Assembly: GCA_002104935.1 (NCBI GenBank)
Contig: MCGT01000007.1
Span: 744,001 to 808,000 of the forward strand
Length of the DNA stretch: 64,000 nucleotides
Direction: 5' to 3'
Origin: Hesseltinella vesiculosa
Lineage: Eukaryota > Mucoromycota > Mucoromycetes > Mucorales > Cunninghamellaceae
The notes below the pieces were generated by a model. That model searched no databases and was not told where the DNA came from. It saw nothing but the letters and a program-made list of their open reading frames with translations. Made by a program: the position numbers and the translations under genes. Below, piece after piece: positions 1 to 64,000 of this stretch (positions are counted from its first letter, which is position 1; each line of letters starts with the position of its first letter).

Positions 1-312
1 CCTATCTTCATTTAGGCATTCCCTCATTCCTGCGTGTGAATTTGTTTTTAAACATTCATGTTCATTTTTTCTTTGTACATTTTTGCCTTTCCCCGTCCGT
101 TCGTTTTATTTTTTTTTATTTTTTTTTGTATCTATGTTTTTTTTTATATAGAAAAAGTATGCTCCAGTATGTAAAAAAAAAAGAAAAATAAAATCCATTT
201 ATGTTCGCTTTAGTATGACCAAAGGTCGAATTTATTTCAAAAACGTTGGGAATGAAAGCTATGTACAAAAAAAGACAAATCTACTGGTTATGGCGAGAGG
301 TGGAAGGCGGGT
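1..312. other. AT-rich intergenic edge, 3' UTR region
   Basis: No coding region is visible. The stretch is rich in T runs (110-150) and A runs, with an AATAAA-like signal near 184 on the + strand. That fits the 3' UTR of a plus-strand gene lying left of the window, converging on the bS16m gene. The bS16m poly(A) region would also fall here. Confidence 0.5.
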
Positions 313-671
313 TTAGGCTTGGGGAGCATCTTTCATCCAAGGCTTAGGACTTTGAGGCATCAATTTGGCCTAGCAGGTAACAAAATGGTAAGGGGTTCGA
401 TCTCAACCTTTTTCTCTCATGTCTGGTGATTTACCTGAACCAACAAACGCTCAACAGTTTCGGAAGGCTGGGCACCGACAGTCAACCAGTATTTGATGCG
501 ATCAAAGTTCATTTTGATTTCCTTTTGGCCCTGATCATTGGGAATAGGATTGTAGGTGCCGACTTGCTCCAATGGTTTGCTGTTACGGGCACTGCGAGCA
601 TTAGCAACCACGATTTGATAATAAGGCAAATTACGACGACCGTGACGAGCAAGACGAATGCGTACAACCAT
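313..671 (-). CDS. MRPS16: Mitochondrial small-subunit ribosomal protein bS16m
   Basis: Two exons, 435..671 and 313..369, with a GT-AG intron (375 side TAG, donor GTAAAT), give a 97-residue protein. It starts [20 protein letters not shown] and has the S16 family pattern: a basic N-terminus, a [19 protein letters not shown] block and a [21 protein letters not shown] block. bS16 is a small-subunit protein needed for assembly of the ribosomal body; the fungal nuclear copy serves mitochondria. Length matches bacterial and mitochondrial S16 (80-110 residues). The short exon 2 ends MKDAPQA. The first in-frame ATG is used. No cleavable presequence is obvious, which is common for S16. The identification is firm; the exact acceptor is inferred. 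Confidence 0.93.
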
Positions 672-958
672 AATTAACTGTGTCGATGGGAATAATAAAG
701 AAAAAAAGGTGAAGAAGAAGAAGTGAACGGGCCAAAACAGCCTGGCTCATTTTTTTCTACTTCCGCTCCTCCCAACCCATCGAGCTTGTGGCTTGTTTCC
801 TTTCTCATGCACTGGTTCCGGTGTGAATACGTATTTAATAAATGATAATGAGCTGAAGACAGTCAATGATATTGGCACTTTTTTCTAGATAAATAAATAG
901 TCTAAAATTGCGTAGATGGGTAGGGGGTGATAAATACAGTGACGAGAAAGGGGGGTCA

Positions 959-2875
959 TCAAGAGGCGTGCTCATCAAGCCACGAGGCCAATTGATCCAG
1001 AGGAATCATCGATTTCTTATTGTCCTTGCCAAGCTGGCGTTGATGGAGCTCGACCATGTTGCTTTCCAACGCTTTGCGGCCTAAGACCATGATATAGGGG
1101 AAACCTAGCAGCTCGGCATCCGTCATCTTGCGGCCAAACCCGGTCCGACGATCATCCAACACCACGTCGTTGGCCCACCCAGCACGGGCTTGGATATCAT
1201 CGTACACCTTGTTGGCCAGGTCCTTGAATTCGGCTCGCTTGTCGTCCGTGGCAATCACGCACAGCTTGTAAGGGGCGATGGAGGCTGGCCACACTAGGCC
1301 GCGCATGTCCGTTTGGGCTTCGGCCACTGCCGCCAACAGGCGCGACAGACCGATGCCATAGCAACCCATTTCTACAGGCACCTTGGTCTTGTCGTCTTGA
1401 TAGGTGCATTTCAATGGTGCCGAGTAGGTGGTGCCCAAGTAAAAGGTGTGTGCTACTTCTATGGCCTTGACGGTACCCAAGGGTTGGGCGCAGTGGTGGC
1501 AACCATCACCGGAGGCAGCGAGTCGGTAGTGGCGGGTGCCGATGGGCTGTGGTAAGGCTGGATCAGCCACCGTATCGTCAACAAACACCAAAGGCGTCTC
1601 GTCCTCGGTCGGTTGGCTAGTCACATGGCATTGTAAGGATTTAGGATCTTGTAGAAGGCCGGCGGATTGTAGGTGTTGTTTAAGGTCGCTGGCAACTTTC
1701 AGCAAATTAGGCGCGCGAGGCTGAGGTGTCAACACGAGTGCTGAACCTTTGCGGGTACCTTGATCAGCCGTATAGACAAGGTGCGTATGCCTTGCAGTTC
1801 CCTTTTGTCCATGGTAAGTCGCTTCTGCCAGCTCTTCGTTTGCTGTGTAGCCACAGTGGTGACAGGTCAGCAAGGTATCTTCGCCAATCGGCGACACTAG
1901 GTGATATTCATGCGATTTGGACCCACCGATATTGCCACTGTCAGCTTCGGCCTACGAGGGAACAAGCCAATGAGAAGAAAAGTGGGCTCTGAGTCACGGA
2001 GGGGGGGGGGTTCGTTCTCTGACGCTTTACCACCAAGTAAGGCACACCAACGCGCTGGAAGATTTTGGCATAGGCTTGGGCGATTTGATCATAGGCTACA
2101 AAGGCATCGGCAGGTGTCTTGTCAAAGCTATACATGTCCTTCATCATGAACTCGCGACCACGTAGTAAACCAGCACGAGGGCGTAGTTCGTCACGATATT
2201 TGCGGCCAATCTGGTACAGCCGCAGAGGCAGCTGCTTGGACGTGCGCAAATCTTGAGCTACCAAGGTGGTGATTTCTTCTTCATGGGTCGGTGCCAGCAA
2301 ATAGTCCACTTGTTTTCGATCTTGGAAACGAAAGAACTGGATAGAAACAGTCGTCAATAGCTACGTCCTATTCCTGGCAGTTCTTACTTCTCCTTTGGAG
2401 GTGTCCCACCGGCCAGTGGCTTTCCAGTGTTCGCTATGCAAAAGCAGAGGCATCATCAATTTCTGACCACCAACTGCGTCCATTTCTTGCTGGATGATCC
2501 TTTCAATCTTTTCCAAGACACGCAGGCCCATAGGTAAGAAAGTAAAGGTACCTGAGGAGGACTACAACAAAAGCGGAGGCAAGGTTGATTCATTGGGAGT
2601 TGAAGCAGTATTTTTTTTTATTACCTGACGAAGGAATCCACCTTGTAATAAATAAGCATGGCTTTGCGATGCATTTTCTACATAGGCTTCTGTTCGTTCT
2701 TTTGTGATGGGGAGGTATTGGCGGGATAAGCGTTGGCGATGCTATCCGGTAATGAGCGGTGAAAGGTCAGTGACATGAGCCTATTTGAGTATTCTATAAA
2801 GTAGCCTACATCCATAGTCAAGGACCGCTGCCAGAGCGTCCTTGATGAAGATCTTGGAAGAGCACGATGCCACAT
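959..2875 (-). CDS. AIM10: Mitochondrial (bacterial-type) prolyl-tRNA synthetase
   Basis: Five exons (2810..2875, 2625..2741, 2388..2561, 2031..2336, 959..1951) encode 551 residues, all in phase. The N-terminus MWHRALPRSSSRTLWQRS is Arg/Ser-rich like a mitochondrial presequence. Class II synthetase motifs are clear: LLQGGFLRQ then FTFLPMGLRV, the APTHEEEIT block, motif 2 (RDELRPRAGLLRGREFMMKD), a GNIGGSKSHEY block, motif 3 (MGCYGIGLSRLLAA) and a C-terminal anticodon-binding domain. The insertion between motifs 2 and 3 is shorter than in bacterial ProRS and carries two Cys-x2-Cys pairs (CHHCGY and CHHC). It charges tRNA-Pro in the organelle. A start two residues upstream would need TTG, so the ATG at 2875 is chosen. 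Divergent from TOM7 with only 173 bp between. Confidence 0.93.
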
Positions 2876-3048
2876 CTTGAACAATGAGGAGTTGTGAAAA
2901 AAAAAAGAGGCGGGAAAAGAAAAAAATCATGCAAGGAGCCAAAACATCGAGCAAGGGCGGGATTTGAGGTCAAGCCACTGCCGTTTTCCCACCTAAAAAA
3001 TAAACCGCACTAAACGTTTCTTTTTCTTTCTCCTAAACATTACAAAAA

Positions 3049-3323
3049 ATGGTGTCTGAATCTACCAAGGAAACTCTGCTGAAGGTGTGTAATTCTCTTT
3101 ATAATACGGAAAAAAAGTCACTTATAGGTCATTCTATGTTGCTGCTAGGTGTTTGATTTGACCAAGAAGACCGTTCACTATGCCTTCATTCCCGCCATCA
3201 TTTACATTGGCATGACCCACAGCAACCCCAGACCCTCTTGGCTCAAGTAAGTTCATGCTTTTGTATTTACCTTGCCTTTTAACACTTTCGCCTTTTCCTA
3301 GGTTGATCAGCCCATTGGCTTAA
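3049..3323 (+). CDS. TOM7: Tom7, mitochondrial outer-membrane translocase subunit
   Basis: Three exons (3049..3084, 3149..3246, 3302..3323) give 51 residues. The protein starts MVSESTKETLLK, continues VFDLTKKTVHYAFIPAIIYI, then the conserved tail SNPRPSWLKLISPLA. Tom7 is a tail-anchored subunit that modulates assembly of the TOM complex at the outer membrane; the single membrane helix spans roughly residues 18-37. The length equals that of fungal Tom7. It is too short and too interrupted to appear as one open frame, and was found by splicing. A poly(A) signal AATAAA is at about 3420. Confidence 0.95.
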
Positions 3324-3514
3324 GCGCTATTCCATTGTCCGTGTACCCAACCTCCATTTTTTTTTTCTCGACATGCCTCGATTGACAACACCTTAGATTC
3401 TTGTGTTGAATTCATGACCAATAAACGCCTTTCTCTATGCCCTCAACTGCCGATGATAGGTTACAGTGTTTATTGGGAGGGACAAGAACATTAGTGTACA
3501 GCGAGAAAAATGGT

Positions 3515-6500
3515 TCACAGGATACCCTGTCGTAGAAAAAAAAGACGAAGTCAGGCTTTTTTTTTTTTTTTTTTTTTGCGCTTTTACCTGTGAGTAATAT
3601 TGATAGGTATCATAAAGACGAGTAAAGAGGTTACAACAACTACTCATGATCAAGCGATCAACGTGCTCTTCTGCCTGAGGTTCAGTTAAATGCAGCTGAA
3701 ATCGGTCACGAAGTTGCTGGATTGTCAGGTCGCCGTTCTGGAAGCATGGCAGCTTGGAGTCTTTGCTCATCATTTCCACTAGTAGCAGGATGTTCTCACT
3801 GTGCTTGCGGATTGACAGGAAGGCTGCCTTCATCAATGCCTTGTATTCTGCAAATTTTTCGCCATGGATACCACCGAGAATGTCGATGTATTCTTGCGGG
3901 AGTTTGAATGGAGCCATTTCAAAGCCCACCGAGCCTGGCGAATTCGAAAGCATAAACCCAAAATCAATATCTAGTTAAAAAAAAATAGTCAGACTCCCTA
4001 GCCAGAGGCTCTTTTTCAGCCTACGAATCAAGTGACCCTCGCTGTCCACCAAGACATTGCCATTGTGCCTAAGGTGGCGTCAAAAATAGAAGAGGTCAGC
4101 GTCACTTTGCCCTTGTATGTAATCTGGCGCACCTGTCTTTGATCTGGAGGACATAACACGCGATGGAATAACCAGCTAAGCTCCTCATAAAGGCATCCTG
4201 CGCTTTCAAATAATCATCAGAATCAGCTGGACCCCATTGCTAAGAATGATGACAAAAAAGCGTGAGTTGATTGGCTGCGACGGTCTTTCTGGCAAACCTT
4301 GAGGTAGTAGTCGCTCAGATGAAACACCACACCCTTTGTATTCCATCCACGGATATACGCATTTTTCTTGATAGAATGGACAGAGATGGTGTTGCGCAAC
4401 GTTTCAATCAGACCAGAACTGTCAGACGTGACAAGCACGCGGAAACTAGACAGATCACGTCAAGAAAGGAAAAAAAGAAAAGAGAGAATGAGCTCTGCTT
4501 CCCGCTTCTGACAGACCTACTATTTGACCCACACATCCACGCCTGTGTCTTGCCAGATACGCTGCATTTCACGGATGAGCTGGATGGCAAACTGCTCTTG
4601 ACGTAGGTCGGCTCCTTGTTTGACAATGACGGAAATCATGCGCCAGTTGGGCAAGTGGCCATAGGGCGAGCCTGCCCTGATCCTGGCTTTGGTATCTTCA
4701 TAATCCTCGGAAAAGACAGCAGCTAAGAAATGACAATGACAAAAAAAAATAAAAGTGAGTGGTTGTCGATGTAAATAAAAATAATGTTACCACTGGGATC
4801 TTCATGGCGGACCAAATTGTCGACATGTGCCTGGTCTTGCAGGATCTCTGTGCCAGCACCTTCACCACCATCTACACCTACGCCACTGCCTACGCCTTCC
4901 TTGCGCATCTTGTCCATACGTATTTCCTCCAGAGCCAGCATTTCCTTGATAATCTTTTGCCGGATCTGCTCGGTGCCTTGGCGTGATGATCCCGAGAGCC
5001 GCTTTTCCGACGACGGTGTGGAGTTGGACGGCGACGCAGAGGCGGAGCTGATGCCTGCGGATTGCTGAAGTTGTGCGAGCATCACTGCTGCCGTACGCAT
5101 CCTCTCGGCGTAGTTGTCCAGCGCGGCCTGTTGCTGCTGCAGCGATGACCGCGGGGTGCCGGCTGGTGATGTGACCCCGGACTCGAGCGATCGGCTTTTT
5201 GGCTGGGCAGAGCTATTGCTGCTGGTGCTGGAGCGGCCCAAATCGCCCATGTCGACCACAGGCACGGAGGAGGGCACGAATGTGTGTGAGCGTCTTGGTG
5301 GATCGAGCTGACTGATTGGTGGCGGCGTCGGCGTGGCGCTGATGGAATGGTCGGACGACGATGTCAAGTGATTGGGCGAGATGGATGATGCTGAGGACTC
5401 GGGCGAAGTTTTCTTGCCAGTCTTTTTGGTCGATGGCTTTTTCTTCTTCTTCGTCGAGACGGGGTCGCCTTTCTTCTTCTTCTTCTTCTTCTTCCAGACA
5501 GAGGTCGTAGGCAGGCGGAAGGGGTGGCGATGGTGGCGGGCGTGCTGTGACAGGTAGTCCTGCTCAAAGTTCATTTCATCTTCGAGGACCTCGATCATGA
5601 TCAGGTAGGGTGCCCGCTCGGCAGAATTGAGCACAACAGCATCGGCCGGGCTGATGCGGACGATGCGGTGATGGAAGGGGCGGGTTGCAGTGGCTGGGCA
5701 CCAGAGCGGCAGACATACTTCAGCAGGCAAGTTATGGTTGAGCAATGAGAGTTCGGCATTCAGTGCACTCATGCGAGCAGCCTTGGGAACAATCACCAGT
5801 CGCGTGGCAATGTCGACGAGGGCAAGCAGGAACTGGATTTCAGACCGGAAATAGTTGGTCTTGAGCAGCAGGCGTCGGTGGTCGGTGCTGAGTTTGGCCA
5901 GGGCTCGGTAGCTATCTTTTTCCTCGTCCGATAGACTGTCGTGGTCATCGTTTTGTGCTGTTGGCACGGGAGGAAGGCTGGCGGCAGCGGTTGAGCGTGA
6001 GGCGGTTGTTTCCGAGTTGGACTGTCGAAGCAAGTATTTTGACAAGGAAGACTTTGACGAGGCACGGCTGATACTGCAGCTGTCATGGCTGTGGTTGGAG
6101 TGGAGAGAGGCTGAGCTGTCGCTGTCCTCGTCATCAGTGAGCATAAACACCCGGGGTGCTTCAGCAGTAGCGGAGATGGGTCGGAAGTGGCTGCGGGCTG
6201 GTATGGAGGGCATTGGCTCTTGTAAAGAAGTGCGGCGAGAAACAGCAGGCGAGAGCGGCGAAGCACAGTTGGTAGGAACGGTGGATTGTCCTAGAGCACG
6301 CAGCCGGGGGTCAAAGATATTCGAAGAGGAAGGCGTAGACGAGCGGGAGGCTGAGGAAGGACGCAGGTCCAAGTCGGATGACCTCGGCTGGATCTTTCGG
6401 TGGATTTTGGACTGGGCTGATTTGAGGTATCTTGACATAGTAAAGGCTTTGCCGTGGTGCAGGTCTTCCAAGGAGGGTGAGGCAGTAAATGGATTGAAGG

Positions 6501-7506
6501 ATGACAGCCGACGCTTGGACAGGGGGAGTTCTGGCTGGGAGGAATAGAGTGGTGGGGCTGGGGCTGAGGGCGCACCGATGATGTCTACAGGCAAGGGAGT
6601 AGGGTGTACCAAGGGTTGAGAGAGTAAAAGCACGTTGGAGGTGTTGGTTGAATGGCGCTGCGGGGAGAGTTGTGTATCGGGATCAGGGCTGGCGCCCTGT
6701 TGGGTGACGGGTGTAGGTGAAGGGGTGCCATTCAACGTATTCCGTCGAGTGAGGGTGGTGCTGATGGGTTGTGGGTTGCCAGTCACGCTGTTTCGGCGTC
6801 GTCCTTGGGCGATGGCAATCTGACCAGCTGCTTTGGTCATAAGGGGCTGACCAATGGCTGTCAACATGGCGCCTATGCCTACGAGGGCAGGCATGGTATG
6901 CTCACTGACTTTGAGGATGTGCGTGGAGGCATCGGTCATGTCCATGTCTTCATACACTTCGCCGTCAGAAAAGACAATGGCCTGGCATTTGTTGAGCAAA
7001 CGTCGGCATTGGTGAAACGACGGAGCGGTGGGCGTTGATGATAAATCGCATACGTAGGCCTGTAAATACCAGAGTGTCTAACATTTGCGCAAAAGAGCAA
7101 AAAAAAAGAAAAAAAAATAGTAAGTGAGGTGAGATGTACTTTGCCCCCAGTCGATTGCTTCAATTATGAATGCGTACCAAAAGTGCCATATGCGTAGACT
7201 TGGCACACAGCCCTATTAAAAAACATTCGAGAGCCACTGAGTCGGTGGGTCGGGTAATGAGCAAATGGCTAGGGAGAGAAAGAGAGAGCAGTATGAGTAT
7301 ACCATCACAATAAGCCAAGTACAAGCATTCAATTACATTAGTTGAGGTAAAAAGAATTCGATTTCAGAGATTGGGAACTTGTGGAGTTCACTGCAGAGAT
7401 AATGCTGAATACCCACGTTATCCGAGTAACGAAACAGGTACGACACAGCAATCCAAGAGTTGAAGAATTCTGAGCGAAATAAGCGTAGTAGGAGTGCGTT
7501 GGACAT
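3515..7506 (-). CDS. PIK1: Phosphatidylinositol 4-kinase Pik1 (PI4K-beta type)
   Basis: Nine exons (7337..7506, 7178..7268, 4791..7059, 4521..4722, 4298..4445, 4133..4239, 4025..4068, 3588..3970, 3515..3526) give 1141 residues. The N-terminus carries the lipid-kinase-unique helical domain (EIEFFLPQLIHLLITRP). A long Ser/Pro-rich middle follows, then the C-terminal kinase domain with catalytic loop KDRHNGNVLVD and metal-binding HLIHIDFGF, ending YYSQGIL. Pik1 makes Golgi and nuclear PI4P and acts in secretion with Frq1 and Arf1. An insert near 5395-5500 is almost pure Lys (runs of 8 and 5). The last exon is only 12 nt but restores the PI4KB-like C-terminus. The start at 7506 is the first in-frame ATG of the helical domain; an upstream 5' exon cannot be excluded. 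Confidence 0.93.
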
Positions 7507-8036
7507 GCTTCAACCATAAGGCATGGAGGGAAGGGATGCTATAAATAATCTAGCTTGAGACAATGCAGGGTGAGTGGGAAGTGCAATAAAAACAGAATGC
7601 TTTTTGAACGCGCGCGTTTACTCACCAAAGTTAAACCAGACGAGTAAAAAAAAATTGAAAGGTTGAAGATGTGTTTGTTGGATGATTGAACGTTCAATGG
7701 AGACAACAAGGATGTCCCTAAGTAAACAACAAGGGGGAAAAAGGGAGATACAGCGGTAAAAAAAAAAAAAAAAAAAGAGTCAAAAAATGAGCGGAGTCAT
7801 GCATACCAGGCTGAAAAAGAAACAGGCTTTTGAAAGCAGGGATGATCCATTCCTCTGCGCTAAACGAGCCTCTCCAATTCGCATTCTCATTCCAACTAAT
7901 CGTGCCTTTTTTCCATTTCCAAAATAGAGCGAAAAAAATTATTCTGGACAATGCGAGATTGATGGTTTCATTTGTGAAACTAATAAAGTAGAATGTAATA
8001 AATAAATAAATAAAAATGAAAGGCGTGGCCAGACAG
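7507..8036. other. Intergenic region between PIK1 and BUD6
   Basis: About 530 bp holding the PIK1 promoter side and the BUD6 3' UTR. The only open frames are antisense or shadow frames of BUD6. An AAATAAATAAATAA stretch near 8000 on the + strand and an A18 run near 7760 are visible. No conserved protein or RNA signal was seen. Confidence 0.5.
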
Positions 8037-10989
8037 TTAAGATGGGGTGTCGGCTGGTGTGCTTGGTGATGCAGGTGTCGATTCAGGGTCTTGATCGGCG
8101 GGCGTGCCGTTCTTCTTCTTGTACATATCTTGCAGCAATTGGCGATCTTTTTCTTGTCGCAGACGATCAATTTCAGCTGCGCCTCCAGTCTTCTTGAGCT
8201 TTTTCTGATCAACAAAATGCGACAGTTCTTCTTCAAACTCGTCGATACGATTGGCCAATTCGCGTTGGCGCATTTTGTCGGCCATTTCGAGCGCTTTGAG
8301 GCGGCGGTCATTGTCGACATCGATGGTGGCGATCTGCCGGAGCACGCTGGACATGCCTTCATGGCCATCCTCAGCCGGTTTGACGAGGAATTCACGCACA
8401 ACGGGTTTGGACTTGGCTTGGTAGGCGCAGATCTTTTCAAGTTGCTCGTACACTTCTTGCAGGGCTTCCAGGTCATCTTTCATATCAAGTAGCAGGCCTT
8501 CCTGTTCCTTGAGTGTCTGCTGCTCCTTGACAATGTTCTGCAGTTCCTGTTCCCAGGTCTTCTTCCACACCGGTTTGACTTGACCAATGTACTGACCAAA
8601 GGCAGCAATTTCTTCGCCCAAGGCCTTGCGTTCGTCACCACAGTGTTGCATCTGGGTGCCCGAGGGTCGGCACTTGCGCTGGGTCACGTCCAGCTTGATA
8701 TGATCGATCATGTCCTGCAAGTCTTCCAAGCGATTGGTGATTTTGTCTGACATGCCCAGCAGCTCCGTCTTGCCGTTTTCGATGTATTGTCGTTGTTGTG
8801 ACGGAGTTGAGCCGGTTTTGCTCGACAGCAAATCTTGTTTAGATTTGGTTTCGAGGGCAGAGTACGCACGGGTTTTGTCTTCAAGCTGCTCCTTCAGCGA
8901 GTTGACTTGCTGTTCGACATCGACCTTTGATTGGCGCAGCACCATGACCTGTCGTTGCAGCTTGTCCACCTGCTCTTCCAGTGACTTGATCTTGGAGGGA
9001 TCTGCCGAGGGCATGGGAGGGGGAGGGGGAGGGGGAGGAATGGAGGCGGAAGACTCGTTGCTGGGGGCAGCATCGGCTGGAGAGGCTGGCGCTCGCACAG
9101 GCACGGTTGACTGCAAAGATGTCAGCGTTTCTTGTAGCGAGGCTTCAGTGGCCTTGAGGTCCATCGATGTTTTGGTTTCCAAGTCCTTTTTCAATTGACC
9201 CAGTTGTTCGGTCATCCAGGCACGTGAGGCATCGTGGTCTTTTTGGATTGACGTCATTTGTTGCACCAAGGTGTCCACCCATACAGGAGGCTGAGCGTCC
9301 AACTTTGGGGTTTCTTTTTTTTTTTTTTTTAAAAAAAAAAAACCCAAGATTAGTGACCAAATATATATATATATATTTCATGGCGTCTACCTTGTGTATT
9401 GAGGGAGAGGATGGATCGGTGGACAACGTCATTCAGATCTTGCAATTCATAAGCAATGCCTTGACCAGAAGGATCACGGATATAAATACTGGGGAAGTCT
9501 TCCTGACCGGCGTTATAACCAAAGCGTTCGATAAACAACATGCTGAGAGCAGGCAAGGTAATGTCGCCACTATACTCGATTTTCTTGACTTGTTTATCGA
9601 CTTGTAAGAACAGTGTCAAAGTACCAGGCATAACAGGTTCGGCTGGCGTCGTGGTAGGCTCTTGCTGAGGAGCTGAAACAGGGGTGAGCGGACGTTGGGT
9701 ACTACTGGCTGTCTGATGGTCTTCTTCGTCCAAACGGCCCATCTGGGATGGAACGGTAGGCGTGCTCATGGACGACGGAATCGTTGGCATAGGAGGTGCT
9801 TCGTTCATGAACCGTTTGGACGCATAGTCAGCACTGGTGTTGCCTCGGTACATGGAAGCACGGCGCACAGACGACCGGCGAGCCAGATTTTCTTGTCGTT
9901 TCAGGGCGGCCAGGGCGCTTGCCGTGTTGGGATCGGATTCATCAAAATCAGAGCGGGACATCGATGGCGTTCCAGTGACGGGAGGAGGAGGAGGAGGAGG
10001 AGCTGGGGGTCCAGGCGCTCCGAGTTTGGATGGGTGACGAGGGTAAGATCGCGAGGGCGCAGAGGTTCCTTGGGAGGTGCATTGGGCACTTGCTGAGGCA
10101 TGGAGGGTGGCGAGTAGGTTTGAGCACGGGTGGCATTGTTGTTGTAGTATTTGGTGCCATCCGAGCCCACTGACGGCTTGGGCATGCCTGAGGTGTAAGG
10201 GTCATAGTTGGATCGATGTGACGACGTTGAACCAGCGGAGGACAGACGGTCATAGGTGGCAGATCGTGTAGGTGAGGCTCGGCCAACACTGCCGCTTGCA
10301 CTGCCAACCGACGATCGGTGATGCCAAGTTTCAGGCTGGGGGTGGGCAGGTGCAGGCTGTTCACGTAGCTTTTGCTGCTTGGCTTTGAGTCCATGCAACA
10401 AATGTACAATGACGTCTCGAATTCGAGGTAAGTGCTGGTCCAGTGTGGCAGGTGAAGGCTCTTGGTTCATACAGTCTGTGACTGATTGACCTAGTTGGTT
10501 GGGGATCCAGGCCAAATCGCTATTCATGATAAAAAAGGAGAGAAGTCAGTTCTATACCAAGAAGTGATTGAGAGGAAGAAGTGTTTCAGGGTGTTCTTTT
10601 GTCCTTTCACAGTTTACCCTGTGTCGATACCGGCTTCATCAAATGAATGGGTCACTCGATAGAACTGTGTTTCCAGAGAGCGATGAATTTCATAAATGTC
10701 GTTGGTAGAGCTACGTAATTGGGACCATAAATTCAGGGCTTCTAGCAATGCTCGCGTTGTTCTCAACAGGTCAGTGACGACTTGTTCAATTTCTTGCGAC
10801 TAACAAGTCAAAGGTTCATGTGTTACGGGCAAGAAAATAAGGGTCCCATGACTCTTCCTTATCCACAAGTCATTTTTTTTAAAAAAAAAAAAAAAAGAAA
10901 AAGTCACTTACCATGTTTCGATGAGAGCTTGCGCGATGGATATCTGATCGCCTATTAGGAGTAGGCGATGTATAGTTATTGGCATCCAT
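8037..10989 (-). CDS. BUD6: Bud6/Aip3, actin- and formin-interacting polarity factor
   Basis: Exons 10912..10989, 10618..10799, ~9391..10519 and 8037..9313. The N-terminal Aip3 helical region reads FDEAGIDTGDLAWIP then LPRIRDVIVHLLHGLKAKQ; the protein continues through disordered Ser/Pro/poly-Pro sequence into the conserved AIP3 core (LTLFLQVDKQVKKIEYSGDI) and a long C-terminal coiled coil (about the last 400 residues) ending in a Thr/Pro tail. Bud6 promotes formin-driven actin cable nucleation at sites of polarised growth. The reading frame shifts between roughly 10100 and 10000: no canonical intron joins the two halves, so this is either a non-consensus intron or a sequence indel. The final acceptor (AAG at 9314) follows a T14/A18 tract and is inferred from phase. 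Confidence 0.87.
10000..10100 (-). other. BUD6: Frame discontinuity inside BUD6
   Basis: The N-terminal frame (…SMPQQVPNAPPKEP) and the AIP3 frame (preceded by GAPGPPAPPPPPPPVTGTP) overlap here and differ by 2 nt. No GTRNGN donor is present. One weak option joins ACCC|GTGCTC to an acceptor GGAG at about 10017. Confidence 0.6.
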
Positions 10990-11224
10990 GACAGCGAGGT
11001 ATACAATGAAGAGCAAGGATTACAGCAAGAAAAGAACAAAAAAAAAAAAGGCAAGGCCAGAGGAGCGTTTTGAATTTGCTCCAATCGGCCGTGATTGGCT
11101 GGCCCCGTTTTGGCCTGCACTGTTGTTTATGTTTGTTTTTTTCTTCTGGCTTTTTTTTTTTTCTTTCTTTTTCATTTACGTGGATCACCTCTTTTTTCTT
11201 TTATTTACGGCAACATATACAATC
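10990..11224. promoter_or_regulatory. Bidirectional promoter BUD6 / SMD1
   Basis: Only 235 bp separate the divergent start codons. A CCAAT box lies at 11081-11085 and an inverted one (ATTGG) at 11094-11098, followed by a CT-rich tract toward SMD1. The CCAAT boxes are seen directly; their role through a Hap-type factor is inferred. Confidence 0.5.
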
Positions 11225-11822
11225 ATGAAGTTGGTTAGGTACGTCCCACTATACTTATTTAGATCTCATATGCCCTCATCTTCCTTGATCGCCCCATGTC
11301 TGACACTATTTCTTCTCATTTTGCCCTTTAGATTTTTGATGAAGCTGAACAATGAATCTGTATCAGTGGAGCTCAAGAACGGTACAATTGTCAATGGTAC
11401 TATCACTGGTAAGTGGATAGCATCGATAAAAGAGGAATGCGGCATCGCATAGATGACTTGCTAAAAAAAAAGCACGATTTCTTTTATAGGCGTTGACATG
11501 AGCATGAACACACATTTGAAAGCTGTCAAGATGACTGTCAAAAGCCGCGACCCTGTCAGTTTGGATACCTTGAGTATTCGCGGTAACAACATTCGATGCG
11601 TGATCCTACCCGACAGTTTGCCTTTGGACACATTGCTGATTGACGACACACCCAAGTCAAAGAAGAAGAAGGAGGGTAAATCGCTTGCATATCCCATTAG
11701 CCGTTCATTTTGTGCTAAACACACACACACCCTCTTTTTTTTTAGATGCTCCTTCTGGTCGAGGTCGTGGACGTGGCATGAGCCGTGGTCGTGGTCGTGG
11801 CGGCAGAGGAGGTCGCCGTTAA
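11225..11822 (+). CDS. SMD1: Small nuclear ribonucleoprotein SmD1
   Basis: Four exons (11225..11238, 11332..11408, 11490..11675, 11746..11822) give 117 residues. Sm motif 1 is [20 protein letters not shown] with NGTIVNGTI following; Sm motif 2 is [15 protein letters not shown]. The C-terminus is the typical SmD1 RG-repeat tail ([19 protein letters not shown]), a target of arginine methylation. SmD1 is one of the seven core Sm proteins around U1, U2, U4 and U5 snRNAs. Exon 1 is only 14 nt. Length equals human and yeast-type SmD1. A poly(A) signal AATAAA occurs near 12010. Confidence 0.97.
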
Positions 11823-14008
11823 AAGAATTTCGCCTGGGTTTTTTTTTTTTTAATCATGATCACCCTTCTTCAACCCCCCAAAAAAAACAACCATTGTATG
11901 ATTTTGCTCGGCTCTATTTTACACCCATACACCGTCGTCCGTCATACGCCGTCCCATGATCCCCCATCCCCACTTTTTTTTAACCTTCCAGTCTACGAAT
12001 ACAATCAAAAATAAAATCGTTTGATGCATGATATTTAATATCTCGGCCGCTTAGTTTCTAGAAGCGATGACCTGCTGTGTATCCCGTGTTGTTCGGGAGC
12101 ACAACGAATGCTTCGCTTTGTCCAGTAAACAATTTTTAACCGTCTCGGTCTGAATGCAGCATTTGATCTTACTCTCAAAAAGGGTCAAGTATCTCTGTCA
12201 AGAATGAATGAACACCATGATGCAATGCATCAGATCTTCCGTCTCCAGTTCGACCTTCTGTATCCATCTCAATGCTGGCCGAGTCAATTCCAGATGAAGA
12301 CTTGCTGGTGATGTTGACCGCCCAAGCATTGAACTTCTGTGCAAGCACCAAGTCATGATTAACAAAACAAGCCTTTTTCACGCTCTCTCTCATGCTCCTC
12401 CTCTTTGCCTAATGATGTGTAATCAATCCCACGTTAGATTCAACTCTCCATCAATCGATTTGAAAATTGCTTAAATCATCGACCTATTTAATTGTGAATA
12501 AACCATCGTTGTAGGCTAAGGTATATTGCTGTATATTGTATTCAGAACCGTTGTTGCATGAGAGTGACGGAGTTACAAGTGCATCTGAGCGCTGCGACCC
12601 AGGTGAGTGCGGTGTCAGTCCAGGTGAAATGCCTGTGGCTGGCAAGGACTAGATCCTCAGTGTGTAAAATTGTTATGCACACTGATTCAAGAAGCCTCAT
12701 TCACTTTCAGTCGCGAGGATTCCCTCTTTTTTTAATATTTGAAAAATGAAAAAGTTCACAATGCCAAAAATGAGTGCCTCTATTATTTTTTTTCTTGACC
12801 GAGTTCACCTGCGAAATAAGAAAATGCTGCAGGCTAAAAAGGACTCTGTGAATTAGCATATCGCTCATAGACCCCTAACGGTACATCCAGGTATGTCTAC
12901 GTAAATACACATGATTACCGTGAAAATACGTTGGTATAGATCTCGCGCTCTTTCAAGCCCATATAAAAGAAAAGAAGCTCTCTCTCAGCTACCTGCTCTT
13001 TTCTTCCACTATTTTTTCATCCTTCTCTTGCCAGTACTTAAACAGACGCTACTCCTACTGATTCTTCTCACCAAGCTCTTCAATCATACTTTGACCAAGC
13101 GTGTTGATTACTTTGCATTCATTATATTTTTCTGTAAAAAAATAATTGGCTGTAGCTGGGTTGGAGGTAATGGATTATCTGCTTCACAGCTCAAAAATCA
13201 GTATCCCAGCGGCTGATCCACACTGGTAGAACATGTTAGCATGTCTACCTCATGAGCACAATGTTTGAGAGGTACATTCTTGCAGCCAAGATGGTTTCTC
13301 ATCAGTTTGTACGTATGCAACATTTGGGGGTGAAATTTAGGTAGCGTCATTTTGCACTGTGGAGTGAGGAGGAAAAAGCATAAAAACACGAAAGTCCATG
13401 CAAAGCGGCGCTGAATCCAGTCTGACTTTGATCAGATTGGCCAGGAAAAAAAAAAAAGTGGTTTCAATATCGTTCTGCGAAATGGAGGCATAGGTCGCCG
13501 ATTGACTTTTTTGGCTGCAGTGTGGGTGGTCAGATCGCCTGACGGTATCCTGATGAAATGAGGAACCATAGGACTCAAAAGAAACTGGTTAACTGAACAT
13601 TTCAGTGCCATTTTCATTCATGCATCTGTGACCCCACACAAAAATCCACTTGACTTCAATCAGCCAAAGGCTCTGTACTGCGTTTAGTTTTTTTTTTTTT
13701 TTTCAAGAAATCGGATGGCCACATTCAACCTCCGCACCTAGCATCTCTTGGCCAGCTTGAATCGCCTTTGTCGAGTGCGACATCAATACTTCCTCATCAA
13801 ATTGGGACTTTGAGTTTTTGGATTACTTTAGAGTGGGATGGGCTTTGGCCCGTTCCAATTGCCCTGGGTGCAATGGCTAGGAATCGAAAGGGTTCTGTGC
13901 GGAAGCTGAACAAGGCTATCCACTTTCCTTTTTTATTTTGAAGCCCCCCCCCAAAAGCAGCACCAAGCTTTTGACTAAAGTGACGTGAGTTTCTGTGCAG
14001 GCTGCCAA
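11823..14008. other. Gene-poor AT-rich region
   Basis: No conserved protein frame was found over about 2.2 kb. A TATA-like element (CATATAAAAG near 12960) followed by a pyrimidine-rich tract to 13070 looks like a core promoter, but no coding frame follows. The segment 13430-13560 contains, in reverse orientation, a weak match to the dispersed repeat described at 38.4 and 50.7 kb. Remaining short frames have no recognisable features. Confidence 0.45.
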
Positions 14009-14780
14009 TTTTTGAGCAATGCTTGGTCCAAAATTCAAACTCTCCTTGTAAACGCCCCAACGGCTCCCTCAGCGACAGTTTGCCAGACGTCACATCTGTT
14101 CCACCACCTACTGGCGTAGTTTATTGTATGAAGGCAATGGCATGAAAGAAAAAAAGAGGCAAATGTCATGATAACAGGGAAATGGTGCTGAAGAAAAAGA
14201 AAACTAGAAAAGGAGGTTGCTATGACAACCGACAAATATCCAAATTGGAAGCTGGGTGACAAAGTGGTGTCAACACAGTAGACCATGGGAAAATAAAATG
14301 AAACATTCCCACCCCAACAAAAGCCAGGTTGCATGAATCACCAAGACAATTTCATGTGCGTGGCAAGAAAAAAAAAAGATGCTGGTGCGTCTTTCCTTAT
14401 GAGCAAATGCATGGTCTCTGCGCAGCAAAGAAAAAAGAAATGCAGTTTTTTTTTTTTGATAGATTTGACAATGTAACTATGCAACGCGCTAGGTGCAGGT
14501 GCAGTGCTAGCAAAATAATTCATAAAGCCTTAAACAGTGCCTTCGATGCCTACAAAAGTAATAAAAAAAACCAATCATTTTGCTTAAGGTAGGCCATGCT
14601 GTTTTATGAACAGAGTGCGCTCATTTTGAAAAAAAAAAAAAAAGAATATGCAACGCCACTTTGATTAAGCAAGGGTACGCTGTTTTACAGAGAGAGTGCG
14701 CGCATTTTGAAAAAAAAAATCGAAGTCCAAAACAGAATACCAGGACACACAACAGGGAAAGTAGACCGGGTTTGAAAAAA

Positions 14781-14907
14781 ATCCATATTTAGACATAGTC
14801 AAAATGTGACATTTTTTAAGCAAATACTTTCCTTCAATGGGAATGAAAATAATCGCCAGCGATATATTTTTCTTTATATGGGTGGTGGATTTTTTGAAAA
14901 AATACGT
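14781..14907 (+). repeat. Perfect 127-bp inverted repeat, left arm
   Basis: Starts ATCCATATTTAGACATAGTC and ends at ACGT. I compared it base by base with the reverse complement of 14939-15065 and found no mismatch. The 31-nt loop between the arms is 14908-14938. Confidence 0.95.
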
Positions 14908-14938
14908 GCCTTTTCGAGGCAATTGACCCTTTTAAGGA

Positions 14939-15065
14939 ACGTATTTTTTCAAAAAATCCACCACCCATATAAAGAAAAATATATCGCTGGCGATTATTTT
15001 CATTCCCATTGAAGGAAAGTATTTGCTTAAAAAATGTCACATTTTGACTATGTCTAAATATGGAT
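14939..15065 (-). repeat. Perfect 127-bp inverted repeat, right arm
   Basis: Reverse complement of 14781-14907. Identity without any change, next to more diverged outer layers, suggests recent gene conversion or a recent inverted duplication; alternatively it could be an assembly fold-back artefact. Confidence 0.95.
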
Positions 15066-15700
15066 ATTTTTCACACCCGGCCTCGCCCCCACCCTGCAAT
15101 GTGTCCCCGTATTTTTTTTTTAGACTTTGACAATTTTCACGCGTGTCCCGTGGGTGATTTTTTCAACATGTGCGCACTCTGTTCTTAAAACAACATCTTG
15201 ATCAAGGTGGTGTTGAGTATTTTTTTTTCAAAATGAGCGCACTCTGTTCATAAAACAGCATGGCCTACCTTAAGCAAAATGATTGGTTTTTTTTATTACT
15301 TTTGTAGGCATCGAAGGCACTGTTTAAGGCTTTATGAATTATTTTGCTAGCACTGCACCTGCACCTAGCGCGTTGCATAGTTACATTGTCAAATCTATCA
15401 AAAAAAAAAAAAAAAACTGCATTTCTTTTTTCTTTGCTGCGCAGAGACCATGCATTTACTCACAAGGAAAGACGCGCCAGCATCCTTCTTTTTTTTTTTT
15501 TTTTTTTTTACCAGGTGATCAAGCTGGCTGTACTTGTAGACTGTGCGTTTCCATTTCTGCATACAGAGAATGTACTGCAGTCAAGAAACACGTACCTTGG
15601 AGTCTGTGCATAAGTACACGCGGGCACAATTCGTTGAGGGGAGCTGTTGGGGTGTTTACCAGGAGAGTTTGAATTTTGGACCGGGCATTGCACCAAAACA

Positions 15701-16255
15701 TAGCAGATAGTAAGCCTGTAATCTTGTTGTAACACATTGACATATAAAAAAAGCGAATGAAAAGAAATGGAAAATAAAAAAGGTTCATGGGCCAGAAAAA
15801 AAATGCAGACGCATGAAAGGAAGGATTGGATTTTCAAAGGGCTTCAGCTTGGTCTAGTTGATGCTTCAGCAAGGGTCTTTGACAGTGTTCAGGCAGAAGA
15901 TCCGGATTTGACGCATATGCAATGGAAAAAAAAAGAGTTGTCTGCCAATGCCCAGAGATTCAGTGTCTGCCGACGATTCTCTTCGTTGAAAGAAAATGCT
16001 AACGTTCTAACCGAACGGTTCCTGGAGTGACTTCAAAGCGTGCCAATCTGCAGCATTTCACCACTTTTTATTTAACCATTCCATGCTCCTGAGGGATAGG
16101 TCGAGCTGTCTGAAATCGGCTACCCGTGAAATGGCTGCATGGCCCGCCCGCAATTTTCTAATCGGCGGACATCCAAAATCAGAGTGTGGGTAATTTTGCC
16201 AGCTCAATTTTTTTTTGGCTTCTTTTTCTTCTTCCCTCTCTTTTTTATTTATCAA
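15701..16255. other. Region between palindrome and eL36 gene
   Basis: The first ~350 bases show no conserved frame. The last ~100 bases are the CT-rich leader and promoter of the eL36 gene (long T/CT tract 16205-16250), typical of fungal ribosomal-protein genes. Confidence 0.4.
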
Positions 16256-17013
16256 ATGGCTGCTCAAAAGTCTGGTATCGCTGTTGGTCTTAACCATGGC
16301 CACATCACCACTCGCCGCGAATTGAAGCAAAAGGTGTCCCAACGCAAGGGTGTACGTATATTGAAAGAGATGGATGGATGGGCTGGATGGATGGATGGGG
16401 ATGACAGAGGCAGGGTTGGGCGAAGCACTTTTTTTTATCCACCCATCCCGACGAAGGCAATGACGACACATACGAAACGAAACATCAACAACGAGCTCTC
16501 GATTCAATACACTACGATAGTCGACAAAAGCGAAGAATGGATGGATGGATGGATGAGATAAAAGTGCTTGTCATTGGCAGACTTGCATGCCTACCCCATT
16601 TTCCTCGATTGCGAAAAAAGATCTCGAGGCTGTCTTTGCCAAGAGCGATGTGGTTGGCGAGAGACAATGGTGGAAGACCCATGGAGAAAGATGACGCATT
16701 CAGTAACTCACGATCGGTTTTCTTTTTATAGGCTGCCTCCAAGCGTACCACCTTTGTCCGCGGTATCATCCGTGAAGTTGCTGGCTTCGCTCCCTATGAA
16801 CGCCGTGTCATGGAATTGATCAAGAACTCCAAGGATAAGCGTGCCAAGAAGCTTACCAAGAAGAGAGTAAGTATCACATAGGACAAGCCCCGAAACATAA
16901 AACGCTGACGGTTTCCCCCTTTTTTTTGTTCATTTCAGCTCGGTACTCTCGTCCGCTCCAAGAAGAAGATCGATGAATTGACCAACGTGATCGCTTTGAG
17001 CCGTCGTGCTTAA
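16256..17013 (+). CDS. RPL36: 60S ribosomal protein eL36
   Basis: Three exons (16256..16351, 16732..16866, 16939..17013) give 101 residues. The protein reads [16 protein letters not shown], then [40 protein letters not shown] and the C-terminal [10 protein letters not shown], a full match in order and length to the eL36 family. It is a component of the large cytosolic ribosomal subunit. Intron 1 is 380 nt, long for this window, and carries GGAT tetranucleotide arrays at 16370-16400 and 16537-16557. The pyrimidine-rich leader just upstream is usual for fungal ribosomal-protein genes. Confidence 0.97.
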
Positions 17014-17074
17014 GCATACCTTGCTTAATTCCGGGAAACTCGTGTACTCTTTTTTTTTGTGATGTGGCTCTGTT

Positions 17075-17505
17075 TTATTTCTCTACAGTTTCTATTGGAC
17101 CTGGGATCCGTTTGGGCTTTTTAAAACCACTGTAAATGTTTTGCATATCAAGGACAAGAAGAACTTCAGACCAAAATCGACCATGTTGCAGAAAAAGCAA
17201 AATAAAAAATAATGAAAACTCAAAAGGGCCCGGGGAATGGAGCAAGAAAAGATTGTGATGAGCGTGATTCCTTTGGCCGTGGAAACAGATGAAAAAGCAG
17301 AGAATCAATTGCAATAGAGAACAGGATGACGTACTAACCTAGCGCTATTGTTTCCCACTCGCTCCCCACCTCTCCGCTTGGATCTGTGATTTCCCGTTTG
17401 CAATGTCCATAAATGTAGATAATGGCAGGGTGCACCATCTGTTAGATTGGGCTGTGGTGCGCTGGTAGACACGAAACCAGAAAGACGTGTGTTGGTATCA
17501 TCCAT
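17075..17505 (-). CDS. Hypothetical small protein (73 residues), weak call
   Basis: A reading frame from the ATG at 17505 (MDDTNTRLSGFVSTS) runs to a good donor (AG|GTTAGT at 17338). Splicing to an acceptor ACAG before 17129 keeps frame and ends with a basic tail (GFKKPKRIPGPIETVEK) at 17075. Exons would be 17339..17505 and 17075..17129 with a 209-nt intron. I do not recognise the family. Support is the matching phase and the divergent placement relative to VTA1. Its stop lies inside the eL36 3' UTR region. It could be a chance frame. Confidence 0.35.
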
Positions 17506-17657
17506 CAAATTGCTGTAGGTGGTTTTGTTATTTTATTACGCGGATACAATGCTTTCTGATTGGCTGTTGATGTTTTTTTTTTTGCCTTGTGTGCAAACCT
17601 TTCCTTTCTCACCTTTTTTCTTCTTCGTTTGTTTCGTTTTATAATACATTGTAATAA

Positions 17658-18995
17658 ATGGATGTGCCTGCGTCATTGAAATACATTGCACCATTTATTC
17701 AACGGGGGGCAGAGCTCAAAGATCGTGAGCCTGTCATGTCATACTACGGTAAGCTCTGGGGCGCGTGGCGCAACATTTCAAGCGCTTAGAACTAACTCTG
17801 TATTGAAGCATTGTACTATGCCGTCCAGCTAGCGATGAAACGTGGGCCCCGATCACCTGAAAACGACGCTTTTCTCTCACAACTCTTGGATGGACTTGAA
17901 GATGTAAAGAAAATTGGCAGGATGGCTCAAGAGATGCGGTTCTTGGCATGAAAAAAGGGCGTGCCTAACCTTTAGTTACCCACACTTGTTTAAATGATTT
18001 AGAGCAAAAAAGCGCTTGGCGACAATATCGAGGCCGTGACGAATGACGATGTTGGCTATGCATACATTGAAAACTTTGCTCTCAAAGTGTTTATCAATGC
18101 TGATAATGAAGATCGAGCCGGCAAAGGCAGCAAGTAAAGTGTGGAGAGACAGACGAGCACATGAAACGCTTCACCGCCAGCTCACCCGGTCTTCTTTCCG
18201 CTTTTGTTTACGTCAGGAAAACAGCCAAGACATTCTTAGCAGCCTCTATATTTTTAGAGCTGCTCAAGACATTTGGCGATTTGGATGCTGAGGTAAATTA
18301 GGCTATGAATGACGTGTGGAGGTCATACTCACTTTGCGTCTCAGGTCGAAAGCAAGATCAAATATGCCAAGTGGAAAGCAGCCGATATCATGAAAGCCAT
18401 TCGAGAAGGACGTCAGCCTCATGCAGGACCACCAGGCACCAAAGACGAAGACGAGAATCTGTTGGACGTTCCTGCCTCCGACTCGTCGATGCATGTCGAG
18501 GCCAATGACGCATCACCTCCTGCCATTTCTGATTTCCCCAGCCCTCCTTCGAATTTTACTGCGTCTGCCTCGCCCAATACTCCTAGCCAGACAATCGATA
18601 TGCCCCAGCCCGATGCTCAAGCGCCCCCAAAAGACCAGCCTTTTCAACCTCCACCCGCTCAAAACTTCTCTGCGCCATCACATCCGTCACCTACTCAGTC
18701 GCCTCAGCAACCGCCACCTATATCTCCCTCTATCTCGGTCAATATGCCTACCACACCTATGCAGCCCTCTCAACCAGTCCAGCCTCATCCACAACAACTG
18801 CCTGTCTACGTGGCTCCTCCACCTCCTGTTGTCTCCTCTGTTGGCGCTACGGAAATCGCTACAGCCCAAAAGAACGCTAAATGGGCTATCAGTGCTCTGA
18901 ACTATGATGATATCGCCACTGCTCGAAAGGAGCTGTTGAATGCGTTGAACCAACTGGGATTCCATCGTGACAATAATTTTGGTTATACCGATTAG
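17658..18995 (+). CDS. VTA1: Vta1, regulator of the Vps4 AAA-ATPase (ESCRT)
   Basis: Five exons (17658..17748, 17809..17903, 18003..18133, 18217..18292, 18345..18995) give 347 residues. The N-terminal double-MIT domain begins SLKYIAPFIQRGAELKDREP and continues ALYYAVQLAMKRGP and AKTFLAASIFLELLKTFGDL. A long Pro/Gln-rich linker (roughly residues 160-295) leads to the C-terminal VSL dimerisation domain (KNAKWAISALNYDDIATARK). Vta1 stimulates Vps4 during ESCRT-III disassembly at the multivesicular body. The domain order and length are standard for fungal Vta1. The exon joins are all in phase. Confidence 0.95.
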
Positions 18996-19119
18996 CCCTT
19001 ACTTAATACATTGGACACACCAGCCATTATGCCGAGTTAATTTAATTGCCAGGCCATGTACATAGAAGGGATGAGAGAACAGTTGGATATAGAGAATACG
19101 ACGGATGGTGCAAAGCTGC

Positions 19120-21065
19120 TTAATTTGTCTTGCTCACCACTGTTCGGCACACATCCGTGACACTCTGAGACCATTTACTCAAGACTTCGTACCGTTGACT
19201 ATCCGTTGAGCTATAAAAATGGGAAACAGGTGAATTGCCTGGATGGAGGAGGGCAGGAGCTTAAACCTTACACTTGATCGATTTCCAGGCGGTGGTTGAT
19301 TTGATCTATCTGTCCCGAGATTTTCCCGTCCAGAATCAATGCCACCAAAAGTTCTTCAACGTCCTTGGGGGAGATATTTAATTGCTGTGCAACAAGGAAA
19401 AAAAAACAAAACGAGTGATCAGATGAGGGCACTTTGTTGGTCTTTTTTTTTTTTTTTTTTTTTTTTTACGCTCACCTTTGCAATGAATTCAATACCGATG
19501 CGAGTGTATGGCTGGATCAGTTGGATAAGAACCTGGGTACGAATATTATCGAGCACATCGTCAATGTAGGTGCGAATAAAAGGATCCCCCATAATAGCTG
19601 TGTGGTTGACTACGAAACAAGAGAAATCAGAGATGGTCTTCTCTTTTGTCGTTACGCACCCTTCAAGATCCGCTCAAACTCAGTAATTTCCTTGCGTTGG
19701 TACGCTGCCACCAAGTCGGTCATGGCAGCAATTTCTCGATCGTTCTTGTATCTATAGGGTTGATTCAATAAAAAGATGAGGACAGGTTGATTATGAGAGG
19801 GACATACGGCTTTGTCTCTTGGGAATCAAAAGGATTGATCTGGGATTCGGTCAGCATGTTGGCCAACACCAGGTATTTCAAAACTTGGATGCGTTGGGGG
19901 CTGCCAGCTTCATCATAGTTTTTAAAGGACTCGAAGAAATCGGATTGGGCTTGTTCCCACTGTTCTAAATGAGAGACGTGATGAACCTACGGTTCTCTTT
20001 TGGAAAAAGGACTGGCTTACTTTCACGCATATGCATTTTGCCACCACATTCTCGGATGACGCCCATGATGCGAGGGTGAGGTATAGCCGAACGAACGTTG
20101 AGGCATTGTTGATAGAGTTCTTTAAGTTTCTTGGTATTCTTAGTGGCGGTGTGCATTTGAATTTCGAGGGCAAGGATTTCCAGCAAATGCGTGCCTTTCC
20201 GTTGATCGTCCGTACCGTCGTCCTTTTGACAAGACGCATGTAATTGACGTAAAATCTACCCTCCCCGGAGAAAAAGATACCTCGTATGAGATCTTGTCAT
20301 TCTTGCCCTCATTGTACCTTATTCAAGCGGGCGTATTCCTTTCGATCCAGCCAAAGCTTGGCCAGCTTGAGGTTCGTTTTCACCCAGAGGCGTTCGTTTT
20401 TGGTTTCGGCCAAGGTATCCAAGGTGATTTGATAAAAAGACTCCATAAACGCCATGTTGTCTGCTGTTGATGTATAGTCCAGGATATTGTTGATGGATTT
20501 TTCGCTATAGTTTCGAGTCACGGCCGATTTGATATACGTCAGCAGCTGCTTATAGTAGACAAGCGTCTGGCGGAAAGATGGATAGAAACATGTTGGCATG
20601 GAGCTTAACAGATATTGCACAATGGTTACCTGCTCATGAAGACTTGCATGAAAAGAGATTTTTGTCATTTGTTTGAGTGCTTTAAAGCCCCTGTGTTTAT
20701 AAAAAAAAAAGAACGTGTCAAGCAGGGTGGAAACGGTGAGCTGTATTACCATTCGCCTTTTTCTTCCTCCATGTCGACGACATCTTGGAATTCCTTGATG
20801 GCCGCCTGTGGATCTGTTTCTTTTCGAGCTATAAAAGTAATAGTCAGTGTCCAATGAAAAAAAGAAAGGAAACCACCTGCCTTTGGCGTTGTAATATTTG
20901 TTTTCTAAATCCACGTCAGGTTCTTCTTCTTCATCGTCTTCATAATCAAAGTCATAGTCCTAGCTCATATAGCAATAATGAAGTATTTTGTAAGTCGGCG
21001 CTTTCATTATAGTGATCATACTTTACTTGATCGTCAGACTCCAGCATAAAATCATCATCGCTCAT
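19120..21065 (-). CDS. CSN2: COP9 signalosome subunit 2 (CSN2)
   Basis: Eleven exons (21027..21065, 20881..20959, 20750..20828, 20630..20690, 20318..20566, 20021..20255, 19808..19964, 19660..19751, 19476..19609, 19272..19384, 19120..19210) give 442 residues, close to human CSN2 (443). It begins with the acidic [13 protein letters not shown] and [11 protein letters not shown], then the TPR-like region ([28 protein letters not shown]), [20 protein letters not shown], and the PCI domain ([20 protein letters not shown]). CSN2 contacts cullins during deneddylation of SCF ligases. The intron 20829-20880 only keeps frame with a GC donor (AAAG|GCAGGT). Divergent from KOG1. Confidence 0.96.
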
Positions 21066-21428
21066 GTTGCCGCGCTTAAAAAAAAATTAAAGTAAAAAAA
21101 AGAAAGATACACGGGCGGGGCCATTTACCAGAGCTGACTTTCGACGCCTACACAGCTTTTCAAATTTTCCTTTCTCTTTTGGTTTTTCTTTCTTTCACTG
21201 AAAATCAAGTGACGCATTCACCACCCCACTCTCTTTGTTATAGTACTCCTTATTAAGTAATCTATTACTTGTATTATTTATTCTCAATGTAAGAAAGAAA
21301 CAGGACAAGAGCAATATAAGAGTATTGAGCGTTTTTTTTTTTTTTGTTTATTCCATGAAACAGCATCCCCTCTCACTCTCCCTCAAAGTTAAAGAAGAGA
21401 CACAGAAAACGATCATACCTCATAGGAA
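21066..21428. promoter_or_regulatory. Divergent promoter region CSN2 / KOG1
   Basis: About 360 bp between two divergent start codons. T-rich tracts precede each gene; no clear TATA or CCAAT box was seen. An upstream open frame on the KOG1 side lacks an ATG and is disregarded. Confidence 0.4.
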
Positions 21429-24400
21429 ATGCCAGTTGCTACAATGCCAACTATCATGCAAACAACAGATGCCAACGAAGATTCTCGCAGCACAAGCAGT
21501 ACCCTTGTCAATGGCGAACACCGCACCGACGCTGAACCAACACGAGCCAACAATACCACCAACCAGTCGGCTGTGCGTCATGGCTTTGACCAAGATGTCT
21601 TTGAAGAAGACATCATTCGCTTTCTCTACTTTTCCGAAAAACGACATGATACAAACGCCAAACCCCTTTCCATTGTCAGACCTCCCCTTCAAGATTGGGC
21701 AAGTCTTCGCTACTCTCGAAACATTTAATCTAACCTTTATTATTTTACACCATAGCGATTGCGTGAAAGAGTCAAGACTGTGTCAGGTATCACATGAGTA
21801 CAATGATGGCTTTAAAGACTGGTATGTAACCTTTTTTTTTTTTTTTATCGCTAGGTCTCTTGGTCATATGTCTGAATATCGGCACAGATCCTCCTGATGT
21901 GGTCAAAACCAACCCTTGTGCCAAACTAGAATGTTGGATCGACCCGTTTCTTGTGATCCCTCAAAAGTCGCTGGAAACAATCGGCAAGCACCTACACGTC
22001 CAGTATGAAAACATCAACAGTCGCACTCGGTTCAAACTGTCGCTGGACCCTTCCGTCGAAGAAACAAAGAAGCTCTGCTGTCAAACAAGACGCAACGCCA
22101 AAGACGAACGCATTCTCTTCCACTACAACGGTCATGGCGTACCCAAGCCAACGACGAGCGGTGAAATCTGGGTGTTCAATCGCAACTATACCCAATATAT
22201 CCCGGTATCCCTCTTTGATCTGCAATCCTGGCTCGGCTCACCCGTCATCTATGTGTGGGACTGCTCCTCCGCCGGCAACATTGTCAATGCCTTTAACCGC
22301 TTTGCCGAGCAACGAGACAATGAGGCCATGCGCCTCTCCGGCAATCAACGCCAACGCTCACCCTCTCCGCCACAACAGCCACAGGACCCCACTGCCTCGG
22401 CCACCTCGACGCCCCCGCCTGCGTCGTCTTGGCGTGACTGTATTCAGCTGGCCGCCTGTGGACCCTACGAAACCCTGCCGATGAACCCAGACCTACCAGC
22501 TGATGTTTTTACATCCTGTCTAACCACACCGATTGAAATGTCCTTGCGCTGGGTCATCATGCGCAACCCCCTGCTCACAGCCAACATCAGCATGGACATG
22601 GTGTCCAAATTGCCTGGCTGCGCAAAAGAACGTCGCACACCGCTGGGTGAGCTCAACTGGATCTTCACTGCCGTTACCGATACCATTGCCTGGTGCGTCT
22701 TGCAAGACCAGCCAGACCTGTTCAAGCGCCTGTTCCGCCAAGACCTCATGGTAGCTTCGATGTTCCGTAACTTTTTGCTGGCCGACCGCATCATGCGCTC
22801 TTACCAGTGTACGCCCATGTCTACTCCCAAACTCCCCGATACCCACGATCATCCGATTTGGCAAGCCTGGGACCTCGCCGTCGACATGTGTCTGTTCCAG
22901 CTGCCTCAGCTGCTCGCCGCCGAGAACGGCGGGCCCCCCTTCCAGTATCAGCCCAGCACCTTTTTTGCCGAACAGCTGACTGCCTTTGAAGTCTGGCTGG
23001 CCGAAGGTGCCGTCAACCCTACGATCCCTGAACAGTTGCCCATCGTGCTGCAAGTGCTGCTCAGTCAAGTCCATCGATTGCGCGCCCTGATCCTTCTCAG
23101 TCGCTTTCTGGACCTTGGTCCCTGGGCTGTCAATGCTGCCTTGTCAGTGGGCATCTTCCCGTATGTGCTCAAGCTTCTGCAGTCACCTGCCGCTGAGCTC
23201 AAGCCTGTGCTCGTGTTTATATGGGCACGCATCCTTGCCGTCGACCGATCGTGCCAGACCGACCTACTCAAGGACCATGGCTATGCCTATTTTATCAACA
23301 TCCTGACCCCCAACAACGCGATGCTCAGCATTCCACACGTATCTGAACACCGCGCAATGAGTGCCTTTATCCTGTCCGTATTCTGCACCAACTTTAGGCT
23401 GGGCCAGCAAGCCTGCCTGCGTGGCAACATGATCTCAGCCTGTCTTGCCCACGTGAAAGATCCGGACCCATTACTACGCCAATGGGTATGTCTCTGTCTT
23501 GCTCAGGTGTGGATGAACAACAGCGAAGGCAAGGCAGCCGCAGTCGCCGAAAATGGACACGAAAAGCTCTGCATCATGCTAACGGATAGCGTGCCTGAGG
23601 TGCGTGCCTCAGCCATGTATGCTCTAGGCACCTTTTTGGGCGACCTGAACAAAACCGAGCAGATCATGAATATCGAACACAATATCGCTATTGCCTCTCT
23701 CATTGCCATGGCCGATGCCTCGCCCATTGTGCGCAACGAATTTGTCATCGCACTCTCCCACATCGTACACCAAGCTGGGCCTGACAAGTTTTTGCTGGCA
23801 GCCAGCCAAACTATGGACGAGGACCAGCGCCAGCAAGCACAGCAACAGCCACATCAACGCAAACCAAATAACGGTCGTGGAGCAGTTCCAACACGCACAA
23901 TGACCGCCATGCTCACCGACTACCGAGCTTCCGTCGACCCTCACCACCAGCACCATGCTATCGGCGCCCCAGCCTCAGCCTCGGCCACGACCACAAGCTA
24001 CGAATCAGTCTATGCCGTTATTTGGAAAGCCCTGTTGAACCTGTCTGTGGATCCTTACCCAGATGTTGCCCGCTCTGCAGCAGCTGTCGTCGACCATATC
24101 AACGCCATGCTCTTGGCCACCCCCACCATAGGTGATTATGCCACACTTGTCGTTCGCGACGTGCTGAAGCAACAGCAGCCGTCGTTGACCGGTGACCATC
24201 ACGACCGCGCCGAATCGCCTGTACCGCCGACCACCTTGACCTCCACCATGCCAACGGCTGCAGTTTCGACCTTTGCTGCCAAGGCTAGCGCTGCCAAACA
24301 TGCCTCGGCTGCGCCTCCATCCCATACCCCAGTGCGACCCACCAAGCTAACTCGATCGGTGTCCTTGGCATCCACATTGCGCACCATTTACCAATTCGGC

Positions 24401-26063
24401 AATTCCCAACCTGACCCAACCTCGACCTCAGCTGTGCGACCTCACCACCAGGACCCTGCCTCGGCTGACATCGATCCCTCCTTACCTCCTGTCAGTACTT
24501 CTATTCAAGAACCTTCTTTGCCACTGGCCTCGGACTTTTTCGACTGGAGCTGTGAATACTTTACCGAGCCACAAATGCGGGCAAGTGTTTTTTTTTTTTT
24601 TTTTTTTGGACTCATATGTTCTTGTTCTAGGCTGCAGAATCGGATGAGCCTGGAAGTGTGGTGTATACCCAACGCAAATGGCGACGTAATAGAAACGAGC
24701 GGATATTGCTGGAATGCAACCAGACCAAGAGTAAAGCTGGAACCAGTCGATGGGAAGACCAGCTGATCACCATGTTCAACGAAACCGAAGCCACCCAACT
24801 TCTCTTCCACCAATACGAGCCACACCTTGTGGCTGCCGATGCCTACAATTACCTTGTGTAAGACAGAACACCCGTCTCTTTTTTTTTTATCATGCTCATA
24901 CTCTCTCTCTCCTTTCTATATGCAGCGTCTGGGATTGGAAGACGGGCACGCCGCTGAATGTGATTGACAACCACAACCCTTTCCAAAGCAGAATCACAGA
25001 TATGAAATTCATCAATGAAGACGATGTGGCCATCTTGATGACTGGATCTGGTAGGATGAATTGAAAGTCTGGCGAAATCACTGCAGTACTCAACTTCGAT
25101 TTTATTTTTTACCAACTTTGGAATAGATGATGGCGTTGTTCGGCTATACAAAGACTATGACCAAGAAAAACCAATCTTGGTCTCATCTTGGCGTGCGCTG
25201 AAGGACATGGAAAAGACGCATTCCAGACAAAGTGGTCTGGTGTGTGAATGGCACCAAGGTCGCGGTACACTCTTTACCGGTGGTGATGCCCGTCAAATCA
25301 AGGTATGGGATGCCCAACAAGAACTCTGTGTCATGGTAAGTCGAGAAAAAACCAGAGCTGATGATGGTGCTGACCCAGCCCCTTTTTTTTTGAAGGACAT
25401 TTCGACAAAATCTTCCACCTGTGTGACCAGTCTGACGAGTGATCAGATCAGTGGCAATATCTTGATTGCTGGCTTTGGTGACGGTGTGATAGGTGTGTAT
25501 GACCGACGTCTGCGCTCGACGTCAGCTCTGGTGCAACGATGGGAAGAACACCAATCTTGGGTGACTGGTATTCACCTTCAACGCGATGGTAACCGAGAAC
25601 TGATCTCAGGTGGTTATGGTGGTGACATCAAAATCTGGGACATTCGCGAATCACAGTCCATCCGTACAATCCGTGCCCATACCGATGCTGAAATGACCTC
25701 TTTGGCTGTGCATGACCACTGCCAAGTCATTGTCAGGTAAAAAAAAAAAAAAAAAGGGTAGGAGGTCTTGAGGCTAAAGCCAACTTTTTCGTACATTTGT
25801 AGTGCTGCTGATGACCAAGTGATCAAGTATTGGAATATTGATGGCACCCCCTTGACGACCGTCCGACCATCCACTGGCTTCTTGAACCAAAAGGGCCCCA
25901 CCACACGATCATTGACTTTCCATCCTAACCTGATGGTTGTAGCAGCAAGTAGTGATGATGGCAATGTTACTGTAAGTTTGAAAATCAAGGGGCTGGTAGC
26001 GTTTTAAAATATAGCTCATTTCTGACCTTTCTTTCTGTACAGCTGTATGGCCCGAGCTCATGA
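21429..26063 (+). CDS. KOG1: Kog1/Raptor, TORC1 scaffold subunit
   Basis: Nine exons (21429..21698, 21756..21786, 21855..24580, 24631..24857, 24926..25050, 25127..25335, 25396..25736, 25803..25971, 26043..26063) give 1372 residues. The Raptor N-terminal caspase-like domain is unmistakable (CLNIGTDPPDVVKTNPCAKL, ILFHYNGHGVPKPT, VIYVWDCSSAGNIV). An armadillo-type solenoid follows, with Gln/His/Ala-rich insertions, then a C-terminal seven-blade WD40 domain ending LYGPSS. It presents substrates to Tor kinase for growth control. Intron 1 (21699-21755) uses a GC donor (TGG|GCAAGT); intron 3 (24581-24630) probably does too (CGG|GCAAGT), although a GT donor 4 nt further with another acceptor also keeps frame. 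Confidence 0.96.
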
Positions 26064-26398
26064 AACCCCTCCACATTTTCTTTTTTCTGCATTCTCTGAA
26101 TTTCTGCATGCCCACTTTTCCCTTTTATTATTTTTTATTTTTACTGTCTCCTTCTTTGCTTCATGTCCAATGTATAAACTTATATTCTACCCCTTTCTCT
26201 CTCTCTCTCTCGCTATTTTTATTTACGTTTTCATCTTTGATCGGTCACCAAGGCTTGCATGTGGCAAAAAAATTGAAACCAAACAGGATCCCCAAATTTG
26301 GAAACCAGCACTTTTTCAAAGTTTCTGCGTTTTTTTATTCAATTCCGCCCATTTTTCTTCCCACTCACTCCTTCCCATTTTACTCTGTTGTTGACTTC
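26064..26398. other. Intergenic: KOG1 3' UTR and transporter promoter
   Basis: A 335-bp T/CT-rich stretch. Open frames here are low-complexity Phe/Ser/Leu readings of the CT tracts and are not taken as genes. No further feature was seen. Confidence 0.4.
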
Positions 26399-28537
26399 AT
26401 GGGAACAACGTTTCTCAAGTTGTTGTACGTTAGTCTTTACTCACTGTACGGATCTGCCATTGCGTACATTGCCATCTTTTACGATGAGGCCTTGAACTTG
26501 TCATCGCAGCAAATTGGCCTGATTCTTGCAACTCCCTATTTTATGCAGGTAAATGGAGCAAAACCAATTTTTTTTTTAAAAAAACACATTGACAATGCAG
26601 CAAAAAAAAAAAAAAAAAAAAAGACACATTGAGGATGTTGTTTCAACGCCAGGATGACATTGAATGAGGAGAGAGAGGTGAGAACGCGTCTCACTTTTTA
26701 TTTATTACTCATAGGTGATCTCCTCGCCTCTTTGGACAGGCGTCGCTGACCGATACCCTAGACGACAAGGAAGCTTGATTTCTATTTTAATTTTGGTGGG
26801 AGGCAGTAGCCTGGCAAGCTTGGTTGCCCTTGCGTCGCATGTCCATGAGTTCACACCTCAGGCTGTCTTTTTCTTGACTTTAATAGCTGCCCTCCTGTTC
26901 GCCTTTTTCGGGAATCCAGTCTGTGCACTGGTGGACAGTTTGGTGTTGAAAATTCTAGGGGAGCATAAATTACTTTATGGTATCATTTGCCCATACCCTG
27001 CAGCATATTCGACACTCACCCCTTCCTTTTTTTTATCTTCTTCTAGGCAATCAGCGTCTGTGGGGCTCTATCTCCAACGGACTCTGCATCCTCTTTGTTG
27101 GCATGATGATTGATCGATGGGGTATTGCATCGTCGTTTACTGTCTTTGTCTTTGGTATGGCGTGCCTGATTCTTCTATGTCTGTGTCACCCAGCGATGCG
27201 ATTGATGGCCTTGGACCAAGATAACCTAATCCACCAGCCGCTTCTGAGCCAAGCAACCAAGACCGGCAATTATATGTATGATCCTCAGCTACTGGACCAA
27301 GACAACGGTGACCAATCCTCGGTGGTCACCACTTCCACTTCGATGATCGACGAACCTCATCGCCGGCGCTCTTCTACGTCGCAAGTCGTCCGAAAACAGC
27401 GGCCTTCCAGGCGGGCATCCTCGGTTCTCGCCAGCAATGACAGTCATCCCCTTGACCGCCAGACCAGCATCGCCAGCCATACCAATACAGTGCTGATGGA
27501 CGAAGAAGACCAGCGACAATACCAGCACCTGATGTCCATTGCTACCAACATGACGACCACAACAACGTTTGCTGCGCTCGATGTGCAATCTATGGCCAGC
27601 ATGGTCATGTCCCATCTAGACGATGAACATCAGCTACCTCCACTGGGTCTCGCTCTTTCACATATTCCCACCATCGATACCTCCCTCGCTGCTTTCACAT
27701 CGCCGACCCCAGTGGCCAAGCAAACCCTCTTTTCTCGCCAAGTGCTTACGTTTTTGATCATGGTGCTTCTCTTTGGCTTGGCCTATGCAATGATTGGTCA
27801 ATTCCTCTTTTTGATCTACAAGAACGACATCAACATGTCGCCGAGCCTGATGGGGATAGCCGGTCCAATGGCCGGGATTGGCGAAGTCTTGACTTTTTGG
27901 TTTTCCAAATTGGTTCGTGACGAAAAAAAGGGAGGAGCGAGCCCTCAGCTCTGATCTCGTCTATTTTGTGTTAGCTCGTTGACGCTTGGGACATCCATAG
28001 CTTGATGATTGTGGTCCATGGAGGATTTGTCTTTCGTAACACGGTCTTCATGATGCTTCAACCTAACCATTTGCCCTCGATGATTTGTGCTCTGGTGTTA
28101 CAATCTTTGAATGGTAAATGGATCAATTAGGTCTGGGACGGTTGCACAGGAGGAAGAAGGGGTTGGAAAAAAAAGAGGAGAACCAGGGAAGCCAGGGAGC
28201 AAAAAAAAAAAAAAAAAAAATTCAAGGGATCTCGCAAGAAAGGTTCTCATTGAAGGGATGATCCTTTTTTTCCTCACCTCCTTCACTTTATCTAAAATTA
28301 GGATGTTGCTATGCATTGCTTTGGTCGACAGCGGTGGCACAAGTGGATGGGTACTTTGCAGACGACCAACGGGCCATGGCCCAAGGTATATTGGCAGCTT
28401 GCTTTTCGGGCCTCGGTTATGGATTAGGTTGCGTGCTCAGCGGGCTTGTTTACGACCCATTTGGTCATCAAGGCTTATTGTTGACTTCAAGCTCAGTGGC
28501 CATCATTGGCTATCTCGTTTTTGTGTTTGGAAAATAG
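26399..28537 (+). CDS. MFS_1-like membrane transporter (MFSD6 type)
   Basis: Five exons (26399..26548, 26715..26979, 27047..27912, 27975..28113, 28302..28537) give 551 residues. Hydrophobic helices are arranged as two six-helix halves. The first contains FYDEALNLSSQQIGLILATP and the loop VADRYPRRQGSLIS; the second contains GQFLFLIYKNDINMSPSLMG and GILAACFSGLGYGLGCVLSG. This is the layout of the MFS_1_like family (LacY/MFSD6 relatives). A long hydrophilic central loop (about residues 195-380) is rich in Ser, His and Arg. The substrate cannot be told from the sequence. The intron phases are consistent throughout. Confidence 0.85.
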
Positions 28538-29616
<1,079 letters not shown>

Positions 29617-29951
29617 CTCACGCCCTAGGGGGTGACCACATACGTCAAACATCTCTTTTTTGTTAGGTGCACATGCACACACGTTTTTTTCATCTCGGGC
29701 CTCCACTTTTTTTTTTCGCCTCTTCTCCCTGTGCTCCTTATCATGACCCTTTTTTTTTTTTTTTTTTTTTGATATCGTCGGGTGTCATAGACTGAGGCCA
29801 TGTTCTGCTTTAAACTCTGATCCGCCCTGTTTCGAGATATACATTTGAAACTTGGAAAAATGAAACTCCGGCCTCACGGTTTTGATTCTGACCCCGACTT
29901 TTTCATTTTTTACTTTTTTGCTGCACACTCTCTTCCCATTTAAATCGAATT
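29617..29951. other. Intergenic T-rich region
   Basis: A 335-bp gap with a T22 run near 29750-29770 and pyrimidine-rich tracts. No gene was seen. The last ~100 bases probably form the promoter and leader of the thioredoxin/F-box gene. Confidence 0.4.
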
Positions 29952-31248
29952 ATGGATCGACAATTTTTAGATGACTTTCAAACAATGACATCCACCCCTA
30001 GGAAACTGCCTTGTCAGCAACTGAAAGATATACACGTAAGGCATCTCCAGAACCATGTACAGCCCACCCACTCACCACACTTTTTTTTTTGTTTGCTCTC
30101 GACAGGGAAACGCTATCGACATGCATCAGCTGGCGACCAAATATCAACTTGTGTTTATTACAATGAAACACGATACTTGCTTAGTATGTCCCCAATTTTT
30201 ACATATCCTGAATATGTATGGATTGGATCCTGATTGCAGCACCTACAGGGATCCATTTACTCATGAACAGTGGACAATCGACGAACCTACAAAAAAGGCA
30301 AGAGGAAAAATGAATCAACATTTGGCTGACGCTTGCATAATTGATTTCGAGTAGTTTTACCACCTGCTATTGAGTAAGGATGCTTATTATGTCATACTAT
30401 GTCCAGGAAGCAACGAAACTCTCCAATTGATCCAACAAGAAACACGCTGTCAATACCCTTTTATCGACGTCGACCAAGTCAAGATGCTGGGCAACGAACT
30501 AAAATTGAACATGACCAATGACCAGCTCTGGCCAGCCATTCTCGAAGTCCAGCCTGAATCACTCGAAGTCTATCCCATCCATATTGGCCGAAGTGCTGGC
30601 CAATATCATCATCACCAGCTGTTCAACACGCTCATCAAACACCGCTGCAGCTGGGAAATGCAAGGCGCTTTGGCCTTGCGCAGTGCCGACACCAAGGTCG
30701 ATCAATTGAAACGCCGGATTATCAAGTGTGAAAAAAAAACCTTGGCCACCTGGATCCTGACCATGCCACAGCAACAAGTCGTTCTCTCGAAGAACGACGA
30801 ACCGCTCGACGACCGGCCACCCAGCCGTTCCGTGACCTTGCCACCTGAGCTGCTACACCTCGTTCTTTCCTTTTTACCTGATACCGCCTCCCTTGTACGC
30901 CTCTCCCGCGTGTCAAGAGTCTACTACATCACTGCCTGTAATATCTTGATCCAGCGACTGCGCATGAGCATGGAACGTGTCAAGCAAGCCCTGCCCACTC
31001 TCCCAGATGGCCGATCCTACTGGGACGAGGATGAGACCCACGTGTTTGACATGTACTTGGAACGCCCTCAAGACATTGGTTTCCGAACCCTACAGCACCG
31101 TGTCATGGAGTTGAAGTCTCTGGCTGAGCAGATCAGCGAATGGACCAAGCAGTGGTCTCCTCGTCGAAAAATGAACAAATCCGTCTCCTTGGCTGGCCCC
31201 AGGCTTTCTCTTCGTATGATGGTCGATCCCACCCACCGAGCCATCTAA
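29952..31248 (+). CDS. Thioredoxin-fold / F-box fusion protein
   Basis: Three exons (29952..30035, 30106..30297, 30355..31248) give 389 residues. The N-terminal half looks like an AhpC/TSA-type thioredoxin fold: YQLVFITMKHDTCLVCPQFL supplies a C-x2-C pair at the expected end of strand 1, and AYYVILCPGSNETLQLIQQE forms a later strand-helix. An F-box follows at about residues 212-255 (LPPELLHLVLSFLPDTASLV). F-boxes bind Skp1 in SCF ubiquitin ligases; the thioredoxin part could be a substrate or redox sensor. Intron 2 (30298-30354) needs a GC donor (AAG|GCAAGA) and acceptor GAGTAG, with a CTGAC branch-like site; otherwise a stop codon interrupts. The fold assignment of the N-terminus is moderate, the F-box good. 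Confidence 0.8.
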
Positions 31249-31422
31249 ACCTCTCTTCTTGTCATTGGCTGATCCTCTTTTTTGTATTTTTGTTGTCATA
31301 AAATGCATTGAAAAAAAAATAGGAGCGGCGGTCTGGGTTTTTGAGGTGGCTTTTTGCCTGCAGCCATTTTTTTCCCCTCTTTCACTTTTTTTTTTTTTTT
31401 TTTTTACATACACAACTGCCTA

Positions 31423-33059
31423 ATGATTTCAGCTTTGCAATGGATTCGCCAAGGTGTGGCGGCACAACATCCTCAAAAGTATGAATTGAACGAAGAAGAA
31501 TACGATCGTATTTCCAAGTTGGCCACCGATCAATTGGAGGACGCCCGCGAAGAGCTCAAGGCAGCCGAAGCTATGGCTGTGGACGAAAAGAAAGCCCCTG
31601 TTGCCAACAAGGACGATGAGCTTGCCGTCTACAACTTGGATGCCTATGACGATGAAGTTGAAGCTGACAAAAAGACCAAGAGTAAGACCAAGAATGCTGA
31701 CCAGCATTTTTAAAATACTAACGCCATTCACTAGAGGTAGGCATCTTTGCCAAGATCAAGGATCTTGCCTATTACGACAATGACGAAGAGGACCCTTATG
31801 TGACCATGAATGCCGATGGTGGCGATGAGGATGAAAAGACCGATTTGGAGATCATGCCTACCGACAACTTGCTGCTGTCAGCAAAGACCGAAGACGACAT
31901 CTCCCATTTGGAAGTGTACGTGTTTGAAAGCGCGCAAGAAAACCTGTACGTGCACCACGACATCATGTTGCCATCCTTCCCCCTGTGCCTGGAATGGCTT
32001 GATTTCCACTGTGGTCAAAAGGTCGGCGAAGCTACCAGCGGCAACTATGTGGCTGTCGGCACATTCGAACCTGACATTGAAATCTGGAACCTTGATCTCG
32101 TCGACGCCATGTATCCCGAAGCCATTCTCGGCCATACGGACAAGACCAAGAAAAGATCCAAAAAAGTCAATGCCAATTATCACGTCGATGCCATCATGGA
32201 TATCTCCTGGAACAAACATCACCGGTAAAAGTACACCCAAAAAAATTCGTGGGCGAAATGGTCTCATTTTTTTTTTAAATTTGTTATTAGCAACTTTATG
32301 CTTTCATCCTCGGCTGACGGTACGATCAAACTGTGGGACTTGACCACTGCCAAATGCATGCAATCGTACTCCCATCATAGTGACAAGGTGCAGTCAGTGG
32401 CATGGCACCCGACTGAGCCCACCGTCTTTATGTCCGGTTCCTATGACAAGTCGGTGTGTGTACTGGATGCGCGCTCCCCCGAACAAGTGACGCGATGGAC
32501 GCTGGACAGTGATGTGGAATCACTGCACTGGGACCCTCACCACCCCACCTGCTTCTACGTTGCTCTCGAAAACGGCTTTGTACACTACTATGACATCCAA
32601 AACAAGCAAGGCAGTGTTGGAGGCAAGCCCTTGTACATGATCCAAGCGCACGAAGGCGCCGTCAGCTCCTTTGACATCAACCCTCTGGTGCCTGGCTGCA
32701 TTGCTACTGGTGGCGTCGACAAAGCCATCAAGATCTGGAGCACCATCGACAACCGCCCAAGCATGGTCACCAGCCGCAACTTTGACCTCGGCAAGGTCTT
32801 CTGTGCCCAATTCTGCCCCGACTCCGCCTTCCAGCTCGCCGTCGCCGGCTCCAACGGCAAAATGCACATCTGGGACATCTCCTCCAACGCCGGTGTCCGT
32901 TCCACCTTCCAACATATCCAAGCTCTCCAAGGCAACCAAGGCGAAGAAAAGGCCCCCATCACTATTGCTGATAACGAAGATCCCGAAAGCGATGCTGCTG
33001 ATGAAACCATGGATGCCCAAGAGAACAGCGACTCTGACGAAGACATGGAAGAAGATTAA
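31423..33059 (+). CDS. PWP1: Pwp1, WD40 ribosome-biogenesis factor
   Basis: Three exons (31423..31681, 31735..32224, 32291..33059) give 505 residues. The N-terminus MISALQWIRQGVAAQHPQKY and the acidic stretch are characteristic of Pwp1, as is DLEIMPTDNLLLSAKTEDDI. WD repeats follow (SSSADGTIKLWDL, GSYDKSVCVLDARSPEQV, GGVDKAIKIWS, GSNGKMHIWDIS), and the C-terminus is strongly acidic. Pwp1 is nucleolar and acts in pre-rRNA processing and chromatin regulation at rDNA. AATAAA lies at 33183. The model is complete and in phase. Confidence 0.96.
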
Positions 33060-33493
33060 ACTTCTCCAGCTTCTCGATTCTTCTTATTTTACTTAATCTC
33101 CCATGATTGCATTCCCATCCATCCCTTTTTTGTTTTCTGTTTTCATTTTTTTATATATTTTCATAGATATCATGTTATTTGCAATAAAATTTATCCTTTC
33201 TGCACTGCATAGACATCTTCTGACATAATGCATTGGTGGTGCTGTCATGTGATCATTTTGCCAAAGTCGCAGGGAAAGGTTGGTCTGGGCACTTGACAGC
33301 TCTTCCTTTCAGGGAGTATTCCAGCTTGTTCACGAAAAATAATAATATAAAAACAGGAGAGAAGCAAGGGCTAGATCCAAAAATAGTTTACCATCAAGAC
33401 GAATAGAACCAAACGGAACTTTTTTTTTTTTGAAGAATTTCTACTCTGTTCCTTGTCTTTTTCTTTCTTCTTTTTATTCCTCAACCACAAGCG
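33060..33493. other. Intergenic: PWP1 3' UTR and promoter of secreted-protein gene
   Basis: A 434-bp gap. AATAAA at 33183-33188 serves PWP1. A TATA-like ATATAAAAA lies near 33345-33353, about 140 bp before the next ATG, followed by a CT-rich leader. No other feature was seen. Confidence 0.45.
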
Positions 33494-33745
33494 ATGAAAG
33501 CAATCAGCATTTGTTTTACCGTGACCCTGCTAGTAGCCCTGGCGACAGCCAATCGTCATTCACACGCGTCCCCTTCCTCCACCAGATCGCCTGAATGTCC
33601 TACCCTGGCCAAAACGTGCCCAACTCATCTTCCCGTCGGTGTCCAGTGCTTTATTGACCCTTGCCTCAAGAACAGTGATCAATGCCCTCATGGCACCGTT
33701 TGCTGTCCTGATTATCGCCGAGGCTGCGATTTCATCTGCTGTTAA
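33494..33745 (+). CDS. Small secreted cysteine-rich protein, WAP-like spacing
   Basis: A single exon encodes 83 residues. The first ~20 residues (MKAISICFTVTLLVALATA) are a clear signal peptide. The mature part has ten cysteines in the pattern C-x6-C-x9-C-x4-C-x6-C-x5-CC-x6-C-x3-CC, ending CDFICC. The spacing recalls whey-acidic-protein (four-disulfide-core) modules, which often inhibit proteases or microbes. That relation is inferred from Cys spacing only. It could equally be a lineage-specific secreted peptide. A TATA-like box and CT-rich leader upstream support a real, independently transcribed gene. No intron is needed. Confidence 0.8.
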   Translation: MKAISICFTVTLLVALATANRHSHASPSSTRSPECPTLAKTCPTHLPVGVQCFIDPCLKNSDQCPHGTVCCPDYRRGCDFICC

Positions 33746-33997
33746 ATAGGCACTTCCTCCTTTGAAAACCATCCTACCTTTCTCCACCCAGGTTTTTCCC
33801 ACGCATTTTCTTCGATCCCTTGAACTGCTCAAAATAATAAAATAAGCGTGGTGCGTGTTGTGAAAGAACAGGCTTGTTCCAAAACAGGAACCGGGCTGTG
33901 AACCCATCCTTTTTTTTACGTTTTCCACTACACCTTCTCCTTCCACCTCTACATTACTGCCAAGTTTTTTGTTGACCCACACGTTAACGATACATGT

Positions 33998-36395
33998 ATG
34001 GGATCCAACGAGCATGCTAAAGAGGCCACCCCCTCCCTTCCCGCTGACATTGAAACCGACTCAAGCGCGCATCAAGACGACACTCGTTTATCGTTTCAAG
34101 ATGACGATACCACCACTTTGTTACCCCCATCCCCAACCCTTGCACCAACAGATACACATGCCATTCCAAGATCTACCCGCATCCGTGGCGCATCTCTCCA
34201 AGCCAAAGTCATTTGGCTAACGCTTTGTCTTGCAGGGTAATCCATCCATTTTCTTTTCGCTTAGCAGCTCACAGCTTTTTGTTTTTATGCACACCATCCC
34301 AATGACTTGTTAGATTACAGTTCACATGTAAGCCCGCCCCTTGTTTCTAAATGTCGTCGTCTTCTCAACTCCACCCTTTTCTTTCCAGGGAGCGTCGAAA
34401 TGGCTTATGGTACACCTTACCTGCTGTCTCTAGGCTTATCCAAATCACACATGTCCCTCGTTTGGATTGCTGGCCCGCTCTCAGGTAAAAAAAAAAAAAA
34501 AAATAAGAATGCATATCGTTCTTGACTACTTTTTGTGTTTGTGTATGTGCAAAAATCAGGTTTAATCATGCAGCCAGTGGTCGGGGCTTTTTCAGACAAG
34601 TGCACGTCCAAATGGGGCCGGCGGCGTCCTTTTATGGTGGGTGGCAGCGTACTGGTGGTGCTGGCTCTGTTGATCATTGGCTGGACCAAAGAACTTACGG
34701 GTGTGTTTGTGGATGCTGAAAAAGATGCACATGTGGTAAAGCGAAAAACGCGCCAGGTGGCTCCATTCTGAAACGTCATTCCTTTATTAGTTCAAAGTGC
34801 TGTCCATTGTCATTGCCATCTTTTCCATTTATTTGTTAGACTTCAGCATCAACTGTGGTTAGCGTTGTTTTATTTTCTTCTTGCTCTTTGATCTGACCCT
34901 AGTGCCTTTCTTTTTTCATAGTCCAAGCATCTTGTCGTGCTCTGATTGTCGATGCACTGTCACCGTCGCAGCAAGAGCTCGGCACCGCATGGGCAGGGAG
35001 AATGATTGGCCTAGGCAACGTGGTTGGCTATTTCATGTATGGGCTGGTGCTTGGAGGACATTGACAGACCATGAACCTAAAATTGCCATCTTTCTTCCTT
35101 TCAGGGGCTATGCCGATCTTGCCAACGTGTTTCCGTTCTTTGGTGATACGCAGCTCAAAGTGCTATGTTTCTTTGCATCACTTATCCTCCTTGTCTGTGA
35201 CGCTATAACTTGCTACGCTGTTCAGGAAATGCCTTTGGCCAAACACATCCAGTAAGCTGTGCTTCGCAATCCGCAAAATCGCCACTCACCTTTTTTTTTT
35301 TCATCCGCCCGAAACAGCTCCGATACCCACTCACTAAAAACGATGAAAGATATCTTCACCAACATTTGGCACCTGCCCCGGCCGATCCAGCAAGTGTGCA
35401 ATGTACAGTTCTTTTCCTGGATTGGCTGGTTCCCGTTTCTGTTCTACTCAACAACGTGGGTCGCCGAAATTTACACCAAGACGATGCCATTGGACGGCCA
35501 TGACATTGTGGGCCAGGCTACGCGCGCCGGCTCGTTTTCCTTCCTGGTGTATTCTCTTGTGTCCTTGGCCGCCTCATTCATTCTGCCGCTTCTGGTGCGA
35601 CCTTCCGGTGAAGCCAGCATGATGATCGTTGGTAGCGACATGGGTGTCCAACGCACTTCAACCCCGGCGTATCAGTGCCTGACATTGCCTCGGCTTTGGA
35701 CCATCAGCCATTTTTTGTTTTGTATCGCCATGCTGTGCACTTGGTTTGTTGGCGATATAGCAGCAGCATCTGTGGTCATTGGTATCTGCGGTATCAGCTG
35801 GGCGACCATCATGTGGGCTCCATTCTCCCTCATTGGTGAAGCCATCACACGGTTAGAACAAGAGCAAGCCCAGCAGCAACCACACCATCCTCGCCAGCTC
35901 TCAACCGAACATCTGTTCCAGCACCACCAAGCCCGCCTATCGAAGCTCAGCCTCGGTGCCACAGGCATGGGCAGCTCCGGTGGTACGTACCAGCTGGCCG
36001 AGGACGAAGACGACAACGATGGACTGCCATTACTAGATAACAATGACGCCATTGAAATGCAAGACTACAACAGCGAGCTGCACGCCGCTCCATCGTTGCC
36101 CCGCCTCTCCAGCTCCACGTCCCGCTCTTCCCAAGAGAGACTGCCTTCGTACCTACCCGAGCCGACAGCACATGTCTCGGCAGGGATCTTTCTTGGCATC
36201 CACAACATGTATATTGTCCTACCTCAGTTTCTCGTGACCTTTTTAAGCAGCATTTTATTTCGTGTGCTCGAAAATGACATGGACGTGGATGACAATGTCA
36301 ACACGGGCGCCTCTTCCGATGCCATTGGTGTGGTGCTACGCTTTGGTGCCATCATGGCTGCTGTGGCTGGTTTCATTAGCCTAGGAATAAAATAA
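33998..36395 (+). CDS. SLC45/sucrose-type proton symporter
   Basis: Eight exons (33998..34236, 34314..34327, 34389..34484, 34560..34735, 34791..34857, 34922..35036, 35105..35251, 35318..36395) give 643 residues. Family hallmarks are [20 protein letters not shown] in helix 1 and KWGRRRPF after helix 3, plus [21 protein letters not shown] hydrophilic Gln/Ser/Asp loop interrupts the C-terminal helices. Relatives include plant sucrose transporters, animal SLC45 and fission-yeast Sut1, which carry sucrose, maltose or related sugars with protons. Exon 2 is only 14 nt but encodes the conserved LQFT segment. The start at ATG 33998 is preceded by an out-of-frame ATG at 33994. Confidence 0.93.
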
Positions 36396-36952
36396 ACAAT
36401 TGCCAGGCTCCTTCATGCGCTCTCCCAGGCTGCTACCATTGAAAATTCTCATGTTGTCAGCTTGTGAATCCACGCCAGCCCAAATAATATTATAAAAAAT
36501 TTGCGCTGTTCTCAATGGCCTATCCGAAAGCAAGCGCAATATAAAAAATAAAAGGGGGGATGCCCCAGGTGTTTCTTTGAAGTGCGAAAAAAAAAATACG
36601 TTTTTGGCTGGGCCAAGATGCAAAATTTGCGCCGCAGCCTTTCATCGTCTCTACTGGCGAGCAAATGCTTCTTGGTGGCAGGATTTAATCGCGTGGATAT
36701 GGTCTGTTGGGGCTCGTCTGTGATACTGCAGAACGCATCTTACTTAATTGCACACTCGGCAGCTTCCTTTGCTGTAATCGTGTAGATCGGTGAGTCGACA
36801 TGGATATCTAGTTAGCTGGCAGGATGCTTATTTGTCAAAAAAAAAACAAGGTAATGAAGCGGCGAAGGAAAAGAATAAAAAGGTACGCCCTCGACTTATT
36901 TTTTTCTCTTTCTTTCAAAAAAACACAAAAGTAAGTAAAGAACCGTCAAGCA
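36396..36952. other. Intergenic region
   Basis: About 560 bp without a conserved frame. The part 36590-36700 (A-rich run then GGCTGGGCCAAGATGC) looks like a degenerate piece of the dispersed non-coding repeat seen at 38.4-39.3 kb, but the match is weak. The final ~100 bases are T-rich leader of the next gene. Confidence 0.35.
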
Positions 36953-38073
36953 ATGCAATGTGATCCTTCATACATTGCTTGTTGCATTAACTCATCCAAT
37001 CTACCTTTTCTTTTGTGTATATTCAAAGTGACGAAAAAGAAAAATGCCACTAAAGCTGCTGAACAGGTAAAATGAATCTTTTTTTTTTTTTTTTTTTGAC
37101 ATTGTCGTTTTGATGGTGTCATTCGTGATTTGCAATCTAGCCCAGCGACAGTCGAGGTCGAGCAGGAGGGCCAATGCGAAACGCATATACTAGCGTAGCC
37201 GGCCCCCACCCTTACCTACCAGGAAAATTCATCGCCAGCCATTCGTTAATCTTTCCCGTCGCCTCCCCTGCCCTTCAAGCTAAGCACAGTGATCTCGTGA
37301 AGCTGCCTTTTTTCACATCACTAAATCCCGAATTCCTCATTCCCTACGACCAGCTCCATGTCACCCTTGGTCAATTATACCTTCCGACCCCAGCTGCAGT
37401 TCAGGAGGCACAGCGGCTTCTCCATGGCCATATTTTACAATTTGCCCAAGAAAATCAAATTAGTCACCCAATCCCCGTCTCGCTCGAAGGGCTATTCAAG
37501 TCCAAGGGCAGTGGCCGTTGTAAGTTCATCCCGTCAAAAAAAATGCGCACACATTGCCATCTGCATTGCAGCAAATATTGTTTTCTCATGACAGTTTTTA
37601 TGGCATCCTCTTGTTATAGCCAACGCTCGGTTGATTTATACGAATCCCGTAGACAAGTCGGAAAAACAAGTCCTGGTCCCTCTCCACAGTAACCAATCTC
37701 ATGCCAGGAAAAAAAATCCAATCAGGCGTGAAATATGAAAAGAATAGAGAATCGTAAAGCTCACCTTTGTCTTGTACAACCGTAGAAATGATAGAAGAAA
37801 CCATGTCAAAAGCTGGTTTCTGGACCCCCACCCCTACAAACAAGGCCTGGGACGTAAGAAGCGGTGGATTGTACGAACATGTCTAATTTCCACCTCTTCC
37901 GTTAGCCCCATGTGACACTTGTGGACACCCGCAACAACAAGGCCCGCAAGAAAAGACGTTGGGGAGGCAGCCGTGATTTTCCCACCGCCCGTATGCTGGA
38001 GAACAGCGTTGGGTCTGTCGATCTCGGTTTGGCAGCAATTGCTGACCTGAAGCTGTCATTACGAGATCGATAG
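36953..38073 (+). CDS. AKAP7-like 2H phosphoesterase family protein
   Basis: Five exons (36953..37066, 37141..37519, 37620..37688, 37786..37853, 37906..38073) give about 265 residues. The two catalytic H-x-T motifs of the 2H (LigT, AKAP7 2'-5' RNA ligase-like) superfamily are present: DQLHVTLGQLYLP and DPHVTLVDTRNNKARKKRRW. The C-terminus (ARMLENSVGSVDLG) is typical of the AKAP7 branch. Such enzymes act on 2'-5' or cyclic phosphodiester bonds of RNA. The start is uncertain: the ATG at 36953 is followed by a Cys-rich, unconvincing first 25 residues, and a later start such as the Met before RNAYTSVAG is possible. It is distinct from the ASCC1 gene at 57.9 kb. Confidence 0.8.
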
Positions 38074-38420
38074 TACCCAGTCAGCAACCGAAACGAGTGG
38101 GTTGCCACGTTCAAAGTTTATAGTGACGCCTAAAGATTCCCACCCACGTCCTCTATATACTACGCATATACCTGAATTTTTTTTTTGTACTATTTTTTTT
38201 CCTTCCTTTCCTTCTGGTTTTCCTTTTCTACTGAACTTGGATCGGGTAACGGTTGGATCAGCTATGGCTATGTTAGCGGGAGGGAGCTTTCTCTTAGCTA
38301 CAGGTCTTCTAGGTTTGGAGGACCGGGATCGATAGGGTTATAGTAGAGGTGGAGGAGAACGTGGCAGGCTATTGTCGGTGCAACCAGGTAGGACGTGCAA
38401 GAGGTGGGACGTACTGAGAC
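38074..38420. other. Intergenic, with small hydrophobic frame
   Basis: TATA-like CTATATAC near 38151 and a pyrimidine tract to 38230 precede an ATG at 38264 that opens a 23-codon frame (MAMLAGGSFLLATGLLG). It may be a gene remnant or the first exon of an unrecognised gene; nothing downstream supports it. Confidence 0.3.
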
Positions 38421-38830
38421 ACGATTTTGGTAAGCAGTCCTCGGAAAACGGTCCAATCTTCAAGTTGTCATCCAGCACATTCACCCAGAACGCGCAGGCA
38501 CTTTGCGGAAGTTGAATTTGGCAATCCAAATTCTTTGATTTAGAGAAAAAAAAATGAAAAGCTATGCAGTCCGTTTGAGTCCTGAAAAGATCAGGGTATT
38601 TAGTGGAGGTTGATCCGCCAACTTTTGGTCAATTTCGCTTGGACTCTCCAGTTTCCCAGCTAAAAAAAATGAAGAACCGGCCATTTTCGCCATGGCAGCC
38701 CAGGCGACTTGTTCAAAAAATTATAGCGCAATTCCGGCTCCGCGTGCCTTTCAGCAATTGGCTGATGCTCGTCTGGGCAATTCGAAGGTCCAACCTTCTC
38801 CAGAGCACTCAACTTTCAATTTGATAAGGT
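38421..38830 (+). repeat. Dispersed non-coding repeat, copy 1
   Basis: Recognised by comparison with copy 2. Shared landmarks, in order, are TTGGCAATCC followed by an A-rich run, ATCAGG, GCCAACTTTTGG, CAGCTAAAAAAAATGAAGAA and CGGCCATTTTCG. No protein frame is shared among copies. Ends are approximate. Confidence 0.6.
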
Positions 38831-38899
38831 GATGCCGCCACTGTTTTGATCATGTTTCTCTTGACAACTGGGACCGGCTATCACTGTTTATCAGCTGTC

Positions 38900-39270
38900 G
38901 TGCTTCCACCAGCCAAGAGTTGAAAGGTGCGGCGCGGAGGCTGAATATGGCAATACATGTTTTTTTTGGAAGAAAAAAAAAAAAAAGCAAACGCTGCATA
39001 GAATTTTTGAGCGATTGGATCGATGTGAAATGTTTCACAAGAGCGCAAATGCATGAATGATGATGATGCTGAAAAAATCAGGTCGATTGGTGAAGATCGT
39101 CCAGCCAACTTTTGATGCGTTTCGTTTTGACACCTCTGATTCTTCAGCTAAAAAAAATGAAAAATCGGCCGTTTTCGTCAGAGGACATCCAGGCCATCTG
39201 ATCAAAAATCACACCGCAAAATTGTTCTAAATAGATTCACCCCAAATTTTGCATGCCAGTACAAAATGGT
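38900..39270 (+). repeat. Dispersed non-coding repeat, copy 2
   Basis: Landmarks in the same order as copy 1: ATGGCAATAC, an A14 run, GATCGATGTGAAATG, AAAATCAGGTCG, CAGCCAACTTTTG, CAGCTAAAAAAAATGAAAAA, TCGGCCGTTTTCG. It lies about 450 bp from copy 1 in the same orientation. Confidence 0.6.
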
Positions 39271-39973
39271 GAGAAATGAACTTGGTTAAAATTGTAAATC
39301 TCTGAGACAGCGTAGGGAAGAAAGAATAGGCTGGCAAGCATCCACGAAAAATGACTTCGCACGCGCTTGATTTTAATTGCTCGCACACTTGAAATGATGC
39401 AGAGGTTCGTCCAATCGGTTCACCAACCAAAAACTTTATTCAAATCTCAAAGAAACACTTGGCAGCCGCCAGCGGACATCCGGTATACTTTGGCAAATCA
39501 AACATTATGGCCCCCTCTTCTCTTTTGCATCCAGGTTTGGGTGACGTTAGATAAGCGTTCCTGAAACATAAAATGCATTTTATTGAGCGATTCCAAGCCC
39601 TGTATAATGTTCATATCCGTGAAATTTCTTGACCCCCTCGTGCATTTGAACGTTCGGGTAGTTGGTCGGTTTGGGGCACCCACAGCATCAAAGATTTGTT
39701 CCAAACGGAACAGGTTGCTCGAACTCCCCATTGGCTGTCCAGAGCTGTATTCTATCCTGCCCGGCTTTTTTTGGCTGTCCGATTCTATTTTTTCTACCCG
39801 AACCTTGCGTCGGTTGGTGAATGGAGAAAATTGACGGCCAATGCGACGGAGTGAGGTTAGTAGGCAGTACTGTGGCTTTGTTTTGTTGAATTCTGATGTC
39901 AGCTTTGCTCCGTTTTTTTTTTTTTTCACTGCTCACTCTCTCACAGCGGCTCTCTCTCTTGTTTCTTTTCGAA
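39271..39973. other. Intergenic region before RRP15
   Basis: About 700 bp with no conserved frame on either strand. The last ~60 bases are a T-rich and CT-rich leader. Possible further degenerate repeat pieces were not resolvable by eye. Confidence 0.35.
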
Positions 39974-40915
39974 ATGGCCATGCAACGAGCACAAAAGAAG
40001 GATCAGAATATGACATCCAAGAAAAAGCAACTACCGGTCGAAGATCCACAAGATAGCGACATGGATGCTGACATGGAAGACGATTCTGGTAGCGATATGG
40101 ACATTGGCAGCGATCAAGACTCTGGCAGCGACGATGATACCAACGCCCAAGGTAAACATCAACGCACGGAAGCGGATGGAACGGCAGAGATACCAATGAG
40201 GCAAAGAGAAGAAAACCATGATATCTGCCCAAAAGTGCACGACAGTCAGGAGATGATTGACGATCTTGGTCAACTAATCGCAAACTTATTTTAGAAAAAT
40301 CGAAAAAAGGCAGCGCCGAAGCGTTTTCTGAGGCCATGACCAACATCCTAGGCAGCACATTGACCGGTAGCGATAGAAAACAACCCATCTTGGCCCGATC
40401 AAAAGGCACTGAGCGCAAACTGGAGGATGAAAAGCTGGAGTACAAAGCGCGCAAGATGCTGACGGCCGAAAAGCGCAAACTGAAGGACAAGGGCCGTGTG
40501 ATTCCCGACTACACAGGTTTCGAATATGAAAAACGACTACGCAAAGTGGCTACCCGTGGTGGTAAGGAAACTATGAAAAAAGGAATGGGCGCTAGGGTTG
40601 CTAGGCTGCGCTGCATCAAGTGAAAACGCAGGATCGCTCACTTTTGATTCTCTATAATTTTTTTTTTGAAAGTTGTCAAGCTGTTCAATGCCATTCGTAT
40701 GCAACAAAAGATGACTGAGACTGCTGTGGAAACCGCTACTGTCGAGCGAGGCACTCAGATGGCCAAGGATAAGGCGAAAAATGGTAAGGGGGCGTCTAGA
40801 GTGCATGCCTGGACATGCAAATACCCTAACTCTTTTCTTTTTTTGCTTTATCATAGTGTCTACGATGTCCAAGGCCAACTTTTTGGACCTGCTAAAATCT
40901 GGCAATGCCACGTAG
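39974..40915 (+). CDS. RRP15: Rrp15, 60S pre-ribosome processing factor
   Basis: Four exons (39974..40151, 40295..40561, 40673..40783, 40857..40915) give 204 residues. An acidic N-terminus (DSDMDADMEDDSGSD) is followed by the family core: AFSEAMTNILGSTLTG, KQPILARSKGTERKLEDEKL and YEKRLRKVATRGVVKLFNAI. The C-terminus is MSKANFLDLLKSGNAT. Rrp15 is a nucleolar component of early 60S particles required for 27S pre-rRNA maturation. Length is near that of yeast Rrp15 (250). AATAAA lies at 41035-41040. Confidence 0.94.
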
Positions 40916-41651
40916 TATAAGCCCGATTTTTATAATACTCTTTTCATCCCTCTTTCATTCATTCATGCTACCCTACACCGATGTCTTCTTTTTTAAATGT
41001 AAAATATCCCTCCTTTTTTTCATTGCATTTCACCAATAAATCCAAGCAGCACAATAAAAGACCACCTCATTTAATTATTTTGGCACAAGATATTTCCTTT
41101 TATTCTGAACAGCCTGGGGACACACAGCATTTGCGAGATTGGTTGGGCTAAGCGGCAATTTCTTACCAGCACCAGGTCCACATCGGGGGGCCAGTCGGCA
41201 CACTTTTGCCCAGCCTTGAAAGGCAGCAAGAGCACATTCGGGCGTGCTCATTTTTTTTTTCCATGGCATTCGAAGAGTTCGAAAATTCCACTCAGCTTGC
41301 CCAGCTTCGCGCGCAGAGACTGGATCACTGGGAATCCCTTCCTTTCCAGGTCTACGACCAATACCCGAGGAAGAAGAATCCATGCTGAAATATCCCAGCT
41401 GATCCTGCTCCAAGTGATCAGATTCTGGTCCGACATCGTTACAATATGCGACTGTCCTCTGGATTAGTGGGCGAATGGCGACGGCCAGTGTGACCCGCAG
41501 CCAGGCCCAGGGCGCAAAACCAAGATCAGCACCAAGGCTGATCGATTCCTGACGACTGGGTAGTAAAAATATTGTACCTGGAGGGCTATCCTTTAATTAG
41601 ATACGACATTAAATAGGAAAGGGGCAAGGAAGACGAAGCAGGTAGGTGTGC
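40916..41651. other. Intergenic region between convergent genes
   Basis: About 735 bp between the 3' ends of RRP15 and the LRR gene. AATAAA at 41035 serves RRP15. The rest (41090-41480) is moderately GC-rich but shows no conserved coding potential; it may be another old repeat copy. Confidence 0.35.
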
Positions 41652-44443
41652 TTAGGGAGATGCAGAAGGCTCTGGTTCATCTATTTCCTTGGCACGTTTG
41701 AAGGCTTGACCTTCTTCACATTCCTTTTCCTTGCGGAGCTGGTGGATATCATGTTCGCCATCGTCGTCATCGCCAATCTCGAAAGGAGACGCTTCTTCGT
41801 CTTGGATGCTTGGCATGACTTGACCATCTGATGTTCTTTCTGCCACTTTGATGATAAACCGGTCGTCATATTGAGCCAGCAAAGTAATCAGTCGATCATT
41901 CAATTCAAGGGCTGGGCCTAGGCGAGGAGAATAAAAAAAAGTGAGTGCTTCCAATTTCTCTTCCTTTTTTATTTTACCAATCGATTCGCTTTCCACTAAT
42001 GTGGGTATATCTTGATTCAGACGTTCGAGGAGCCGCCGGCACTCTTCATAAACTTGCTAATAAATCCACATCGAAAAAGAGGGTCAGCGACTCATTGGAC
42101 GGCTTCCCCGTTTTAAACATACCACAATAGCATCATGCGATTGAACAGAGTCGCCTTGAGTAGCGTTCATCATGGACTCTAGCAATTCGACCTGAGTGGT
42201 TTCTTCAGTGTAATCTTCGTGTTGGCTTCCGTTGAAGGCGGGAGTAGTGGTCGAGTCGGTGGCGTTCAACCGGGTAGATGTGGAAGATGAGCGATGGCTG
42301 TCGACTCGCGTGACCGCATTCAGCCGTTCCTGTAGAGTGAGTCGCGCAGTTGCTTGCGTCGTAGTGACCCAGGCGTTTGCTGTGTCCGTCGAAGATAAGG
42401 TCGTTGTTGTTGGTGTGGTGCGATCGTCATTGGCATCGATGTCGGATTCTCGAACACAGAGCGCCAAGATGTCTGCCTGCATTTTGACCCGTTCATCATC
42501 AGCGTTCTGGAAGTGACGAGAAAAAGCAAGTTAGCATTTGAGAAGCATGGACATTGCCAGCCTCTGTGGCTATTTACTTGAATGCCCACGCCCAGGTATG
42601 AAAGTGAATTGTTCAAGCGGAGAGCTGACATCAATGCAAGTAGCCCAGCCATGTCTATGTCGGTGTTGAAGGATAAATCTAGTTTGGCCAGGGTCTTGTT
42701 TTCCGGCAGGCTCTCGGCCAAAGCAATGGCAGCTGAATACAAAATGGGTGATCAGTCGCTCGTGCAACTTCTTGTTTGACATTTTTTTTTAAATGTACCT
42801 GGTGTTCCCAGGGAGCATTGCTTCAAGTCCAAGTGCTTCAGTCCCTGGTTGCTATAGAGTGCTTGCTTGAAAGCATTGATCTGATAAGAATAAAAAGTGA
42901 GCATGCCTATCGTTGCAATTGGGCCAGATCGCGCTCTACCCCTTCCAAATTGTCATTGTTGGCCACTGGGTTGTTTGCCAAGTGCAAATTTTGTAGGCTG
43001 GCATTGTATGTCTTGTTGAGAAGAAACCATGAGTACTTGAGAAGTTCAAGGACTGAATCTTTTCTGCCTTACCAAAGCTTGAGCGATATGGACAGTGGAA
43101 GAAGGGTCCAGTTTGCAGTCGCAGAGTGAGAGGGTCCGTAGGCATCTGTTCCGTCGGAGCGCTTGCGCGATATACTGGACGCCGAGGCGGATGTCATTGC
43201 TGTCGAGGATCAAGGTCTGCAGGCCGGACAGTTGGTGCCCATCGTAGTCACGTAACATGACTCCGACATGGAGGGCAGCTTGCTGGTTGATCTGGTTTTG
43301 CCGCAAGGAGAGGTAGGAGATACTTGATTTTCGAATGGCCGTGCCGAGGATTTCCAGATGAGGGAGTCGTAGAGAGCATTGGTCCAACAGCAAATGGCTG
43401 AGCGAGCGACTGGTGTGCTCGGTCAGGGCTTGAGCCAGGTGCTGAATGGCTTTTTTGTCAGGCGTCAGACCTGACAGGTTAAGAGACTGCAAATGAGCAG
43501 CCTGAATTAAAAAAAAAAAAGATGGCAAATGTGAGCAAGCCTTTTTTAGCACTTGTGTGGGCGTGTGGTTTGATACTTGCATTTTTCACGAACACAGAGA
43601 TGTATTTGAAACCATTGTTTTGCATCTTTTTGTTGAAGGAAAGGTCAAGGTGTTTTAAACGATTGACGACTAAGAGACTATGCAATAAAATACGAACACA
43701 CTAAAAAAAAAATAATGAGACCAAATTGGTGTATTCCTTTAGCCACGCCAGACGCCCCCCCCTTTTTTTTTTAACAAAAACCATACGTCTTCATCCAAAT
43801 GACAGTTCATAAGGGACAGACGTTCCAAACCAAAGTCAAGACAGAGCATGTCTGCAAATGGTTCAACATGTCGGCGGGTAAGATGCTGGTTGGAAAGGTC
43901 GATGAAAGTTAATCCGTGCTGGGGATGTTTCTAAAATAAGACATGAGCTGTTATTTTTGGAGAGGTAGTTGCTATTACCACAAAGGCAACCAAAGGCGGA
44001 AGCATGGGAATTTCTTTGTTTTTGCAAGCTTGCTCGTAATACACGAGAATGTTGCCGGGCGTCAAAGGTTGTGAGGGGCTGTAATCGGGTAAGTCACAAT
44101 CAGTTTGGTGAGGAAAGTATTCAGTGGTAAGTTTGTTGAGAGGGAATCGGACACGCTTGAGGTGATGGGGCGACAGTTCATCGGGGCTGGTTGGTATAGA
44201 TGCGGCGGGTGTTGCTGGAGATGGTGAAAGGGAACTGTTGGATGAGACAAACTTTCGAAAAAGGGCCAAAGGTCGCTGTGGCTGTTGCGTATGGGCAGGC
44301 GGGTTGTTCAAAGGGGTGGAGGTGGCTAGCCGAGAGAGCCAGTTATCAGGGGTTGTCGTTACTTGGCGTTTCAATATACCCTTTGTAGGCTGACATTCCG
44401 GATGATAATCGTAGGGTGGCGGACCATGCAGAACCGAAGACAT
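41652..44443 (-). CDS. PPP1R37-like leucine-rich-repeat protein (PP1 regulator)
   Basis: Ten exons (43979..44443, 43787..43930, 43590..43700, 43073..43501, 42940..43011, 42799..42880, 42578..42732, 42123..42506, 41978..42056, 41652..41917) give 728 residues. Near the N-terminus, KGILKRQ and LKRVRFPLNKLTTEYFP contain an RVRF docking motif for protein phosphatase 1. TPGNILVYYEQACKNKEIPM follows, as in PPP1R37. Then come ribonuclease-inhibitor-type LRRs (LKHLDLSFNKKMQNNGFKYI, LQTLILDSNDIRLGVQYIAQ, LAKLDLSFNTDIDMAGLLAL). A Thr-rich linker and a helical C-terminus (VYEECRRLLERLNQDIPTLV) reminiscent of GAT/VHS-type adaptors end the protein. It probably inhibits or targets Glc7/PP1. Family-level call is good; orthology is not proven. 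Confidence 0.85.
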
Positions 44444-44963
44444 GGAATAAAAGAGGTAAGAGAAAGAAAAAGGCTGCCATCGAAAAAGGCACCACTTTTT
44501 TTTTTTTTTTTTTTGCCTAGCGGCGGGGTCTCTTGAAATTGGACAACCAATCAAATTGCATACCTTGCATTGTAGCCCACGTTTTGTTTTGTCACAATGA
44601 CAAAGTAGGCACCATGCTTCGTGAACCTATCTCCAGTCCAGATAGCAAGATGACGCGCGACTCAGTCCCTTTATTTTTGAAGTAAAAGGGCACGGTGCTT
44701 GCACGGTGTTTGGCGCAACCAAAAACAGGAACGGCTGCCCGCCAATCACGTGGCCCCACTCTCGCTAGAAAAAAAGGGAGAGAAAAAAAATGAACGACTC
44801 CTCTTTTTCCCTTTTGTATGCCATTTTCTTGAAAACAAGTCTTAACCTTAGCAAAGCATTTTATTTACTTTATTTTATCACTTTGTTACTCTAAAAAAAA
44901 GACTTTTGCCTCTTTTATATTTTCTATTGTTTTTTATTGCTGTATGCCGAGTTTATATCAGCC
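44444..44963. promoter_or_regulatory. Divergent promoter: LRR gene / CCR4
   Basis: A 520-bp intergenic region. A CCAAT box (44742-44746) abuts a palindromic E-box CACGTG (44747-44752). CACGTG is the site of bHLH factors; a bHLH gene lies at 57.2 kb in this window, though no link is shown. A T18 run is at 44494-44512. An upstream ATG (44944) opens a 16-codon frame overlapping the CCR4 start. Confidence 0.5.
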
Positions 44964-47053
44964 ATGCTCAATCATAATGGAACTGCAACTTTGATACAAC
45001 AATACGACGATTCTGCCTATGCCAATCCAGTTCAATCGTATTATGTGCTGGACAGCAAGGACTATGTCTCTCCCACAGCTAATACGGTTGCTTACAATGG
45101 CAATGGCACCACTCACTATATGAAAGAACAGCAGATGAAGGCCCAGCAGGCACGGCAAGCCTGCATACCGCACTTCCACGCTCGCTACGCTGCCGTTTTA
45201 GCACGTCAACAGCAGCAGAATCAGCCGTCGTCATCGCCTGCCCCATTGCCGAAACAGAATGGACAAGAGAATCCCAGCGGCCTTGTCAAGGCCAAACTTG
45301 CCGCTGCCACGACTGCCCAACCTCTGGAACCGGAGGCAAGTGAGCCTTGGAGCGTGCTCGACATGGGCGGCCTTCGGTTGAAGCACCTGGCGCCGGCGTT
45401 ATTCCAGTATTCATTTTTAACCACCCTCTTCCTGAGCTACAACCAATTGACGCAGTTGCCGCCTGCCATTGCTAAGCTGTCGCAACTGGAAATCCTCGAT
45501 GCCTCAGGCAACGCCCTTACGTCGTTACCCCCCGAAATCGGCATGATCGTGTCACTCAAGGAGCTGTTGCTCTTTGACAATCAGTTGACGGCTTTACCTG
45601 AAGAAATCGGTATGCTGTTCCAGTTGGAAATCCTTGGTTTGGAAGGCAACCCCTTGATGGAAGATCTCCATCTATTGGCGACAAAAGGGACCCGTGGTCT
45701 TGTGGAAACGTACCGTGAAAGTCTTCCAGGTAAGGATAAAAAGTAGGGGCATGCCATGGGTCGCTCACCTTTTTTATGTTGTTGTTCAAGTCGGAGCCTC
45801 TCCTCCTCCTCGACAATGGATGAACGTTGGTGAACAAAAAGATGGGGATGATGCTGGTAATTTTCTAGTTTGCTCCTTGGGAGTGACCCCGTTTCACCTC
45901 CCTCCTTCTCCTCCTTATTTTGTTCTTCAGATACGTTTTTGGTGCTTTGCTACAACACACTGTGCCCGATGTACATGTCGCCCGAGAGATATGGGTATAC
46001 GCCCAGCTGGTGCCTTGAGTGGGAATATCGCAAGGATTTGCTGCTCTCTGAATTGCAAGAGTTTGACGCCGACATCGTGTGTTTGCAAGAAGTGGCTACC
46101 AACACCTACACCAACGATTTCTTGCCTTTTATGCAAAACAATGGTCATTATGAAGGCCTGTTCTATCCAAAGTCACGATCAAAAACCATGGATGAAGATC
46201 AACGTCAACTTGTCGATGGTTGCGCTGTCTTTTACAAAACCTCGAGGTAGAAAGAGATAGGAGAGTGGCCAAAGGTCTGACCCTCTCTATTTCTTTATTT
46301 ATTTATTTATTTTTTTTGGCAAAGATACAAGCTGGTGAATCACATGCTTGTTGAATTCAATCAAAAGGCCTTGGAGCGACCCGAGTTCAAAGAATGCAAG
46401 GATACCTACAATCGACTGATGCTCAAAGACAACATTGCCTTGTTCTTGCTGTTGGAAGACAAGCAGACCAAGAAGCATTTGGTGGTGACAAATGTGCATT
46501 TGCATTGGAATACCGCGTTCTCGGATGTCAAGCTGATGCAAATCGGCATAATGATGGACGAGCTTGTGCATTTTATCCAGCGCTCCGGCTATGGCACTTT
46601 GCCTGTGGTGCTCTGTGGGGACTACAACGCGATGCCTGGCCAAGGCATCCACGAATACCTGCTCAAAGGCTCCTTGCGCGGCAGCCATCCGGAATTCCTC
46701 AACCGAGATTACGGCTCGTACACGTCGATTGGCATCAAGCATCCGTTCAAACTCAAGAGCAGCTATGGCCACCTGGACGAACTGGACTATACCAACTACA
46801 CTGTCGGTTTCAAGGGAGTGCTGGACTATATCTTTTACACTCCTCATCGGTTGGAGCCCGTCTCGTTGCTTGGCCCTTTGGACCGTGCCTACATGGCCAA
46901 ACAAGTAGCCCTTCCCAACCCTCATATTCCATCCGAGTAAGTGATTTCCCGCCCTCGGCTGCATGCATCGGCTGAAACTCATGAACTTTTTTTTTCTTTT
47001 TTTTTTTTTTTAGCCACATCCCTCTATTGACAGAATTCAGATTCAAGGACTGA
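44964..47053 (+). CDS. CCR4: Ccr4, catalytic deadenylase of Ccr4-Not
   Basis: Five exons (44964..45729, 45791..45856, 45931..46246, 46325..46936, 47014..47053) give 599 residues. A Gln-rich N-terminus leads to a leucine-rich-repeat block (LTTLFLSYNQLTQLPPAIAK, LEILDASGNALTSLPPEI) that binds Caf1. The C-terminal exonuclease-endonuclease-phosphatase domain has VLCYNTLCPMYMSPERYGY, DADIVCLQEVATNTY (catalytic Glu), TNVHLHWNTAFSDVKLMQ, VVLCGDYNAMPGQG and the final DHIPLLTEFRF. It shortens mRNA poly(A) tails in the cytoplasm. A 16-codon upstream frame (44944..44994) overlaps the start in another frame and might reduce translation. Confidence 0.97.
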
Positions 47054-47243
47054 TGATGCCCAAGCAACCTATACCCCTGCAACCTCATTCTGTTTTTCTT
47101 CCACCCATTTTCTTTATTCTCCCACCGTTTTTATCTGCTTTGTCAACTGTAGTTTAAACATTCTCTGTTCATATTTCTTTAGTAAAATACAAAATACTTT
47201 ATTCAAAAAAAAAATCGCCTGCTCTTTTTTTTTTTTTTTTTTA

Positions 47244-48431
47244 TCAAGCCAAGGTACTTCCAGAGTCAATCCAAGCATCGTGGATATGAACCAGTTGGGG
47301 TATAATTCTAGATTCAATTTCTACATGGCTAGCCAATTCCTCGGGGGAGAGGGACACCACCTTCTCCGAAGATTTGGTGATCACAGTGACGGTGTGCTTG
47401 CGAGTGTGGAGCATGTTGGCCACGACCACTTGATGCCCATAGGATTCCAGCGCCTGCCTTGCTTTGGGCACCAGCAATTGTTCGTCGGTTTCCAATTTGA
47501 AAGACACAATCAATGATTGGCTTGCCCACACGCTCACCAGTGGTTTCAAAAATTTCGGCACTTGGTCTAGCGTCAGTGTCAGCCCGCCGTCTCTTGACTG
47601 GATTTTGTGGTCGTTCTGAGCAAAAACAAAGCATGAGGTCTTCATTCCCTGCGGGGTTTTTCTTTTTTAGCTTTACCATTTTAGCGGAGGGAATGAAGAA
47701 GTCGCTGACAGCTGCAGCCAAATAGTACATGACCTGTGACTGTAGCCCACTGAGGATGCGTGTGCCACTCTTCAGCTTGAATAGATAATCAGGCAAGGTG
47801 ACGAATTCTAATAACAGCAATCGATTCGTATCCTTGGCTTGCTGATACTCGGTCATGACGGTTTTGACTTGCTGTTCGTAGGCAGTCGCGACTGCAAAAA
47901 CAAACAAAAAAAAAGGGGGGAGTCAGCTTATCTGTGGGGCAGTGGCTATTGGTTCGTAGGCTATACCTTTGGCGCCATTGTCTGTGACTTGGAGATAGTC
48001 CAAAAAATTTAAATGAGGGTGAGGCACAAAGTGGCGATGGAAAGGCTGCAAACTGAATTGCCGATGCATAAACACAACGGCATAGCCAGCTCGCAAAAAG
48101 TACTCGGCCGAGCTTGCGCCTCGAGTCCCGCTGCTGAAGTTATCAATAAAGCGCACAGTGTTGTTTTCCAAAGGAATGGTCGTCCCGCCACTCTATGACA
48201 AGAAGAAGAGAGCATGTGAATAAAAACAAGGAGCTTGTTTTGTGATGGACGTACAGTGATAAAGACAATGCGGTTCTTTTGTGCTTGATGATAGCTGACA
48301 AATGCTTCCAGCTTTGCCTCAAACTCGGCTAGATTGGCAGGAGCTTTGTTTTGTTCAAAAAACACATCAGGGTCAATGACACCTTGACCATTATCGAGAC
48401 TGGAAGATGGCATGTCGGATAGTGTACTCAT
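47244..48431 (-). CDS. CAB2: Phosphopantothenoylcysteine synthetase
   Basis: Four exons (48255..48431, 47967..48192, 47677..47891, 47244..47615) give 329 residues. Family signatures are [40 protein letters not shown] and [14 protein letters not shown], then [17 protein letters not shown] and [12 protein letters not shown]. The enzyme joins cysteine to 4'-phosphopantothenate in coenzyme A synthesis, in the cytosol; eukaryotic forms use ATP or CTP. Length is close to yeast Cab2 (365). All joins are in phase. It converges with CCR4 on its 3' side (190 bp apart). Confidence 0.95.
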
Positions 48432-49017
48432 AAAAAAAGACGTGAAAGAGCAGGCCTTTCAAAAAAAAAATGACTCAGCTTTTTCATTTTTCCGGCCTTG
48501 CCTGGCATTTCCGGCTCGGCCAAAATCCATCGGAATGCCTGAAAGGCTGTTTGACGGCAAAAGCAAAAGACACCTTGGGGTTTCTCTCGGTTTTGCTGCG
48601 ACGTTGGCCATGGTAGCCATCAAAGAATTTCTATGATAGCGATTGCACCATCCTGCTGACGAGTGTTGCCTTTTTCTTGTGAAAAACCTTTTTCGTTCAT
48701 TTACCTTACGACCCGACGTGATTGGCGATCGCCGAACAAAAATAAAACAAAGTTTGAAAAAGACATCCACTCTTTGCATTGTCCCTTTTTGTTCAAAGAC
48801 AGGGTGGTGGCTTTCCGCTTTTCCTTTTTCACTGGCATTTGCTGAATAAGAAAATTGCCAGTTCTTCCACCTCTTTTTCTGCCCTTTTCTGCCCTCGGCT
48901 CCTTCTATTATTCTGCCTATCATTTTTTTTTATCTTCTTCTTCCCTTGACGCCAACGCTCTTTTACTGTCCTGTACAAAATTGCTCCATTCTTTTTTACA
49001 ATCCCTTGAAAGAAAAC
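48432..49017. promoter_or_regulatory. Divergent promoter region CAB2 / KpsF-like gene
   Basis: About 590 bp. An ATTGG (inverted CCAAT) occurs near 48720. The region downstream is CT-rich toward the isomerase gene. A frame continuous with the isomerase runs upstream but contains no ATG before 49018. Confidence 0.4.
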
Positions 49018-50202
49018 ATGTCGTACAGCAATGCCCATGACATCGTCCTCGATGCATCCCGCATCCTCTTGGAAGAAGCCAGCAGCATCCAGTCATGTGC
49101 CCATCGATTACAGGAGCAAGGTAGCACAGCACAACAAGGATTCGAGGCCGCCATCCAGCTCATGTTCAAGTCGCTCGATCAAGGCGGCAAAATCATCGTC
49201 ACTGGCGTTGGCAAGAGTGGCAAGATTGGTGAAAAAATCGTCGCCACCATGCTCTCCACCGGCACCTTGGCTTCCTTTATGCACCCCGTCGAGGCATTAC
49301 ATGGCGATCTCGGCGTTATCCGGCCCAACGATGTTGTCCTTGCCATCTCCTACTCTGGCAACACCGAAGAGCTGCTGGCCCTGCTTCCCAGCCTGAAGCG
49401 CCGGCAAGTGGCTGTCGTGGGACTTGGCGGCAACCCATTTAGCAAACTGGCCAAGGAATGTCAAGCCTGGCTGGACGGCCAAGTCGACCGGGAAGCGGGT
49501 GATGCTATGCCGGCCCCCACCTCTTCCACCACCCTGGCCTTGGCCCTCGGCGATGCTCTGGCCTTGACCCTCGCCAAGCTCCGATCCTTCGACACCGACG
49601 GCTTCGCCCTGAACCATCCCGGCGGCTCTCTCGGCCGCAAACTCTTGATGAAGGTGTCGGATTGCATGATCCCTACTGCCCTTGCCGGCTCGGTCTCCCT
49701 CCAAGCACCACTGGATGTCGTGATCATGGAAATGACCAAGCATCCGAAATCCTCGGGCGTTGTTGTTTTATGTGACGATCAGTTCGCCTCGGACGACTCG
49801 GACTGTCCCTTCTTGTGGACACCACCAGCCTCGACCATTGCCTCCGACGACGAAGATGAGCCTTCCGTCCTGTCCACTTCCTCATCCACCACGTCCATCA
49901 CCTCTGCCTCGGCGTTAGCCACCCGCCTCCACAAACGCCAAGTGCTCGGCGTCATCACCAACGGCGATGTCCACCGCATTCTCAAATCCATCGATAAGGA
50001 CCACAATGTCTTTTCCCTCCGCGCCGCCGACATTATGACCAAAAGCCCAATCACCTGTTCACCCGACTCGCTTGCTTTGGATGCTCTCCGTGCCATGCAA
50101 AATACCATTCCCGACTACTCGTTGCCGCTCCTCCCTGTGATCACCCATCATGGCCGCTGGCTTGGTGTGGTCACGAGAAAAGACTTGCAAGAATTTTTCT
50201 GA
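49018..50202 (+). CDS. KpsF/GutQ-type sugar-phosphate isomerase (SIS + 2 CBS)
   Basis: A single exon encodes 394 residues. The SIS domain (about residues 35-175) includes KIIVTGVGKSGKIGEKIVAT, MHPVEALHGDLGVI, LAISYSGNTEELLALLPSLK and APTSSTTLALALGDALA. The link HPGGSLGRKLLMKVSDCM leads to a CBS pair at about residues 215-394. In bacteria this family is arabinose-5-phosphate isomerase for Kdo synthesis, a product fungi are not known to need, so the fungal substrate is unknown. The first CBS domain is split by a ~50-residue Ser/Asp-rich insert (DDEDEPSVLSTSSSTTS). It is intronless, unlike most neighbours, and GC-richer, which fits either ancient transfer from bacteria or high expression. Confidence 0.92.
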   Translation: MSYSNAHDIVLDASRILLEEASSIQSCAHRLQEQGSTAQQGFEAAIQLMFKSLDQGGKIIVTGVGKSGKIGEKIVATMLSTGTLASFMHPVEALHGDLGVIRPNDVVLAISYSGNTEELLALLPSLKRRQVAVVGLGGNPFSKLAKECQAWLDGQVDREAGDAMPAPTSSTTLALALGDALALTLAKLRSFDTDGFALNHPGGSLGRKLLMKVSDCMIPTALAGSVSLQAPLDVVIMEMTKHPKSSGVVVLCDDQFASDDSDCPFLWTPPASTIASDDEDEPSVLSTSSSTTSITSASALATRLHKRQVLGVITNGDVHRILKSIDKDHNVFSLRAADIMTKSPITCSPDSLALDALRAMQNTIPDYSLPLLPVITHHGRWLGVVTRKDLQEFF

Positions 50203-50755
50203 TATCCACGTTCCACTTTTTTCATTCTGCCTGTATATAGACTCTGTCAGCCATGTATTTCTTTTTTTTTATTGTATCTTTAATTCCTATCATTGCTGAT
50301 GTATTATTATTCCCCTGCTCTTCCCCCGTCTCGAAAATCGAAAATAAAATTCTAGCAGCTCATGCTCAAGACGCGATTTTTTTTTCTTTCTATCCATTTT
50401 TTGCGGCATTCGCACTCACCATCCATTTGTTTTCATCAAACACTCGCATCTTCTTTTTAAAATGTGATGCATGAGGTTCTTCAAAAATCTATTTTTTTTT
50501 AAAAAAAAATGTTGGCAGTTCTGGCAAGGCATTGCAAAGGAGCATGGCCTAGAAATACCAAACGGGCGCTGTGTAGGCGGCAATTCCTTAACAACTGGAC
50601 CGAACCAACGTGCTTTTTATTCACATTTTTAGTATGTTCCATTTCCGAGAAGGGCTTCTTGCGTTACAAGTTGGGGACCAATTGGGGAAGGCAGGATTCT
50701 CCAGGATGCCCTAATGGCTTTTGGTCAAATTTCAAGGGGTGATCCCATTCATTTG
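50203..50755. other. Intergenic region downstream of the isomerase gene
   Basis: 3' UTR with AATAAA-type sequence near 50343, then mixed sequence with T8/A9 runs at 50490-50510. No conserved frame. Confidence 0.4.
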
Positions 50756-50965
50756 AAAATAAAAAAACAAAAAAAAATGTAGCAGAGCACTTCTGAGCCA
50801 AGGGATTGATTTGGACGTTTTGAATAAAAGCAGCCTCCCACGTCGAATGGCGAAGGCTGCCTAGCCAACTTGCTATCAACGAAAATATCTTCCGTGGTAA
50901 CATTCAAACATCGCTAACTAAACTCAGCCGTCTGGCAAAATGGTCGGCCAGCCGTGAGCTCTAGT
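50756..50965 (+). repeat. Dispersed non-coding repeat, copy 3 (partial)
   Basis: Landmarks shared with copies 2 and 4: an A-rich run, TTCTGAGCCAAGGGATTGAT, AGCCAACTTG, then CAGCCG and AATGGTCGGCC. Same orientation as copy 4, about 330 bp away. Ends are approximate. Confidence 0.5.
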
Positions 50966-51094
50966 GATTCTGGCATGGCACCACAGACTATACAAGGTCT
51001 CTCTTTTGTAAGCAATGGTGCATTTGGTTATGTACTAGTTGTTTACCAAATTTGGAGTGGATGGGCGGACAACAGCTTTTCGGTGAAAACTGGT

Positions 51095-51380
51095 GATCTT
51101 TGGCCAGATTGCCAGGGGGGGGGACCCCATTTTGCCATATTCAAAAAAAAATGGCTTTACTTCACTTTTGAGCCAATGAATCGATGTGAAATAATTCATA
51201 GGACAAGCCTCATTAAAAAAAGCATTGATGCTGTAAAAATCAAGTCGTTGGCAGACGGCCGCGCAGCCAACTTGGGATCATTTGCGATTTCATTTCCTCA
51301 GCCAAAAAAAAAACTCTGGCTAAATATAAATTCCAACGCCGCCATCGGTCAATGCGGCGGCCCAGCTGCCTGTGGACCAA
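51095..51380 (+). repeat. Dispersed non-coding repeat, copy 4
   Basis: Closest to copy 2: TTTGAGCCAATGAATCGATG, TGATGCTGTAAAAATCAAGT, GCAGCCAACTTGGGATC, CCTCAGCCAAAAAAAAA. Alignment by eye extends over roughly 250 bp with many substitutions. Confidence 0.6.
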
Positions 51381-52050
51381 GGGGAGCTCAAACCATGTAG
51401 GTATCTAACACGCAATTAAAGTCCATGGACAATGGCCACATGCCTTCTGTGCGGGGGAAAAAAGCAAGGAAAGAGAGGTCGCAACTGGATGGCAGTGAGG
51501 GATGTTATTGGCCAGTCAGCAAAGCGATGCCTTTGCACCGTGCTGATTTCTTCTCTGCTCATTGGCCTTTTTCCTCTCCATTCACGGCAAAAATGAAAAC
51601 TGCCGCTATTGGCATTTGTTGTTTTTGGAATGTTTTTTTTATCATCGGACGTAAGCACACGATTGCAAAAATGAACGGAAAAAAGACTGGTCCTGAAGGT
51701 TAAATATCGGCGGTGATAGTGATAGTTTTCTATGGCTGAAATAACAGAGCTGAAAGGCGTGGGGGCTATGTATTTTTTTTCGAGCGAAGATACCAGCAAA
51801 GCCTGTCAGAAACTGTCCAATCGCCGCGCCAATCGCAAGCACCCGCTTATTGATGCTTTTTTTTTTTTCTTCGCTCCTTCGTTTCGCCAAACGCTCAGAC
51901 TTCCTTCTTCCTTTTCATTTTCCTCTCACCGAACTAGGGTTGCATTGACCAATCTCCCTCTTTTATTATTTTTAATAATAGAAACTCATTAATCCTTTGT
52001 GTCAGCCCCTCTCCCTTGTCATTCCTTAATTTAATAACTTTATTTTTGTC
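51381..52050. promoter_or_regulatory. Promoter region of the PAQR gene
   Basis: Several CCAAT boxes in either orientation are clustered (near 51507, 51560, 51818 and 51829), followed by CT-rich sequence to the ATG at 52051. No gene frame was recognised on either strand. Confidence 0.4.
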
Positions 52051-53548
52051 ATGGAGAATCTTGTCACTATCAACAAGACCGCTTGTAAAGACGATGTGCT
52101 GAATCTAGATGACTTTATCCATGACCGGCTGGGCCCGTTAGTCCATCGAGTCAAATTCCGCCTGCTCCACATGGAAAGCTCCAAACGGCTGAAAGACTAC
52201 ACTCGAGACAAAGTCCAGCGCACCATGTCCATGTTGGAAACCCTTGACAGCGAATGGCGGCTGCTGCAGCTGGAAGAATCGTCTTCGTTCAAGCAGCCGC
52301 TCCTGCAGCAGCTCGAACATGCCTTTACTGACCTGTCTGAGAAATACCGCCAGCTAGAACAAATGCAAGGCGACTACCTCGAAACCACCTTTGACGACGC
52401 TGTCGATGCCCTGATGAACTCTATTGAGCAAATGGATACCTGTATCGCTGACACGATCACCAAAGCTGCCGAAATGCGCCAAATGGTCCACGACAAATTC
52501 CAAGGCTTTGCCGATCTTGCTCACGAGCATATGGACCATTTACGGCAAGCTATTGCCCAGGGTGCAAAACGACTCTTGGATTACGAGGAAATCCCCATTC
52601 CCTTTCGTGGAAACAAGGTATTAAAAAAAAAAAGCTCCCCAAAATCCGGGGTGTTAGAAAAAAATCTCATCCCCCCTTTTTTTATGCCCAGCACATCCGC
52701 ACAGGCTATCGTTTCCTCAACACTCCTGGCGCATGCTTCCATTCTTGGCTCTACTTGCACAATGAGTCCGGCAACATTTTTACCCATCTCGCCGGCTTTG
52801 TCTTCTTCTTGGGCGTGGGTATCTATGAATTATTCTACTCGGACTTGTTGACAGATGTGCCGGTGTTGGATTGGTTCATCTTCTCGGTATTTTTCCTTGC
52901 CGCCTGCAAGTGCTTGATGTGCTCGACCATGTGGCACACCCTGTCGGGCATCAACAATTATCGCACGTACAGCCAAGTGGTTTGCCTGGATTATTTGGGC
53001 ATCAGCACCTTGATCTCGGCGAGTGTTCTTTTGTGCGAATATTATGGCTTCTACTGCAACGAGCCCTGGCGTAATCGTTATCTGTTGGCCACTGGCACGA
53101 TGGCCATCATTAGCGGTGTCTTCCCTTTTACTTCGTGGCTTGATGGGCCTGGCAAAGGTAATTTACTGGACTTTTCTTCCATCATCGAACCTTTTTTTTT
53201 TTTTTTTTTTTTTTTTACCCCATAGATCTCAAATGGGTGCGCGTGTGTTTCTTTGTCACCTTGGCTTCATCGGGGATCTTGCCAATTGCCCATCTGGTTG
53301 CTGTGCATGGGTCGGGCCCAGTGATGGAATGGCTGTCGCCTGTGACCAAGTCACTGTCTTGCTACGCCTTTGGCACCTTGTTTTATGGCTTCCAGTTTCC
53401 CGAACGGTTTTGGCCAGGCAAATTCGACCACTTTGGCCACTCGCACCAGGTCTGGCACTTGTTCGTGTGTGGCGGCATCTGGTGGCACTATGTGGCAGCA
53501 ACCAAATTTGTGGCGCAGCGTGAACAATTCGGCTTCTGTGCTGTTTAA
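52051..53548 (+). CDS. Izh3-like PAQR (adiponectin-receptor / hemolysin III family) membrane protein
   Basis: Three exons (52051..52617, 52692..53157, 53226..53548) give 451 residues. The N-terminal ~190 residues are predicted coiled coil/helical (LRQAIAQGAKRLLDYEEIPI) and the rest holds seven membrane helices. PAQR motifs are present: HNESGNIFTHLAGFVFF, the Ser-x3-His of MCSTMWHTLSG, LDYLGISTLISAS, and the final HSHQVWHLFVCGGIWWHY with zinc-ligand histidines. Yeast Izh3 has the same long soluble N-terminus. Such proteins influence zinc and sterol/lipid homeostasis and may act as ceramidases. Membership is firm; the assignment to Izh3 rests on architecture. Confidence 0.92.
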
Positions 53549-53695
53549 ACTCCCACCCCCTATTCTTCCATGTCAGCCCCGTCGTCTTATACCAAATAGT
53601 TTAATTTTATCTTCATCTTTAGAATCACGCGTAGTTACATCCACCAGGAATACATATCCTCTTTTTTTAATTTAATTTTTAATCTTTGGTTGTTT

Positions 53696-54391
53696 TCATT
53701 GGAATCGGTTGATCAGGTCTTTGACATTGTCAGGCACTGGTTGGCTATTGATGGCGGCAGGTTTGGCAGGACCAGCCACTGTGCGGAAAGGAACCAGACC
53801 AGTCCAGATCGAGGCGCAGAGCTCCTTGTCAGCCAAATCTTCTTTTTCTTCACTTGGCTCGGGGTCCAGGCTTCGCTTGACACTGGCGGTCTCGATGTCG
53901 AATTTGACAACTTTGGTGGTTTGTTTTTCGATCTTGGTCAGCTCACGGCACTGATCCATGCGGCCGGGCAAAAGGTGATCGGTGATGATCTTGAAGGCCT
54001 CGGCCCGTTCTTCCTCATCGTCCACTAGCTCTGCACGGCCAAACACCACCGCTGTTTCGTAACGGACCGAGTGGTTGAAAGGGGTCAATGCCAACACCAG
54101 CGCACTGAGATCCGTCACTTCCATGCACACTTTTTTCCCACGGGCCAAGTGCTTCACAAGGCGGCCAGACACGTAGCCATGCAAGTACACAGTGTTTCCT
54201 CGGCGACCGTAGACCATGGGGATCACCACTGGCGTCGATTCAGGATCACCGTCTTCATCTTCTAGACAAAAACCAACATGGCCCATCAGACCTTTATCCA
54301 GCACCTGATACACAGCCTCGTGTTCATAGTGAGCCCGTTCTTTGTGACGGTGCACCGTGTTGATATCTTTGGGCCCAGCTTGGTAGGACAT
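53696..54391 (-). CDS. Pyridoxamine 5'-phosphate oxidase-like FMN-binding protein
   Basis: One exon, 231 residues. The split-barrel flavin-binding fold is indicated by LMGHVGFCLEDEDGDPESTP, PMVYGRRGNTVYLHGYVSGR, KKVCMEVTDLSALVLALTPF and NHSVRYETAVVFGRAELVDD. A helical segment and a C-terminal WTGLVPFRTV strand follow, as in the PNPOx-like flavin-nucleotide-binding family. These proteins are usually uncharacterised FMN oxidoreductases, not true vitamin B6 oxidases. The start is the first ATG (54391). Convergent with the PAQR gene (about 150 bp between stop codons). Confidence 0.9.
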   Translation of the reverse strand: MSYQAGPKDINTVHRHKERAHYEHEAVYQVLDKGLMGHVGFCLEDEDGDPESTPVVIPMVYGRRGNTVYLHGYVSGRLVKHLARGKKVCMEVTDLSALVLALTPFNHSVRYETAVVFGRAELVDDEEERAEAFKIITDHLLPGRMDQCRELTKIEKQTTKVVKFDIETASVKRSLDPEPSEEKEDLADKELCASIWTGLVPFRTVAGPAKPAAINSQPVPDNVKDLINRFQ

Positions 54392-54954
54392 GTTTCTTCG
54401 AGAGGGGGAAATGAGACAGAAAGTTTGGTCGATGAAAAGGAAACACGAAAAAAATTCCCTCCATTTTTATACCATTGATGGATGGGTCTGACAAATCGTA
54501 GCCAATCAACAATGCTTTGAAACTTAAAACGAACATAGCAATGTGACACTTTTTGGTCCAAAAAGTCCCCTTTTTTAAGCAATGTGGATGGGCCCGAAAA
54601 GGCGGACGTCATTTTCCTCCTTTTGACGATGAATCTTGGTTTATTTGCCCTCCATGACTTCGGGCTCCTTCGACACTTTGGCTTACTCACCACCAGGCAA
54701 CATAAGGCCGGGTGCCGGCCTGGTTGCACAAGATAGACCATGATGGATATGCACAGATGAATAAACAATAGGCAAAGGAAATACCACTGTCCGCCAAGCA
54801 TGGCTCTTCCTGGTAAACCAGTGCATTGTCACGATGATGAAGCTGCGCGCTGCGGCGGCGGTGGCTTGCCAAAAAGAACAAAAATTCCCAGTCAGCTCTT
54901 TTTTTTTTTTTTCTTCCTCGATTTTTTTTTTCGTCCGTTAGTCATCAATCGATT
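54392..54954. other. Intergenic between PNPOx-like gene and NMD3
   Basis: Divergent promoter of about 560 bp. On the minus strand, an ATG at 54801 opens a frame with one strongly hydrophobic helix (WYFLCLLFIHLCISIMVYLV) and a possible donor GTGAGT near 54690. It could be the first exon of a small membrane protein, but no second exon was found. Confidence 0.35.
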
Positions 54955-56755
54955 ATGGAATATCACCCTGTTGTTACTGAACAGCTCATGTAAGTAGTCG
55001 CTGCCCAAACTTTTGTTACTGATCTTGTTGATGCTGATCCTTTTATCATTTCTAGTCTGGTAGGTGCACTTCGATCGTGCAGTTTTCTTTTGGGAGGCTC
55101 GTTTTTTTTCCATGCAACTTGATCTTACTCTCTTTTATCGCTTAGTGTCCGGGCTGTGGGGCTCCTACGCCACCCAACCCTGCCAACATGTGTGTGAACT
55201 GTATCCGCAATGAAGTGGATATCACAGAAAACATTCCCAAACAAGCGACCATTCACTTTTGCCGTGGCTGTGAGCGTTACCTCCAACCTCCTGGCATCTG
55301 GGTCCCAGCTCAACTGGAATCGAAGGAGCTGTTGACACTGTGTCTCAAAAAACTCAAAGGCCTGAACAAGGTGCGCTTGGTGGATGCTGGTTTTATCTGG
55401 ACCGAACCTCACAGTAAGCGTATCAAGGTCAAGCTCACCATCCAAAAGGAAGTCTTTGCCAACACTGTCTTGCAGCAAATCTTCCAAGTCGAATTCATCG
55501 TTTCATCCCAACAATGTGATGAATGTACCCGTCTTGCTGCCCAAAACACCTGGAAAGCCTCTGTGCAAGTGCGTCAAAAAGTCGAACACAAGCGTACCTT
55601 TTTGTACTTGGAACAACTCATCCTGAAACACAACGCCCACAAGGACACCACCAACATTAAAGAGACAAAGGATGGTATCGATTTCTACTACGGCCAGCGT
55701 GCTCATGCGATCAAGATGGTTGAGTTCTTGGCCGCCGTGGTGCCCATCAAGTAAGAGGCGTTTATTTTTTTCCCCCAAGCCTTCGAGTTTTGTCTCACAT
55801 CGTTACCCCTCTCAGGTACAAGACCAGTGAACAATTGATCTCCACTGATATTCACACCAGCACAAGCAACTACAAGTTTACTTACTCTGGTAAGAACAAG
55901 CCAGACTTTCAATGAACGCCGATTGTCTGACTTGTTTTATTAGTTGAAATTGCACCCGTCTGTCGTGACGATCTGGTGGTGCTGCCCAAGAAATTAGCCA
56001 ACAGCCTTGGTAGTCTTAGCCAGTTGTTGGTGTGCACCCGCATCAGTAACTCGATCCACTTGCTGGACATCAACTCGTTGCAATCGGGTGATCTTTCCCA
56101 TTCGGTGTACTGGCGCAGTCCTTTCCCATCGCTTGCCAGCTCCAAGGCGATGATAGAATACTATGTGCTGGACGTCGAGCCTCTTGGTCCTGTGAACGGC
56201 AAGCATGTCCTGGCTGACGTGCATGTGGCTCGTATGTCCGACTTTGGCCGCAACGACACACAATTCATTGCTCGCAGCCACATGGGGTCGCTGCTGAACC
56301 CCGGTGACACTGTGATGGGCTATGACCTGACCAGAGCCAACTTCAACCACGACGAATTCAACAAGCTCAACATGCAAAATCTGCCCGACGTCATCTTGGT
56401 GCGCAAGACATACCCTGTGCGACGAAAGAAGAACAAGCAACGTAACTGGAAGATCCAGCAACTCGGCAAACAAGAAGAAGAAATGCTGCCCCGCAAACAG
56501 GACCAGGCCAAGATCGAACATGATATGGAAATGTTTATGCGTGATCTGGAAGAAGACCCTGAATTCCGCTCCACCGTCAACATCTTCAAGCAAGACGGCC
56601 CTGCTCCTGCTCATGACGACGATATGATGACCGACGGCGAATTCGAAGAAGAAGACTTCCCTGAAATCTCCTTGGAAGAAATGCTTGATGAAATGGCCAT
56701 CAATATGGATGATCCTGATCAAGCCATGGCCGACGACGATGAAATGATGATCTAG
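54955..56755 (+). CDS. NMD3: Nmd3, 60S ribosomal subunit nuclear-export adaptor
   Basis: Five exons (54955..54989, 55056..55059, 55146..55750, 55816..55889, 55944..56755) give 509 residues. The N-terminus MEYHPVVTEQLI leads into the first zinc pair CPGCG, then CVNC, with VDITENIPKQATIHFCRGCE and ERYLQPPGIWVPAQLESKEL. A further CDEC pair, the eL41/eIF5A-like middle and a Leu/Asp-rich acidic C-terminal export region (FPEISLEEMLDEMAIN) follow. Nmd3 recruits Crm1 to pre-60S particles. The second exon is only 4 nt (TCTG) between a good acceptor (TTTCTAG) and donor (GTAGGT). Without it the frame is lost. Confidence 0.95.
55056..55059 (+). other. NMD3: 4-nt micro-exon of NMD3
   Basis: TCTG flanked by TTTCTAG and GTAGGT. 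Exon 1 ends in phase 2 (CTC AT), exon 3 starts in phase 0 (TGT CCG GGC). Inserting the four bases gives L-I-L-C-P-G-C-G, aligning with the first zinc knuckle of Nmd3. Confidence 0.8.
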
Positions 56756-57194
56756 ACGCCCTCCTAGTTAACCCGATGCCCAGCCTTTTTTTTTTTTTTT
56801 TTTTTTTCCTTGCTGTCATACACCATGTACCATACATACAAGCATGCCCTATTCTATTCACTCTTTCATTCTGCTTTTTAAAAAGAAATAAAAATCAATG
56901 GACGTACCCACGAAATTCAAGGCACTCTAGGATGGTCCTGTGATGCCAAAAAGCACAGCAAGGTCATGGGACCAAAAATGGACATGTGAGAAAAAGCAAA
57001 ACGCTCTCTTTTCCACTCTTTTTTTTCCCTCGTTCTCTCTTTACTCTTTTCGTAGGAACTCGCTTCGTTTACACTTCACAGGTTTGTTCATGCACTTTTT
57101 TTTTTTTTTTTTTTTTGGCGTGATGGCCATGGCGATACTGACCTGCCTCTTTTTCTTTCCCAGTACCTTGCATCGCAAGTGAACCAATCTCATC
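56756..57194. other. Intergenic NMD3 / bHLH gene
   Basis: NMD3 3' UTR with a T23 run at 56786-56807 and an AATAAA near 56886. Another T22 run at 57098-57118 lies in the leader of the bHLH gene. No gene seen. Confidence 0.4.
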
Positions 57195-57699
57195 ATGGCC
57201 GATACCGAACATACTCTACCTGGCGCATTGCCTCCAACTCCTCCAATCTCTGCAAAGTCTCTTCTCATCCAACATCATCCTCACCATGTTCAGCAAGACT
57301 ACGACCATACTATGGACGTCGATGGCATGTCGTCGGAAAAGTAAGTGTCAAAAAAAAAAATAAAAACGGCGAAGAAAAGATGGGTCGTCCAGGAACATAA
57401 AGTTCAGGACGTCAAAGACCATTTATTTATAGATGTTGTTATCCAATAGGTTCGAGCAAATGTTTGAGCGAAAGCGCAAACGCCGAGAATCCCACAATGT
57501 CGTGGAACGCCGTCGACGCGAGAATATCAATGCTAGGATTGATGATCTGTATGCCCTGCTGGAGCCTCAGGAAACCAAACCCAGCCGAGGCACCATTCTT
57601 CAATTGACGGTGGATTATGTACGTGACATGCAAGCCAAGCACTATGACCAACAACAGCGTATTTTGGAACTCGAAGCCCAACTTCGACAACAAATTTAA
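57195..57699 (+). CDS. bHLH transcription factor (E-box type)
   Basis: Two exons (57195..57340 and 57450..57699) give 131 residues. A short disordered N-terminus precedes the basic region RRESHNVVERRRRENINARI, which has the His5-Glu9-Arg13 triad that reads CACGTG or similar E-boxes. Helix 1 (IDDLYALLEPQ), a short loop and helix 2 (KPSRGTILQLTVDYVRDMQA) follow, then a brief heptad-like tail (QQRILELEAQLRQQI). GTILQLTVDYVR resembles the MITF/USF/Ino4-like classes. It probably works as a dimer; the target genes are unknown. The small size recalls Ino4. Confidence 0.9.
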
Positions 57700-57869
57700 A
57701 AAAGCCCTTCTCCGAATGATTCCCCTTTTCCTTCATGTCATCTCCCACGCCATTGCACTTTCCCATTTTATCACTTATCTTCCCCAAATTGTTTGTGTTC
57801 CCTTCATGGTTAAAGAAACTATAAAATTCGCATCTATTTTTACACATTTTTATTCGTTAAAAAGAGGTA

Positions 57870-59258
57870 TCAGAGTCCGATCGAACCATCGCTGATGTAG
57901 GTGCCGTCTGGATGCAAAGGGCCCATCTTCATCAAGTGTAACTTGTCCAAATGCACCATGCCTAAATCAAGATCACCATGTGATTTCAAGATCTTTCTAG
58001 CATCAAACGTCGACCGGCCCTCCTCCGCCTTGCAGGTCCGTGCCTTGATTAGGGTTATGTGGATCTGGAGGCAAGCATGTTAAAGGTCCGTGAGTCAACT
58101 TTTTTTTTTTACACCCCCGATTTTTTTTTACTTTTAGAGGCCGGTTCTCATCCAAGATGATCCCATTCTCCATGAGCTTGTCACGAATCGCGTCTAATCA
58201 GAAGAGTCGTCCGAATAAAATAAAAGCGTGTTCACATTCTGCAAAATGCATGCACCGAGATTCCAACCCGTTTTTTTTTTTTCTTACCACACAGTTTTGG
58301 TAGAATCTTGTTTTTGGTTTCGTCTTGTGCCTCAATGTAGAGGATTCTTGCTTTTGCTATAAAAGTGAGATGTCGTCAGCGTGCGTTTGTAGAATTTCTA
58401 TGGCGGAACTTCTTTGGTTGCCGCCGACAGCAGCCTTTACAGGGTTGTTTTTCCATGATGGCCAGTTTCTTCAATCGTACACAGACGGTCTGCTCATCGG
58501 CAACAAGGGGCTGGATGATTGCAGGCAGTTCTTGTTTGATAACTTGGATGGCCTTTTCCAAATCCGGCTGTGACAACAGCTTGCAAACGCCGAGGGTCAT
58601 GTGCAGTTTGTTGGCAGGAATCAGCAGATCAGGTGTAATCCCGTCGGTTTTGTAGGAAGCAAGCTCTTTGTGAAAATCATCCAACTTTCGTGTAGTATGC
58701 GATGACATGGTTGGGAGGGATACAAAATGCGTCAGCCTTGCTTTGTCTTTTGCCTGACCCGCAAAAAAAAAAAAAAAAAAGTAGGTGAGCTTGCTGTATT
58801 GGCGTCAGCCCATGGGCTTACCTGCTGCAAAAAGGCATCAATAACCTGGATGGCATTGTCAACTTTGTCCTGTGTGCCTTTGATCATGACCAGATCTTCA
58901 CCATCGGTAATGTCGATACGGGTGCCAGTCTCGAGTTTCATTCGTTTTAATGTGCTGCCACCCTTGCCGATCAAAAAGCCATGGTACGTACGCTGCACAG
59001 GATGGTAATGCGTGACTATTTCGTCGGTGTAGATAGTGTCATTAGCATCATCTGTGCTGGGCTTGGGTGCTAGCATTCAAAAAGAGAGAGAAAAGGCGTG
59101 TTTAGCTGCGAGACATGATCTCACGAAAGAGCATTACGCTGTGGCACAGTCTTGGTGGTCATGGATGCCGTGGGTATACGGTAGGTGCGACTTTGAACCT
59201 TAACAAGGCTCATGCCTTGCATCGCAAGTGCTTTCATGGATGCTGCTGATGTAGACAT
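57870..59258 (-). CDS. ASCC1: ASCC1-like protein: KH domain + 2H phosphoesterase
   Basis: Six exons (59138..59258, 58822..59069, 58441..58753, 58288..58356, 58132..58193, 57870..58064) give 335 residues. The KH domain is at about residues 50-120 (YHGFLIGKGGSTLKRMKLET). The 2H domain has motifs NKLHMTLGVCKLL and PLKIHITLIKARTC, and ends RKILKSHGDLDLGMVHLDKL. ASCC1 belongs to the ASC-1 complex linked to transcription, ribosome rescue and alkylation-damage response. All phases agree. Divergent from MAP1 with 148 bp between. Confidence 0.93.
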
Positions 59259-59406
59259 GCTGCTGTACAATGGAGAAAGAAAAAGGGCTCAACTTTTTTT
59301 TTTTTAAAAAAAAAAGAAAAGCCGCGGAGTTCATTAAGCTACTGTCCACTCTTTTTTTTTTTTTTTCCTGCTCTTTCCAAACGATCCAGGTTTGATTTAA
59401 TTTGCC

Positions 59407-60286
59407 ATGGCCGATCTCTCGAATCAAGTTTGCCAGTCTCTTGGCTGTGGTAAACCTGCCAAGCTTCAATGTCCTACGTGCTTAAAGCTAAAGATCGATG
59501 GATCCTACTTTTGTTCTCAAGAATGCTTCAAACAAAACTGGGTAAGCACAAACCTCATTTTACTGTCCTTCTGCATACTCACAGGCCCATCTGCTATTAG
59601 GCCGTCCATAAGTCTGTTCACAAGGCCAATGTTCCCAGTAATGCAGCATAACCGGTATGCATTGTTTTATATACTAACGTGGCTGTTGTAGACCATGATC
59701 CTTTCCCAAACTTTTCCTATACTGGTGATTTGAAGGCCGTCTACCCCTTGTCTCCCATGCGCAAGGTGCCTGATCATATTCCCAAGCGTATGTCTGTAGT
59801 AGTTCTACTGGAATGACCTGCTTGATGCTCATCGATCCTGTTCTTCGTCTTCTAGCTGACTATTCGGTGACAAGCATTCCTGTCTCTGAAGAAAAGGCTC
59901 GTGGCGACGCCATCAAAGTCCTGTCCCCCGAAGAAATCCAAGGCATGCGCGAGTGCTGCAAAATTGCCCGTGAAGTCCTCGACATTGGTGCTGCAGCTGT
60001 TCGCCCTGGTATCACCACCGATGAAATTGGTACGCCTCCTATGCACTTTTTTAAAAACAAATCTTGTTTCTGCCGCTCCAAACCACTCACTTTTCGTCCC
60101 ATATGTGTAGATCGTATTATCCATGAAGCCACCATTGAACGCGGCGCCTACCCATCTCCTCTCAATTACTACCGTTTCCCTAAATCTGTGTGCACGTGAG
60201 TTTTCGCCACTGCAGCAAATGACGCTAAAGAACAAATGGCAAGAGCATGCAGCTCACGTATTTTTTTTTCTTCCTCTGCTAGATCC

Positions 60287-60321
<35 letters not shown>

Positions 60322-61042
60322 ACGTCCTCTGAAGGAAGGCGATATTGTCAACCTGGATGTGACCTGCTACTACAAGGGCTTCCATGGCGATCTGAATGAA
60401 ACCTATCTCGTCGGCAAGGTTGACGAAAAAGGCCAAAAGCTCGTACAGACTGCCCGCGAATGTTTGGAAAAAGCTATTGCCATGGGTAAAAAAAAAAAGA
60501 AAAAAGAAAAAAAAAACTGACACGGATCAATGAATATGTGCCCTGATGCTATTCTATTTTTTCTTCTGCCCTCATAGTCAAGCCTGGTGTCCGTTACCGC
60601 GATTTTGGCAAGGTGATCGAGGAACATGCAAAGAAGAATGGGTTCTCAGTGGTGCGTACTTTCTGTGGTCATGGTATCAACCAATTGTTCCATTGCGCTC
60701 CAAATGTTCCTCACTACGCCAGTAAGCCTGCCTCACCTTGGTCTTGTTTGATCAGGGCACTCATGGTTTATTTTTCCTACTAGACAACAAGGCGGTTGGC
60801 ATCCTTAAACCTGGCCATGTCTTCACCATTGAGCCAATGATCTGTGAAGGCACATGGAGAGATCAATTATGGTAAAATAGAATCCTTTTCCCGCGGACGT
60901 CGAAAGAAAAAGTGCTTACAGCGGTTCACTTTTTTATTTTAGGCCTGATAACTGGACCGCAGTGACGGCCGACGGCAAACGATCGGCTCAATTCGAACAC
61001 ACCATGCTGGTGACTGAAACAGGCGTAGAGATTTTAACCTAG
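59407..61042 (+). CDS. MAP1: Methionine aminopeptidase 1
   Basis: Nine exons (59407..59541, 59601..59637, 59692..59787, 59856..60029, 60111..60195, 60283..60485, 60578..60721, 60784..60871, 60943..61042) give 353 residues. The N-terminal MYND-like zinc finger ([30 protein letters not shown]) is typical of eukaryotic type 1. The catalytic domain has the five metal ligands in context: [20 protein letters not shown] (two Asp), [12 protein letters not shown] (His), [11 protein letters not shown] (Glu) and [14 protein letters not shown] (Glu). The enzyme removes initiator Met from nascent chains on cytosolic ribosomes. Exon 2's donor is placed inside CCCA|GTAATG, because the later GTATGC donor follows a stop. 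Confidence 0.96.
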
Positions 61043-61148
61043 ACCTACAATATTATTTTTTATTTATATTTTTTTTAAATCTTCCCTCCTCAGACTTTTT
61101 TTTTTAACAGTAAAGTATGAGTTGGTGAGAGGAAACCCCCGGAGATCA

Positions 61149-64000
61149 TCAGGACCTTTGCTTGTTTATAGTGTCTGCAAGAAGATCTATTGCAATGGGC
61201 AGGAAGGAAATAAAGGTGGGTGAGGATGTATGCGTTTCCAATTCCCATTGGCTTTTTTTTTTTTACCTGACCAAGGTGTCTGGTCGAGCTCCTTCATGAG
61301 GGTTTGGCTGTCGTTGGCTTTCATGGTGTCGATGGAGCGGCAGTCAGCAAAGTAGGTGACAAAGAGATCGGCTGCTTTGGTAGTGGGCGATTCCTGTGCA
61401 GGTGTCTGCGGCTGAGGTGCGGTGAGACCAATGAAAGGGGTGGTCACACGGAGGGTAACGAGGGACCGGGTGCGGCGGTGGCCAAGCGCTTTTGCCGTTG
61501 AAGGCGGCTGCTCACTGCCCTGGGGTAGGGCGTCTGGCCGGGCATTAGGTATCTCCAAAGTTGCAAAAGGCGAGGCGGAAGAGCTTCTCGAGGTAGACGG
61601 ACCCATGGGCGAGGGTGTGGTGTCTCTGGCGACCGGCACATGACCAGCAGGGTCGACATCACCGATTTTCGCATAGCTGAAGCTAGGGATGTCCAGGGTC
61701 AGGGATTGGTTGCGGCGCCGAGGCACATTGATGCGTGGGGTCCGGTCGATGACAATGGAGGGTAGATCGGTACGGCTGGAGGAGGCAGGGCTGTCAAGGG
61801 GATGATCCTCTTGCGTGGCTAGGCCGCTCGGCGTAGAGGGGCAAAAGATGGTCTGGAAAAGGGGCTGCTCGAAAAAGGTCGAGTTCCGTGGATCAAGCTG
61901 GAACTTGGACGTGGTCTGGCTGACTGCCGAGGACGAGGCGGGTGTGATGGCGCCTGTGCTCACGCTGTTCCAGTGTTGATGCATTGTGTCATAGACCTGG
62001 TTATCGCGGGCGAGCTGCTGCTCCCGGAGGTATTTCTGTCGCTGGACCAGCATGTTGAGCGCATTCTTTGTTCGCTCTGTGGCAATCTGCTTGTCAATTT
62101 CGTCTTGTTTGCGAGACCATGCGACAAACTCGTCAAATCTGCAAATTAGCCATCAGTCATCAGTATACCTCACCCCTCGCTTTTTTTTTTTTTTTTTAGT
62201 TGCAGGCTCTTACGTCAGAGCCTTGGTGGCATCCAATAATCGCAAGGAAAGAATATCCAGGGCAGTCTTGAATGCAAGCCCCTTTGGGGTCAGGGCCATG
62301 GTCAGCTCCTATTGTCACATTCAAAGGTTGAGTTCATGCAGCGATTTTCTTATTTTTACATACGTGATAGAGGCGGTTATAGGCTAGTTTTGCTTCTTTG
62401 ACGGAGGCAATGTCCATGGTCGAGAGTTGGCTGTTGACGCGGGCGTAGTTGTAAAACCGTTCATTCAGGATGTTTGTGCGGTATTTAGACTTGGAAGGCA
62501 CAGGTATGGACACGATATGAGTGATGTCAGCATCCACTTGCTCGCTGGCTTTTAGGAGACTTGATAGCCGGTGTTCTTCGTTATACATATGAATGGACAG
62601 CGCGCCTTCGAGTGTCTACGTAATAGAGTCAAATCAAATCAAATAGCGCCCCATCTTGTCTTTACCTGCAGAAACTTTGAAATGGTACGTTTGTGAATGT
62701 ATCCCGTGGCACCTGGATCACATTTCATCCAAGCCTTCTTGAACCTATCCAAAGGTGGCCAAGAGGTCAGTAGCGAAAACCAGAGAAGTACCTCTCTACA
62801 GCCGGTTCTTACTGTCGAATATCTGTTCGAGTGATTTGCGTGAATTGGTTCCGTTTGTCAAACGTGAACGAGAAGTTGCTGATGACAACCTTAAAAAAGG
62901 GCGACAAGAGAAAGCTGTGTGAGAAAACGCCTGGGGGGGGGGGGGAACCCATGCACTGGAACATTACCACGATGAGCAGGTTTTCAAAAATGTAGGTGCA
63001 GACAACATAATACACAATGAAGAGAGTATAGGCCAGAACGGGGGAACCACAATCCCCTCCATTAACGCACAACGGAGGCAGTTTTGCAAAATCGTGCATC
63101 AAAAAGTCCTATTGCCGATGCCCACGGTGGCCAACGATGCGCAAGAGTCGTGTTGAGAATTTTTTTTCTTTTTTTTTTTGTAATCTTACCCAATTTTCGC
63201 CAGTGGTGATACGGAAAACGACGCTAAAGGTAGTGGGCAAGGCTCTGAAATTGACATGATTGGATCCATACAAGCCAAATGAGGTCCAATAAAACACCTC
63301 TTGGAAGGCCACCGAAAAGCACAGCTTCATCATAAAATCACCAATGACAATATACAAGATAGCTGCAATAGATTTCCTAAAAAAAAAAAAAAAAAAAAAA
63401 AAAAAGTGAAAGAAAGAAATAAAGAAACAGGGTGAGATGAGACGAGACTAAAAAAAAGGAGGGAATAGAGCGCGTACTGGGCAATACCAATCAGAGTGTC
63501 CAAGGCATCGATTTTTTGGCACAGCCGAAGACAAAGTAGGACCTGGGCAATCACATACAAGATTCTGACAGGAAACTACGAAAAAAAAATTGGAAAATTG
63601 ATGGAGTCAGCGACAGTTTCTGTCCAGAGATGCCCGAGGAAAACAACCAGACGTACGGCTTCGGGGTACAGGAGATGAGTAAAAAGCAGCACCGTGGCTA
63701 ATGGTGGTAGTAAATGTCAGGTTCTAGTAAACAGTAGGGTTTTTTCTTCTCGCTTACCTAAAGGGACCACCAGCAGATCAAACATATTCCAAGAGGAAAG
63801 GGTGAACTAAAGCAAAAGTATCATGAGGACTCTTGTGACAAAAAAAAAAAAAAGTAGCGCGGGTTGACTTGCCATGTGCCATCCCAATCCGAGAGTCTTG
63901 ATCACGATTTCTGCTAAATAAAAGGCAAGACAAGCGAGTAATAAGATGGCTACAAATAAAAAAAAGAAACGGTATCTTCAGTTGACTGGCTCACTTCTGT
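61149..64000 (-). CDS. CCH1: Voltage-gated calcium channel Cch1, C-terminal part (truncated by window)
   Basis: At least nine exons are assigned and more follow; the 5' part lies beyond 64000. Assigned exons: 61149..61174, 61267..62138, 62214..62308, 62364..62615, 62666..62744, 62813..62889, 62968..63108, 63190..63376, 63478..63575. Domain IV is visible: S2-like AEIVIKTLGLGWHM and S3 SSWNMFDLLVV toward the right edge, S4/S5 LRLCQKIDALDTLIGIAQ, the pore NFRALPTTFSVVFRITTGEN (pore Glu after TG), and S6 YIFENLLIVVVISNFSFTF. A calmodulin/EF-hand-like segment follows (FKKAWMKCDPGATGYI). The cytosolic tail is Ser/Pro-rich. It mediates calcium entry at the plasma membrane with Mid1. Residues and tail match fungal Cch1. 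Confidence 0.9.

What the first reader, a model, noticed from the sequence alone, without database searches (positions are those of the whole stretch)
55056..55059. A 4-nucleotide micro-exon is needed to read NMD3
Seen in the sequence: exon 1 stops in phase 2, exon 3 starts with the conserved zinc knuckle in phase 0, and TCTG sits between TTTCTAG and GTAGGT. Using it yields L-I-L-C-P-G-C-G, as expected for Nmd3. Exons this small are very rare, and splicing of both flanking introns within 156 nt needs a special mechanism (recursive or exon-skipping aware).
Basis: partly seen in the sequence, partly recalled or inferred. Interest (0 to 1): 0.8.

Follow-up and report, generated by a model that had tools for sequence, protein, structure and literature searches.

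The report
Four-base micro-exon in fungal NMD3
In the mould Hesseltinella vesiculosa, the gene for a ribosome-export protein can only be read correctly if a four-letter exon is spliced in between two short introns, and the public gene model lacks this start of the protein.

Summary
The window lies in Hesseltinella vesiculosa (Mucorales). NMD3 reads as five exons; exon 2 is TCTG (55056-55059) between a 66-nt and an 86-nt intron. Of 155 in-frame canonical parses, only this one has consensus-like donors on all its introns. It scores best against a profile built without Mucorales/Umbelopsidales. Its N-terminus, MEYHPVVTEQLIL, matches four full-length relatives at 9-12 of 13 residues. The pattern YAG-4 nt-GTRNGT arises in 0.21% of 20,000 shuffles. 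The public model starts at internal Met28 and lacks half of the first zinc finger. So do 26 of 37 listed Mucorales/Umbelopsidales clusters, against 13 of 83 others; this suggests, without proving, that the awkward structure is shared. Micro-exons down to 1 nt are published, also in fungi. So this is a new member of a known kind. No cDNA and no relative's DNA was available.

The parts
54955..54989 (+). NMD3 exon 1 (35 nt), codes MEYHPVVTEQL + 2 nt of the Ile codon; ends in phase 2
   Evidence: matches full-length relatives P0003, P0004, P0008, P0009; upstream in-frame stop TGA at 54838
54990..55055 (+). intron 1 (66 nt), GTAAGT...TTTCTAG; candidate branch sites CTGAT 33 and 18 nt, and TTGAT 24 nt, from the 3' end
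   Evidence: donor score 5.57 (50th percentile), acceptor 7.68 (79th) among 150 self-trained introns; branch candidates
55056..55059 (+). micro-exon 2 (TCTG): third base of Ile12 and the whole of Leu13
55060..55145 (+). intron 2 (86 nt), GTAGGT...CGCTTAG; candidate branch site TTGAT 23 nt from the 3' end
   Evidence: donor 4.79 (31st percentile), acceptor 5.88 (51st)
55146..55750 (+). NMD3 exon 3 (605 nt), starts at Cys14 of the first CxxC pair
   Evidence: Pfam NMD3 profile position 1 falls on residue 14
55188..55190 (+). internal ATG (Met28) used as start by the public model P0001; the stop of the skipped isoform lies at 55195-55197
55751..55815 (+). intron 3 (65 nt)
   Evidence: agrees with the continuous public protein P0001
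55816..55889 (+). NMD3 exon 4 (74 nt)
55890..55943 (+). intron 4 (54 nt)
   Evidence: agrees with P0001
55944..56755 (+). NMD3 exon 5 with stop codon

Best explanation
TCTG at 55056-55059 is a constitutive 4-nt coding micro-exon of the NMD3 gene (60S ribosomal export adaptor) of Hesseltinella vesiculosa. It supplies the last base of Ile12 and the codon of Leu13, directly before the first zinc-finger cysteine, and restores the frame between exon 1 (phase 2) and exon 3 (phase 0). The two short introns are recognised by intron definition and must be removed one after the other, because a 4-nt exon leaves no room for both splice sites to be engaged at once; either order gives the same mRNA. The structure most likely arose when an intron was gained 4 nt from an older one, and is probably shared by many Mucorales and Umbelopsidales. 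Shown here: sequence, phase, uniqueness of the parse, fit to homologues and to the genome's splice signals, and truncation in the databases. Inferred: actual splicing, its constancy and order, sharing by relatives, and the origin by intron gain.
For: Unique parse with consensus-like donors among 155. Best of 154 distinct products against an HMM built from 65 NMD3 N-termini without Mucorales/Umbelopsidales (rows taken from the hits): 81.1 bits, next 78.1 (another 4-nt exon with a very poor donor), non-canonical single intron 68.2, annotated start 34.3. First 13 residues identical at 12 (Lichtheimia P0003), 12 (Sporodiniella P0009), 10 (Umbelopsis P0008), 9 (Parasitella P0004) positions. The two donors used are the best-scoring of 14 GT sites in 54955-55145 (5.57 and 4.79, next 2.27); the two acceptors are the best of 7 AG sites in 54990-55149 (7.68 and 5.88, though 55063 follows closely with 5.77). 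None of these sites was among the candidates for the training set. Chance of YAG-4 nt-GTRNGT 0.21%. Introns of 66 and 86 nt against a median of 70 nt (5-95%: 52-112; search limited to about 45-129 nt), while a single intron would be 156 nt. Pfam NMD3 matched over profile positions 1-243 instead of 15-243, 292.7 against 274.9 bits for the public model. Footprints in relatives' models: Umbelopsis sp. P0022 runs QLIL-VII..., as if reading on into an intron that begins GT right after the Leu codon; Mucor velutinosus P0005 starts MQ-CPGCG, as if an intron ending in AG abuts TGT; Apophysomyces P0002 has HFSL-CPGCG, which fits TTTAG directly before TCTG (the back-translation is mine).
Against: No cDNA, read or peptide across the junction was available. 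No DNA of a relative could be found, so no footprint shows both introns in one relative: P0002 speaks only to intron 1, P0022 and P0005 only to intron 2. The public model (P0001) and 25 other clusters start at Met28; some of these could rest on transcripts that I cannot see. 13 of 83 clusters outside Mucorales/Umbelopsidales start there too, so truncation alone does not prove a micro-exon. A bare YAG-4 nt-GT arrangement is common by chance (13.9%).
Confidence: 0.93

Rival explanations
1. One intron with a weak donor inside exon 1 (54970 or 54973) joined to 55145, giving MEYHP- or MEYHPV-CPGCG, as in the public model of Umbelopsis vinacea (P0011).
For: Both joins are in frame; P0011 reads MDYNPV-CPGCG.
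Against: Donors GTTGTT and GTTACT score -5.19 and -2.49, below every one of the 150 training introns; the intron would be 176 or 173 nt. It drops EQLIL, present in all four full-length Mucorales/Umbelopsidales proteins. P0011 is itself most simply a predictor's way round a missing micro-exon (inference).
Confidence: 0.02
2. The functional protein starts at Met28, and exons 1-2 are 5' untranslated or absent, as the public model P0001 has it.
For: 26 of 37 listed Mucorales/Umbelopsidales clusters start there.
Against: This removes Cys14 and Cys17 of the first treble-clef zinc finger, which in yeast Nmd3 (C19-C22-C35-C38) stays bound to eIF6 (PMC6579518, passages seen). Exon 1 codes a peptide nearly identical to that of full-length relatives. 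The Met28 start scores 34.3 against 81.1 bits.
Confidence: 0.02
3. A different 4-nt exon, GCTC at 55097-55100, is used (Met-Leu instead of Ile-Leu).
For: In frame, GT-AG; second-best homology score, 78.1 bits.
Against: Donor GTTTTT scores -5.45, and the acceptor is GGAG (4.33, above several used ones); its second intron would be only 45 nt. The four full-length relatives have Ile-Leu.
Confidence: 0.01
4. One non-canonical intron (TA...AG) from 54991 to 55145 joins ATG to TGT (QLM-CPGCG).
For: In frame; 68.2 bits, third of 154 products.
Against: Needs a non-canonical donor one base from a consensus GTAAGT and loses a residue that all four full-length relatives have.
Confidence: 0.01

Closest known systems
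1-nt exon of CYP621A in Fusarium (Nelson and Syed 2026, PMC12940212; parts 1 and 2 of 3 of the text seen)
   Same: Fungal coding micro-exon inside a conserved motif; wrong in all but one of the public transcripts used there; deduced from phase mismatch, homologues and an over-long apparent intron (139 nt against a median of 56). The same paper names an 8-nt exon in a Phanerochaete P450 gene.
   Different: 1 nt, P450 gene, Ascomycota, confirmed by RNA reads. Here 4 nt, ribosome-assembly gene, Mucorales, no RNA evidence.
Plant micro-exons including 1-nt exons of APC11 and VPS55 (PMC8831610, passages seen; PMC4674806, passages seen)
   Same: Ultra-small exons in conserved genes, pervasively misannotated; sequential intron definition proposed for APC11.
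   Different: Land plants, validated by RNA-seq and RT-PCR.
20-nt micro-exon of Xlr2 in Trichoderma (PMC11121469, passages seen)
   Same: Fungal micro-exon missing from public models; its absence takes away part of an N-terminal zinc domain.
   Different: 20 nt and glucose-regulated; I know of no regulation of the NMD3 exon.
Nmd3 of yeast in pre-60S particles (6n8k and others; PMC6579518, passages seen)
   Same: Same protein family; phmmer E 8.6e-178 over residues 10-491 of 509.
   Different: No claim made here about its gene structure.

Membership tests
Micro-exon (internal coding exon of 15 nt or less) | Bounded by canonical AG and GT splice sites of introns of normal length | tested here: met
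Micro-exon (internal coding exon of 15 nt or less) | Needed for the reading frame and for a conserved protein sequence | tested here: met
Micro-exon (internal coding exon of 15 nt or less) | Included in mature mRNA | not testable with these tools
   no transcript data held
Micro-exon (internal coding exon of 15 nt or less) | Conserved in related genomes | tested here: inconclusive
   indirect footprints in relatives' protein models; no relative's DNA
NMD3 (60S ribosomal export adaptor) | Pfam NMD3, NMD3_OB and NMD_SH3 domains over their cut-offs | tested here: met
   292.7, 127.2 and 79.8 bits
NMD3 (60S ribosomal export adaptor) | First treble-clef zinc finger with two CxxC pairs | tested here: met
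   C14-C17-C29-C32 in the rebuilt protein; half missing in P0001
NMD3 (60S ribosomal export adaptor) | 60S binding and Crm1-dependent export (feature recalled) | not testable with these tools
   experiment needed
Recursive splicing site | A 5' splice site re-formed at the junction and cut again, leaving no exon | tested here: not met
   four bases remain in the product and are needed for the frame

The most novel reading that the evidence does not exclude
Inclusion of the 4-nt exon is a regulated bottleneck kept across Mucorales and Umbelopsidales. Skipping it, by joining two normal-strength sites across 156 nt, gives a stop at codon 29 (55195-55197), 553 nt before the end of exon 3, and so probably an mRNA degraded by nonsense-mediated decay. 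Because that stop lies just after the Met28 ATG (55188), the skipped mRNA could alternatively re-initiate and make an NMD3 without its first zinc finger, so that splicing would tune 60S export. Only the geometry is shown.
Probability: 0.1. Interest if true: 0.65.

Novelty: new member of a known kind. Interest (0 to 1): 0.42.

Why it matters
It corrects the N-terminus of a highly conserved ribosome-assembly factor, and points to one likely cause why most listed database clusters of NMD3 in Mucorales and Umbelopsidales (26 of 37 starting at Met28, 2 more starting later) lack half of the zinc finger that holds on to eIF6. It adds a 4-nt exon in a fungus outside Ascomycota and Basidiomycota to the small set of ultra-small fungal exons that I found in print, and gives an easily tested case of how splicing by intron definition handles an exon too small to be recognised as such.

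Tried and rejected
Rfam on the window, at gathering thresholds, found nothing. Paper searches: NMD3 with microexon gave 2 papers, neither about an NMD3 exon by title and abstract start. Microexon with Mucor/Rhizopus/Mucoromycota, at least 2 of 4 terms, gave 6,178 papers of which 15 were listed; the only listed one with 'microexon' is an RNA-seq workflow. One search (at least 4 of 5 terms) listed 8, the only one with 'microexon' being on an ichthyosporean. A Mortierella paper in the listing uses the word only for a read-mapper option (PMC4462047, passages). A fungal 1-nt exon in PMC12308204 lies between mitochondrial group II introns and is not spliceosomal (passages). One search (Hesseltinella with intron or exon) gave nothing useful.

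A first splice-site training script found no introns because its threshold was too high. A second gave a noisy set of 345 candidates without clear consensus, which I dropped. The third, with iterative site models seeded by GTR, YAG and a branch motif and non-overlap on both strands, gave 150 introns from 264 kb of contig C67; it limits length to about 45-129 nt and rests on coding scores, not transcripts. A later check showed that no candidate intron of that set starts in 54951-55150, so the sites under test did not train it.

Considered and rejected: assembly indel (relatives' QLILCPGCG requires exactly the four bases that the direct join lacks); weak donors in exon 1; the second 4-nt candidate at 55097-55100; a non-canonical TA-AG intron; start at Met28; recursive zero-nucleotide site.

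Counting choice: the 37 clusters called Mucorales/Umbelopsidales are P0001-P0034, P0039, P0041 and P0066 of the 120 listed (of 4731 hits). Placing the named genera in these orders is from my own knowledge, except Hesseltinella. Bifiguratus (P0035) and Calcarisporiella (P0044) were counted with the others. Clusters are 90% identity representatives, so members may differ at the N-terminus. For the HMM, 65 of the 83 other clusters were used; those without both CxxC pairs or with fewer than 10 residues before the first were left out.

Full report
What is there. The window is G000:C67:744001-808000 of a 27.05-Mb genome in 85 contigs; the contig is 870,592 bases long. The public protein identical to this gene over its whole length, named for Hesseltinella vesiculosa (Mucorales, Cunninghamellaceae), lies on a contig of the same length (P0001). 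A Pfam NMD3 search of the whole genome finds one place, this gene.

The gene model. Exons 54955-54989, 55056-55059, 55146-55750, 55816-55889 and 55944-56755 give 1530 nt and 509 aa without internal stop. The four-base exon TCTG completes Ile12 and codes Leu13, so the protein starts MEYHPVVTEQLILCPGCGAP. Without it, exon 1 (phase 2) and exon 3 (phase 0) cannot be joined in frame: skipping gives a stop at codon 29, retention of intron 1 at codon 13, of intron 2 at codon 34.

Is it forced, or one of many readings? I enumerated all stop-free readings from any ATG in 54700-55145 to TGT at 55146 with up to two GT-AG introns of 40-400 nt: 155 parses, none without an intron, 11 with one, 144 with two. 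Only one has consensus-like donors (GTRNG or GTANGT) on all its introns, the micro-exon parse. Scored against an HMM of 65 NMD3 N-termini from outside Mucorales and Umbelopsidales, it is the best of 154 distinct products (81.1 bits). Second is another 4-nt exon (GCTC, 55097-55100; 78.1), whose donor GTTTTT scores -5.45. The non-canonical single intron reaches 68.2 and the annotated Met28 start 34.3. By shuffling, YAG-4 nt-GT alone is unremarkable (13.9% of 20,000), but with a GTRNGT donor it falls to 0.21% and with GTANGT to 0.07%; any frame-restoring exon of up to 31 nt with GTRNGT appears in 0.94%. The test was framed after the pattern was seen.

Splice signals. Site models trained on 150 introns from 264 kb of the same contig put donor 1 at the 50th, donor 2 at the 31st, acceptor 1 at the 79th and acceptor 2 at the 51st percentile. 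The two donors are clearly the best of 14 GT sites (third 2.27). The two acceptors are the best of 7 AG sites, with 55063 (5.77) close behind acceptor 2 (5.88). The in-frame single-intron alternatives use donors scoring -5.19 and -2.49, below all 150 training introns. Intron lengths of 66 and 86 nt are ordinary (median 70), while a single intron would have 156 nt, above all training introns, whose length was however limited to about 129 nt by my search. The sites under test were not among the training candidates. The model rests on coding scores, not on transcripts.

Relatives. Four full-length entries support the N-terminus: Lichtheimia ramosa MEYHPVVQEQLIL (12 of 13 identical), Sporodiniella MEYHPEVTEQLIL (12), Umbelopsis ramanniana MDYNPEVTEQLIL (10), Parasitella MDYHPEIVEQLIL (9), each followed by CPGCGAP. 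Of 37 Mucorales/Umbelopsidales clusters among the 120 listed, 26 start exactly at the Met of the second CxxC pair, 2 start later, 4 are complete, and 5 have odd starts (P0002, P0005, P0011, P0022, P0030). Of the other 83 clusters, 13 start at that Met (Fisher P = 8.6e-9, with related sequences counted as independent). Two searches with the N-terminal 42 residues (32 and 27 hits) listed no further entry named for these orders. The odd starts look like predictors stumbling over introns: P0022 reads QLIL-VII..., as if running into an intron after the Leu codon; P0005 reads MQ-CPGCG and P0011 MDYNPV-CPGCG, as if an intron ends directly before TGT; P0002 reads HFSL-CPGCG, which fits CATTTTAG before TCTG. 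None shows both introns in one relative. Chytrid partial entries that begin S-L-C or S-S-L-C (P0107, P0108, P0115) would fit AG-TCTG at the same place, hinting that intron 1 is the older one. That is inference from protein letters; no relative's DNA was found.

What the annotation loses. The rebuilt protein has C14-C17-C29-C32. In yeast the matching finger (C19-C22-C35-C38) is a treble clef that stays bound to eIF6 during cytoplasmic 60S maturation (PMC6579518, passages). The public model keeps only the second pair, and matches the Pfam NMD3 profile from position 15 instead of 1 (274.9 against 292.7 bits).

How it most likely works. A 4-nt exon is hardly recognisable across itself, and two spliceosomes could not sit on it together (general knowledge). 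But each intron alone is a normal short intron, so it can be defined and removed by itself, one after the other. Guo and Liu argue the same for the 1-nt exon of Arabidopsis APC11 and cite a 9-nt potato exon whose second intron leaves first (PMC4674806, passages). No special mechanism is called for, although skipping is a possible error, since donor 1 and acceptor 2 are themselves normal sites. The skipped mRNA ends at 55195-55197, right after the Met28 ATG at 55188; whether this is ever used is unknown.

Place among known things. One-nucleotide exons are known in plants (PMC8831610, passages) and in Fusarium CYP621A (PMC12940212, parts 1 and 2 of 3); a switch-like 20-nt exon is known in Trichoderma Xlr2 (PMC11121469, passages). 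I saw no paper on an NMD3 micro-exon or on micro-exons in Mucorales in the listings. These cover open-licence PubMed Central papers only, and several listings were capped (25 of 51, 15 of 6,178, 15 of 49). This is a new, well-supported member of a known kind.

Noticed in passing
53696-54466 (-): Divergently oriented neighbour: open frame with Pfam Pyridox_ox_2 (pyridoxamine 5'-phosphate oxidase-like, E 5e-32).
   Followed up: partly
57195-57699 (+): Downstream neighbour: open frame 57433-57699 with a helix-loop-helix DNA-binding domain (Pfam HLH, E 2.1e-15); an upstream exon from an ATG at 57195 to GTAAGT at 57341 probably belongs to it.
   Followed up: partly
P0107, P0108, P0115: Partial chytrid NMD3 entries begin S-S-L-C or S-L-C, which would fit an AG-TCTG acceptor at the same position as intron 1 here: a possible very old intron.
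   Followed up: no
P0005: The Mucor velutinosus NMD3 protein carries the source name 'Uridine/cytidine kinase', which looks like a naming error, since its Pfam domains are those of NMD3.
   Followed up: no
55097-55100 (+): A second in-frame 4-nt candidate exon (GCTC) exists in what is intron 2; its donor GTTTTT makes it implausible.
   Followed up: yes
55062-55065 (+): Just after the micro-exon, GTAG-GTGCAC forms an AG/GT pair (acceptor 5.77, donor 2.27) that could in principle act as a zero-nucleotide recursive site; its product would be the frame-shifted skipped mRNA.
   Followed up: partly
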